Assembly (NCBI RefSeq): GCF_018873765.1
Contig: NC_057923.1
Coordinates: 7,328,413-7,392,412 of the forward strand
Reading direction: 5' to 3'
Length of the DNA stretch: 64,000 nt
Source: Telopea speciosissima
Lineage: Eukaryota; Streptophyta; Magnoliopsida; Proteales; Proteaceae
Positions 1-64,000 of the stretch are shown piece by piece; positions within the stretch are counted from its first letter, which is position 1, and the number at the start of each line of letters is the position of its first letter. Below the pieces are notes generated by a model that did not search any database, had not been told where the DNA came from, and saw only the letters and a list, made by a program, of their open reading frames with translations. Position numbers and translations under genes: made by a program.

Positions 1-1400
1 TCGTGGGAGTCCTTCACTGTTATAAGGATTGAAGTCTGAAGTTTGAAGAGCCTTACAGCTTGAGGCACAGTATTCTTCAAGTTCTGATTTCTGTTTTGGT
101 TGTGTTCTAACAGCCATTGGTTCCTAGATTGGCTTTGGTTTTGCACTCTTTATGTCCCTACATTCCTTTCTATTCTACTGGTTGTTCTATCGTTATTTAT
201 TCGTTGTTCTGCAACATTCTTCTTCTGTTCTAAGTCTACTGTTGCTATACTAATCTATTCTGGTTTCAGGATTTCATGTCATTATTCTCGCCCATCCAGC
301 CATTGGATTGGCCTATTTTCTGACCCTATTTGCTTCTCTGTCCCCCCTACCTTCATCCAGAATTGGAGGGTCATCTGACCCATTGATGCAGATACATCAC
401 CAACAGAGGCTTATTTTAATGGGAATAAGTTTAGAGTTGGGTTATCTACATGTTGGGTCTTTGATCCATGGGTTTCCAATGTACTTTTTCACTTTAATGG
501 ACCTAAAGTATGGGTAATAAGGTTGCATACGGGATTAGCTGTTTCAATTCGCTAGTTTTATTTTTATGTAATTAGTGGTCATGTGACTTGGTTAAGTGGT
601 CATGTGACAACTTAAGTGGTCATGTGACTCAGTTTAGGTTACGTAGTAGGTTAAGGATTGAGTTAAGCCTTTCTTTTTTAGTGTAAGAGTCTATTTTTGA
701 GTCTTTTATATAAGGTTGTAAGAGGGGCAAGTATTGGACACGAATTTTTTATTAATGAAAAGTTTTTTGCTGCTCTTCTTTTCCATTGAAGATTTTTGTC
801 TTGTGTTTGATCAAGGCTAAAGGAATCGGTGTTTGATCCGATTGACACCTTGCGGTGGGAAGCCCAAGTAGTTCGAACTGGTTACTTGTTTTCTCCATTG
901 CTGTTACATTCAAGTTCTTGTTCAAGTTCTGGTTTCAAGAGTTGTTCTACATCAACAAAGAAATTCTGTTCAAATTTGTTCTTCAATAACCAAGTAAGTT
1001 GAACCTGAACCAAACCCTAACCACTCTCTTCTTCTCCTCTAGACCACCCATAACCTGCCCAGCATAACCTAACCATCAGAACACTACCGCCTCGACTGAG
1101 TGTCCTTCCAGACCTTTGGAAAACTCGATCCAACCTGGTCCTATTCTATCCACTCTAACCCTAGAATCTCCACTCATCTCTCTTTCCAAAACCTAACCCT
1201 AACTCAACCAACCTTGCTGCTGATTCTGTTCAGCAGCCTTAAACTGGTTAATTGTTAACGTGACTTTCACTGAAGACTTTCCTACATCAACTTACCTTAA
1301 CCCCAGACCCCACTAAACCCTAACCCTAAATTTGACATTTTCCATTAATTTAACCCTAACCGAATCTCCCTTTGAAGAACAGATCCTGGTTTTGGCTTGT
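1..1400 (+). other. LTR/leader-like retroelement sequence (tentative)
   Basis: No convincing coding region is seen. A TATA-like stretch near 706-715 is followed by a transcript-leader-like segment and a CT-rich stretch with several AACCCTAA motifs (about 1010-1360). This resembles the leader end of the long LTRs found at 42090-43342 in this window. No matching second LTR or primer-binding site is visible, so the call is tentative. The short ORFs here lack any recognisable domain. Confidence 0.3.
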
Positions 1401-3608
1401 AGTTGAATGATATTCAATGGGAGATATCATTGGTCTTAGAAGTTGCTAAATCCTATTTTACTAATGTTTTTATTTTCTGTTATATACTATTCCAGAAGAT
1501 CCAAACATTGGATCAGCTTGATATTTAGAGGGCTCAAACAATCTATGGAGAAGTCTAATCAACTCTAATTTCAGCCCCATCCAACCACTAGATTATGAGA
1601 TATCTTAACCTTCTATATTCTATCCTTTGTTTCTTTACTTGGATAACCATGATTCTATCCTGCAGTTATTAGTGTTCTCTAAACCTAGTTTTGATTACCT
1701 AGAACACATCACTCCCACTGCGATATCTATGGGGTGCCCACTTTGCCGCTGGCTGACTTTGCTGAATGGGGTTCGACAATATCCTGCCCTGTTATTCTTC
1801 ACTGCAGTAGTTATAAATATTGACTTTTTTTTTCTTAAATACAGTGGTTGACGGGCAATTTAGATCGTTCTTCTTTTGTTTCTTGGGGGTTGGGGTGTTA
1901 ATTTTAGGCCTTCGTGATGTAGGATGTAGTATCCCACAATGGATTTGCGTTTTTTAGGAGGTAAGTATATATCATTTGATTAATGAAAACAAAAGAGCAA
2001 CCTAAGTAGATTTGTTCTGTGAAGAGTAAAGCATAGCTGAGAGAGGACCTCTGTACCAATCGGGTTGGGCAGAGATAAAAAAAAAAGGTACTCTGGAGGG
2101 AAAAATAAACTCTTAGTACTAATGGAATTGTCAGAAAATAGGCTTAGGGGACTCAGAATTGGGTTATTTTTTAAGGACCGGAACCTTTCAAGGTGGAATG
2201 CAGTAATTTATTGAAGAAAGTTGTGATTTTGATCGTATTACAATGGTCATTAGAATCCCTCAACTTTACAAGGTGCAGACATGAATCTCTCAGGGAAAAA
2301 GCAGACAGCTGGGTCAATATTGGAGTTTTATTTAGGTTTTTTCGGAGTGATGATTGATGCTTGAGAAGGCAGGTTAGGAGTTTGTTTGGTTGTTGTTTGA
2401 TGGAGAAGTGGGTTGGTAGGCAGGTCATGGGGCTGAAATTGGATGGATATACATGTTGCAGGGCTGGTTAGGTGATGTTAACAGTGGCCAGATAATGAAA
2501 AAGGGAGGAGAAAGAAGAAGAAATAGAACCTGGGATTTACCTAATTGAAAGGTGATTCCCATGGCTGAAAGAGTGATGGAGAAGCATGAATTTGATTTTA
2601 TTGCTTGAAAATTGAGCTTGCATACAGGCTTATAGATACCTCTGTATGTACCTTCCCACAGTTTTTGGACTGTTCTGTTCATGCTGTATCTCAAAATCAA
2701 AGAGAGTGAAAATATGAACTAAGCTGTCACCAAGCTTATTAGCCCCAAATTTATTGAAAATAGATAAAAGGCCTGAATAACTTAAATTCCATTCATAAGT
2801 ACTAAATTTTCCTTTAAATTATGTTATTGCCCCACTGCACCCAAAGGCCGACTTCCAAGCTGTAACGACATTCTCTAATGACATGTGAATCAAGACCAGT
2901 GCTCTAACCCTGCACCCTAACTTAAAAATGTAATAACTCTCTAATGAATAATGCAAATCAGAACCTGCTCTGACCATTAGTTGTACTAAGGTACTACACC
3001 CTTGACCCTACTCAAGAACATGAAACCCAACTACCCAACCCTATTGGTCTAGATGTAGGCCCCATAAATCTTAAACTCCTGCTTCTATGGCTGTCCAGAT
3101 TCCCTCTATGGCTTTATCAGCTTTCGAACTTGACCTTCCAGCTTTGGGCAGGCATCAGCTAATTCTTTGGGTTTGGTTGCCCTTTGTTTGCATCTTTCCT
3201 GGTCATCTCTGGGCGAAAAGTCAATATTTATCTGCCTTTTGGAGAAGAAGTGTTTTTGTTTTTAATTTTCCAGTACCGAGGAAGGTGGAGGGAGGGGAGT
3301 CTGGTGCATTAGGATCTTCTATTAAGCAATACTGCTTGTAAAGGTCGAACGTTCTCTTTCAAAATACATGCTGAAGATAGAAACATATAGAGGTAAAAAA
3401 GTGAATTTATAACATGGACAACATAATTTGATGAAGGATTATATGCTGTAATTGTTATTACCGCTTCATTAGTAACTATTGTCAATCCTCGGAGGTCAAG
3501 ATTCAATAGTATCAATAGTAATTTCTTGTAATCATTTTAGTTTGTTTAGACTGGTGGTTTGGAAAAGCCTCCCTCCCTATCACAACCTTGAGGTATTGTC
3601 CCCCATTC
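1401..3608. other. No gene recognised
   Basis: AT-rich sequence with short ORFs only, none with recognisable domains or matching splice sites. Nothing can be supported beyond unclassified intergenic DNA. Confidence 0.4.
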
Positions 3609-5504
3609 TGCTGATCCCAAAACCAAATCCCTGGATTGCAATTCTGAAAATTGTTTATCTTTCAACTTCATAGGCTCTTCCACAATACTTTTTTGTTCTC
3701 TTTCTGGATGGATATATGAAGGTTATCCAATGGTGCAACCTGGACACTATGACCATGCTTATGAGGTGTTTAGATCTGGACATCTCAGTGACTAGGCACA
3801 CTGATCATTTCAAGGTTCAGAATCATAAGGATGGCACTGGTATAAACTCTGCATCTGTCTCTGGAACATATGGCAGCATCATCTACACTGTCAAATTCAA
3901 ACTTTTTCATCATAGAAATTGATGGTCTTTGAGTTATGCTTATTGTCTAAGAATTCATTCATGGAGAGGTTGAGGTTCACAAGATCGATTTCAAGAAGCA
4001 GCCACCACATACTCACAAAGAAAAAGGCTTATGCTGCCACATCCAAATATTTTCTCTATCCCTGATTCTGTGGAATCTGATCAGTGTTGTGTGTGTATGA
4101 TCTTGTCAGTTGCACTTTGTAGAGGAGTTTTTTTCTTTTTTTTTTGGGGGGGGGGGGGGGGGAGGAAAACTACTGGATTTTTTTTAGGGTGTTTGTTAGA
4201 AACATTGAGATGAAACTAAAAAGCCGTAGCAAGAGAGATGTAGGAAGTGTTAACTATTAAGTTCTGGTCCGCCTTTACACAAGCTTGCTTTTTGGGTAAT
4301 TTATCCTGATCTCATAGCTTTGCATCAGAAACACATCCAAGAGATCTATAACTCAATGTCAACTCTTCAGCAACATTAGCAAATAGAAGTTAGCATCTCT
4401 CAGCTTGTTCTTTTTCCACTCCACCCCCTGTCCTTGTGAGAAGGGATATTGGTGCATGTTGATGTGGATATACAAACCTTGTTTGAGTTAATGATTTGAT
4501 TTGTCTCTAAATGTTGGTGTTTGTGAAATGGACAACAAAGGCCGATATTTAAAATTCCCGGACCTCAAGTATCAATTGGTATGGCAACAACCGCCACCTA
4601 GTGAGCCACTGATGTTGTTTAAAGAAACAGATTCCGCTACTATAACATCCTTTAGACTTCAGATTACTGTGTCAGGTGTTGTTTCTGTGTGTTCAAATGC
4701 TGGGAGGCTTTAAGCTGGAGACTGGTTTGATCCTTGAATGAAGAAGTGATCGTGCAGCACATGCTTGTATCATTCAAACCCAGGTATGGTGGTAGTTTGT
4801 ATTGTAAGTTTTATGCAAAGATCAATTTGTTTGTAGATATTAAGGTGTAAACAAGCACGACCTAAGTCTAACCTTATCATTAGATTGATGCCACCCTGCT
4901 GTAAGAAGAAAAAGGTGTTTCTTTTGGATTTCTCATTGTGTGAAGCCATCACAAAGTTCTGGGTTGTTAAGCATGGGACGAAGTACTTCTGTTTGCGGAA
5001 TTGGTGAATTTCTATTCCTGTATGGCAGGTTCTACCCTGCACCCTCAACATAATTTCATCCCCAACCTTGAGTGAAGTCACAGGATTGCTGGTTTTTGTA
5101 TATTCATTTCCTGCAGAAAAGGTATGGGAATCCAGCCTTCAAGGAGTAAGCAAAGGTAGAATAAACAGAGGAAAATTTTCTTTTGCAGTTATAATGAACT
5201 TAGGATTGGACAGACTAGGCCAACCATATCCATCTTCTGTATAAGGATGCTGTAGATGGTTTCATAATCCGAATTTCTTTTTTTTTTTTTTTTTTGTCGG
5301 GTTTGTTCCGCCCACTGAACTAACCCAAGTTGATCTGATTGAGAATCTCATATCTAAGACATACCATCAGAGGCTATGTCTTGATTGAACCTCAACCTAA
5401 CCTAGCCAGTTTGTGTTGCACCTCTCACCAGGGTAGTAGTTTATCTATGGCATAGCCAGCAAAATGTAGACCAATGGCCTGCGGGGAGAGGTTGTAATTG
5501 TACC
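3609..5504 (+). repeat. Copy 1 of a degenerate triplicated block
   Basis: From about 3609 the sequence matches 12470-14976 for most of its length, with small indels; the match ends where a hAT-like element starts at 5505. It contains a G homopolymer (4145-4161) and two short open stretches, 3716-3922 and 4501-4713, whose counterparts are in copy 2. The first has a run with W-C-N-L-D and HKDG motifs; the second has a run with PDLKYQLVWQQPPP. I recognise neither family. It may be a decayed gene fragment or a non-coding locus. Copy 1 lacks the 460-bp solo LTR present in copy 2. Confidence 0.65.
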
Positions 5505-6406
5505 TAAGGATGTCAAAACCTAGCCTGAACTGATAAGACCGATCGAAACCGACCGAAAAAACCCGGATTGAACTGAACCGATCCTTATTGGATTGGATTT
5601 GGATTGGTTTATGACGGGATCGACTGAAAACCAGACCATAGCAAACCGATTGATATCCAAACCGAAAACCGAACCGGATGAAACTGATAAAAAATATTGA
5701 ATATAAGGTTATGAATAGGTGAATTGATTATCCATTGACTTCAATATTAATGAGAAAATTTCTGGTTGTAAGGGGAATTGCTAAAAATCAAAGAGAGCTT
5801 ATGAATAGGAAAATTGATTTGTAACAAGACTTCCATTGATCTCCTTGTTCACTATATTAGTTGGATAGTAAATTAATGATTTGATAGTAGGGTTGATTTA
5901 GTGATTTCAATATTAGTTATCTTTCTCATTCACTAGTTATTCATTGATTTCAAAATTAGTTATCTTCTCTTTACAATTAATGATAAATAATTTTATGATT
6001 TGTAGCAATGATTTCGCTACAAACTCTATTTGTCCGTTGATTTCAATATTAGTTATCTTCCCCTTATAATTTATTCTCTTTGTTTAGTTTTCCTCCTATT
6101 CATGGTTGTTTGCTTGTTTGACTTGGGGAAGGTGAATTAAAGTGTTTTTATCGAATATTTCCTCAATACAAGTTATGAATGTAAGATTTCATTGTGGTTC
6201 AAACCCGAGGAAAAAAAAAAAACAATCTAAACTGATATTAACCCGGTATTGGATAACCGAAATAATTCGAAACCGCATTGGATCGAAATTGAAACCGACC
6301 AAAAATCGAAGTTTCTTAATGATTTGGTTTTGGTCTCACTCATTCCGAGACTGAAACCGATTCAGCCTGATCGAAATTGGGCCGAACCGACCGTTTGATA
6401 CCCCTA
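5505..6406. mobile_element. hAT-like non-autonomous DNA element, about 0.9 kb
   Basis: The left end reads TAAGGATGTCAAAAC and the right end, reverse-complemented, TAGGGGTATCAAAC, giving an imperfect terminal inverted repeat. Subterminal regions on both sides are rich in CGAAACCGA and GAACCGA motifs in opposite orientation. No transposase ORF is present. A clean 8-bp target duplication is not visible, so exact ends are uncertain. Ends of this kind are typical of plant hAT-derived elements; the superfamily is inferred from the termini. Confidence 0.6.
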
Positions 6407-7559
6407 GGTGAATCTACACAATGTCTATGTGTATTAGCATCTCCTAGTATGAACTTCCACGCAGGGCACACATACTATTTCTAACATGGATGGAAGATGA
6501 GAAATACGAAGGCAGTGTTTGGTATGCATTCTTAGAATGTGTTATGGTCATATAATGCATTCTAAAACGACAGAATCGTTGTTTGGTACATATTCTCATT
6601 TTAAATTCCTAGAATGGAAACAAGAACGGACCTCGTTCTGGAATGCACAAAAAACATATTCTGCGTTCTCGCTATGGATTATCCATCTTCTTCAAAGTTC
6701 GAACAGTCTCTGCAGCTCAAAACAATTATGCCTTTCCTCTGCCTTCTTTGTCTGCCTAATAAAAAACAAGATGAGTTCTGTTCGGTCTAAACCATGAACT
6801 CACACAGCTCACAGATGTGGAGAAGCTCAGCCAAGAAACGGAGACAGAGTGCTTTGTACTACAAAGTAAACTCCAAATCCAGTTGAGGAGAAGTTGGAAT
6901 AAAGAGTAGGACGAGATCAGCCAAGAACTCTCACAGATTTTGTCATAGCCCACTCCTTGTAACCCAGGAGATGTGACTAGGATGCTTACCATCATCCTAC
7001 TCAGCCTACTACGATCACTGACATGGTACCTTAACGTTACAGTCACACTCAAGACAATCATAATAATCAACGACGGTGGAAGAAAAAAACATATAGTAAT
7101 ACTGATTCTCTCAGCTGGGAAACTAAGTGTGATAGAATATTACATATCTCAAGTTTATTCTTGATCCAACAGTTAACCATATCGTAAATAATAGTTACAT
7201 CAAATGGTTAAACTCATTAGAAATCATAAATGGAGGACATCACGTCCTCGATCACAATACATCGTAAGCACAGTCGTAGCATTCGCAACCAGCATCGTGT
7301 CCCTTGGGTTTTGGTGTCCTCTCGTCTCCATCATACTCTGTCACAGAGGAGAAATTGTCCACGGTACATGACACTACTGAATCTGCATCACAATCTAAAA
7401 GGGAGTATCCACGTGGAGTGAGCTTCACTAAGCTCAATCAGGGGATGGGGGCATGCAAGCATACACATATAGTCCATGATACGGTGCATGAATTCAATTT
7501 TATTAATATCCACCTAACAACAAAACTAAGTCAAGGGTAATAGTACTACTGCAATACAA
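6407..7559. other. No gene recognised; MITE-like motif
   Basis: A stretch at about 6510-6640 has the GTGTTTGGTATGCATTCT motif that recurs at 59852-60140, suggesting a small DNA-transposon relic. The remainder is unclassified and the ORFs lack domains. Confidence 0.35.
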
Positions 7560-8185
7560 TAGGCAGTACCCTTGATCCCAAAATGTGCCTCGGTCACCTA
7601 GCGATACTACCCTAGTTGTAGAGTGAGCCTGCCAGTCCCGGAATGTGTCTCGGTCACCCAGCAAACCCCTGATAGTTAACCTGGCACCATGGTCTCGGAA
7701 CAACATCGGACCTACCATGGTGGATTATCCAACAAGTAACCCCTGTTGGCAAGGGTTGTAGCACAAGGTCAATTGTCCTATCCACATGTGTACATGCCAT
7801 GACAATATATCACATATATGCTATATATATAGACTTGAGGCCGGCGATCACAGTACCGGAATACCCTCGGCCACACTGTCCTCCCGTTTCTTTGAGTATA
7901 TACATACACATACAATTGAGTATGGCGAATACGGTACCGGAACAAACCTTGGCTACACCGCAACCCATTTCCAAGCCTAATATATCAGATATTTCTATTA
8001 CAATAGTAAGGAATTTAAATACAGTTAGTATGATGAATACGATACGAAAACAGACCTCAGCTACACCGCAACCCATTTCCAAGCCTCTGTCTAATGCAAC
8101 ATGTATGTAACGCAATTAGCATGACGATCACGGTACTGGAACATCCTCGGCCACACCGTATCCAATTTCCCAAACACAATATACA
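7560..8185. repeat. Degenerate tandem repeat, units about 90-110 bp
   Basis: A motif of the form GATCACGGTACCGGAAC followed by CTCGGCCACACCG recurs in degraded form near 7847, 7924, 8034 and 8124. The 7924 and 8034 copies share a following segment that ends CCATTTCCAAGCC. Two further partial matches lie near 7575 and 7640. Overlapping ORFs on both strands are by-products of the repeat. It may be part of an old LTR, but no element boundaries were found. Confidence 0.6.
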
Positions 8186-8678
8186 ACCAAGATATAAATC
8201 GATTAAAACATACATAGTGAAGTTATAAAATTGAAACATGCATAGTGAGGTTATGAAATTAAAGTATGCATGGTTAAGATTATCGAACAGAATGATGGAT
8301 TTCATGTGTGTATCACACAATATTTATGAATTTGAAACTCTATAGAAATTAAGTCAAACCACACCCACTCACCTTATCTCAAGACTTGGCGATTCAATTC
8401 CAAAATCAAAGCCTGAGCGACTCCTCAATAGACCTCACCAGGTTGATTGTATCTTACTTAATTGCGTTTAAAAAGTGTTAGATCAAATGTTGGAAGAATG
8501 CCTAAAGAATTCCCAGAAGGGCAGAGTATGAATCAACTGTTGGAACCCACCAGCAAATGTCACTGGTTGATCAATGATTGACTGGTGGATCATTGGTTGA
8601 TCAACCGGTGGCAGAAATAGAAGCTCTATTTTTTTTTAATTAAAATTTAGGGGTAAAATCGTCCGATTCAAACTGGAT

Positions 8679-9297
8679 AAAGGGTGTCAATTGGTTTGGT
8701 TCCATGTCTTGATGGTGTGATCCAAAACCGAACCGAGAACCGACTTGGTTCTGGAAGTGAAAATCGAAACCGAACCCACTCGGTTTGATTCGATTACGGT
8801 TCTAATTCGATTTTCCAATAGGGGTCTAATTTGGTTCTCCAATACGGTTCCAATTCAGTTCTCCTATACAATTCTTTTCTGCTAGGCTGACAATTGTTGT
8901 TGCTTTGTTGTTTTCTCAAGAAACCCCATTTGTATAAATAAAATGCTCACAAAACCTTAAAGGAATCAAAAATTTTAATAAATAAAGTAAGAAAAACACA
9001 TCAAAATTATAGTTCCAAAAGGAAAGCCAACACCATAAAAATAATATAAAAAAAAGATATAGGGTTTTGGATTCAAGTGTGGTACTCGATTTGGTTTCGA
9101 TTCAAACCGATGATTTTTTAAGTGAAATCGAAACCGAACCGAACCAAATTAAAAATGACAATTTTTTAAGTGAAACTGAAATCGAACCGAACCAAACCGA
9201 ATTAAATGCTCATATATCAGAACCGAAACCAAACCAAATTTATTCAATTCGGTTTGATTAATTCGGCTCGGTTTCGGTTTGGCTTTGACATCCTTAA
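8679..9297. mobile_element. hAT-like non-autonomous element with 8-bp target duplication
   Basis: The left end AAAGGGTGTCAATTGG and the reverse complement of the right end, TAAGGATGTCAAAGCC, form an imperfect terminal inverted repeat. Flanks AACTGGAT (8671-8678) and ATCTGGAT (9298-9305) match at 7 of 8 bases, the duplication length expected of hAT transposition. Interior arms are rich in GAACCGAAACC-type motifs in opposite orientation. No transposase is encoded; the 64-codon ORF inside is a by-product of the repeats. Confidence 0.7.
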
Positions 9298-9502
9298 ATC
9301 TGGATCAATATCGTATCGATATCAGCCATACCAAAATTGGACGTTTTCTTTTATTTTATTCTAATGTGGCATGAGTACTAATAAACTTTGGGGATTAAGT
9401 AAATCTTTTCAAAATGAAAAATAGTAGATGTAAAACAAATTTAAAACCTCCTTATCTTGTAATTTTCGTTCTTATCTAATGGATCTAAGTAATTTTCCCT
9501 TA

Positions 9503-9695
9503 GGCTCTGTTTGTTTCAACGTAAAATTTTACTTGAAAATTTTTCTACGATAAATTTTACATGTTGAAAAATTTTTCAATGTTTGTTTCCATCAAAAAAC
9601 AAACATTGGAAAACTTTTATACCTATAAAATTTTATAATCAAATTTTTTGAAGTAAATTTTCAAGGTAAATTTTTACGCGAAAACAAACAGAGCC
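9503..9695. mobile_element. MITE with perfect 14-bp terminal inverted repeats
   Basis: GGCTCTGTTTGTTT at 9503-9516 is the exact inverse of the terminal AAACAAACAGAGCC at 9682-9695. The 193-bp interior is AT-rich and largely self-complementary (AAAATTTT-rich arms). No clear target duplication was found, so the superfamily (hAT or PIF/Harbinger) stays open. Confidence 0.75.
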
Positions 9696-9986
9696 CCTTT
9701 TATTTTATTATATATACTAAAAACCAGCTCCCAAGGGGATAAAAGAGAAAATTAAAGGACAAAAGTCTAAAAAAGTTACAGAGACTGAGGAGGTCCAAGC
9801 AAATGCGATATATTCCCCGCATTTTATTTTGTTATATTTATTAAAATTTCAGGAAATGCAAAACAAGAACAACTAATTAGCTGCATTCCCCCCCATTGTA
9901 CAACTCTAGACAATCATGATCCGATGGCTAACATTACCCTCCTCATTCCTCCACAAATGCCTGTCGTAGCGCACGATTAAACTACT

Positions 9987-10794
9987 CTACATGGAAACAG
10001 CAGCAGCAGAGGAGGAGGAGGAGATGGAACTGGAAACGTCGTTGAGATTGGAATTGCAGAGATTGAAACCAAACCAAACTCCATTGGGAATGAAGGTGTT
10101 GTAATTGAAGGAAACCTTAGAAGCTCCGTACACCTTCACTGTCTCCGGCTTCCAACCATCATAACCGGATCTTAGCAGATAGAGATAACAAATCTGATAG
10201 GTACATGGCCCTCTTATCTGAAACGTATCCGTCGAGCAGTGCTCGAAAATCCGAGACGATGGGTCGTCCAACCTTGGGACATAAACCTAATCCACCAGAT
10301 GATTTAGATCAGCTTTCCTTTTAAGAATATGGAATTTCACCCACCATTAAATAATTTGAAGAGAACAAACACATTATAAAAGTTTGAAGAAGAACTGATC
10401 ATCGATACAGACCTGGTTACCGTAAGCATCGCCGAATGAGAGGCTGATTCTGTCTCGGGTGAATCTTACTGATGAGCAGCTCGTTTTTATGGTCACCGTG
10501 TATGAACAGGTGCTCCTCCCGGTCTGACTACTCTGGAGACAGTCCCAGAAAGAAAGGGGAAACAAAAAATGGGGAAAATTAAGTTGAATAACAGAATAAT
10601 ACCAATTTGGTTCTTTTTCTTCTTCTTAAACATTAAACTAAAGAAATAGGAAGAAATTTTAAGCGTACCTGGGTTGTCTGGGTGTTTTGGATCTTGAAAG
10701 ATCTGAACTCCTGAGGTTGTCGATTGATTATGGATTCGGCACTTGAGACAACGAAGAATAAAAGGACGAAGAGGAGAATGGCCGGATTGAACAT
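9987..10794 (-). CDS. ATS3-like: ATS3-like PLAT/LH2-domain protein (embryo-specific protein 3 family)
   Basis: Three exons on the minus strand: 10669-10794, 10413-10532 and 9987-10286, all phase 0 with GT-AG introns, giving 181 aa. Residues 1-20 form a hydrophobic signal peptide (starting MFNPAILLF), so the product is probably secreted or enters the endomembrane system. The rest is the plant PLAT domain: SCSYTV-type start with paired cysteines (CSYTVTIKTSC), the FGDAYGNQVYVPRLDD stretch joined across intron 2, then CSTDTFQIRGPCTYQICYLYL, SGYDGWKPE and NTFIPNGVWFGFNLC. These are hallmarks of the ATS3/PLAT-stress family, linked in Arabidopsis to embryos and stress; the biochemical role is not established. 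The C-terminal tail is a low-complexity run of Ser and Ala. The length is normal and no disabling change is seen. Splice sites were assigned by eye, but the protein joins smoothly at both borders. Confidence 0.92.
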
Positions 10795-10870
10795 TTTTCA
10801 CAAGGTGGAGGAGGTGTTTGAGAAAATGGGAAAGTGAGAGAGATTGAGAGTTGATCCGAGACAGGTGGGC

Positions 10871-10879
10871 CTTTTATGC
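10871..10879 (-). promoter_or_regulatory. Possible TATA element of the ATS3-like gene
   Basis: On the minus strand CATAAAAGG lies about 80 bp upstream of the ATG. A CT-rich leader (CTCTCTCACTTTCCC) follows between it and the start codon. Spacing and composition fit a plant core promoter. Confidence 0.45.
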
Positions 10880-11630
10880 TCTCACGTTCTCTCTCTGTCT
10901 CTTTCTAAGGTCAAAATTGGAAAGGAACGAGGCTGAGGAAGCTGAAGGTCCTGAGTTCGACTCCGTCTCTCATTCTTGGAGCCACCGTCTGAATGGAAAC
11001 TTTCTCTTGAGTGAACATAGGACCCTAATATGTCTCGACTCATAGTGTTGCAGGGTCGTGCACAAACCTTAGAGGGCTTAGTCAGCCAAAGAGGTCCAAG
11101 TCCTCTTGCTTCATATTAGACTTGGATGAGGATACTTCATTACCAAGGAAAAAAATTTCTTCTGTTTACTTAATATATCTTTTGGGTACGACTTTTGTTT
11201 GCTTATTTAATTTGCGAGAAAAAGTTGGTTTATCACTTGGTTTTATTTATTGAGGTACTGACAAAAAGGTATCTAGGATGGCATTTTTTTTTAGGGGTAT
11301 CAAAATGGAGCAAGAATCGAAAACTGTAACCGTACCACATTATTTACAATCGAACCAAATCAGACGGTAAGGAAATGATCCGATTCTGATTTCATAGGTT
11401 CTCTATCCAATGTGATTTGATTTAAAATTGAAAAACCAAATAAGTACCGTTTGCACCGGATGATCATATATACTTTTGTTTTAGTAGTACTAACTACAAG
11501 TTGCTCATGACTTCACAATTTTCGCATTGATGGGTGAGATATATTGGTTTTACCAAAAAACAAAAAAGGGTGAGATATATTGGTGGTTTCTGTATGGAGA
11601 TAAATAACGGAGAGGGTTCTTTGAGCAAGC

Positions 11631-11753
11631 ACTCTACACCTTCTCACAGTGATTATTTTAAGGGAAGGGTGTACCCGACTCTAAGCCTAAGGTGTACCCT
11701 GCAACTTCGCTCATGGATTATTAAAAAAATAATGTGAGAGGTGTAGAGTACCC
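11631..11753. mobile_element. Foldback MITE (copy 2 of the block)
   Basis: ACTCTACACCTTCTCACA at the left pairs with TGTGAGAGGTGTAGAGT near the right end, with AT-rich inner arms. Flanks TTGAGCAAG and TTGACCAAG match at 8 of 9 bases, hinting at a MULE-like 9-bp target duplication. The allelic copy in block 3 is at 15279-15399, so it inserted before the block duplicated. Confidence 0.6.
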
Positions 11754-12576
11754 TGTTTGACCAAGTACTCTTTTTTTTTTGTCTTTCAGGGAGAAGAGGT
11801 TAAACAGTTCCTGATTGAATTTGGTACAGGTGTACCCAGGAAGATTCTTTATTTCTTTGGCTACTCCAGTGTGCTTGGTCCTGTCCTAATGGTGCTGGTA
11901 AAATTCCTTCTGTTGACCCCTTAAACCATTTTCTTTGGTATAGATTTGGAACTTAATATGCAATTATGTAATTAACTTCTAAGAGTGCTTCTACCTCTGG
12001 GTAGACTTCAAATCATTGGGCTCATGTCAACATTAAAATTTTCTTGCTTTTGTATATTGTGCTGCAATACCTTGCTCAGCAAAGCATTGACAAGAAGAGA
12101 GCAATGAGCAATCCCTTATGCTCTGCCTAAACATAAGCTACAGACACTTTTGAGAAGTTTTATTTTCACCCCTTCCCACTCTTTAAATTTCAAGCTCAAA
12201 CAATTTGGGTAAAAATTAAAACTGTCATATTAATCTGACCTGATCCATTATCCAAACATAAAACAGTTTCAAGTCATAATAATCTTGGAATCACAAGTAT
12301 CTCTTAACTGACTACTGAAAATTTGCAATGGAGTGCCAAAACAGTACCTAAAAAATTAAATTATGGAAAAACATAGAAGTGCCTAAACAAGGAGGAACCT
12401 TGGAAGTTATATCCACACATGTAAAGGTAGTCCATGGCTTTGAAAGATCTTGACCATCACTTAAAGATAATCCAAACCCCTGGATTTCAATTCTGAAAAT
12501 TGTTTATCTCTCAACTTCATAGGAGCTCTTCCACAATACTTTTTTGCTCTGTTTCTGGATGGATATATGAAGGTTA

Positions 12577-13036
12577 TGTTGTTGGTGAAGAATGATTTGG
12601 TCTAGAAAGTGCGGTTGAGACCTTCGGAGGGCCGTTTTGGCCTCGAAACGACCTCAAAATGCCAAAAAATGGCGGGGCTCCATGCCTAAGGCTGGAGTTG
12701 TGTTGGGCTCGTCGAGATCTTCGAAATGAGTATTTTTTTAACCATATGTTATGTTTTGGTCCGACTCAGGTTTTTTGGCATTTTTGGGCTGGGGGCATTT
12801 GTGTACTTTCTGGGGTTAGGGTTTTCCTATATATTTGTTTTTATCTCTTTGAGATAGGGTTATGAGGGTTTTGTAACATTTCAGAGAAATAGTGAAACCT
12901 GTTCTACTGCTCGGCCGTGGACGTAGCTTCCATTTTGGAGGTGAACCACGTAAATCTCTATGTTGTGCGTTGTATGTGCTCTCTCTATTTTTCGTTTTCT
13001 TCTGCAAATCACCATGCTGGCGTTGTTTTCTTAACA
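12577..13036 (+). mobile_element. Solo LTR, 460 bp, target duplication GGTTA
   Basis: The insertion starts TGTTGTTGG and ends CTTAACA, and is flanked by GGTTA at 12572-12576 and 13037-13041. Copy 1 of the block (about 3720) has the uninterrupted site. A TATATATTTG element near 12830 and a following leader-like stretch fit an LTR promoter; the plus orientation is inferred from it. No internal domain or second LTR exists, so this is a solo LTR left by LTR-LTR recombination. Confidence 0.85.
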
Positions 13037-15278
13037 GGTTATCCAATGGTGCAACCTAGACCTTAAGGATAAGCTTATGAGATGTTTAGATTTGGACATC
13101 TTAGTAACTAGGCACACTGATCAGTTCAAGGTTCAGAATCATAAGGATGGCACTGTTAGAAACTCTGCATCTGCCTCTGGAACATGTGGCAGCATCACCT
13201 ACAGTGTCAAATTCAAACTTTTTCATCATGGACATTAATGGTCTTTGAGTTATGCTTATTGTCTAAGAATTCATTCATGGAGAGGTTGAGGTTCACAAGA
13301 ATGATTTCAAGAAGCAGCCACCACATACTAAAAAAGAAGTACCCAGTGCACGAGGCTCCCGCCACTGTGGGGTCTGGGGAGGCAGCCACCACCTACTCAC
13401 AAAGAAAAAGGCTTATGCTGCCACATCTAAATATTTTCTCTATCCCTCATTCTGTGGAATCTGATCAGTATTGTGTGTGTATGATCCTATCAGTTTCAAT
13501 TTGTAGAGGATTTTTTTTTTTTTTTTTGTGGAGGGGGTGGGGTGGGGGAAGGATATCATTGATACATAGTATAGATATATTGCTAAAGACTGGTTGGACT
13601 ACATATGTGATTTGAGTTTTGGTGGGTGGTAGAGGGCTGACTCTCTTGTTCACTAAAAGTTTACGTGCGAGGGGGGGGGGGGGGGGGGAAGGAAGAAGGA
13701 AAACTACTTGATTGATTTTATTAGGGTGTTTGTTAGGAACATTGAGATGAAACTAAAACCCTAGCAAGAGAGATGTAGGAAGTATTAAGTTCTGGTCGGC
13801 CTTTGCACGAGCTTGCTTTTGGGGTAATTTAATTATCCTGATCTCATAGCTTTGCATCAGAAACACATCCAAGAGATCTATAACTCAATGTCAACTCTTC
13901 AGCATCATTAGCAAATAGAAGTTAGCATCTCTCAGCTTGTTCTTTTTCCACTCGCCCCCCCTCCCTTGTCCTTGTGAGAAGGGATATCGGTGCATGGTCA
14001 TGTAGAGAACTGGAGATACAAACCTTGTTTGAGTTAATGATTTGATTTGTCTCTAAATGTTGGTGTTTCTGAAATGGACACCAAATTTTCTGGCTGTTGC
14101 CGATATTTAAAATTCCTGGACCTCAAGTATCAACTGGTATGGCAACAACCGCCACCTAGTGAGCCACTGATGTTGTTTAAAGAAACAGAGTCCGCTACTA
14201 TAACATCCTTTAGACTTCAGATTACTCTGTCAGGTGTTGCTTCTCTGTGTTCAAAATTCAAATGCTGGGAGGCTTTAAGCTGGAGACAGGTTTGATCCTT
14301 GAATGAAGAAGTGATTGTGCAACACATGCTTGCATCATTCAAACCCAAATATGGTGGTAGTTTGTACTGCAAGTTGTATGCAAAGATCAATGTGTTTGCA
14401 GATATTAGAGCTGTAAGCAAGCAGGACCTGATTGTAGTCTTGTAATGGTATATTAATGTGCATATAAGCTTTGAGGAACTGTTCACTTCCATTTAGTATA
14501 ATCAAGGCCCAATATAGCCTTGAAACCAAAAATTGAAGTCATTAGATTGATGCCAACCTGATGTAATGTAAGAAGAAAAAGGTTTTTCTTTTGGATTTGG
14601 GTTGTTAAGCATGGACAAAGTACTTCTGTTTGGGAAATTGGTGGATTTCTGTTCCTGTATGGTAGGTTAGGATTCAGTCAGAATGGGCCATAATCTGCCG
14701 TAACCCTAGATATTGTATACGGATCCATCGATTCAAATGTTTCCTTTCTTTTCTTTTTTTTTTTCTACCGAACTAGCCCAAGTTGATCTAATTGAGAACC
14801 TCAGATCTAAGATTGGACTTAGTAATTGGTTAACTGTTATACCATCAGGGGCTATGTCTAGATTGAACCTCAACTTAACCCAGCCAGTTTGAGCTGCACC
14901 TCTCACAAGGGTAGTAGTTTATCTATTGGATGGCCAGCAAGATGTAGACCCATGGCCCGTAGGGAGAGGTGGTACCTAAGGGTGTCAATGGAACTGGAAT
15001 CGAATACTGTAACCGCACCACACTGTTTACGATCGAACCAAATCGGACCATTAAAAAATGATCCGATTCTGATTTCATAGGTTTTCTATCCAATGCGATT
15101 TGATTTAGAACCAAAAAACTAAATAAGAACCATTTGCACTAGATGAACATATATACTTTTGGTCTAGTAGTACTAACCAAAAGCTGCTCACGATTCCACA
15201 ATTTTAGCACTGATGGGTGACGTATGTTGGTGGTTTCCGTAAGGAGATAAATAAGGGAGAGGGTTCTTTGAGCAAGCA

Positions 15279-15399
15279 GGGTACTCCACACCTTCTCACA
15301 TTTATTATTTTAAGGGAAATGGCTCTCTGAGCCTAAGGTGTACACTGCACCTCCTCACATGGATTATTAAAAAAATAATGTGAGAGATGTAGAGTACCC
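15279..15399. mobile_element. Foldback MITE (copy 3 of the block)
   Basis: GGGTACTCCACACC at the left and GGTGTAGAGTACCC-like sequence (here GATGTAGAGTACCC) at the right are inverse repeats around AT-rich arms. It is the counterpart of 11631-11753. Confidence 0.65.
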
Positions 15400-15418
15400 T
15401 ATGTGACCAAGTGCTCTT

Positions 15419-17180
15419 TGTTAGTGAATAGTATTCCAGGCAATCGGTATAAGACTTGACAGAATCTGCTTGTATATAAATATATATATATACCCGAATG
15501 AAATAACAAAATAAATACAGAAATAAAACAACTTACAGTACAACGATGACTGTCTTCTTGTTTCTTCAAAACAGCAAGCAGGAACACAAGTGGAGTCGTA
15601 CAGAGAGTACTTTCCTTAAGGTGTGGAACGCCCCCTATTAATGTAGATCCGGGTTGACCTTGGCATTCTACCTCCAAGATAAAACCACTTCAATCACAAT
15701 TGACAGCACCCAAGAGTGATTACAATACGGAGTACCCAAAGGTAATTACTCAGTAATCAGAAAGGAAGAAGAAAAAGATAAGAAGCAAACAGAATGCAGA
15801 GAGCACACTGTTTGCAAAGCACTGGAAACACTTACACGAATTATGCTTTGAAGCCCAAAGCCCATTTGCTTTTATAAGCCCACTAGTACCTGTATGTATA
15901 GGATGTGTTTCTACACACCTGTACATGTACAGACATGTACACCCCATATACAGACCCCTCTACGTATAGGTAGGTGTACATACCAGGTCCCTACGTATGG
16001 GTGCATGTATATGCATGTGCCTATACGTACTACAATGCATGTGCATGATGCCATCTTGGATAATGGGTGGATGTGCATGTACTTCACCAAAAAGAATACA
16101 TCATATGAACCCACACCCACACCCGCCACGACCTCGACCCGGCGTGCGCGTGTGTTTGTGAAAAGCACCCCGGACCCCAACCTCACACATGGGACAAGGG
16201 AGATTTCCCTTAGAGTGATTACAATACAGAGTACCCAAAGGTAATTACTCAGTAATCAGAAAGGAAGAAGAAGAAGATAAGAAGCAAACAAAATGCAGAG
16301 AGCACACTGTTTGCAGAGCACTGGAAACACTTACACGAATTATGCTTTGAAGCTCAAAGCCCATTTGTTTTTATAAGCCCACTAGTACCTGTACATATAG
16401 GATGTGTCTCTACACACCTGTACATGTACAGACATGTACATCCCATATATAGACCCCTCTACGTATAGGTAGGTGTACATACTAGGTCCCTACGTATGGG
16501 TGCATGTATATGCATGTGCCTATACGTACTACAATGCATGTGTATGATGATGCCATCTTGGATAATGGGTGGATGTGCATGTACTTCACCAAAAAGAATA
16601 CATCATATGAACCCACACCCACACCCACCTCGACCCGGTGAGCACGTGCGTGCGTGTGTGAAAAGCATCCCCTACGTATGGGTGCATGTATATGCATGTG
16701 CCTATACGTACTACAATGCATGTGTATGATGCCATCTCGGATAATGGGTGGATGTGCATGTACTTCACCAAAAAAAAGACATCATATGAACCCACACCCA
16801 CCTCGACCCGGCGAGCACGTGCATGCGTGTGTGAAAAGCACCCCGGACTCCAACCTCACACATGGGACAAGGGAGACTTCCCTTAGAGCCCTCTTTCCCT
16901 TGTAAGCTACATGAGCTCATATTAGCTCACTTTTCTACTTGTCCCTAACCAATGTGGGACTAAACTTGAAGAGGTTCTCATGCCTTTTCAAATTTCTTTA
17001 CAAGTTTATACAAGAGGTCCTTGGTTCAAACCACCATGCACACACATATACAAGTGTTTCCAACAAAATCAAAACAAAGTGGAGGGAAAGAGTTTTTCAT
17101 ATTTGAAACTTATATTTCAAAAAGATCATTTCAAAAAGGAAAGTTTTGAAATTACTTTTTTAAAAACACAAAATCCAACA
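15419..17180. mobile_element. Solo LTR, 1762 bp, target duplication CTCTT
   Basis: The insertion starts TGTTAGTG and ends ATCCAACA, and perfect 5-bp duplications CTCTT flank it at 15414-15418 and 17181-17185. Copy 2 of the block has the empty site near 11765. No gag, pol, primer-binding site or second LTR is present, so the best reading is a large solo LTR. It contains an internal 499-bp tandem duplication and a CCAATGTGGGACTAAAC motif common in plant LTRs. The short ORFs inside are repeat by-products. Confidence 0.8.
15713..16892. repeat. Tandem duplication inside the solo LTR (period 499 bp, with an inner 182-bp repeat)
   Basis: The segment starting AGAGTGATTACAATA at 15713 begins again at 16212 and runs in parallel to the AGGGAGA.TTCCCTTAGAG end. 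In the second unit the stretch from CCCTACGTATGGGTGC (16488) is repeated at 16670. Each unit carries clustered TACGTA/ATGCAT palindromic motifs. Confidence 0.85.
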
Positions 17181-17936
17181 CTCTTCCCTCTTTTTTTTTT
17201 TTTTTTCAGGGAGAAAAGGTTAAACAGTTCCTGATTGAATCTGGCACAGGTGTACCCAGGAAGGTTGAAGGAAGGGTTCTCTATTTCTTTGGCTCCTCCA
17301 GTGCGCTTGATCCTGTCCTAATGGTGCTGGTAAAATTCCTTTTATTGATATTATAAGTAAAGCAGGTTCATTTGACCCCTTAAACCATTTTCTTTTGTTT
17401 AGATTTGGAACTTTATAGATACTTCATCTTTGCTATTATGTAATTAACTTCTAAGAGAGCTTCTACCTCTGTGTAGACTTCAAATCACTGGGGTCATGTC
17501 AACATTAAAATTTTCTTGCTTTTGTATATTGTGCTGCCATACCTTGCTCAGCAAAGCATTGACAAGAAGAGAGCAATGAGCAATGAGCAATCCCTTATGC
17601 TCTGCCTAAACATAAGCTACAGACACTTCTGAGAAGTTTTACTTTCATCCCTTCCCACTCTTTAAATTTCAAGAACAAACAATTTAGGTAAAAAGTAAAA
17701 CTGTCATATTAACATAAAACAGTTTCAAGTCATAATAATCATGGAAACCACAAGTATCTCTTAACTGACTACTGACAATTTGCAATGGAGTGCCAAACCA
17801 GTACCCAAAAAATTAAATTTTGGAAAAACAAAGAAGTACCTAAACAAGGAGGAACCTAGGAAGTTATATACACACATGAAAAGGTAGTGAAACAGAATAG
17901 CATAGACATGGCTTTGAAAGATCTTGACCATCACTT

Positions 17937-18741
17937 AATCAGATTGTTTGGGATCCAATATGAAAATGTAGTAAAGAAAGGGAAAAAGAATGCTGCCCCG
18001 CAGCACCTCCCACACCCTCTCACATGGGGCAGTGAAATGGCCACCCTATTCCTCTCCTTGGATGCTCGTGCACGCACCCATTAGTCCCTGTGCTGGCATA
18101 AGGACCACACAGCCTAACAGACTTCTTTTTTTTTTATTATAAATAGGACGAGTGTTCTCTGTCCAGGAGCAGAGGATGCGCTAACACCTTCCGCTCTCTC
18201 TCTCTTCTCTGGCCCTCCAATCTTATAAATATTCATTCAAATGCAAACTCATTAAAAACAGTTGCTTGAGGCAATAAAATAGGGGAGACCATGTGGTGCA
18301 ATCACGGGGACCAGTAGGCAGCTGACCATAGGTCAATCCCAATCCACATGGTCATAAAACATGGGGATCAAATTATAACATTAGCAATGAGGACTTGTGT
18401 TCTTATTTGTTTTCTCCTTTTTAATAGCTGCCATGCCCTAGGCCAGCTGGGCTCACCCTGCCTTGTCATTGATATCTACTGTAAAGATGGATACTGTTCA
18501 AAAAGAAAAAAAAAATTGCTCCCAAAAAACTGTTAAGGCTCAGCTGTGTCAAAAATAAAGCTTCCCAAAGTATCTTGATGAACAGAAAATACAAAAAAAA
18601 AAAAAAAAACAGATCTCTTTGAAATGAAGTAACTACAACCAATGGCTTACATGTCCTCTTATTAGCTTCCCTCTCACATAAACTCTGAAGGATTACACAT
18701 TTTTTCTCAGAACTCCTTTCTTATTCATCATCTATCATATC
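17937..18741. other. No gene; MITE-like relics and 3' flank of the epimerase gene
   Basis: A segment at about 18000-18200 has CCCCGCAGCACC and ACGCACCCATTAG motifs typical of degraded small DNA elements. An A-run lies at 18592-18610. The last 100-150 bases are probably the 3' UTR of the minus-strand gene starting at 20600. No coding region is supported. Confidence 0.4.
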
Positions 18742-20600
18742 CTATTTTGTTGAGAACTTGAAAACCATGAAATGTATGTATGTCTTCCCTGGATACACAA
18801 TCTGTGAAGGGAAATTGGGGTGATTTACAGAATCAGGAAACCCTTGAGTCTCCAAACAGATTGCTGCATACTTGTTATATACTGCCCCATCTTTTCCTTT
18901 TATATTTTGGACTCCATTTGCAGTGTAAAACTGCAGCCCAGGCTGATTGGTCCACAGCTCTAAAACTCTTCCTGATTTGCTATCGTGAACAATGGCCGCC
19001 TTTTTCAGACCCCCTGTAGTCTCCTTATTATCGAGCGCATAATTGATGTCATATCCTCCACTTTCGAGCTGATGAATCTTGCTTCCAATGGCAGTGGGTT
19101 CAGTTAAATCATATGGTGTCCCCTTCACTGACTCGATCTTGCCGGTGGGAATGAGTTGCTTGTCGACAGGAGTGATGTTGGAACCAAAGATCTGTATGGT
19201 GTTGGATAAGATATCACCACTGTTATGGCCACCAAGATTCCAGTAGGCGTGTTGGGCCAAATTGATAGGGGTGGCCTTATCAACAGCTTTGGCTTTCATG
19301 ATCACATTTAGCTTGCTTTCTCCAAGGATCATATATGTTATACTCACCTTGACATCACCAGGAAAACCTGCAATTACATGACATAACAGTAGTGGGTAAT
19401 AGTTAATTATTGAGTTCCAATCAAACAAGGATTAAACAGAACAGAAACAGAAAAAAGACTTAACCTTGTTCTCCATCAGAACTGTGATAGGTGAATGTGA
19501 TGTAAGGGGTTTTACCATCTGGTACATGCTTCATTACCTTCCAAATAACATCACTAAATCCTCTAACACCACCTTAAACAAATAATATTACATCAAACCA
19601 GTCAGTAAAGAAGAACCAAATTGAAAATTAATAATTCTTATACCCAGCTAAGTAATTTGAGGAAGAAAAAAAAAAATACCATGAAGAGTGTTTTTCCCTT
19701 CATTTGCAGATAGTTTATAGGTTTTTCCATCAAGGGTAAATTTGGCCCCTCCAATCCTATTAGCAACCCTTCCAACTGTGGCACCAAAGTATGTTGAATC
19801 ATTCTGCAGTGGAGATTTAATCCAAGATATTTAGTTTCTATCAGAACATTTAAGTTGGAAACATTAAGGAAGGCCATGAGAAGATAGAACCCAAAATACT
19901 AAATACATCAACTGAATCTCAGGAATCCTATTACAAACCCCCAAAAAAATCCTAACTAAAAATGCCAGAAAATATATAAGCTCTGAAGAATATATTTCCC
20001 CTGAAGAATGCCATAAAGAATCTATTTTGAAGCTTTTTATGATTTCTCGCAGGAAAACAAAACAAAAGCTGAAACTTACTACTACCCATTATCAGAAATC
20101 GATTTAACGTCAATGCAACAAATGCCCTATCATCTGGTAACCAGTAAATATAGATACAATGATACCCTAAAAACCTTTACCAAAAAAAAATGATACCCAA
20201 GAACACTATTATAAGATCATCTCACCTTGTATGTTGAGATCTTATCGTAACCAAGAACAACATCAGCTAACTTCCCTGCATGAGGGGGAAAAATGAAACA
20301 GATTAGAAAAAAAAAGGTGAAAAATAGAATTGGGGTTAACAGAAAAAGAAGTAGAGGGAGAAAGATAAGAAGATAAGCAATACCATTTTTGTCAGGTAAA
20401 ATGACAGAAACAATGGTGGCCCCCCAGTTAGTGAACTTGATCGAGAAATCGCCCTTCTTAATCTCGTAAAACCCAACACTCTGCTTGTTTTTTGAATGTG
20501 CAGAAGAATCCGAAGACAAATCCTCATGGGAAGCAATGGATGATTTAATCGATGCGAAGGCAACACAAAAAAAGCAGAGAATCACAGAAATCCTACCCAT
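18742..20600 (-). CDS. Aldose 1-epimerase-like protein (galactose mutarotase family)
   Basis: Five exons on the minus strand: 20384-20600, 20226-20275, 19680-19803, 19465-19572 and 18742-19367. All introns are GT-AG, and the coding length of 1125 nt gives 374 aa. The family interconverts alpha and beta anomers of aldoses such as glucose and galactose. Residues 1-24 form a hydrophobic signal peptide ([17 protein letters not shown]), so the product probably enters the secretory pathway. Recognisable elements in order are [39 protein letters not shown], the NEGKNTLHG motif with the conserved His, [13 protein letters not shown] with the second catalytic His, the [10 protein letters not shown] segment with the substrate-binding Asp, and [17 protein letters not shown] with the catalytic Glu. 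Length and motif order match plant homologues and no disabling change is seen. Catalytic roles are taken from the family. Intron phases agree at every border. Confidence 0.93.
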
Positions 20601-20686
20601 AATTGGAATTTATTGGAGGAAAAATATTGGAGAAAAAGGAAGAAAAGGAATCGGGAGCTTGCAATGAGGCACGAGGTGCAAACGAG

Positions 20687-20696
20687 AATATATAAA
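20687..20696 (-). promoter_or_regulatory. TATA box of the epimerase gene
   Basis: The minus strand reads TTTATATATTC about 90 bp upstream of the ATG at 20600, a good plant TATA element at plausible distance for a short 5' UTR. Confidence 0.6.
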
Positions 20697-21157
20697 CAAA
20701 CGCCACAAGGATAACAACAGTCTAAGATTAGACAGAGACAGGTGTCTTAAAAAATATCCATTAAGACATAACTGGATATAATGATATCACTTTTACGGAT
20801 AATGTTGATGATGCTGCGCTGCGTCTCTCTCCTCCGCTCTTTCCCTTCTCTATTTTTAGTTTCTTCCATCTATTCACAGGATTTTGGGGTTGGACTTGGT
20901 CAGTTGGTCTTGGTGAAAAAGAAATGGTAATCTTATATGTTATTTATAGTTCTTTTATAGTGGCATTATACATTCCTAGAAGGAGAAAGGAGTTTTGGCG
21001 CATATCAATTTGTATATGGGGTCACATTAGAGAGGAAAGTGAGGAAGTGGTGTGCCCGCTTTTTTTTCTTTTAGTATTATTGAGGGTCTATGTCTTGTAT
21101 TCTATGGTTAATGCTGTAAGTTGCTTTCGAAGGGTCATTCAAAAAAAGGACGTGGTT

Positions 21158-21290
21158 CATGTTCTTGTACAAGTACCATCGAAGGCCCTCCAGGGCCAGT
21201 CTCATGGAATCCACTCCTCCTATAGGTCCCATTGTGGATTTCATGTGACTGGCCTTAGAGGGCCTTGGATGGTACTTGTACAAGGACATG
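21158..21290. other. Compact 133-bp foldback (pre-miRNA-like or MITE-derived hairpin)
   Basis: Two 57-nt arms (21158-21214 and 21234-21290) are inverse complements at about 51 of 57 positions, around a 19-nt loop. The arm includes CTTGTACAAGTACCATC, which is fully paired. Mismatches are scattered and no bulges are needed. The flanks do not show an obvious target duplication. The two ORFs across it are by-products of the palindrome. Confidence 0.7.
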
Positions 21291-24200
21291 ATTTGGTCTC
21301 CATTAAAAACTCGTAGGGCTTGAGGCCCGAAGGAGTTGGCCCACGTTGTTGCATATCTTCTTTTCTTCGGCCACACTAAGTTGAGGGGACCATTTGGGGG
21401 TTCAGGGCCGGCACTTACAAGGAAAATTTTTAGGGTTCACATGGGAGTAATTGGAAATTGTAGCTTTTTGTTTTCTCTTTAAATTGTATGAAATAGGATT
21501 TTAAGAGTTATGGGAAATTCTTTGCAAAACATAGAGGCGTAGGGAAAGAGAGCTTGTAACCATGTTCTCCATCATTAGTAAAGACTACTCTCATCTCATC
21601 ATCGTCGTCGATATTTTGTCAAACCATGTATATCCTTGCATTGTAGTCATTCGATTTCACTTTGTCAAATCATGTATATCCTTGCATTGTAATCATTCCA
21701 TTTAATTTTTCTTTTATGTTATATGTTTTTTTTATTGAGAATAAAATTCTATCATTTCACATGTTAACTTGAAAAACGAGTAAGATAATGCCAATTCTTG
21801 ATTGTGACGTGGCCAAAGAGTAAAATGAAAAAATTATTAGGAAAAATTGCCTTGATCTACGCAATAGGAAAAAAAAATTACAAACTTGGTAAAAATAAAT
21901 TATGTTTTACAATTACAAGGTACTAAGTTGAAAAGATTTACCAAATCCCCATAAGAGTAACAAAAGCTAAACGAATAACCTAAAATACCCTTAGCATCTT
22001 TCTTTTGGGGGAGAAGAAGCATCCTATTAATTAACATACGAGAAAGAGAATGCTACTTGGGCGCATGCAGAACATTGCCCATGCGACTAGACATAAGGGA
22101 GGGAAAAATGGCTGCCACACCTCTGAGAAATTATGCCTTTCCATGGGAGTACGACGGTGAATTCACCCGCCCAGGCAGCGCACCGCACATGCCCATGTAA
22201 CATTTTTTCTCCCTTAATATATACATATGCAAAAAAGAACGCTACTTGGTCACGTGACTGCTATATCAAGACACATGAGTGCACGAAACTACCACCCTGC
22301 CTTCCATGAAAGCAAAATATTGCATCTATATTGATGAACTTGCGTGCGCTCTCACTCCTCCCCCCCCCACCCCCCCCCCCCCCCAACTCATGCAAACACT
22401 ACACATGACAATCTCTTGTCCTATCCTACATATATACTAAAAATGTAGATTTTGAACTGATACAAAGTTGGATATTAGAGCCTAGAGGATCTAGAGCGGT
22501 ACATGCACCTTCTAATAAATGTAATTTGTAAACTGTAATTGAATCCTTTTCCAAAGGCGTTGGGTTTTTTTTGTTTTTTTTTTAAGGTATTCATTTAATG
22601 AGACATTTAACGGTTGGACTGCCTGGCACATATTCCGGCGCCCTCATTGAATTAAGAAAGGAAAGTCGGTGCACGTGTTTGAATTTTCTTACTTTCGTGT
22701 CTGAGTTGTTGTGGTCAGCTCCAGTTGGCGAGAGAAAGAGAGAATCCAATTTATTCAAAGTAAGAGAGAGAGTGAGAGAGGGGAAAGGGTTTGCTGTCAC
22801 GTTGTGTGAGAACGAAACAATGGGACCCCACACAGCGTCCAAGGGGAGAAACGGGGTAGCCATTTCATTGTCTCATGTGAGAGGACGTAGGGAGACGTAA
22901 GTTGAATCTTTATCGTATCCAATGATCTGTCCCTCTATTTTTTTCAATTTCTCTCATAGGAGGGTGGAAATGAGCATTCCATCCTTTGCTCGAATATACT
23001 ATCTGGGTGGGGTCCAGTCTCCTTATTAGAGAGGCAATAATTTTTTGATGTAAGTCTAGGGTGGAGAGAAACTTGGTCCTATTTTTTTCTAGTTTTATCA
23101 TACTACATTTCAAAATAAATCCACTCTTTTTAAAAAGAAAAAAAGTTTCTACAAACATAGAGTTGTTGTTGGGATATTTGGCATCAAAAAAATATTAACA
23201 CACGATCATAATAAATTAAAAGTATCAAAGTAGTAAAATTATTGATCTCAAACTCAAAAAACTTGATATCCACAATCAAACCGTCCACAATGAGCTTTGT
23301 TGTTGAATGATGTTAAAATTGTGGCAAAGGCAGAATATCTCATCTCCAGTTATCTAGTGAATATAAAGAGAGGGGGTCGGACGTTATCTCATCTTGAAAG
23401 AGGTTATCTTTCAGATAACTTCACACACGATCTCCAAGGTGCCCATCAAAGATGGCGAACAATCCAAGCTCGTGATTCTTCTCCATATTCATTACTCCGC
23501 AACATGGTGGTCCTCCATGTGAGACCCTCTGTTACTCGAGGACTTGCTTCACCCTTTGTCGGTGTTTGATGATGATGAGTAATTAAGGCAAGTAGCGTTC
23601 TTTGAGGATATCCAATAAACATGGAAGCATTAAAAACTCAAGGAATCTCCCCCTTGTTGGGCGGGGTTGCAGATCAAAGGCAAGGTGAGGGTGGGTGAGG
23701 GCACGGCGGTGGGAACTAGGATGGAGGGGCGAGGGTGCAGGGGTTGCAGCGGTGGGGTAGGTGAGGGTGGAGGGTTGCAGCAGTGAGGGATGGTTAGATG
23801 CGTTCTACGGAGAATGAAGAAAGAAATAAGACGTGGGTTTCACTTTATGTTAATAAAAGTGAGAGGAAAAGATCGCATTCGGCTCTCCTCCAGTAGTGGT
23901 GGGAGTTAGAGGATCCAGCCCAGTAAAAACAGGGGTGTTTGGGTCATTTCATAGGCAGGCCCCACTCTGAAAGGACCACAACCCCCTGTTGAGCTGGAGG
24001 AGAGCCAAGCCCGAAAAAAAACCAATGACAATTTAGGAGTAGAATAAAAAAAAAATAAAAAATAAAAAGGAATATTCTCCTCTCAGGTTCCCCCATCTGC
24101 AAGTTCTTGTAAGCATTCCCTAGAATTGTAACACGTGGAATTAGCTGATCTAACAATCACAATTCAAAACCAATTTTTTAAGTTGTTATCTAACCCTAGT

Positions 24201-24356
24201 TAACCAAACCCATACCCCTACCTTAACCCTGGTTTACCAAACACTTGAGATTTGTCGAAGAAGAGGAAGGTGAAGTAGTGCTCCTTGCAATTCACCAACG
24301 CCAGTACCGCTGGTCCAAGAATTGGACCGCCACTCTGCTTTTTCTAACTCATCGGA
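21291..24356. other. No gene recognised; degraded repeats
   Basis: The region holds MITE-like fragments at about 22050-22330 (two pieces with GCTACTTGG near 22053 and 22242), a C homopolymer-rich stretch at about 22362-22385, and a G-rich imperfect repeat built on GTGAGGGTGG and GGTTGCAG at about 23665-23785. ORFs 22591-22900 (both strands) and 23297-23569 have no recognisable domain. Confidence 0.4.
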
Positions 24357-24361
24357 ATGTG

Positions 24362-24731
24362 TGTAGAAAACCTAGGACTTGTAACTAGTAACTTGAGAGA
24401 TACGAGAAGATGGAAGAAGAATTGATTGTAATGTTTGAATTATTTAATTGATAGGTAAGCCCCTCTATTTATAATAGAGGGGAAATTACAATAGAAAGGG
24501 GAACTCCTAATCAGATTAGGAATTCCTAATCATGATAGGATTCCAAGTTACAATAGGAAAAGAACTAGAACTAACAACTCAAACTGAAACTAAGACTAAC
24601 AACTCACAGTAGAATTAGGATTTGACATAATTAGAAACTAGGACTCTAACTAGGACTAGGAAAATAGAAGATACACATATCAATCAAATCACTGTTCACG
24701 TGAACAGTGTCACATGAACAAGACTTCAACA
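24362..24731 (-). repeat. 3' LTR of the 24.4-27.6 kb element
   Basis: 370 bp, aligned with 27199-27568 with roughly a dozen differences by eye. It contains the perfect 20-bp palindrome CACTGTTCACGTGAACAGTG (24690-24709) with a CACGTG core. Confidence 0.88.
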
Positions 24732-27198
24732 CTTCCCCTCAAGTGGATTATACAAATAAGTAAAGAAAGAAGATCCAAACTTGAACTAAAAGGAAAAAAA
24801 AGAACTCCATAATAATGCAAACACTTCCCCTCAAGTTGGCGCATACAAGGTATCAATGCCCAACTTGAACAAAATGAGAAGAAACTAAGTTGCAACAGAA
24901 TCCAGCTTGACAGATGAATGTAGCTTCCAAATAAACCTTCAAAAACTTGAAAAAATAGATCTTCAAAACTTGGACAGACATGATCAGCAAACCGGGACTG
25001 AAATGTCTTCCAAAAAAGGCAGCTTTCAACGATCTTCAATAGCTATCCAGTGATGAATCTCAGATTGTCATAGTGACATAAAATCTTGAAGTGAAATAAC
25101 TAGAGCAGCAAGTAGCGAAAATAAACTGAATCAGACAGTGGAAAAAAACTATATCAACCCAATCGAAAGTCCTCAAATAGGCAACAACCAAATATCTTCA
25201 ATATTTTAATACTTCAATCTCCCCCTTACGGCAAACTCAACCCAATAACGAAGGATTCCTAATGGCAACAGTGGATAAAACTGATCTTCTATGTTTTGCA
25301 CCAATGTTTCTGCAAGTTCTGTGTTCTGCAATGTCTGCAGGTGTATTGTACATAATCCCCCCCTCACGTGTAGTACACGTGGACATAATGAGATGATGTA
25401 AGAGATAGGACAAAAACATAATATACCATAATTTTCCAAGAGGTGCTAAGGATAATTAAAAAAGAAGGAATGGTAAAATTATAATTTACCAGAAGTTTCC
25501 AAAGATGTTATGGGTAAAATACCAAAGGTATGGGATATGAAGGGAATTAGAATTATTGAAAGGGTGGCATAGCTGCAATTTGGTGGAAATCCACTTTTAA
25601 ATACAATCCAAGCCAAAGGGCAAACTAGTAATAAATCAGAATTTTCAAAAGTCAATTGGGTAGTAAAATAGGGGAATGTATTAAAAAGTAATGGCAGTTT
25701 CATAAATAACCAGAATTGTCAAGGGGTTATTGGAAAATAATGAAGCAATGGGACATGAAGGGAATTAACATTTATTAGTTGGGAATGGCAGAATTGCAAT
25801 TAAATTGAAATCCAATTATAAACCCAACTAGGCAAAAGGGTAAACTGGGAATGAAAAGTAAAATAAGGACAAGGGAGGATAAGTGAAGATGGCATAGTTG
25901 TAATTAACCAAACAGTAAAGGGGAAACCAAATAACTATAGGATTAGTGGTTAACTACGTAAATCTAATACCATAAGAGGGTGAATAGGACTCTACTCATA
26001 ATGAAAATGGGCATACTTGTCATTATGTTGAAGTACCCTTCTTCTCCACGACATAACACCCAAGGCAAACCCAAACACTTTGCTGGAACAGAGGCTTGAA
26101 CACCACGGCAGTAAGATTGGGGGCGGTAACCAAAGTAGGAAGTGTCGAGGGAATCGAAGCCAACAAGAATCAACCCTTGAAACCAGATCATCAGTAGTAG
26201 CCTTAGAGAGAGAAGAGAAGAGACTTGATCGATCTTCAAAAAGGAAGAACTAGTAGAAACTCCAATCTACAATCTCCCAATTGTTGGACAGAACCGATTC
26301 AAAAATCTGGGCAGAACCGATGCAACCATCAACCAATCCTTCAATCCAATTAATACCAGAACCATAGCAACGGCAGTCAGAGGCGGAAAGGAGGTGGCTT
26401 CGAAGAATCGACAGCGGCAAAAGCATCGACTTGAGGTAGCAATCAACAAATCGATTAGGGGCGTATACAATCTATCAAGAGATTGAGTAGATAGCAAGAA
26501 CCCAAGACCAGGGAGATCATAAACCATAAACCAAAGAAAGATACATCAAAGAATAAATACAAAAGAATGGGCATCAAACGAGAGAAAATCTTCCAAAAAC
26601 ACCAGTCGAGAGTCAAAAACAGAAGTGATTTTGCACCACCAAATATCAGGGGGTCAGATGGACCCCAAATACTAGTCTAGTGACTTTCTTATAGAGGGCA
26701 ATGATGCCGCAATAGTTGGAATAGATCTGCTGGCCAAACATGGTGGAAACCAGAAATCAATGGGAAGAAAAATCTCCCAAAAAAATAGAGTATCGCCTCT
26801 CGGTATGAGGACTCGCAAGATAGCACACAGGATTTTTACCAACCAAGAGTAATGATAGCGGTAGCAAGCAATAGAAAAGACCCGTAAATCTTCCACAGAT
26901 TCGACACAACAAGAAATAATCTTCCCTCGTCTAGAAAATTGCAAGGCGGTAGAAGAACCCCTTGTTCTTCAGGAGCTGTCCTTTCGACTTATCGGAAACC
27001 ACCTTTCAAAACAAAAATCCATCTTTGATGATAGCAAAGAACTAGAAATCGAAAGAGTAATGCATTTACGCAACAAGCATAAAAGAGTGGTAACGATTGA
27101 TTTTCATCAAATACTCATCTTCAGTATATGAAACCCATACAAAATCGAAAAACTAAAAATGACTCTCAAACCGGCAACTAGTTAGTGCTCTGATACCA

Positions 27199-27568
27199 TG
27201 TAGAAAACCTAGGACCTGTAACCAGTAACTTGAGAGAGAAGAGAAGATGGAAGAAGAATTGATTGTAATGCTTAAATTATTTAATTGATAGGTAAGCCCT
27301 TCTATTTATAATAGAGGGAAAATTACAATAAAAAGGGGAACTCCTAATCAGATTAGAAATTTCTAATCATGATAGGATTCCAAGTTACACTAGAAAAAGA
27401 ACTAAAACTAACAACTCAAACTGAAACTAAGACTAACAACTCATAGTAGAATTAGGACTTGACATAATTAGAAACTAGGACTCCAACTAGAACTAGGAAA
27501 ATAGAAGATACACATATCAACCAAATCACTGTTCACATGAACAGTGTCACATGAACAGTACTTCAACA
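27199..27568 (-). repeat. 5' LTR of the 24.4-27.6 kb element
   Basis: 370 bp and directly preceded (plus-strand view) by the primer-binding site. The palindrome seen in the other LTR has one change here (CACATG in place of CACGTG). Confidence 0.88.
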
Positions 27569-27839
27569 ATGTGACATTCGAATCTAGTCGGAACCGTCCT
27601 CAAGTGTATTGATTCGGATCAAAGGGGACCAAATCGACAATTGTTGAGTTATAAATGAAAAGACTCGTAAAATTAGGATTCGACAGAGAGGAATTGTCTA
27701 GGGCAAGTAGGTGGAATAATGAACGTAGTCAAGGATCTATCCAGAAAAACAAGTATCATTGCCTGATTAATTCTGGACTACTTAATAACTCGAATGATCG
27801 GAAACTTCCCTCTTAGCTATTCACTTTACCAGAATCCTA

Positions 27840-28880
27840 ATTCTGGACTAATTGATAACTCTGTTAGCAAAATCAGGGATCCTGACCACTAAAATAGCAA
27901 CAGCCTTTTTAACCAACCAAAGATGCACCTCTCAAAACCCACATGTAATTATAGTGTGGAGGTCCTTTAGGAAGCTCAAAACTCGCGCAAAATTTAAATT
28001 ATTTCTTTGGAAAATCCTCATTGGAGGACTGTCTTCGAAATCAAAACTAACAAAATTCCTTATGATGGAGGATATTTTCCTACTATGCAATGCCGCAATA
28101 GAAACAGTTTGGCATGTCTTCTTCTCTTTTAACTTCCCCAGAAGAAGAAAACATTCAGGGGCAGAACCTGTTTGATTTATTTCAAGGCCTTGTAAACAGA
28201 GCCACAATCACCAAGAAGGATCAAAATCGTATTGAGTATTCTTCCATCACAACCTATTTCTTTTGGTCTACCAGGAATTATTCACGTTTTCATCATGAAC
28301 CACCAAACCCACATCAAATTCTGCATAACATATCAAAATGGGAACAGGATTTTAGCCTTACATTCCATTCAATATCACCTGATAATACTCAGTGATTTTT
28401 TTCATACCTTAACCTTCATATTATTTGGGACTTCCTACTGATGATCATCCAACCATTATTATTGATGGAAGGTTTGATCCTCAAACCAAAAAAGCAGAGT
28501 GGGAAGCAGTAAAATCCTCCTCAATAATCAATTCTTTTTCAGCATGTATGAATTATGATTATGCAGGAAATGCTCAAGCAGCAGAGGCATGAGGAATCCA
28601 GCAAGTATTCCTCAACCCCTTCACCTCTCAAATCTCAATTACTTATTGGGGTAACACTTGCACTGAAGTGTTTGGGGAACCCTGGGTATCACTGGATACT
28701 ACTTCCCTATTGAGTTCAGTGACCAAATCTCATCATAATGGCCATACTTGTGCAAATTTTTTTCCAATTTCATTAGTTAGCATCAATCACTGCAAATTTG
28801 ATCAGTTGCCAACATACGGATCCTACATACAATTGGGTCAACTGGTATTCAACAGCACATAGCGGCTAGTCAATGGAACA
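27840..28880 (+). pseudogene. LINE-type relic: RVT zinc-binding and RNase H-like C-terminal region
   Basis: The stretch around 27950-28130 encodes a KLFLWKIL...L...C...ETVWHVFFSF pattern, the signature of the zf-RVT domain found after the reverse transcriptase in plant LINEs. The downstream part (to about 28860) in shifting frames resembles the LINE-linked RNase H region (SVTKSHHNGHTCANFF and similar). Several frame breaks exist and there is no upstream endonuclease or reverse transcriptase, so it is a dead 3' fragment. Confidence 0.55.
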
Positions 28881-29360
28881 GATTTTAATCTGGCCCAATA
28901 TTTATCGATTCAGATTAAGGTGGATAAGGGCATTCTATTATCCCATCTGATTAAAATCTAATCTGTTATCCTATATCTGATAATCAAACATATAGATATT
29001 AGCATAAATATGTGTGTGTATTTGCATGCATATATATGTCTGTGTCAGTCCTCAGTCCCATCTTCCAACAGTGCACAGGAGCACAACCCCCTTGGGCATG
29101 TGCATAGTAAAACCTGCGCATTGATCAACACTCATTGAAGTGGATCTAGGCATAATATGTAGGGCATGTTTTAAGCTCCACTTCCCCCCCCCCCCTACCC
29201 CACTTCTTTCAATCTACTATTGCCTATGGTATTGATCTTGTATAGAACAACTCATCATAGAAATAGAGAAAAAAATCTCATCAAACCAAGCACTTGGGTA
29301 ATCTAAGTTTAACAAGATTTGGAGGACATCAGAAATCATACCATTCATTTTGGACAATAG
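28881..29360. other. No gene; AT-rich with a short C homopolymer
   Basis: Nothing recognisable. The right part may hold the 3' UTR of the F-box gene, which ends at 29495 on the minus strand. Confidence 0.4.
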
Positions 29361-29461
29361 GATATCCTGGAAATTAGCACATCTTTGGGAACCTTCAATG
29401 AAGAGATATCCTGATGTCCTGGAAATTAGCACATCTTTGGGAACCTTCAATGAAGAGATAT
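29361..29461. repeat. 52-bp tandem duplication, about 1.9 copies
   Basis: The unit beginning CCTGGAAATTAGCACATC at 29366 repeats at 29418 with near identity to the GAAGAGATAT end. It lies just downstream of the F-box gene stop codon, probably in its 3' UTR. Confidence 0.9.
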
Positions 29462-29494
29462 ATTACATGTTCAACTTCTGAAAATTGCTAGGAA

Positions 29495-32400
29495 TCACAA
29501 GACCATGATTTTAACATGGGGAGGGGCTTCTGCCTGTAGCTGTTCAAAAATCCTGTCTGCTGTGATTGTGGCAGATGTACCCTCCCCTGCTTCACGATGA
29601 TTCGATTTTCCATCCTGATAGCAGCAGGCTTGAAGATGGATCAGCATTGTCTCAAGTGAAGTAGCATTTTGAAGCACATAAGTTGCAAACTCAATCTCGT
29701 TCTGACTACCACAAAACCCTCTAATGACAACATTCTTGAGGTGATCATGAGGGCATTTTTGAGGTTTCCTAATTTCTTTTGGTTCTTTCTCATATGCCTG
29801 AACGGAGAGTAGCTGCAATAAAGTACAACTAAATGATTTTAGATACATGCCAATGATATAATAACAGGATTATACTCTAGTAAGCATTGGTAGCAAGAGC
29901 TTCTGTATAAGCACCAATTTAGTCCTCCTAATCAAGAAGTTCAATATGTAAATCTAATGTATTTTGCAAAAATGTTAAGTTTTGTGGTCTTGTCCTAGTC
30001 CTTTTCCTTGTCCATACTATGAGAGCGGTCGCTCCTTCAGATAGGCAAATGAAACTTCGGACAGCTAAAGATACACTTAAAGGCAACAAATAACTCTAGC
30101 AACACTGGCAGTGAATTAGAAGCACCCTCAAAAGAAGAAGAAAAAAAAAAGGGGGAGGGGGGGGGGGAGGAGGGGGACGAATTAGAATGTGTAGTGGCGT
30201 AGCTTGTCAATTTTATTGAGATATGTTAAGAAAATTCAAGATTTAGCAGGATACACTGAGAAAGATGAAATAGAACACTGTTTGATGCTTATATAATGTA
30301 AAACTACGATCTCACAATTGTTACAGCTACAATGTTCTATATATATATATATACAAAGAACAGTGAAATTAGGTCGTAGAGTTCAAAAAAAAATGCAAAA
30401 TTGAGTAGAGGATCAACAGCTCTATGCTAATAACCTATATGAAATGGATTTTATAGAACAGCAGTTTAACCTATGCAGTACATAAGTTTCTGTTAGAAAT
30501 TTATTCTTTTCCAAAAGAGGCAATGATTAACATTTTAGATTTATGGCTAAAACTAAAATATATTGTGAGATCATCGAGACAGTATCACATAAAACTGGAA
30601 TACCTTACATCTACACATCTAAGTGAAACATTCAGAATTTCTTTTTTGCACTTCTGGTTTATTTTAAAAAAATTACAGAAGAAAGATTTCAATTTATATG
30701 ATTATCATAAACTTGATTTGACATCTTCTATGATTTCTACTAATCTATGGTCTAAAATTATTCAGTACAAAACTTAACAATCAAAGAGAAAAATAGTTTT
30801 CCTGTGTGACAAAATTGTACCTCATGATATTTAACAATATGATATAGATTGGTATGATAAAAAATTGAATCAGTGAAATTTTGAAACCATGCTCTTAACT
30901 CCATGGTTATAAAGGCAGACAAATTGATAAATCTTATTACTTTGTTTGTAAATGCCCAACTCCCTAATACTGTATCAAAGGACAGAATATGGTCCTTCAA
31001 ACCGTATAGCGAATGCAACAAAAACCTTACCTTTGTTGCTTAAAATGCTATATAATTTCAAAAAAAAAAAAAAAAAAAAAAAAAGTTGTGTTCTTTTAGA
31101 TGAGAAAAAGGTCCCAAGATATAGACTGTTCAATTGTTGGGTGCATACGCTGTGTATACATTATGTTATTCAGAATATTGAAAGTATGTACAAAAAAAAA
31201 CAGAAAGAAAGTATATTCCATTTTACTCAGACCAAAGAAGATTTTCAATCATGTTTCACTGTATCTGAACATGACAAATTAGATATAGACAGATTGGGTA
31301 ATAGAGTACTAGTGGTTCATCCACAAAGGATCATAAATAGGTTCCAGGAGCAAGGCCCCTTCCACAATGCAATATTCCCTCATGCATAACATAATATTTT
31401 ATATCTACTGGGAGACTCACATGCAACTGGAAGTATGTCAGCAAAGGGCAAGACTTAAGAAGTGCTATGATCCAGTGGAGATCATCTTCTTTTGGTGCTG
31501 TTGCAATATGTAACTTCTTGAGATTGGCAAATAAGGGTAATCTTTCAAGTATAAACCCAGCCTGAACAACAGAGACAAAAGAAGTTGGAACAAGAAAAAC
31601 TAAAATGACTCCATTATTTAGAGGCAAGCAATTACCTTAACATGTAGCCATAAAGATAGATCTTTAAGCTGAGGAACATCATTGGCAAGCCCTGTGAGAA
31701 GGTGGAATATGGAATCTGTGATGCCTTTAATACCTGTAGCTATAATCTGCAGCTTGGGAACATTCTCGAACAAGAAGACTATCATAGGCCCAGTATATAG
31801 GAATGCAACAAGATTTACAGCGTAGATCATTACGCGCCTTAACAGCAGACAGTCATTCACTTCCAAGTACTTCAATCGCAGGGAGGAATGAGTAATAGTC
31901 AAATCAACCAACTTTTGACATTTCATCAAACTCAACCGTTCAAGAAGAGAACAGTTAGATAAGAAGTTTTCTAAGTCTATTGAGAGGAGATCTACTGCTT
32001 CCAGCTTGAGGGTTGTAAGAGAGTTGAAACCAACAAAACTGGGATAAGGATGAGGCACAAAGGTACAAGATTTCAAAGACAAACAGTTTAAAGAGGACTT
32101 ACTAAGAAAGATATCACAAGGAAAATTATATGGATGGAGGACATCGTTTACTAGGGGGGGATATGTAGTGGGAAGTCTAAGTTCAAGTTCTTCAATTCCC
32201 CTCAGAATTGCAAATTCAATCCACTGATTGAGATGATCTACATATGTTTGACCATAAAACCTAAACTGAAGCTGGAACTTTGTAATCTTACAGTCTGTAT
32301 GAAGCTGTCGCAAGAATTGCTGAACTGAACCAACAAACTTTTGTGTTCTTTGCCAGGCATATATCAGGTCCTCTGGACTGTGTTCATCAAGATTGATATC

Positions 32401-32613
32401 TGAACATTCATCTTTCCCAAACATGTTATATGCATCGAACCTGAGACACGTGAATGACGTTGTCCAGAGGTACCTCCATCTTCTTGATAAAATGCTGGTC
32501 CTTACCGCATCTCTCATTGTCATAGATGATAAAGTCAAATTAAGGATAATGTCCGGCAGTTGACTGATCCTGTCCTCTTGAGTTTCATTTTCCATCACTT
32601 GGCACCCCTCCAT
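29495..32613 (-). CDS. F-box/FBD/LRR-repeat protein
   Basis: Three exons on the minus strand: 31636-32613, 31421-31561 and 29495-29812, all phase 0 with GT-AG introns, giving 478 aa. Residues about 13-55 form the F-box (DRISQLPDIILNLTLSSM...SILSRRWRYLW), which in the family binds the SKP1 adaptor of SCF ubiquitin ligases. Residues about 140-380 are irregular leucine-rich repeats with the plant pattern LSLKSCTF and LKLEAVDL, the presumed substrate-binding part. The last exon carries the FBD signature CPHDHLKNVVIRGFCG followed by EFATYVLQNATSLETMLI. The target is unknown; this is a large, fast-evolving plant family. Intron 2 is long (1608 bp) and holds an A-run at 31062-31084. A second Met at residue 7 is an alternative start. 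A copia element starts 295 bp upstream of the ATG. No disabling change is seen, but expression cannot be judged. Confidence 0.88.
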
Positions 32614-32912
32614 GACCTTGATTGACCATTGATTTCAACAAGGTTTCAGCAGAACATCTAGATTTCTTTCAAAAAGGATAAAAATATATTCTCTAAAAGA
32701 TGAAGTAGAAGAGATATGAACACCAAATTGAGGATTACCTACAAATAAATTACATGATAAATCCACTACAGTTGTTATTTCACTGAAAGAAGCAACCCGG
32801 AAAATACTAATCCATTTGGTTACCACTGGAATGAAACAATTTTATAATCAAAGTTTCCATATCAATACTAAGCATAAAATGATACTTCAAAACGGTATGT
32901 TAATGATAGTGG

Positions 32913-33107
32913 TGTTAATAGGAAAGAATAGAGCTCAATGCTTGGATGTGTTAATGAACATCCAAGCCCCTTTATTTATAATAGAAGAGGGGAGAGAAAA
33001 ATTATAGAATTGACCCAACATTGTTCACCGTCACTGTTTACATGAACAGTGTCATAACCCTAATTACAATTCTACCCTTGCTCAAAATACTCCCACTTAT
33101 TCTAACA
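32913..33107 (-). repeat. 3' LTR of the 32.9-39.5 kb copia
   Basis: 195 bp. It differs from the partner mainly by a 4-bp GAGG-type indel and a few substitutions. It contains CACTGTTTACATGAACAGTG, related to the palindrome in the 24.4-kb element's LTR, which suggests related families. Confidence 0.9.
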
Positions 33108-33114
33108 CTCCCCC

Positions 33115-35900
33115 TCAAGTTGGAGCATAAATATCAAACATGCCCAATGTGACTAAAATAGGATGAAAGACTTTCCCGCTCAACCCTTTAGTGAACACAT
33201 CAGCCAGTTGATCAGCAGACTTCACAAAAGCAACACAGATCAGTCCTTCTTCCAGCTTCTCTTTGATGAAATGCCTATCAACCTCCACATGCTTGGTACG
33301 ATCATGCTGAACCGGATTGTGAGCAATGCTAATGGCAGCCTTGTTGTCACAATACAACATCACAGGGAGACGAATAGGAACACCAAGACCTTGTAATAAA
33401 CCTCTAAACCATAATAGCTCACAAATGCCTTGTGCCATAGCATGAAATTCTACTTCAGCACTGGACCTTGCTATCACGTTTTGTTTCTTGCTACGCCAAG
33501 TGACAAGATTTCCACCTTCAAAGAGCAATAACCAGATATAGATTTTCTATCAGAAGATCCAGCCCAATCAACATCAGTATACGCTTCAACTCGTAGATGG
33601 TCATGAGGAGATAAGAGAATTCCTTTTTCTAGGGCTGACATCAAATAACAAAGAATACAAAGAACAACATCCATACGTGAGGAATAAGGATCATGCATGA
33701 ACTGACTTACCAAACTCACGGCAATATGTCTGACCGTGTATGAGAGAGGTGAATAAGTTTCCCTACCAGCCATTGGTAACGACCTTTGTCAACCGGTTCA
33801 CCCTCTTTTTCCTCGAGTCTTGTAGTAGCCTCCATAGGTGTATCAACAGGGCGACACCTTAACATCCCGGTCTCAAATAATAGATCTAGCATATACTTCC
33901 TTTGATAAAGAAAGATGTGAAGATCGTGCAACCTCTATCCCTAGAAAGTACTTTAGCTTTCCTAGATCCTTTATTTCAAATTCACGACCAAGCAAAGTCT
34001 TCAACTTGTTGATCTCATCACCATCATTCCCTGTCACCACAATATCATCCACATAGACTATGAAAATGGTTACTTTATCACCATTCCTTTTGATAAATAG
34101 AGTATGGTCAGTATTACTCTGCTCATATTCCACAGAAACCATAGCCTTATGAAATCTTCCAAACCAGGCACGAGGTGATTGTTTTAGCTCATATAAAGCA
34201 CGCTTCAATTTACATACCTTGCCGCTGATTTTGTCACATGAGAACCCAGGTGGAATGTCCACATATACCTCCTCTTCAAGCTCGTCATGGAGGAAGGCAT
34301 TCTTCACGTCCAACTGTTGTCAATCCCATCCCAGATTTACTGCACAAGATAGTAACATCTGACAGTATTTAGTTTAGCAACATGTGCAAAGGTCTCCTGG
34401 TAGTCAATCCCAAATGTCTGAGTGAACCCCTTTGCCACCAATAGTGCCTTGTATCGATCCACAATACCATCAACCTTCTGTTTCACCACAAACACCCGTT
34501 TACATCCAACTGGTCTTTTCCCTGGAGGAAGAACCACAAGATCCCATGTATCATTTTTTTGCAAGGCTCTCATTTCTTCCATCATTGTTGCCTTCCACTT
34601 TCCATCTGCAAGAGCATCCTGCCAATTCTAGGGAATACAAACAGAAGAAGGGAAGAAACAAAAGCACGAAAGGATTGAGAAAGGGAATTATAGGAGACAA
34701 TATGAGATATAGGATGCTGAGTACAAGTCCTAGTACCTTTGTAACTAACAATAGGTAACTTAGAAGAAAGGGTTTTACCTGGAGTGGGAAGATGATAGGT
34801 ATTGGTGCTACAATGGATGGAAGCTGCTTGTATTTGGAACATCTTCTCCGATATGTTTTGAAATTTAAGTCATTAATTCTCTTCTGAAATTCTCCAATGG
34901 TTTTCTGGACTGGAGTAAGCTCCCCCTAAACAGAAACTGTGTGATTACCAGTATCCAAGGTCTCCCCCTGTGTGGAATCCTCTTCATTAGATGGTATGTG
35001 AGGGACAAGAGTGGGTTCAGGCTGGTTATACATGGGAACCTCAAGAGGGAGAGGGGGCCCAAGAGTCAACACCTCTTCATGGGAATTCTCCCCTTGAAGA
35101 AGTATAGTGGGATAACAGGAAAGGGTTTCATGGAAAATGACATCCAAACTCACCATGGTACGACGGGTGGGTGGATGGTAACATTTATAACCCCTCTGCG
35201 AGGGAGAATAGCCCAAGAAAATGCACCGAAGGCTATGGGGTTTAAGTTTACTAGGGGACCGAGTATCCCTAGCATAACAAACACAGCCAAAAACTTTAGG
35301 TGGAACTATAAAGGTTGAGGAGCCATTTAAAAGAGCAGCAAGGGTATAGGAGTCGAGGACTCGGGTAGGCAGCCTATTAATAAGGTATGCTACAGTAAGA
35401 ACAACATCCCCCTAATATTGGGGAGGAACATGATGGACAAACATAAGTGCTCGAGCCAACTCTAAGAGGTGGCGATTTTTTCTTTCAGCCAATCCATTAT
35501 GGGCAGGAGTATCCACACAACTAGTCTGGTGGAGGATCCCATAGGCAGCAAGGTAGTTTTGGAACTGACCTTCCATATACTCTTTGTCATTGTCACTCCT
35601 CAAAATTTAGAGAGTAGCATTGTATTGGGTCTGAACCAATTTATGAAAATGTTGAAAACATGAGAAAACATCACTTTTATTATGCACCAAATATACTCAG
35701 GTACTCCTAGAGTGGCAATCAATAAAGGAAATAAACCAACGATGGCCAAAAATAAAAGGTTTCCGACTAGGACCCCATACATCAGGATGAACCAGATTAA
35801 AAAGGGAAAGACTTCTTTTATTAGAAATAGAATAAGCTGAACGAGTCTGTTTGGCCAGAACACAAGCCTCACAAAAAAGGTCATCCTCATTACATTATTT
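33115..35900 (-). pseudogene. copia integrase, reverse transcriptase and RNase H, broken frames
   Basis: The integrase remnant lies at 35412-35890 (TPAHNGLAERKNRHLLELAR). Reverse transcriptase is split between 34337-34585 (KARL-like region and [13 protein letters not shown]) and 33873-34313 (DVKNAFLHDELEEEVYV...YVDDIVVTG, catalytic YVDD retained). RNase H/C-terminal is at 33115-33773 (WRSKKQNVIARSSAEVEF, YCDNKAAISIAHNPVQHDRTKH, QLADVFTKGLS). The pieces are in different frames, so no functional polyprotein can be made. Confidence 0.9.
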
Positions 35901-37228
35901 AACTAATGTTGGAAATGAATGAGATAAAATTCCTAAAGGGGGGCGACCTAATCGATTATGCCATTGTTGAAGTTCATAAGATACCAATGAAGTTTGATGA
36001 AGGGGAGATGGTGGTGGTGGTGAAGGAGGACGACCATCATCCAGCAGATACAATCCATCATGCACTTTACCCCATCCAATCGTTGCCCCAGTTGTCAGAT
36101 CCTAAAAAACACAATGGGAAAGGGGAAAAAAAAAGTCACTTTATAGTTCAAGTCACGAGTAAGACTACTAATGGATAGAAGGTTAGTAGTAAAATTAGGT
36201 ATATGTAAAACAGAGGATAAAGAGATAGACGGAGAGCAACTGATAGAGCCTTTCCCAGAGATAGAGGAGAGAGAACCATCAGCCACCCGAACTTTGTCTT
36301 TCCCAAAAGTGGGTGAATAGTGATAAAAGAGGCTAGAGGATCCAGTCATGTGATCAGTGGCATTATAGCCTATGATCCAAGGGGTAGAGACTACTGATGC
36401 ACAATGACTAGCAAACGGACTACCTGAGTGGACAAAATGGGAACTTGAAGTGGTGGATTGATTGGCAAGAGTCGATGTAATAGATGCAACAAAGGCCTGT
36501 AACATACGACGGAATGCCTGAAGTTCATCCTGGGAGAGACTAATGTCAGTAGAAGGAGCCGTGGGAATAGTCTCCGTATGATTGGCTTTGTTTTTCGATT
36601 TCCCACGAGCAACACGCTTGGCCTCAAAATCAGCTGGTTTACCATGAAGCTTCCAGGAAGTGGCTTTAGTGTGATAGGGTTTATTGTAGTGTTTACATCT
36701 CACAATCGCTTTGGAAGAATCACTAGGAGCAGTAGGAGCAGCAGCGGCAACAGTCTGTAGAGCAAATCGATCAGTTATTGGAGTATGTAGCATGGCTGCC
36801 CTACGATTTTCTTTAGAAAGAACTAAAGCACAGGACTGCTCCAAGGTAGGGAATGGAACCCTGCCCAAAACCTGAACTTGAATATGGTCATATTCAACAT
36901 TTAAACCAGCCAGGAAGTCATAAACCCAAATCTTGTCAACATGCTTGCGATATGCAGCAATATCGGTTACATTAGTGGGCTGATAATCTGAGTAGTGGTC
37001 CAGATGTTGCCATAGACTACGAAGGACAGCATAATACTTAGAGATGTAAAAGTCTTTCTGAGTGGTGCCATGAATCTTCTTGCGCAATTCATAAACCTGG
37101 GCATCGTTCCAACCTGTCCATAAGTTTCCTCCGCAACCAGCCAAATCTGAGCAGAAGTTTCGAGTAGCAAATAACCATTGGCCGGATCTGGTTGCATGGA
37201 GTTAAGTAAAAAAGACATGACTTAAGAG

Positions 37229-38593
37229 CATGGAATCAAAACTCTATCGAAACCTGTCGAAACCGTCGAGACAACTCGGTTTCGACAGGTTCCAAGACGA
37301 GTTGAACCTAAACTTTAAAAAATCTATTAATTCGACTGGTTTCGGTGGTTTCGTTTTTAACGTCACTAAGGATGAGTTCCTCCTCTGTATCTCAATCAAA
37401 ACAGAAGAGTTGCTTTGCTTTACAAGGTGACTACACTCAATTGCAGTTGCAGAACTTTACTGCTGTCTCTAAACAGCAAGAAGAACGGCAGAATCAAGAG
37501 CAACCCTGCTTTGTTTTGGGTACCGACATCAAATCTGAAAGACCAATGATGGTGGAGAGGGAAGAGGTACCTCAGCAACCGCTGCTTCACTTCTTCGATG
37601 AATGGCCACCGAAGAACAAGGACTACTCCACAACCCAGCTCTCGATTTCCATTCCAATGCCATCTCCTGACCTCTCAGTGTCCAATCCCCGAACTCAGAA
37701 TGGTACTCTTAGTTTCCATTTGATTCTTCTTATCTATCTTTCTGTTTCTGCAGATGGTTGAACTGTCAAAGTGGATGGGTTTTTTTTGCTGGATCAAGAG
37801 AACTGCTCTGCCATGCTCTCTCTGTTTAGTCTGTGACTGAATAATGAGTGCAACAAGAGCCTCTCTCTCTCTCTTGAAAAGGAACTTTCCAGTAATCCCT
37901 CTTTCCACCTCTTCCACTTTTTCATTCCCCAACCCCACCCTCCCTTTCCTCATCTAGAAGGCATTTTAGAGGGATTACAGTGCAAACATCATGGTTTCTA
38001 GCCAATCCCCAGTTCTACTTATTAATCAGTTTCCCTCCAATTTTAGTCTTTCTTCATCTCACTCTCAACTCAGCTAAAAGAAGAAAAAAAAGTTTTTAAG
38101 TTTTTTTTTATTACCCAATCATCCACAGTGATTTGAAGTCTCATTATTAACTCCTATTTCCTTACTAACAAAGGTCCGAAATATCCTTCATGAGTTGGGA
38201 TAACTACTTGAACTGCATCAAGCCAACTCCAAAATTTTAATGTTTTATTTGGATTCAATGTATTATTCAGGGTTCAAGTACTTTATAATTATGTGAACTA
38301 ATTATAAATTTATAATACCACTATAGCGTTGGTATCGTATCAGTGCGTACGTTAGTAAACTTGGGTCAATAGCCACAAGTACTATTTTTAGTGATTTTTT
38401 TGTCAATGTAATTCATGAATTGTGTTTAAAATGTGAAAAATAGGCAACCTGCAAAAAATCAGGCTTAAAAAACCCTTGTTTTCCCCATCAATGGGAAAAA
38501 ATCCCAGGTTTCGACCGAGATATGGTCGAAACCGAGATGAACTCAATTTCTGGCTGGTCGAAACCTTGTTGAAACCCGAGTTTTAGAACCATG
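37229..38593 (+). mobile_element. hAT-like non-autonomous element carrying a GRF gene fragment
   Basis: The insertion begins CATGGAATCAAAACTC and its right end, reverse-complemented, reads CATGGTTCTAAAACTCGG (12 of 16 identical). The flanks CTTAAGAG (37221-37228) and CATAAGAG (38594-38601) agree at 7 of 8 bases, a hAT-length duplication. Near both ends are repeats of GTCGAAACC in opposite orientation. It interrupts copia gag, so it is younger than that element. The same CATGGTT terminus and 8-bp duplication occur in the small elements at 49588-49829 and 51454-51673. No transposase is present. Confidence 0.75.
37372..37761 (+). pseudogene. GRF-like fragment: Captured C-terminal fragment of a growth-regulating factor (GRF) gene
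   Basis: The plus-strand reading SSSSVSQSKQKSCFALQGDY, then CFVLGTDIKSERP, LLHFFDEWPPKNKD, STTQLSISIPMPSPDLS and SVSNPRTQN is the C-terminal part of plant GRF transcription factors (the FFDEWP and TQL regions). A GT at 37703 and a CAG at 37751-37753 bracket a 51-bp probable intron, after which the frame closes as Asp-Gly-stop at 37761. The N-terminal QLQ and WRC domains are absent, so no DNA-binding protein can be made. A retained intron implies capture from genomic DNA, not from an mRNA. The 51-bp intron is short for plants and may itself be trimmed. The upstream edge of the captured part is not resolved. Confidence 0.8.
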
Positions 38594-39304
38594 CATAAGA
38601 GTCACTGGAGATCCATCGATCCTGAAGAGGACCAACAGTACATGGTTTCTCGGCAGTGCCAGTGATATGTCCAGTGAGACCACAGCCAACAATAGTGAGA
38701 TATGTAGACCTGGACCACAACAGGTAATTAATTCCATCAAGTTTGATGGAGGAAGCAAAGGGAAGATACTCTTATCGTGGGTGTCCATCAAGGCCAGAAG
38801 TAACAGTAGAAGTGTCGTCAGACATTAGGGCACAATAGAAGAGAGCTAAAAAAACAAAGCTGATGTGGCCAAGAAACAGATCGAGTGCTCCTTAGTTGAT
38901 GGTGAAACACTCCTCCAAAAATCAGCAGCAACAGAAGCCCAGAAACCCTAGATCGATCTTGTCAAGATTTTGAAAAAAACCCAAAAATTTGGCAGATATC
39001 GACGAAGAGAAGAGGCTGGAAAATAGTAGCTTGTCCAAGAAATCCCTGCTGTCCTTGATCTTCTAAGAAAAAACAGAATTGATCCAACAGTCCCCCAGGT
39101 GAAGCTTCAAAAATCGCAGGTAGGAAGTGGCACAGCTGCTATCAATCTTGAATTAGGTCATCAATGAATGAGGTACTGAGGGGCAGCAACTAGATCCATG
39201 GATCACCTCATTAGTGCTGCCCTGTAACAATGGAAGAAACCAGAGAAAAAATGGGAGAATGAGAAGAGGGATTTGAACCCACACTCAAACCTGCTCTGAT
39301 GCCA

Positions 39305-39494
39305 TGTTAATAGGAAAGAATAGAGCTCAATGCTTGGATGTGTTAATGAACATCCAAGCCCCTTTATTTATAATAGAAGGGAGAGAAAAATTACAGAATT
39401 GACCCAACACTGTTCATCGGCACTGTTCACATGAACAGTCACAGCCTTAATTACAATTCTACCCTTGCTCAAAATATTCCCACTTATTCTAACA
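39305..39494 (-). repeat. 5' LTR of the 32.9-39.5 kb copia
   Basis: 190 bp, adjacent to the primer-binding site at 39293-39304. Confidence 0.9.
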
Positions 39495-39499
39495 AGTGG

Positions 39500-39742
39500 A
39501 AATTATGTCATGTTAGGATTTATGAAATGAAACCATCCTGTTAATCATGTTAGCTGTAATGGATTGCTGTATATTTGTAATATTACAGTATATTATCTTT
39601 CCTTGTATTCTCTTTATTCTTTCCCTACTATATACCTACCTTGTATAGATTCGTGGATTGGACACATATGCATCTGTATTTAATCCCTTTGTTATAAAAT
39701 CAATAATACAAAGTTCTACCCATCTTCATATGGTATCAAAGC
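39500..39742 (+). repeat. 5' LTR end and primer-binding site of an older copia element
   Basis: The LTR-like stretch has a TATA-rich core and ends CATCTTCATA. It is followed by TGGTATCAAAGC (39731-39742), a close match to the initiator-tRNA primer site. The copia at 32913-39494 inserted into its left part; 32898-32912 (TGTTAATGATAGTGG) may be the severed left end. The matching pol is probably the one at 47-50 kb. Confidence 0.55.
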
Positions 39743-40454
39743 CTTGCTACGTCTCCTCCGCTGATTGTGCATCTGTTGCTCTGCATTCTTTCGTTGATTG
39801 TGCTGGAATCCTCTTGCCATTTCTCCTCCTCATAGTTGTGAGGTCTTTTCACATCAGTGTGAGATCTGTTCACGCTGCTGCCTGCCATCTCTCCCTGCCT
39901 CTTGGTATTCTTCACTTGCACCCCAGTCCCCCTGCTGTGCTGCTCTACACTTCTGCCCCTGTTTGCGATCCATTGCAACCCACCCCAGTTTCCTCACTTC
40001 AGTAACCTACTGCTCACCCCTGTGACCTATCCCCTGCTTCCTCCTTTCTTGCTCCCTTTTTTCCTTTTACCCGTGACACCTGTCACTCCCTTCCTATTTA
40101 ATCTCTTACATATCACCAGCCTCTCCTTCTGTCTTCCTCTTCTTCTCCCACATACCCACCCAAGCCCACCTCATACACACACACACACACACCTGTACAC
40201 CCCAGCCTTCCTCACCCACACTCACCCCAACCCCCATCACGCAACTCCATCCACTACCCCACTTGAAACCACCCAAGCCCAGCCCACCAGCCCTCATTAT
40301 ACACTCCACCAAAGCCCAACCCAGCCCTTTAGCCCACCCAAACCAACGAAAGAAATCGTGGGATAGGGTAGGTGTAGGGATTCCCCTACACCAGCACTAA
40401 ATCATGGGCAAGGTACTAAAACTCGGAACTCGGTACCAACTCGACCGAAAGAGT
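39743..40454 (+). other. Pyrimidine-rich retroelement leader or gag-region remnant
   Basis: C-rich low-complexity sequence with an (AC)n stretch at about 40175-40190. ORFs on both strands are compositional. At 40404-40450 a TACTAAAACTCGG segment resembles the terminus of the GRF-carrying DNA element and may be a relic of that family at the edge of the gypsy-type nest. Confidence 0.35.
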
Positions 40455-40912
40455 GACCAATTGATTAATGAAATTTACAAGCACTGCTTGCCTCCAATTC
40501 TGATAAAGAATTTGCCTTTCAACAGCTGAGATAGCTGTGGGTGAGAGACCCAATGCTGAGATAGCCTACCCCGCCTCCTATCCCTATCCCCCTTTCTATC
40601 TATCCTTCTATTTTCTTTTTTTGTTCTTCCAATCGACCCCTACTGTTGCTGCCATCTTGTGACTGAAATAAACTGCAGATGGAGAACTTTTGAAGACTTG
40701 AATCAATCCCCAATTATCACCAAGTACTGCTGCTGCTGTTTAAACAATCGAGTGAAGGATTGCTGCACCTGCGATCTCAGTTCTGCCCAGAATCTGCTGC
40801 AAACTTCAGACTTGAATAACTTCACAACCAGCCATTAGAATTGGCTGATATTTGGAGCACAAAACATCCTTGCCTAGGCCTTCACTCGATCCTACTTTGG
40901 AGCCATTCCTGC

Positions 40913-41072
40913 GGACCTTTATCTGCTCCATTTCCTGGGCAGCTCCATTTCCCCAATTTCCTCTAATAGAGGGGGCGGAAATGACCACCCTACCCCTGCC
41001 CGAACACACTGCCCGGGTGGGGTCCACCCCCTCTATTAGAGGAAACTTGGGGAAATGGAGCAGATAAAAATA
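40913..41072. mobile_element. MITE (family A), 160 bp, 10-bp target duplication
   Basis: Flanks CCATTCCTGC at 40903-40912 and 41073-41082 are identical. The element is a near-perfect foldback: TTTATCTGCTCCATTTCC at the left pairs with GGAAATGGAGCAGATAAA at the right, and CCTCTAATAGAGGGGG pairs with CCCCCTCTATTAGAGG inside. Related copies lie at 53983-54160 and 59465-59640. A 9-10-bp duplication points to a MULE-like mover. Confidence 0.85.
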
Positions 41073-41199
41073 CCATTCCTGCTGCTGGTTTGGTCCTTAT
41101 TCACTAAGTTATTAATTCTGATTTAGTTTCTATTTTGGTGTTCTGCTGCAACAATTATCGATCCTACTGTAAAGTGGTTCTTAGTTGAACCCCTTCTAC

Positions 41200-41696
41200 A
41201 GTTCTACCCGCCATGAAATCAAAATTGAAGGCTGCCCAAGCCAAGCGCCAAGTCGCCAACAACTATGAAGCCTATTCTTGAGAAGCCACCAGCAAAGGAG
41301 GAATATAAACACCTTCAGCAGCATACAAGTACAATCACGGGAAAAGGAAAGCATGTTGCGAAGCCATTACTAGTATTACCTCACATGGAGTTCTTGACAG
41401 CTGGTAACGGCTCAGATGTAGCACCTTTACAGGAAGAATTCAAATTTGAATCAGAAATGGATGCTACCAGGTATGTGCATGACCCCATGGTTACATCTGA
41501 GAATGTTGAAGTTGAACATGTGGAATTTATTATTCCATCAAAGTACACTGAAGAACGAACTCCACATCTTCTGGATTACATTCGTTTCTTCAAAGCTCTA
41601 CCTGAATTTTGCTATGGACTGAAGACAGATGTGCACAACATGAAGATCCTTCTCAAAATTGAGGTCGAATTTTCTCTTAGTGGGGGAGAGCTGATG
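41200..41696 (+). pseudogene. Retroelement interior ORF remnant
   Basis: The open frame 41265-41699 (144 codons) ends at the purine tract and LTR start, as the last ORF of an LTR element would. Its residues (PHLLDYIRFFKALPEFC and FSLSGGEL at the end) show no domain I can name. It is probably the tail of a polyprotein or a non-autonomous leftover. Confidence 0.4.
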
Positions 41697-42089
41697 TAGA
41701 TCAGAACCAAGCATCGAACCAGGCCCTATTGGACCAGAACTGGACCAGCTCGAGCCAGCCAGCTGGCCTTCTAGAAGACCCAACTTGCAACCCACGATTT
41801 TGACAAGGATCTTGGTCTTTGACCAGTCAGATCCTAGTACTTAGTTACTATATTTATTAATTTCTATTCTTGCATATGGCTGGATTATAAAGCCTAAGTA
41901 GTTTCTAATTTTGTTAGTTGCTATTTTAGTGTCCAAGGCTGTAGCCTTTAGTAGTTTCTATTTTCATTACGTTTCTAATTTCCATTAGTTGCTAAGTTTG
42001 TCAAGTTGCTATTTTTTTTTAAGTTTCTAATTTTGTAAGCAAGCCTACTTCATTAAATACGCAGCCCTTATTGTAATAGATAGACTGAA

Positions 42090-43345
42090 TGATGCAGCTC
42101 CAAGAAGGAAGAAGAAGAAGAAGAGGCCCTGAACTTAGGGTTTGAATAGGGAGCCATAGGTTAGGATTTATATTTTCCATACTTAGTTTATTTTTCTGTT
42201 TTTTAGATTGAACCGGGTTAGAATTGGTTGCATCCAATTGGTTCAATTTAAGTGAAGTGTTCCTATTGGTCAATAGGTCCTTATATCCTATTGGCCAACA
42301 TGGGATCTACTTTAAATTAGTTGTTTTTAAGTTAGATTCTCTTATTTTAAGTTAGTAGGGGTAGTTAGGACATTTTACTGTTTAAATTAGTTAAATTAGA
42401 TTTAAACCTCTCCCTTCCACGATTTTGTGAAGGAAAGGACTTTAAGTTGTAATAGGAATTGGCATTAGCCATATTATAAATATATTGAATCGTGGAGGGC
42501 TCCCCCACATTGAGATTTGAAATTAAAATACAGAATTCGTGGCTGTCTTGCTGCTGCTCCTTGCTCTTCAAGAGTGTGTGCATCCTTGTGGGTTATCAAG
42601 ATGGACGGGTGGGTGGAATCCTGCGACTCTTTACGCCGTGACGGCTGGGAGGTTTTCTTTGTGAAGGTGGTTCTATCCTTCAATGTTAGATTTGCTGCCG
42701 TGGATATCTGCTGTAAGTCTAAATTTAATTTCTGTTTCCATTCCTCTTTCCCCCCATTTGATCCCTCTTGTTTTTCTACTTGAATTTCTAAAACCCTAGA
42801 TCATCTAAGTCTTACCCAGCCTTTATCCTACATCTGTGTTTCACCAAAATCAGATCACAACCTTCCCAAACCAACCCCTCCACTCGTCCAGACTTGCAGC
42901 CCATTCTGACGAGTCCCAACCCTAATTTCTGTAACCCTCCATTAGCCATTAAACCCTAAAATTACAGATTCCCCACTTCTGGCCATCAAAACTCTCCCAT
43001 ATTAGGATCGAACCTCCCTCCCACAGCCCCCTAAACTCGATCCCAAGCCTAGCCCTAAACCCCCACTCAAAACCCTAGTTTTTTTTTTTTCCTAATTCTA
43101 AAACCCGAAACCCTAACCCTAATTTCTGCAGGAATTTAAAACTGATTCAAATTCAGATATTTTTATATCATAATGACACCCTAGACCTGCAGATTAAAAC
43201 CATATAAACCCCATTCCCAAATTCCCATCCTAAACCCTAATTTTGCCCTAAAACAGCCCCTAATCAGCCCCAAACAGCAGGCTTGACCAGAACTTGATTT
43301 TATTTGGCTCCTAGTAGGATTATCTCCTACTCTAGGACTACATTA
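42090..43345 (+). repeat. 5' LTR of the gag-only element
   Basis: About 1.25 kb. The left half is AT-rich; the right half has many AACCCTAA motifs. The ORFs on it are not coding in any supported sense. Confidence 0.85.
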
Positions 43346-43361
43346 ACTTGGTATCAGAGCC

Positions 43362-44932
43362 ATGGATGAACATGGCAATCCGGTGCTGCCACAACCACCC
43401 GACCCTATGGCAGCAGTGTTAGAGATGTTCCAAAAATTTACTGCAGATCAGAAGACTACAACTGATGCAATCATGACTAGATTGCAACACTTGGAAGGAC
43501 AGAGAATCCCTCCTGATAGGGACAGCAACCTGCCCATAGAAGAAGACAGGTACCAACCCCATTCAGTGATACAGAGACTGCCCGACAGAGATGGGAGCCC
43601 TAGAGATGATTACAGGGATTATAGAGATGGACACTTAGGTAACAGGGACAGATTCAGGACTGACCAAGATGACATGAATGATAGAGATTATTATAGAGAT
43701 TGTCAGGACAGACCTAGATATGCCCGTGAACCTTCTCGGGAACACAGAAATCACCACCGAGGCTACAGAGACAGAGATAGAGAAGACCGGGACAGAGACA
43801 GAGGTTGGCAACCTACTTTTGAGGAGTATATGAGGTCCTACTTCACTGGAGACCAGGGTACTAATCGACACTATACAGGCAACCAAAAAGTGAAGCCTGA
43901 TCAAAAAGAATTCGATGGTAACTCTGAACCCCAGGTATTTTATGATTGGCTTGCTGCAACAGAAGATTATTTCGACTGGTATGATCTATCTGAAGAGGGG
44001 AAAATGAAGTTAGTCCGTGCTAAACTTGTCGGACCTGCAAGTGAGTGGTGGAGAACTGCTGAAAGAGAGATGGACTTTAATGGTACTGCACCACGCACTT
44101 GGGAAGACATGAAATATGACCTGAGCAAGCAATACTTACCAAGGCACTTCAGGTCTCAGTTGCAGGATAAATTCAACTCCCTCCGCCAAGGAACCATGAC
44201 TGTAACTGAGTACATGAGGCAATTCGATGCTCTTTCTTCTCGCACTGGCATTAGGGAGGAGGGCATCCAAATGCTTTCCAGGTTCAGGTTGGGTCTGTCA
44301 AGTGAGATCAACAGGACAATTGGAGTGGAGCAGACGTTCGAGATTGTTTTGAGAAGGCCTTGAAAGCGGAGGAACTATTAGCTTCAAGTAAACAGTTGGG
44401 TTCTACTTCCAAGCCGGCCTACATCAACAATAGCACCTCAAAGCAAGGTTCCTCCATAGGCAGCACCTCTCGCCCTGCTGTTCCCCCACGTGTGGATGAT
44501 AAGGGCAAGGTTCCTACGGGCCGAAATGATCCCTTCACTTGCTACTATTGCCAAGACAAAGGACACATTGCTAGGGACTGCCTGCATAAGAAGAAGCCTA
44601 TCAACGTGGCTGAAAAGGAAGAAGTTCAAGGTGAAGACGAAGACCAAGGCGCAAATTGTATTCATCCACTCCCTCCTGATGATGAGTTACGAGGTATTCA
44701 TGTGGTACTTCAAGAGGTTGCTACCCAGCCAGAATTGCAGCCTTCTTCCTCCTCCAAAGAGTTGCTGTCCGCATACAAGCGTGAACCATCCATTGAAGAT
44801 GAACTCAAGAAACTCGATCCTGATTTGGACGACCATTCTATGATCTCCAGCCATTCATCGGGGATGAACGCTTTCAAGACGGGGAGAGTTGATGCAGCTC
44901 CAAGAAGGAAGAAGAAGAAGAAGAGGCCCTGA
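43362..44932 (+). pseudogene. Gypsy-type gag with one frameshift
   Basis: The ORF starts at the ATG just after the primer-binding site (MDEHGNPVLPQPPDP). A long RDR/DRDYRD-rich charged segment (about residues 60-160) precedes the retrotransposon gag core (FDGNSEPQVFYDWLAATEDYF, AKLVGPASEWWR, QYLPRHFRSQLQDKFNSLRQG, TVTEYMRQFD). Near 44346 one base appears missing; the frame stops at 44363 and continues in the second frame from 44360 (KAEELLASSKQLG), with an intact CCHC knuckle (CYYCQDKGHIARDC). The tail ends in the 3' LTR at 44932. Without that base it would be one gag of about 520 aa; sequencing error is possible. Gag forms the particle in which such elements replicate. Confidence 0.85.
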
Positions 44933-46130
44933 ACTTAGGGTTTGAATAGGGAGCCGTAGGTTAGGATTTATATTTTCCATACTTAGTTTATTTTTCTGTT
45001 TTTTAGATTGAACCGGGTTAGAATTGGTTGCATCCAATTGGTTCAATTGGTTCAATTTTGAAGTGTTCTATTGGTCAATAGGTCCTTATATCCTATTGCT
45101 AACATGGGATCTACTTAAATTAGTTGTTTTTAAGTTAGATTCTCTTATTTTAAGTTAGTAGGGTAGTTAGAGCATTTTACTATTTAAATTAGTTAAATTA
45201 GATTTAAACCTCTCCTTCCACGATTTTGTGAAGGAAAGGACTTTAAGTAGTAATAGAATTGCATTAGCCATATTATAAATATATTGAATTGTGGAGGCTC
45301 CCACATTGAGATTTGAAATTAAAATACAGAACGTGGCTGTCTTGCTATTGCTCCTTGCTCTTCAGAGTGTGTGCATCCTTGTGGGTTATCAAGGTGACGG
45401 TGGGTGGAATCCTCACTCTTTACGCCATGACGGCTAGGAGGTTTTCTTTGTGAAGGTGGTTCTATCTTCAATGTTAGATTGCTGCCGTGGATATCTGCTG
45501 TAAGTCTAAATTTAATTTCTGTTTCCATTCCTCTTTCCCCCATTCGATCCCTCTTGTTTTTCTACTTGAATTTCTAAAACCCTAGATCATCTAAGTCTTA
45601 CCCAGCCTTTATCCTACATCTGTGTTTCACCAAAATCAGATCACAACCTTCTCAAACCAACCCCTCCACTCATCCAGACTTGCAGCCCATTCTGACGAGT
45701 CCCAACCCTAATTTCTGTAACCCTCCATTAGCCATTAAACCCTAAAATTACAGATTCCCCACTTCTGGCCATCAAAACTCTCCCATATTAGGATCGAACC
45801 TCCCTCCCACAGCCCCCTAAACTCGATCCCAAGCCTAGCCCTAAACCCCCACTCAAAACCCTAGTTTTTTTTTTTCCTAATTCTAAAACCCGAAACCCTA
45901 ACCCTAATTTCTGCAGGAACTTAAAACTGATTCAAATTCAGATATTTTTATATCATAATGACCCCCTAGACCTGCAGATTAAAACCATATAAACCCCATT
46001 CCCAAATTCCCATCCTAAACCCTAATTTTGCCCTAAAACAGCCCCTAATCAGCCCCAAACAGCAGGCTTGACCAGAACTTGATTTTATTTGGCTCCTAGT
46101 AGGATTATCTCCTACTCTAGGACTACATTA
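44890..46130 (+). repeat. 3' LTR of the gag-only element
   Basis: About 1.24 kb. It is nearly identical to the 5' LTR over 45500-46130, but carries many one-base deletions between about 45040 and 45480. Confidence 0.85.
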
Positions 46131-46900
46131 CAGAATTAATGAATGAAGTTCTGAGGCATTCTTGCACTCGATTATGGAAGTAAAACCCCTGTTCAACAGC
46201 TGGGATAGTTGTGGGTGAGAGACCCAGGGCTGAGAAAGCCCATCCCCTACCCCCTTTCTTCTATCTTCTTCTCCTTTCCCTACTCGATCAACACTGCCCT
46301 GCCTATCTTGTGACTACTATAATCTATTCATTAAGGACACCTTGAAGGCCTGAATTGAACCATAATCAAGTCCACATCCGTTGCTTGCTGCTTCACACCA
46401 AAGAAAGACCCAGACACCTTGCAGCTCTGCTTCTCCTGCAAACTTCAAGCTTGAATATCTCCATATTCCACCATCAGAATCCGCTGGGTTTTGGAGCAAA
46501 GGACACTCACACCAAGCCCTCCACTCAATCCAAGTTCCAGCCCCTACTGCTGGCTGGGTTGCTCTACAGTGCCTAAGTTTCTATTTTGGTGCTACCTCCA
46601 TATCTCTCAACCTAACCATCAGAATTGATTGAGATTTTCAGCAGTGCTTCTCCTCACCACAAGCACTACTCAACCTGAGTTTGGTTTCATTCTATTGGCC
46701 GGTTTGGTTTCTACACACTCATCTTTACTTTCTAATTTTGAAGACCTGCTGTGCTTGTGTTTCTAGCCATACGATTCCCAGATTCAGGGACTTAATTAAG
46801 CTTCTCAAGACCAACAGTTAATGGCCATTGCAGTCCTATTCTTGGCTATAAATTTTGAGTTCTAGTTTGCACCCTAAATCTGATTTCGGCCCTGGTTTAT

Positions 46901-49900
46901 ACCCTGCTGTTGGAGCTTAATGTTAGTTGAGTGACTTAACTTATTTGTGGGTTATTTGCGACTAGGTTAACCTTAATCTGGTCTTACATTAGTTCCCAAT
47001 CTTTCTATAAACCTCCTATTTGTTGGCTATTGTGTGAGCAAGGTCCTCACGTTCTTTTCTCTTCTTCTAGTTGTGTTGTGCAGGATCCATCAAGGGGGAT
47101 GATAGTTGGGACAAGCCGTAAAGTTGGGCCCCTTTATGAACTTCAGACATTGCACAGTCCTAGGACTAAAGATCAGGTTGCTGCCTCCATTGCTCTGTCC
47201 TCTCCTTTCTCTCTTTGGCATTTTCGTTTATGTCATATCTCTCAATCTAGACTAAACTTGGGTCAGTAAACTCTGAAAGAATAAACTACATGTGATGTAG
47301 ACTTGCTAAAAATTCATCTTTACTGTTTACTAGAAGTACTACCTCTTCTTCAGCCCCTTTGGATCTTATACGTTATGATGTATGGGGACCTGCTCTAGAG
47401 ATAACTATGGGTGGCTCACGTTACTATGTGATTGTCACAATGGTCAACACTCAGTTTTCAAAAATCAATAAAAGTTTTTCGATTAGACTCAAGGGGAAAA
47501 ATATATCTCAAATGATTTTTGGAATTTACTTCAGAGTCATTGCACTTTACCCAGCTTTCTTGTCCTCACACACCCCAACAGAATGGTGTTACTGAACACA
47601 AACATAGACACATTATTGAAACCACTCGTGCATTACTATTATCTTCTGTTGTTCACAAAAAAATTTGGGGAGAAGTTGCTCTCACATCAGATTATGTCAT
47701 TAACAGAATTCCCTCTTCTATCACTAATGGTACCATGTCCTTTTGAACTGCTATTTAAAGTTTCTACTAATACTTTAAACTTTGTGTTTTTTCGGTGCAC
47801 TTATTTTGTTCTTCCCAAAAATGAATGTGACAAACTCTCTGCTCAGTTTGCTCTCTGAGTTTTTCTGGGATATGACATTAATCATAAAGGATATAGATGT
47901 TATGATCATGTTGCTCGAAAGTTACAAATTTCTCTTAATGTTGTTTTTTGGGAAAACATGCCATTTTATACTTTTCCTCAATAAGTCAATATTGTTCTTG
48001 TGACTCTTCATCTACCAACCAAATAATTGATTTTTTTTCTAATAATTGCCCCCCTACCCCTTTTGTAACTACACCTAATCCTGTTGATCCTAGTGCTCAC
48101 ATTGATGCATCTACACCTGAGCATACACTAGTTGAAGTATCATCTGATTTCTCACCAGAGCCTGTTCTGACTAAGACCCCTCCAATGACGGACATCACAT
48201 CTAGAAATACTTCTGAACTAGTGCCTGTTGAGTCCATTTCAGATTTTCCTCGACGTTATCCAGTGAGGAAATGAGAGCAGTCAATCAGACTTCGTGATTT
48301 TCATTGCCATTTCAGTGCCCTTTCTGTAATCCATGAACTCACATCCTTTAGAGAAGCCTCTCCTAATCCTTTGTGGCAAGAAACTATGTCAAAAGAATTG
48401 AATGCCTTGCAACAACAACATTTATGGGACCTAGTCACACTACCTCTTGGCAAAGCTGCTATTGGAAACAAGTGGGTGTACAGGATAAAAACCATATCAA
48501 ATGGGACAATTAAGCGATACAAAGCTAGATTAGTTGCCCAAGGTTATAGCCAAGAATATGGTATTGACCATGAAGAAACCTTTGCTCCAACAGCCCGAAT
48601 TTGTTCATCAAATAGATGCAAAGAATGTCTTCCTCAATGGAGATCTTCAAGAAGAGGTCTACATGAAACCTCCCCTTGGATATTCTCATCCACCAAATAT
48701 TGTGTGTTGTCTTCGTCAAGCTCTTTATGGTCTCAAACAAGCCCCAAGGGCATAGATCGAAAAATTCAGTGCCACTATTCTCACCTTTAGTTTTTCCCCA
48801 AGATCACATGATCAGCAGTCAGCACTCTTCATTCGTCAAACGAATCAAGGAATAATATTGTTGTTATTATATGTAGATGACATGATTATCACTAGTGATG
48901 ATGTAAAGGGTATTCAAACTCTCAAAAATTTTCTTCACCATCAATTTGAGATGAAAGATCTTGGTCATATCCGATATTTACTGGGGTATTGAAGTCACTT
49001 CAACACCTGCAAGTTGTGTTTTTTCTCAGGCTAAGTATGCCTCTGATATTCTCTCCAAGGCAGGACTTTTTAATTACAAGACAGTTGAAGCACCACTAGA
49101 ACTCAATGTCAAGCTTCGTCCCACTGATGGAGAGCCTCTTTCTAATCCTGAACTCTATCGTACACTGGTGGGTAGTTTAGTCTATCTTACAGCCACTCGG
49201 CCTAATATCACTTGGGTTGTTTATGTAGTCAGTCAATTCATGGCTACTCCTCAGTCGGTCCATTATGTTGTTGTGTTTCATCTTCTTCACTATATCAAAG
49301 TCACATTATTCAAAGGACTTCTTCTTCCTGCCTCCTCATCACTTGAGCTTCAGGCATATTCTAAAGCCAATTGGGCTGGTAATATGACAAATCGCTGGTC
49401 TACTACAGGAGTTTGTATATTTTTGGGTGATTCTCTCATCTCCTGGCATAGCAAAAAGTAGTCCATTGTGTCTCGCTTTGGTAGTGTAAGCTGGGTATTG
49501 TGCCCTTGCTGAACTACGTATGACATTATCTGGTTACAAAGGCATCTACATGATATGGGGTTTTCCTTGACTGATCCAACTCCACTCCATGGTTCCAAGT
49601 ATCGTTATCTTATTGGCGTATTGGCTGACACATCGATATCGCCGGAGCCCGTTATCGATACGATACCGATACAGATCAGGTGTGTTGGCCAAAAGTGGAT
49701 CAGTTTTGAAACTACGTGCGATACCGGTTGGCGGCTGATACGGCTCGATTCCAACCAATCAGTAACGATAGCGAATCGGTATTGTAGCCGAAATTGATAA
49801 GAACACCGATACTGAAACCTATAACCTTGCTCCACTCTTTTGTGACAACAGAAGTGCCATTCAAATCAGTCACAATGAAATCTTCCATGAAAGAACTAAG

Positions 49901-50063
49901 CATATCCGTCACCATTTTTCGTCAAGGAACACTTCTTTTGCCCCGCATCTCCTCCGAATATCAACTGGCTAATATTCTTACAAAGGCTATCACTTCTGTG
50001 CACCTTCGGTTTCATATATAAAAACTACAAATGGTTTCTCAACCATCTTGAGTTTGAGGGGGA
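46901..50063 (+). pseudogene. copia pol remnant: GAG-pre-integrase, integrase, reverse transcriptase, RNase H
   Basis: In plus-strand order: GAG-pre-integrase (about 47080-47265, KVGPLYELQTLH...SLWHFRLCHIS); integrase core pieces (47359-47760, DLIRYDVWGPA and TPQQNGVTEHKHRHIIETTRALLL); a linker; reverse transcriptase (about 48371-48960, [48 protein letters not shown]); and RNase H (48961-50030, ANWAGNMTNRWSTTGVCIFL, then a severed CDNRSAIQISHN-type motif). Many frameshifts and stops are present. The purine tract TTGAGGGGGAG (50053-50063) leads into an LTR start. A 242-bp hAT-like MITE splits the RNase H. No gag precedes it here because the gypsy-type nest lies upstream. Confidence 0.85.
49588..49829. 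mobile_element. hAT-like MITE (family B), 242 bp, target duplication CTCCACTC
   Basis: Perfect 8-bp flanks CTCCACTC (49580-49587 and 49830-49837) surround an insertion that starts CATGGTTCC and, read from the other end, CAAGGTTATAGG. Removing it restores a continuous copia RNase H reading (ACTCCACTCTTTTGTGAC). The interior is rich in ATCGATACGATACCG-type motifs. Confidence 0.85.
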
Positions 50064-50135
50064 GTGTTATACAGCAACCCATTACAGCTAACAATTCATT
50101 CATATTTTACCGACAAATGGAAATTAGTCCCCCCC
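50064..50135 (+). repeat. Truncated 3' LTR of the copia remnant
   Basis: The stretch starts TGTTATACAGC directly after the purine tract and runs about 70 bp before a C homopolymer, where recognisable LTR sequence stops. It contains CCATTACAGCTAACA, the inverse of TGTTAGCTGTAATGG in the LTR fragment at 39500-39730, so the two may come from the same element, whose LTR would then hold an internal inverted repeat. Confidence 0.5.
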
Positions 50136-51453
50136 CCCCCGCCGTTTCAAAGACCATCACCATATCCACTCAGGTGCTATAGCAACCAATGCAACCATTA
50201 AATCTCAGACGACAATCTACCTAAAGGGGTAAAATTCATAGGTGACAAATATCAAAGAATTTCAACTGAAAAACGATAGGGTTTCCCTTGATGAGAGGAG
50301 CTTGAAACGGAACTGCACACATCGAACAAGCGGAATTACATACTTGGACACAAACTCAGAAATCGTGGGGAAGAATTGGATTCTAACTTCTACCCTGAAG
50401 AAAGCACCCTCCCAACAATCAACCCCAGCAAAAAGGAAAGAGATTAATTCTTCTGGCGAACTGACCCTAACCTAATCTTAACCCTCGTCGATAGCCGATT
50501 TATCATTCTTTCTTCAGTGCTTTCCGCCTCCACCCACCGTTTTAATCATCCAAGTCTTGAAGTCCTGCTCTGATGGTTACGAACATTAATTCTAATCCCA
50601 CGGAATTTCAGGAAGTGAACTATACCAGAAACACCCTACAGAATCCAAAAGTGATTCGGTTGAGGGATTAGACTAGCCATGATAGTGCTTTACTGGTACA
50701 TATGAGCTCTTAATATCAAAATGAAAACATCTCAAACAAATTAAACGACCAACAGAACAATGTCGATGATGCAAAATGATACAGCTGGAGTTCATGTTTC
50801 AACTAGCTTCTCAATCATCAGAAGGGGGAAACAAAAATCTTTCATGTCCTCACTTTTATATGCAAGAAATTTAAAGGCGTAACTTACCCAGTACTGGTCG
50901 CTCCTCGCAGTTGGAATGTAGAGTTTCGTCGAGCGCCCGGGGTTCAAGAGGCACAAAAGTCTAAACCCTAAGGATAAACAACGGTTTTAGTTACTACTTT
51001 CTTTCTAGGGCCTCGCCGCTACGACATGATCTGATGACCATGACTCCATGAGTGAACAGTTATTGGCTAATCCTCTACAGTTAAAGGCCCTCTTTGAGTT
51101 TTGCACTCTCTTCCTCTCTCTGAACTCGAACCTCGTATGAGTTTCAGAGATCCGAACAGAACGATAAACATGTCCTCTGAGGCTCCGACAACCTCCTATT
51201 CAGTGACCCTGTGCCGTGCAGTGTGCCCTGTGCGTCCTTCCTGCGTCGGTGCGTCACTGAGACACTGACCGTGCAAAGTTTCGATCTACTGTTTAAAGAA
51301 ACAGGATGGGATAGGTCAATCCCCCGATTTGGATGGGAATCGGCCGTGACCAGTCTAGGTTTTCACCGATCCAAAACAACCTTTTGTGGTGGAATAGCCG
51401 ATCTGGTCTGACACTCTGACCCAACCCAGATTGGCCAATCGCCCTATCCCAAC
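50136..51453. other. No gene established
   Basis: The stretch 50885-51000 has a possible minus-strand leader exon ending in a GGTAAGTTAC donor-like sequence (near 50875-50890), but no coding exon follows that I can support. Short ORFs at 50242-50475 and 51211-51411 lack domains. Confidence 0.3.
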
Positions 51454-51673
51454 CTGGGTTTTAGCCGGTATCGGTATCAGCCGGTACCATTCTGATACCA
51501 ATTTGTATCGGACAGATTTACCCCTGTTTTCTTTTAAAAAATGATTTTTTTTTTTTTACATTTTTATCCCTATTCGTAATGATCCATTGATACAGGATTG
51601 ATCAAGAAGCGGTATTATTCTCCACCGATACTAATATGAAACGGCTGATCCGATACCGATTCCTCAAACCATG
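51454..51673. mobile_element. hAT-like MITE (family B), 220 bp, target duplication ATCCCAAC
   Basis: Perfect 8-bp flanks ATCCCAAC (51446-51453 and 51674-51681). The left end is CTGGGTTTTAGCCGG; the right end, reverse-complemented, is CATGGTTTGAGGAATCGG. The interior (GGTATCGGTATCAGCCGG, ACCCCTGTTTTCTTT) matches the copy at 60205-60435. Confidence 0.88.
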
Positions 51674-53444
51674 ATCCCAACACATGCATGATGGCCACGT
51701 GACAGTGTCACACGCTTAAAAACAAAACTTGAGAAGAAGAACCAAGGAGCAGGGTGGATCCGAAGAGGGAGGGACAACAGAAGCAGTAGTTGTGCTCGGT
51801 AGCTTTTGTGTTTGCTCTCATGTGGTGAGGCCAGTCAGATCCTTTTTTATTTAGCTTTTCTCTCTTTATTATTTATATCCAATTGGGCAGAACTCTTTGT
51901 GCCCTTAGTGGCCTAATAAGTGAAGTGCATCATATCACTATTAGATAGCCTCATGTTTGAGGAGTTGTTTTATCTTAAAAGTTTATTCATAAGAATCCAA
52001 TTGGCACCATAGGGGGCATATAAAGTCTTAAGAAGATTGACTAATTGGTACGACTTAGCCCCACCGATTCCTCAAGTCTCTTCTTGGGTTTTCGTATTCA
52101 TGACGCTTTACATCATACTTAAGATTGTTGTCATCAACCTCGGTTTGTCTACAATTAAGATAAGTTATCTATCCCCCTTATTAAATGTGATATCATGTAT
52201 GATTTTGATGGTTATTTTCAAAACTCCAACTATACAAAGTCAATCGATAATAACCTCACGAATTCATTATATCCATCCCAAGGCAATGACACCCATCGGC
52301 AATCGATAAAGGAATTCCTCTTTCATCTTTTTTTTTGGGGTGAATTTTCCTTCACACATGGTGAAGAAAGACTCTTAATCTACGGGTTCTTGTGGTTATT
52401 TGAGACTCCTAAAATTGCTGAGAAGGCATTACAAAGTTCAAACGTCATACAATAGAGACTATAGAAAATAATAACACCTCAACGGTTAGATTCTCTTCAT
52501 CCATTGTAAATAAAAACTTTTGCTGAAACTATGCAGATGCAATATCTAGTGTCTCCCCATCAGTCCCAAAGGAAGCTGATCCTAAATTGTGGATAAGCAA
52601 TATTAAAGGTGGTCGGTGAGATAGAAAGAAATTCCCAACATTACAAGGTCTGGAAAGAGTCATATTAATGTACGCAATCTTACCCTTACTTTCACATACA
52701 CTATTTTCCAGACTTCAGACCTATGACAATGGAGCAACCTTACTGCGTCTTATTGAGAAGTCTTTGCAAGAAAACAACAAATTTAGTTTCAATAATTCTA
52801 ACTTAAAGGTCAGCTCATGTTGCAAAAGGATGGGTTCAGATTGAATCGTGGCCAATCATTGATGGTGTTGCAAGGTACAACGTGAACAACACGACAAACT
52901 TCTGATATTTTAGTGAATATAATTGATCCCCTTTCTAGAAAGTCTTCTTCTAATTACTTGTTAAATTAAATAAAAAAATTTCTAATGACAAAGAAATTTT
53001 TAAATAAGCTACTAATATTTTTGAGGAATCGATTGATTCGTTGATTTATGAATAAAATCCAATGTGGTAAAGATATCCCCTGCCAAGCTGTCATGTTGAT
53101 GACAAAATCTCACCTCTATTGATGCTTCCATTTGTACGCACTCATTGGCCCCAGGACACAGTCTAGAAGCAATCTTTTATCCATAAATTATTTTTCTGTT
53201 TTGTTCTAAGTTCCAACTAATGGATGGTTAGAGGAATTTCAATGCATTTGTACTATTCATGAGACGGTATATTTCAATTCAATCGCAACTAATTGGGCGT
53301 CAAGTCTTCAACTATATAATCATGTCTTCAAGTCAACTCTATTTAAATTAAGGAGAAAATTTCTCAGTGGGGGAAACAGGGGCCACGCCCAGATATAGAG
53401 GATGATGTTGCCCAGATAATTAAAACATGATAGATAAAACAGAG
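51674..53444. other. No gene recognised
   Basis: AT-rich sequence with degraded ORFs (52037-52309 and 52195-52455) that lack domains. No repeat boundaries found. Confidence 0.4.
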
Positions 53445-53900
53445 AGGTGTGTATAGAGTGTTGTGTGATCAACGTAATCCTTTGAAGGTTAAAATAATGT
53501 TTTATACGACCAACTATGATGTACGATATAGAATGTTGGGCAGTTAAGAATTGTCATACATATAAACTAAGTGTAACAGATGAGGATGTTGAGATGTATG
53601 TGCAGAAAAGTTAAGAAGGATAAAATAAAGAATGACCATATTAGAGCTTAGTTGGGAGTAACTTTGCTACATAATAAGCTTTGAGAGAATTGTTTGAGAT
53701 GACATGTCCATTTTCAACGGAGCAGTGATTTGATTCAGATTGACGAAACTAATAAAACCAGGTTAAGAACTAAAATAACTCCTGGAAAAGTGATGAGGAA
53801 GGCTAGACACGCATAGCTTTAGCCTCGCATCTTGTATGGACTTGATTGGAGAACAAGGATCCATCTACTCAACCCCATTTATAAGTTGGAACCCAATTAT
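53445..53900 (+). pseudogene. LINE (RTE-type) 3' relic
   Basis: A degraded reading YRT.IRPAMLYG.ECWAVKN-like (seen as TTNYDVRYRMLGS and nearby frames) is followed by a TDEDVEMYVQKS segment and a region ending in TCCATCTACTCAACCCCATTTA. This order is characteristic of the reverse-transcriptase C-terminus of common plant RTE-type LINEs. Stops and shifts are frequent and the 5' portion is absent. Confidence 0.6.
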
Positions 53901-53982
53901 AAACTTTTGACTGAACAAAAAAATTTGATAAAAGTTTGACTATTGGGTGCTAAGCACGTCTCCTCCCCCTCCCCCCCCCCCC

Positions 53983-54160
53983 GGATCTTTATCACCTCCA
54001 GTTGGCTGCCCGGCCCAGTTCCCCAGTTCCTCTAATAAAGGGGGGCTGAAATGACCTCTCTACCCATGCCCAAACACTCTGTCTGGATGGGGTCCACCAT
54101 CCCCCTATTAGAGGAACTAGGGAACTGGGCCGGTCAGCAAACTGGAGGAGATAATTTCCC
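53983..54160. mobile_element. MITE (family A)
   Basis: A foldback of about 178 bp. CCTCCAGTTGGCTG near the left pairs with CAGCAAACTGGAGG near the right. CCCAGTTCCCCAGTTCCTC pairs with GAGGAACTAGGGAACTGGG. Related to 40913-41072 and 59465-59640. It lies just upstream of the PQQ pseudogene. Confidence 0.75.
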
Positions 54161-55260
54161 CCCCCCCTTTTAAAATTGAAAACTAAAAGTGAACGGTTGA
54201 ATTTGAAAACCTCATAAATTGACCCTTGTAAACTCTGAGTTTAGCTCTTCCTCTTCAATGGCGCTTTCAGGATCAGAAAGTTTCAACAAATATGGCATCC
54301 TTCTTAATCTCTCCGCATTTTGTTTACTTACTCTGACATCCTTTGCATTCTCAGACGACGCAAGTGTTAATGATTTTTCTTCTCATTGGGCATTAATGGA
54401 TGGCTTTTTCCCTTATACATAGTATTGCTCTTTATGTTCGTTTCAGGTCTCCTCCACAAAGTGGCTAAACCATGGCGGAGACATATACAACTGGAGATAT
54501 GCAGAGAGTGAAAACAAATTAAGCCCAGAAACTGTTTCAAAGCTAAAGTTGAAATGGAAGTTCTATGCAGGGAAGGACATAACTGCAACCCCAGCAATCT
54601 ATAATGGAACCATTTATTTTCCTTGTTGGAATGGAAATATATACGCAGTTAAGGAGATTGATGGGTCTTTAGTGTGGGAGAAGAACCTGGAAAAGCTTAC
54701 AGGACTTAAACCAATAGGGTTGATCATAGCAGTGAACATGATTGTGTCAAGAGCTACACCGACGGTCGCCGATGATCTACTTATCATCGAAATCTATGGG
54801 CCAGGCTTTGTGATTGCAGTTAAACGAGAAACAGGTGAACTTGTTTGGTCGACGAGGCTCGATAGTCATGAAACATCTGTTGTCACCATGTCTGGAACTG
54901 TTCACAAAGGGTCGGTCAGTTTTAACTCTCGAAATCTCTCTTTTAGTTTAGCTTAGGTTTTCTTAAGTTGAGCTAATCTATTGACAGAATACTTTGGGGC
55001 TTCCATGGTTACATGTTTGTTTCATAAGTGACATGTGACTTGACATTTGGCAAACACAGGAGGATCCATATTATAGATAGGGATGTTTACATCTCTGCCT
55101 TGTGTAACCCGAACCTTCCTCTCCCTAATGGATACAATTCACTCTCAATCCATATCTCTTAGATCATGATTCTCTTTTCCTCATATTCTAGAACATGTAA
55201 ATGGATACAGATTCGGATTTTCAGTTATCCATTTAGAATTATTGGGGAAAACTTTGTTGT

Positions 55261-55400
55261 AATCAAGGTAAAACAAGATTGTGAAAAGCCGCTAGCTCGG
55301 TTGGTTGGAGATTTGTCGATTGAAGTGTTTGCCCCCAGGAGATCATGGGTTACATGTTCGACTTTCCTAGTCACATTTGTGCCTTGTTAATTTGTGCCTT
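55261..55400 (+). mobile_element. tRNA-derived SINE-like sequence in intron 2 (tentative)
   Basis: CCGCTAGCTCGGTTGGTTGG resembles a pol III A-box region, and GGTTACATGTTCGAC about 70 bp later resembles a B box. A TTTGTGCCTTG repeat follows. The spacing fits a tRNA-related SINE head. No clear target duplication or A-tail was found. Confidence 0.4.
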
Positions 55401-55404
55401 TAAC

Positions 55405-55460
55405 AAGGCACCCTTCCCCCCCTCCCCCCTCCCCCCTCCCCCGTCCCCCCTCCCCCTTGT
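55405..55460. repeat. C-rich simple repeat, CCCCCCT units
   Basis: Low-complexity (CCCCCCT)n tract in intron 2 of the PQQ pseudogene. Confidence 0.9.
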
Positions 55461-56976
55461 TACTTGTAGATCTGTGGGCTTGTCTTAACCTTTCCTTTGT
55501 AGCTCTAAGTTGGCCTATGAGCCCTTAGCTTAGGATAGACACAAAAAAAAATGTACAACAAGATTGTGACCTTTTTTTTGGTTTTTCGGTCTCTTGTTTA
55601 ATTTCTAAAAGTTATTTTAATCATGGGAAAAAAAATGTTTTCAAGATAACTTGAAAGGGGTTTATCATTATTATTTTGTTTTCAAAAACTATCATTGCCC
55701 GTGTGAAATGACAATATTACAATTGCATTAATAAGGTTTGGGAATAAAACAAGGGACACAAAAAAGTACGGTTACAATTTCTTAGTTCACCTACTTTGTG
55801 ACAACAAGATGCACCCTTATTTTTTATTGTCCTAAATAAATAAGGGAAATGACTCAAAAACGAATTCAGTTCAAAGTAACCTAAAACTACATAAATTTCA
55901 CTATAATACTCATACTCTCATAGGCAGACGACATTCCTATGCCCAACCCCTTTATAAACGAAGCAGTCAAGGCTAATTGGGGAGCTCTGCACTCACTAAC
56001 CTATACTTGTTGGGGGTACGATGTCTTTTATTCCGTTGCTTGCATTAGTGAACTGTTTCCTAAGGCTTAGAAGAATCATCCCACCTTGTGCGTTAATCTT
56101 CATTATTGGGGTCATGACAAACTGGCAGGTCCATGAGTAAATTTTATTTTACGGCTATATAGGTATGTCGTTAAAACGTCTATATAAGGTTTCACTATAT
56201 ATTTGTTTGGGGTTGTTTTTTCCAATAACTGTTGGTCACATTTTTTTTATGTTATTTGTACTCATAACTGGTTTATGGATGAGTGCTCTTGAAATAGTCG
56301 GTCTGGCTCTAAACCTACGTGTCTATGACTTCATTCCCCAAGATATCCGTGCAGCGAAATATCCTAAATTTGAGATTTTCTATACCAAAAATATTCTCTT
56401 TCTTTCTCTGTAATCAATCTGAGAGAGGTGTAAGGATGAGAGATTGTAACCCTATCCTCCATTGATAGTGAAGCAGACCTCATCTCATTGTAGACATAGA
56501 CAATCTTGCCGAACTACATAAATCTTCTTGTGTGTATTGTGTGATTGTTTGTTTGGGATTTCCATTCATTTCCTACATCGCATTAGGTTCTCGTTTTTTA
56601 CTGTATTCATCACTATCCGAAACAATTGTTCATTGTATTTGTTTTTGCAGAGCATTCTACATGGGGACAGCATCTCTTGAAGAAAGCCTTAGTATTGATA
56701 AGGGTTGTACTTTCCGTGGTAGCATGGCTAAACTAGACATCAAGACGGGAACCATATTATGGCAAACTTATACTCTTCCAGATAATGGAGGTCAATTGGG
56801 AGGATATTCAGGTGCTGGAATTTGGGGAAGTAGTCCCTCTATTGATGTAAACCGGAACCTCGTCTACGTCGCCACCGAAAATCTCTACTCTGCTCCTGAT
56901 TAAATATTGGAATGCCAGAAGAAGGAGAATAATCAAACAATACCAACTCGTCCAGACCAGGGTGTTGAACCTGAAA

Positions 56977-59102
56977 TATTAAGGATAAGGAAGAAATTTT
57001 AAATTTAAATTCAAAATCCATCAACGGATTACATGTTGCTAGGGTCAAGAGTTATCCCATGCAAAACTCCAACGACCTATCCTCTTTCTACTTCTTCTCT
57101 TCACCGCCTTTTATATAGGAGTCTTGATCTCACTCAAACTCTATCTCTCTTTGTAAATTCAAATTCAAAATACAAAGTGTAAACGGCTCCCTCACATGCA
57201 ATATAAATACAAGCACACCGTAGATGATTGAACACGGTGAAAAGCAATTATTCTCAAAGTGGAGAATAGCTATGAATGAGGAGTTTGATGCCCTAATGCG
57301 TAATGGCACATGGAAGCTTATCCCACCCTCCCCATCCTACAATGTGGTTGGAAAAATCAAAAGAAATGATGATGGAACTGTCTCAAGATACAAGGCCCGC
57401 CTTGTAGCAAAGGGCTTTACCCAACAAGAAGGGATCGATTACTTCGATACCTTTAGCCCAGTGGTCAAACCAACCACCATTAGAACAGTCCTCTCCTTAG
57501 CAATATCTAGAGGGTGGGTGCTTCGTCAACATCCAAAATGCTTTTTTGAATGGAACTCTAGAAGAGCAAGTTTACATGACTCAACCACAGGGTTTCGTTG
57601 ACCCCGCTCGACCAAATTATATTTGTCATCTCCAACGTGCCTTGTATGGTCTCAAATAGGCACCACGGGCATGGGCTCATAGGCTTGGCTCCTTCTTGGT
57701 AACCCTTGGTTTTCAGTCCTCCAAAGCAGATACGTCCTTATATGTTCGCAAAAGAAATGGGCTAAACATATACATCCTGATCTATGTTGATGACATAATC
57801 ATCACAGGAACAACGGCATAAGCAGTTCAGAGTGTCATACTTCAACTAGCAAATGAGTTTGCTATCAAAGATCTTGGATCCTTACATTATTTTCTTGGTA
57901 TAGAGGCCACAAGGTCCTCTCAAGGACTATACCTCTCTCAAACCAAGTATGCCCTAGATCTTCTAAAGAGGACAAACATGGATGCAGCTAAACCCATGCC
58001 CACACCAAGTTCGACCACCCATCTCTCCAAGACAAGTGGGGATACCTTCTCAGATCCAACACTTTACAGAAGCACTATTGCGCCCTACAATATTTGACCT
58101 TGACCAGACCAGATATATCTTATTCAATAAACAAGGTTTGTCAGTACATGCATTCCCCAACAACGGAGCACTGGATTGCAGTCAAACGCATCCTGCGTTA
58201 TATCAATGACACACTAGATCTTGGTATTTGTTTAGGTGTATCCTCATCATTACAACTCAGTGCTTATACAGATGCGGATTGGGCTGGTTGTTCTGATGAT
58301 CGTCGCTCTACCGGCGGCTACTGTATATATTTGGGGAATAACCTTGTCCCTTGGAGTTCCAAGAAGCAACACACCGTTGCGAGGTCGTCTACTGAGTCTG
58401 AGTACAAAGCTTTGGCCAACGCTTCAGCTGAACTAATATGGGTGCAACAGCTATTACTAGATCTTGATGTCTCAAGTCCAGTTCCGATATTATACTGCGA
58501 CAACATTGGAGCAACATATCTAGCGGCAAATCCGTTATTTCATGCTAGAACAAAGCATATAGAGATAGATTACCACTTTGTTCGGGAACAGGTAGCAGCC
58601 AAGACTCTCTCTATACGCTTTGTTCCAAGTCAAGATCAGATTACAGATATTATGACCAAAGGTTTGCCAAGGCCACCATTTCGTGTTCTACGTGCCAAGC
58701 TCACAGTCGTGGACCGACCGCTTCGCTTGAGGGGGCTTATTAAGGATGAGGAAGAAATTTCAAATTTAAATTCAAAATCCATCAACGGATTACATGTTGA
58801 TAGGGTCAAGAGTTATCCCATGCAAAACTCCAACGACCTATCCTCTTCCTACTACTTCTCTTGACCACCTTGTATATAGGAGTCTTAATCTCACTCAAAC
58901 TCTATCTCGCTTTGTAAATTCAAATTCAAAATACAAAGTGTAAACGGCTCCCTCACATGCAATATAAATACAAGGTGGTGAAGAGAAGTAGGAAGAGGAT
59001 AGGTAGTTGGAGTTTTGCATGGGATAACTCTTGACCCTATCAACATGTAATCCGTTGATGGATTTTGAATTTAAATTTGAAATTTTTTCCTTATCCTTAA
59101 TA
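56977..59102 (+). mobile_element. Internally deleted copia insertion ending in an inverted LTR copy
   Basis: The insertion begins TATTAAGGATAAGG and ends CCTTATCCTTAATA, so its two ends are inverse repeats. An LTR of about 240 bp lies at 56977-57218 and again at 58739-58975. Right after the second, 58972-59102 is a partial LTR in the opposite orientation. Between the LTRs only reverse transcriptase and RNase H remain. Removing the insertion with a 3-bp AAA overlap restores the host exon reading (GAACCTGAAAACCATGAG), so the insertion site is exact. The polypurine tract is TTGAGGGGGCT before 58739. Confidence 0.85.
57224..58738 (+). pseudogene. copia reverse transcriptase and RNase H remnant
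   Basis: Reverse transcriptase starts in 57224-57601 ([38 protein letters not shown]). After a frameshift it continues to about 58090 with YVDDIIITG near 57783-57810. The RNase H-containing C-terminus at 58094-58740 is open and well kept ([71 protein letters not shown]). Gag, protease and integrase are missing, so the copy was deleted before or after insertion. Confidence 0.9.
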
Positions 59103-59464
59103 AAAACCATGAGAATTCCATCTTGGCTTTTGACATGGAGAATGGAAATATCAAATGGTATCGACAATTTGGGGGATATGACTTGTGGTTCGTTGCTTGC
59201 AATAATGTTTCAACCCCAAATTGCCCTCCTGGTCCTAACCCAGATGCTGATTTTGGTGAAGCACCCATAATGCTCAGCATACCTGTCAATGAAACTCAGC
59301 TTGATATTGTGGTTGCTATGCAGAAAAGTGGGTATGCATGGGCTTTGGATCGCGACAATGGTGACTTGGTTTGGTCTACAGTAAATTTATGTCTCTCTTA
59401 ATTTCTAATTAAAAGGAAAAATAGATACTTAATCCAAAAAAAAAAAAGCATGCTAGCCTCTCTT

Positions 59465-59640
59465 GGATCTTTATCCCCTCCAGTTCCCTGTCCAGTCCAG
59501 TTCCCCAGTCCTCATAACAAGGGGGGCGCAATGACCACCCTACCCCTATCCAAACACTCTGTCCGGGTGGAGTCCAACCCCCCTTATTCGAGGGATTGGG
59601 GAACTAAGCCGGGCAAGGAACTAGAGGAGATAATTTTCCC
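59465..59640. mobile_element. MITE (family A) in intron 3
   Basis: A foldback related to 53983-54160: it begins GGATCTTTATCCCCTCCAG and ends with GAGGAGATAATTTTCCC. The inner arms CCAGTTCCCCAGTCC and GGATTGGGGAACTAAG are inverse-related. Confidence 0.7.
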
Positions 59641-59851
59641 TCTCAGACACCCCATATTTATGAATCACATCCATGAAATATTTTTTAATTAATAATGTCA
59701 CATGGAGAGATGATTTGGCCAATTTTAATCGGTCACATATATAGGGTATCATTTAAATATGTCATGTGTTAAATTTAGTGACTGACCCATGTATTGGACT
59801 TTTTTCCTTCTCTTTTGAAGTTACAAAATGTTTTAAAAATATAGAGCTTTA

Positions 59852-59990
59852 GGTTGTGTTTGGTATGCATTTTTAAAATAGATTATGTGGTTATAACACA
59901 TTTTGAAATGAAAATTTTCTCTATTTTCTAGCTTTGAATGCGTTTCTAGCAAGACCCAAAAACTATTCTGAGAATGCATACCGGACACAT

Positions 59991-60048
<58 letters not shown>

Positions 60049-60200
60049 AGGTGTTGATAAAGCTTAATTAAACTGAAACTTGATATATGAATAGGATGTG
60101 TTGTAGATGACAATTGTGTTTGGTATGTATTCTCAAAATAGATTTTTGGTCTAGAAGTACAGAATATATTCAAGATCTATAATCTATTCCGAGAATGCAT
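59852..60200. mobile_element. MITE-like relic with GTGTTTGGTATGCAT ends
   Basis: TTGTGTTTGGTATGCATT (59854) is partly inverse to ATGCATACCGGACACAT (59974-59990). A related stretch restarts at 60115. The (TC)n microsatellite lies at its right edge. Similar sequence occurs at about 6510-6640. Confidence 0.5.
59994..60046. repeat. (TC)n microsatellite, about 53 bp
   Basis: Uninterrupted TC dinucleotide repeat in intron 3 of the PQQ pseudogene. It creates a false Arg-Glu ORF on the minus strand. Confidence 0.97.
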
Positions 60201-60204
60201 AATC

Positions 60205-60435
60205 GGTATCGTCTCTGCTGATATTGATTCGGATTGGCCTAGATATGATCGATCAGGATCGGTCAGGTTTATCCCTGTTTTCTTTAAAAAAAAAAAATAG
60301 ATCTTTTTTTACATTTTTATCATTGTCCTTATTGATCCATTGATGTGGGATCAACCAAGAATCAGTATCGATCTCCACCGATACCGATATAAATTTGCCG
60401 AGTCGGCTGATCCGATACAGATTCCTCAAACCATG
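60205..60435. mobile_element. hAT-like MITE (family B), left end degraded
   Basis: The sequence matches 51454-51673 in order (TATCCCTGTTTTCTTT, TTACATTTTTATC, ATTGATCCATTGAT, CCGATAC, ATTCCTCAAACCATG). The right end at 60435 is the family terminus. A matching left target duplication is not visible, so the left part is probably truncated. Confidence 0.75.
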
Positions 60436-61365
60436 ATCCAACATGTCCTAGAGGACTGAAATCCAACAAAGCTGCCCATGACAATAATTACACCAACAAT
60501 GAACCCAGTGTCACAACTAGTTGAGGAACTCCAAGCATAAGAACAAGTTTATCTTATTCCATTCTCATAAGCATAATCAACTAAGGCATGCATTGTTTAT
60601 GTAGTTGGCTGGACCTGGTGGAGGGACATGGGGAGCTGCCACCGACGGTCGAAGGGTATACACAAACATTGCCAACAGTAACCACTTGAGCTTCAGGTTG
60701 GCTCCATCAAATAAAACAGCACCAGCAACAACAGGTGCATGGGTAGCCATGGATGCTTTCACCGGAGAAGTGTTGTGGACGACGGCCAACCCTAGCAACG
60801 CAACCGCTAGTGGACCTGTAACTATAGCTAATGGAGTCTTAATCGCAGGGTCTATGAATTCTAAAGGGACTTTATATGCAAGGGAAAATATTATGGTCTT
60901 ATGACACTGGAGCTTCCATGTCTGGTGGTGTTTCAGTAAGCAATGACTGCATCTACCATGGAAATGGATATAATGTCACCTTCGGAACATTTCTTTCTGC
61001 TACCGCTGGAACCTCGCTCTATTTCTTTTGTGTTGATGACATGCAGTATTAGTTAATGTAATATATGGAAACTTGTTTAATTAAGGATTAGAAACCATGG
61101 TTATTGGGTTTGAATTTGTATTTTAAATAGAGAGCATCTTGGATAATTTAGAGATTAATTCTAAATTACCCGGAGTGTAACAACACCAGAAGGATTTGGG
61201 TGTAGTTTCATCTTGGAGGCTGATTCCCATTACCCGGATTACATCGTAACTCGTGTCTACAGTCTTAAGGAGGGTGATTGGTGATACGACTCAACCTCAC
61301 CATTTCTCCTAATAACTTCTAAGTTCTTCTAGTTACAACATATGTGCATTCAAGTTCGGATCCGG

Positions 61366-61500
61366 ATCCACTTCCGAGCTGCCCGAACTTCCGTGCGCCC
61401 CACACACAACAAGGCGGTAAAGACTGCCTTACCCCCACTTGGGCAAGGAGTTCAGGCAGGGGTAGGGCGGTCTTTACTCCGCATTGTTGTGTCTGGGATG
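61366..61500. mobile_element. MITE (family C), copy 1
   Basis: Foldback with ACACAACAAGGCGGTAAAGAC at the left and GTCTTTACTCCGCATTGTTGTG at the right, around CCTTACCCCCACTTGGGCAAGG. The same central motif is in copy 2 at 63446-63610. Confidence 0.7.
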
Positions 61501-61594
61501 CACGCAATAGTACGGCCAGCTCAGCAGTAGAGGGTGCTGATCGTTTTGGAAATGTTCTCCTACACAAAAGGAACATTTCTTCTTTTTTTTTTTT

Positions 61595-61975
61595 GGGTAA
61601 ATTACACATCACCCCCTGGTTTTCAAACAAAACTCAGATCACCCCCTAGTTTTTAAAAAAACTCAAATCACCGTCTAGTTTAGACCCCAATATGAAAAAT
61701 TAGTCCCTACCTTTAGTTTTATGCGGTTAAATGATGATATCAACCCGTTAAATAAATTTAAATTCCTAAACTACCCTTGACATCCAAACATAGATTTTGA
61801 AGGGTAATATTGTAAATTTAATTCTAATGTTTTAGTACAAGGGTAAAATAGTCATTTCACACCAATAACTAACAGTAGACTAACCCCGTTACTGTTGAGG
61901 AGGTGATTTGAGTTTTTTCAAAAACTAGAGGATGATCTGAGTTTCGTTTGAAAACCAAGAGGTGATGTGTAATTT
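61595..61975. mobile_element. MITE with long inverted ends (about 70 bp)
   Basis: TAAATTACACATCACCCCC at about 61598 and the inverse GAGGTGATGTGTAATTTA at about 61957-61974 open arms that stay complementary for about 70 bp, including GTTTTCAAACAAAACTCAGATCA-type sequence against its inverse. The interior is AT-rich. Exact ends and target duplication are blurred by T-runs. Confidence 0.8.
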
Positions 61976-61995
61976 ATTTGTCCTTCTTTTTTTTT

Positions 61996-63301
61996 GGGTT
62001 TTTGTCAAATGCCTCCCTGAAAATGCCCATTTGTCCAAATGTCCCCTTACAATTTTTCTAATTGTAAACTCTCCCCTATTTTCAACAAATTGTAGCATTT
62101 TGGTCCAGTCCGTTAAGTTAAGATGTTTGACGTTAGTTTTAGAGAGTGTAATGATCAAAATGCCCTTGTGATAAAAACCAACAAAAATTTAAAAATAAAG
62201 TGACCAAATTGCCCTCATCTTCCCCAAATGGTTTAGGGTTTGAAACTGAAAATCAAACCCTAAACCATTTGGGGAAGATGAACCCTAAAATCAAACCCAT
62301 CAATCCAATAGTAATTTCTTCTGCAAATAAGAAACCACGGATTGTTAATGGATGGATGGGTATTCGACATTGGAAGATTGAGAGATGGATTGTTAATGGA
62401 TGGGTCGAATAGGCCTTGCAATAACGAAGCTGAATTGCCTGTGAAAGAGGGAAAACTTGAGGGTATGCCTTGGCTGCTCACAGTACAGTCGCCAGAACTG
62501 GGATTTAACCGCTGCTGCTGATGATGGTCCAAAGGGAAGACCTGATTTATTTGCTTATTAAATGGATTCAAAGAGGTGGAATCTTCACCACCATCGGAGA
62601 AACTACTCTTGGGGCTCCACTCCTTCTGGACTTGATGTGTTGGAGGAGATTCCATCCCCGTTTCTAGCTTAAATTTGGGTCTTGAACTCAACTCATCTTG
62701 AAGCATGGAATGGAAATTAGTCTCTCCATTTCTTCCATTACCTCGACAGCAGAATTATGTAATAACAATAAGACTCCAATCCAATTTGAATTGCTCTCTC
62801 TCTCTCTAACTTGATTTATTATCAGTAGGTAGCTATTAATTAAAGGCTGCCAGTGGTAGCTAATTGAAAATATTGTAATAAGATATCTAAGCTGAGAATG
62901 AAATGGTGATGACTTACAGTAAAGTTTGGATTCGATCCCATCTCTCATTGATTTTTCGATTTACAGAAGAAATTACGATTGGATTGATGGGTGATTATAG
63001 GGTTTGATTTTAGGGTTCATCTTTTCCAAATGGTTTAGGGTTTGATTTCCAGTTTCAAACCCTAAACCATTCGGGGAAGATGAGGGCAATTTGATCACTT
63101 TACTTTTTAATTTTTGTTGATTTTTGTCACAAGGGCATTTTGGTCATTACACTTCCTAAAATTAATGTCTAACGTCCTAAATTAACGGACTGGACCAAAA
63201 TGCTATAATTTGTTGAAAATAGGAAGGAGTTTACAATTAGAAAAATTGTAAAAAAACATTTGGACAAATGGGAATTTTTAGGGGGCATTTGACAAAAACC
63301 C
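61996..63301 (-). mobile_element. Pack-MULE-like element with about 330-bp terminal inverted repeats
   Basis: The terminal GGGTTTTTGTCAAATGCC (61996) is mirrored by GGCATTTGACAAAAACCC (ending 63301). Complementarity continues for about 330 bp (61996-62326 against about 62964-63301). Nine T residues (61987-61995) precede the element and at least nine follow it, consistent with the 9-bp duplication of Mutator-like elements, though T-runs are weak evidence. The 640-bp core carries an intron-containing gene fragment on the minus strand. No transposase is present. Confidence 0.82.
62330..62960 (-). pseudogene. Captured host gene fragment, probably the N-terminal part of a bHLH-type regulator
   Basis: On the minus strand a short first exon (GSNPNFT, ending at a GTAAGTC donor whose G is 62917) is followed by an intron of about 180 bp. 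The next stretch reads NGETNFHSMLQDELSSRPKF, KLETGMESPP, KEWSPKSSFSDGGEDST and DHHQQQRLNPSSGDC. The NFHSMLQDELSS and WSPKSSFSDG motifs resemble the variable N-terminal region of plant bHLH proteins of the bHLH112/123 type; this is from memory of the family and no DNA-binding helix-loop-helix is present. Reading then runs into the terminal inverted repeat. The exact acceptor is uncertain. Confidence 0.5.
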
Positions 63302-63445
63302 TTTTTTTTTTTGATAGAACACAAAAGGAACATTTCAAGTTGGTAGCAGTGTGGACTGTGGACAAGTAATTAAAATAAGTCTCTCTCTATCATTATATTA
63401 TTGTCAGTATCTGCAACAGATGGTGGGCCATCTAATGAGGATGCG

Positions 63446-63610
63446 ACTTCTCTAGTTCCGCCTGCTCGGTACTGTCGTGTGTCCCACACACAAGTAAGGC
63501 AAAAAATACCACCTTACCCCCGCTCGGGCAAGGCATTTGGGTAAGGGTAAGGGTAAGGCGATACATTCTGCCTTGCTTCTGTGTGTAAGGGCAGGCGGAA
63601 GTAGAAGAGT
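63446..63610. mobile_element. MITE (family C), copy 2
   Basis: CTAGTTCCGCCTGC at the left and GCAGGCGGAAGTAG at the right are inverse ends. The core CCTTACCCCCGCTCGGGCAAGG matches copy 1. GGGTAAGGGTAAGGGTAAGG near 63540 is a short local repeat. Confidence 0.75.
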
Positions 63611-64000
63611 CGAACCCATCTAATGAACCAAGGAGTTAATTGATTGGAAGGAGGGAAGAATGATGCATGATGAGGATGAAACCGGTATTTTTCAACATAT
63701 GTGCATTCACGTCCTTTATTTTTATTTTTTTTATATTATTCTTTAAACTTATGCGCCAATTTTTTTTTGTCTTTTTCTCGAAAAGGCCTATTCACCTTCC
63801 ATTGTTACAGATAATTACCCTTAAAATTAACTACAAGTCCAGCTTTACTCAAAGTCCGAATCTGGCCCAAAACCCGGTGGGTTGGGCTTGGACTAAGGTC
63901 ATCTCAACCTTACATCCGGGGTCTAGGCCAAGGTTAAGATACCTCAGGCTTGTCCAAGGGCTTCAAAGACCCAGGCCCAGCCCAACCTAGTTCCGCCCCG
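63611..64000. other. No gene recognised
   Basis: AT-rich with a CCCAGCCCAACC-rich right edge. The 107-codon ORF at 63667 has no recognisable domain. Confidence 0.4.

Follow-up and report, generated by a model that had tools for sequence, protein, structure and literature searches.

Probable uptake of two host fragments in succession by a non-autonomous hAT-type element of Telopea speciosissima

Gene capture by hAT transposons was called rare in 2011 (PMC3260210), where two Ds2 and nine Ds-l4 elements are given as carriers of gene fragments, and has since been described for maize (PMC8903248) and for animals (PMC8277862). A preliminary description of the DNA analysed here had said that such capture is less often described for hAT-like elements, which agrees with the 2011 account but not with the later ones. 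The maize Pack-hAT elements of PMC8903248 are non-autonomous, have terminal inverted repeats and an 8-bp duplication and hold pieces of host genes in their interior, as does the element studied here. That study also reports Pack-TYPE elements that combine pieces of several loci, and stepwise acquisition within a single family. The maize Ds2 and Ds-l4 elements (PMC3260210) likewise belong to the hAT superfamily and combine variable filler with intron-bearing gene fragments from other chromosomes; the shared ends of Ds2, approximately 200 bp long, and the modal length of Ds-l4, about 1 kb, are similar to what we find. The Pack-TIR elements of PMC8277862, again rich in hAT members and in part multicopy, resemble the present family in the microhomology at their joints and in having donors on other chromosomes.

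The element in the gag region of a copia retrotransposon

Within the window, the whole stretch of 64,000 nucleotides that was analysed, the element spans positions 37229–38593 (1,365 bp) on contig C8, one of the eleven chromosome-sized contigs encountered (C1–C11), begins with CATGG and finishes with CCATG, as the preliminary description had placed it, exact to the single base. Judged by its sequence features, it is a non-autonomous hAT-type element with host cargo, that is, a Pack-hAT; 8-bp duplications and short terminal inverted repeats bear out the earlier guess that it is hAT-like. The flanks CTTAAGAG (37221–37228) and CATAAGAG (38594–38601) agree at seven of eight positions, the target duplication that had been claimed. 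The 5′ end of the family (37229–37354, plus strand, element 1–126) carries the terminal inverted repeat CATGGAATCAAAACTC and subterminal TCGAAACC motifs, and in the window copy the final ~46 bp of the family’s ~172-bp 5′ end are missing. The 3′ end (38234–38593, plus strand, element 1006–1365) carries the terminal inverted repeat GAGTTTTAGAACCATG. These repeats are short and of the CA..TG type, reading CATGGAATCAAAACTC / CATGGTTCTAAAACTC in the window copy and CATGGAATCAAAACTC / CAAGGTTCTAAAACTCG in its siblings, and the family end pair is CATGGAATCAAAACTC / CGAGTTTTAGAACCTTG.

The host copia retrotransposon lies on the minus strand at 32913–39494, with long terminal repeats (LTRs) at 32913–33107 and 39305–39494, and the element sits in its gag region. 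When the right-hand copy of the duplication, which is in frame with gag, is taken, the gag frame runs unbroken over the site as ..DSYVMSFLLNSMQP.., and the earlier claim that the element was inserted after the copia stands. The LTR pair is 92.8% identical (alignment of 195 columns, five gaps); this divergence, somewhat greater than that between the two copies of the growth-regulating factor (GRF) cargo described below, agrees weakly with the same order.

The 3′ part of the element was found in at least 36 places of the 823-Mb genome, the window included, and the whole element gave 62 matches (40 of 1,648 candidates scored in both cases). Thirty loci, designated by L-numbers, were fetched. Three of them are donors or a paralog (L010, L014 and L015) and 27 hold the 3′ end, which is accompanied by the 5′ end in 24; L029, L035 and L037, which have the 3′ end without the 5′ end, were left out, and the window copy brings the set to 25. 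A perfect 8-bp duplication flanks 18 of these 25 copies and a 7/8 duplication three, the window copy among them, whereas 400 mismatched flank pairs yielded none at 8/8 and one at 7/8. The 8-bp duplication of the family thus exceeds chance. The scan detected no duplication in four copies (L009 on C9, L012 on C1, L031 and L032); examined by eye, the flanks of the C9 copy agree at 7/8 with two extra bases and those of the C1 copy at about 6/8. A member nested inside another member in opposite orientation (L040, 2425–3670) is bounded by a perfect ATCGTATC duplication, and the sequence that it interrupts is known in its intact form. On C5, L046 (322–4570) consists of three head-to-tail units, each made up of a family member and a ~200-bp spacer and about 93% alike, an array that looks like a tandem duplication of the element plus the spacer.

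Cargo of the family and its donors

The captured GRF fragment spans 37357–37861 (plus strand, element 129–633) and corresponds to positions 5056–5620 of locus L010 on C3. Its exon part (37372–37702, plus strand) keeps an open frame from an ATG, translates as MSSSSVSQSK... and encodes HFFDEWPP (FFD) and TQLSISIP (TQL), motifs that fit the descriptions in PMC7380329. An intron of 51 nt with GT..AG kept (37703–37753), a remnant of the terminal exon ending in the stop codon (37754–37761, ..TQN-D-G-stop) and a stretch that is 3′ UTR by position (37762–37861) follow on the same strand. Both the probable intron and the stop codon of the preliminary description are there, although the intron has been cut down: it measures 111 nt in L010 (GT..AG) and also in the sister copy on C9, where it reads GT..AA. 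The stop codon and about 100 bp past it come in the same order in the element and in L010.

The attribution to a GRF gene, which had been proposed from the letters of the window, is confirmed by this DNA match, as L010 carries both QLQ (2.1e-15) and WRC (5.7e-22) a short way upstream of the stretch that was captured. L010 is the parent gene that the earlier proposal implied, with intron and 3′ UTR co-linear. The fragment also matches a GRF-like locus on C7 (L015), less well than L010. Compared with Pfam (window 37312–37761, E up to 10) it yielded no family and compared with PDB (E up to 1) no match, because it falls outside QLQ and WRC; neither is contained in it, and the capture point in the donor lies downstream of WRC. 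The presence of the intron in the donor and in both GRF copies speaks against an mRNA route, and the capture was most likely from DNA. That the GRF stretch might be the normal interior of the family can be dismissed: it was seen in two of the 36 family places detected (window and C9; 40 of 1,648 candidates scored, so that more copies may exist), and the interiors of the 25 copies, which have their ends in common, form several unrelated groups.

The preliminary description had recognised a single captured fragment and overlooked a further one at 37877–38237 (plus strand, element 649–1009), which corresponds to positions 4472–4834 of L014 on C3 and is separated from the GRF fragment by a TC-repeat joint (37862–37876). 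A search with this first-captured fragment (eight of eight candidates scored) gave five elements, namely those of the window, C6, C2, C1 and C9, the last with the fragment in two pieces, as well as L014 and a weak 50-bp match on C7. Between the family ends, the C1 copy holds the L014 stretch 4138–4834, the C6 copy 4133–4834 with a small local repeat and a 94-bp insertion, and the C2 copy 4234–4834, and no GRF match was obtained in any of these three. In the C9 copy, GRF positions 5044–5620 are followed by L014 sequence from 4335 onward. This sister copy is itself split by a 3.27-kb copia-like insertion (L009 4275–7541, element coordinates 985–4251) that, by reading, has gag- and integrase-like open frames. 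The donor of the first fragment is L014, which is not necessarily a gene; the nearest named feature in L014 is an ankyrin-repeat reading frame (447–695) some 3.4 kb upstream of the donor stretch. A comparison with Rfam revealed no known RNA gene in either cargo, all ten rows lying below the family gathering scores (the lowest E was 0.74 for the window stretch and 0.00098 for L009).

The reading as gene capture in the preliminary description holds, and sister copies carry other cargo. Group B holds a piece of an Apollo/SNM1-like gene in at least nine element copies (L018, L019, L020 and L040–L045; 40 of 329 candidates scored). The piece has a PDB match (E 2.7e-4) and, in Pfam, no match. Its likely donor is L039 on C7, which holds the same stretch, has a reading frame that begins before it and matches Pfam Lactamase_B_2 weakly (E 0.061). 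Group D, with at least six long matches (40 of 88 candidates scored), three of which were fetched (L017, L025 and L031), carries a piece that resembles the coiled-coil part of trihelix genes. This piece is 83% identical to L047 over 155 bp and 78% identical to L048 over 158 bp, and either locus may be the donor; Myb_DNA-bind_4 is matched by L048 in two pieces (E 0.029 and 7.5e-6), each under the curated cut-off. The interiors of groups C, E and F and of L026 gave no Pfam match above the curated cut-off. The interior of L034 (2132–2900) recurs at full length in at least 10 places and in part in many more (40 of 1,718 candidates scored) and is therefore regarded as repetitive DNA.

Probable order and mechanism of the two captures

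Taken together, these comparisons make it very probable that a non-autonomous hAT-type element took up two host fragments in succession, with the GRF piece as a likely passenger. The first capture brought in about 0.7 kb from L014 and is present in five copies; the second brought in about 0.58 kb from the 3′ part of the GRF gene L010 and is present in at least two. The GRF piece occupies the place where the C1 and C6 copies retain the initial ~200 bp of the earlier cargo. Both GRF joints are common to the window and C9 copies, and the GRF-bearing element has moved after the capture.

In the simplest history compatible with the alignments, the L014 fragment would have been captured and would then have spread, the GRF fragment would have been captured in place of the initial ~200 bp of this cargo, and the GRF-bearing element would have jumped again. 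In the window copy, the 5′ joint would subsequently have been shortened by ~46 bp, the intron by 60 bp and the remaining first cargo, at its beginning, by ~0.1 kb (donor positions 4335–4471). This copy inserted into the copia gag with an 8-bp duplication.

The divergence values agree with this order. Kimura two-parameter (K2P) distances between the elements and the first donor are 0.058–0.087 (five copies), and those to the GRF donor are 0.0275 for the C9 copy and 0.033 for the window copy. The GRF stretch has ten changes private to the window and eight private to C9, and at five sites both copies differ from the donor; of these, L015 goes with the elements at two, with the donor at one and is uninformative at two. 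Between the window and C9 copies the distance is 0.037 over the GRF stretch and 0.031 over the other shared cargo, and the ends diverge more than the cargo (0.086 for the 3′ end and 0.095 for the 5′ end). The differences in the ends are mostly transitions; CpG-context transitions account for 9/22 in the 3′ end (window 38249–38593 compared with L009) and for 5/10 in the 5′ end (37229–37354 compared with L009). Methylation-driven CpG decay would explain the extra divergence of the ends in part only.

The joints, examined by eye, show apparent microhomology of about 5 bp (AGGCT) at the 5′ side and 4 bp (ATTT) at the 3′ side of the first capture, and of 3 bp (TTA) at the 5′ side and 0–1 base at the 3′ side of the GRF capture. 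No element ends were found around L010 (9.0 kb) or L014 (9.5 kb) with the window element as query (E up to 1e-4), both stretches matching the element only by the captured part, or in the fetched stretch of the donor L039 (E up to 1e-5). Because of these short microhomologies and of donors without adjoining element ends, we favor a mechanism in which, each time that DNA was captured, repair or replication at the element would have switched its template to a donor unlinked to it. The copies would have been moved by a hAT transposase provided in trans. A rival to template switching is the fusion of neighboring insertions: two nearby members of the family would enclose a host fragment and later become mobile as one unit, the tandem-insertion model that PMC8903248 prefers for Pack-TYPE elements. 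Closely placed members do exist in this genome, as the three-unit array L046 on C5 and the nested pair L040 demonstrate. Yet the fetched stretches around all three donors are devoid of element ends, and the GRF piece meets the element at the very 5′ point used by the older cargo, with a short microhomology. We consider fusion unlikely here and template switching the better account, with the proviso that an element may once have adjoined a donor and then left.

Other origins are far less probable. A pseudogene, retroposed or broken, that happened to insert into an ordinary element is hardly conceivable as the source of the GRF piece, even though the piece comprises part of a gene with a stop codon and downstream sequence. 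The intron, kept at 51 nt in the window copy and at 111 nt in both C9 and the donor, rules out a processed pseudogene, the GRF 5′ joint coincides with that of the earlier cargo, and both GRF joints occur in two unlinked elements. Assignment to the Mutator-like or CACTA superfamilies is equally implausible. A 9-bp duplication and long terminal inverted repeats are the hallmarks of Pack-MULEs, which the 8-bp duplications and short repeats of this family rule out; a long terminal inverted repeat was looked for in the family and none was found. The ends are of the CATGG/CAAGG type, and in the element itself CATGG and CCATG, not CACTA, which disposes of a Pack-CACTA, although Mutator-like and CACTA elements rank among the best-known gene-capturing elements of plants (PMC3260210).

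Possible effect on GRF and comparison with described elements

To judge from its sequence, the GRF fragment is most likely a passenger. We think it quite improbable that the element acts on the donor GRF gene, lowering or changing its output outside miR396 control, be it through a short FFD/TQL protein without QLQ and WRC or through antisense or small RNA arising from the copia or from the element ends. In favor of such action, the frame is open from the ATG via the shortened intron to the stop codon, and the GRF sense runs opposite to the copia gag. Moreover, L010 contains an exact match to a motif that we take to be the miR396 target (4520–4540, upstream of the captured part), whereas the window, searched with up to three mismatches allowed, is without it. 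PMC13317346 discusses captured fragments as a source of siRNA. Against such action stand the shortening of the intron to 51 nt in the window copy and the loss of its AG in the C9 copy. The substitutions relative to the donor (three synonymous and four non-synonymous in the window; six and one in C9, whose coding stretch also has a 3-bp insertion) are too few to give a sign of constraint either way. A broader proposition is also improbable, if marginally less so: that one hAT family of this plant repeatedly gathers gene pieces, some of them from transcription-factor and DNA-repair genes, through template switches to donors unlinked to it, and that its GRF-bearing copies act back on a GRF gene outside miR396 control by way of small RNA, antisense RNA or a truncated FFD/TQL protein. 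For GRF regulation, the element would gain importance only if transcripts or small RNAs turn up.

No earlier report of this element was found among the titles and abstract openings listed, subscription papers lying outside the search. The capture process itself is already known, and the element is a further Pack-hAT akin to Ds2 and Ds-l4. As the donors occur in one genome together with copies that still show the outcome of the first capture, one that is close to the outcome of the second and one that has undergone further deletions, the family is a usable test case for how hAT cut-and-paste transposons take in host DNA.

Set against the maize Pack-hAT elements (PMC8903248), the present case concerns another family in another plant, the donors and intermediate stages can be traced for two captures in a row, and the fetched 8.5–9.5 kb around three donors are without element ends. 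The Pack-TIR elements of PMC8277862 belong to animal genomes, and a FoSTeST model is proposed for them, whereas here we infer the mechanism. Compared with Ds2 and Ds-l4, the ends of our element are unlike the Ac/Ds pattern as described in PMC3260210, pieces of two donors are united in one element, and at least two more gene-like pieces are present in sister groups.
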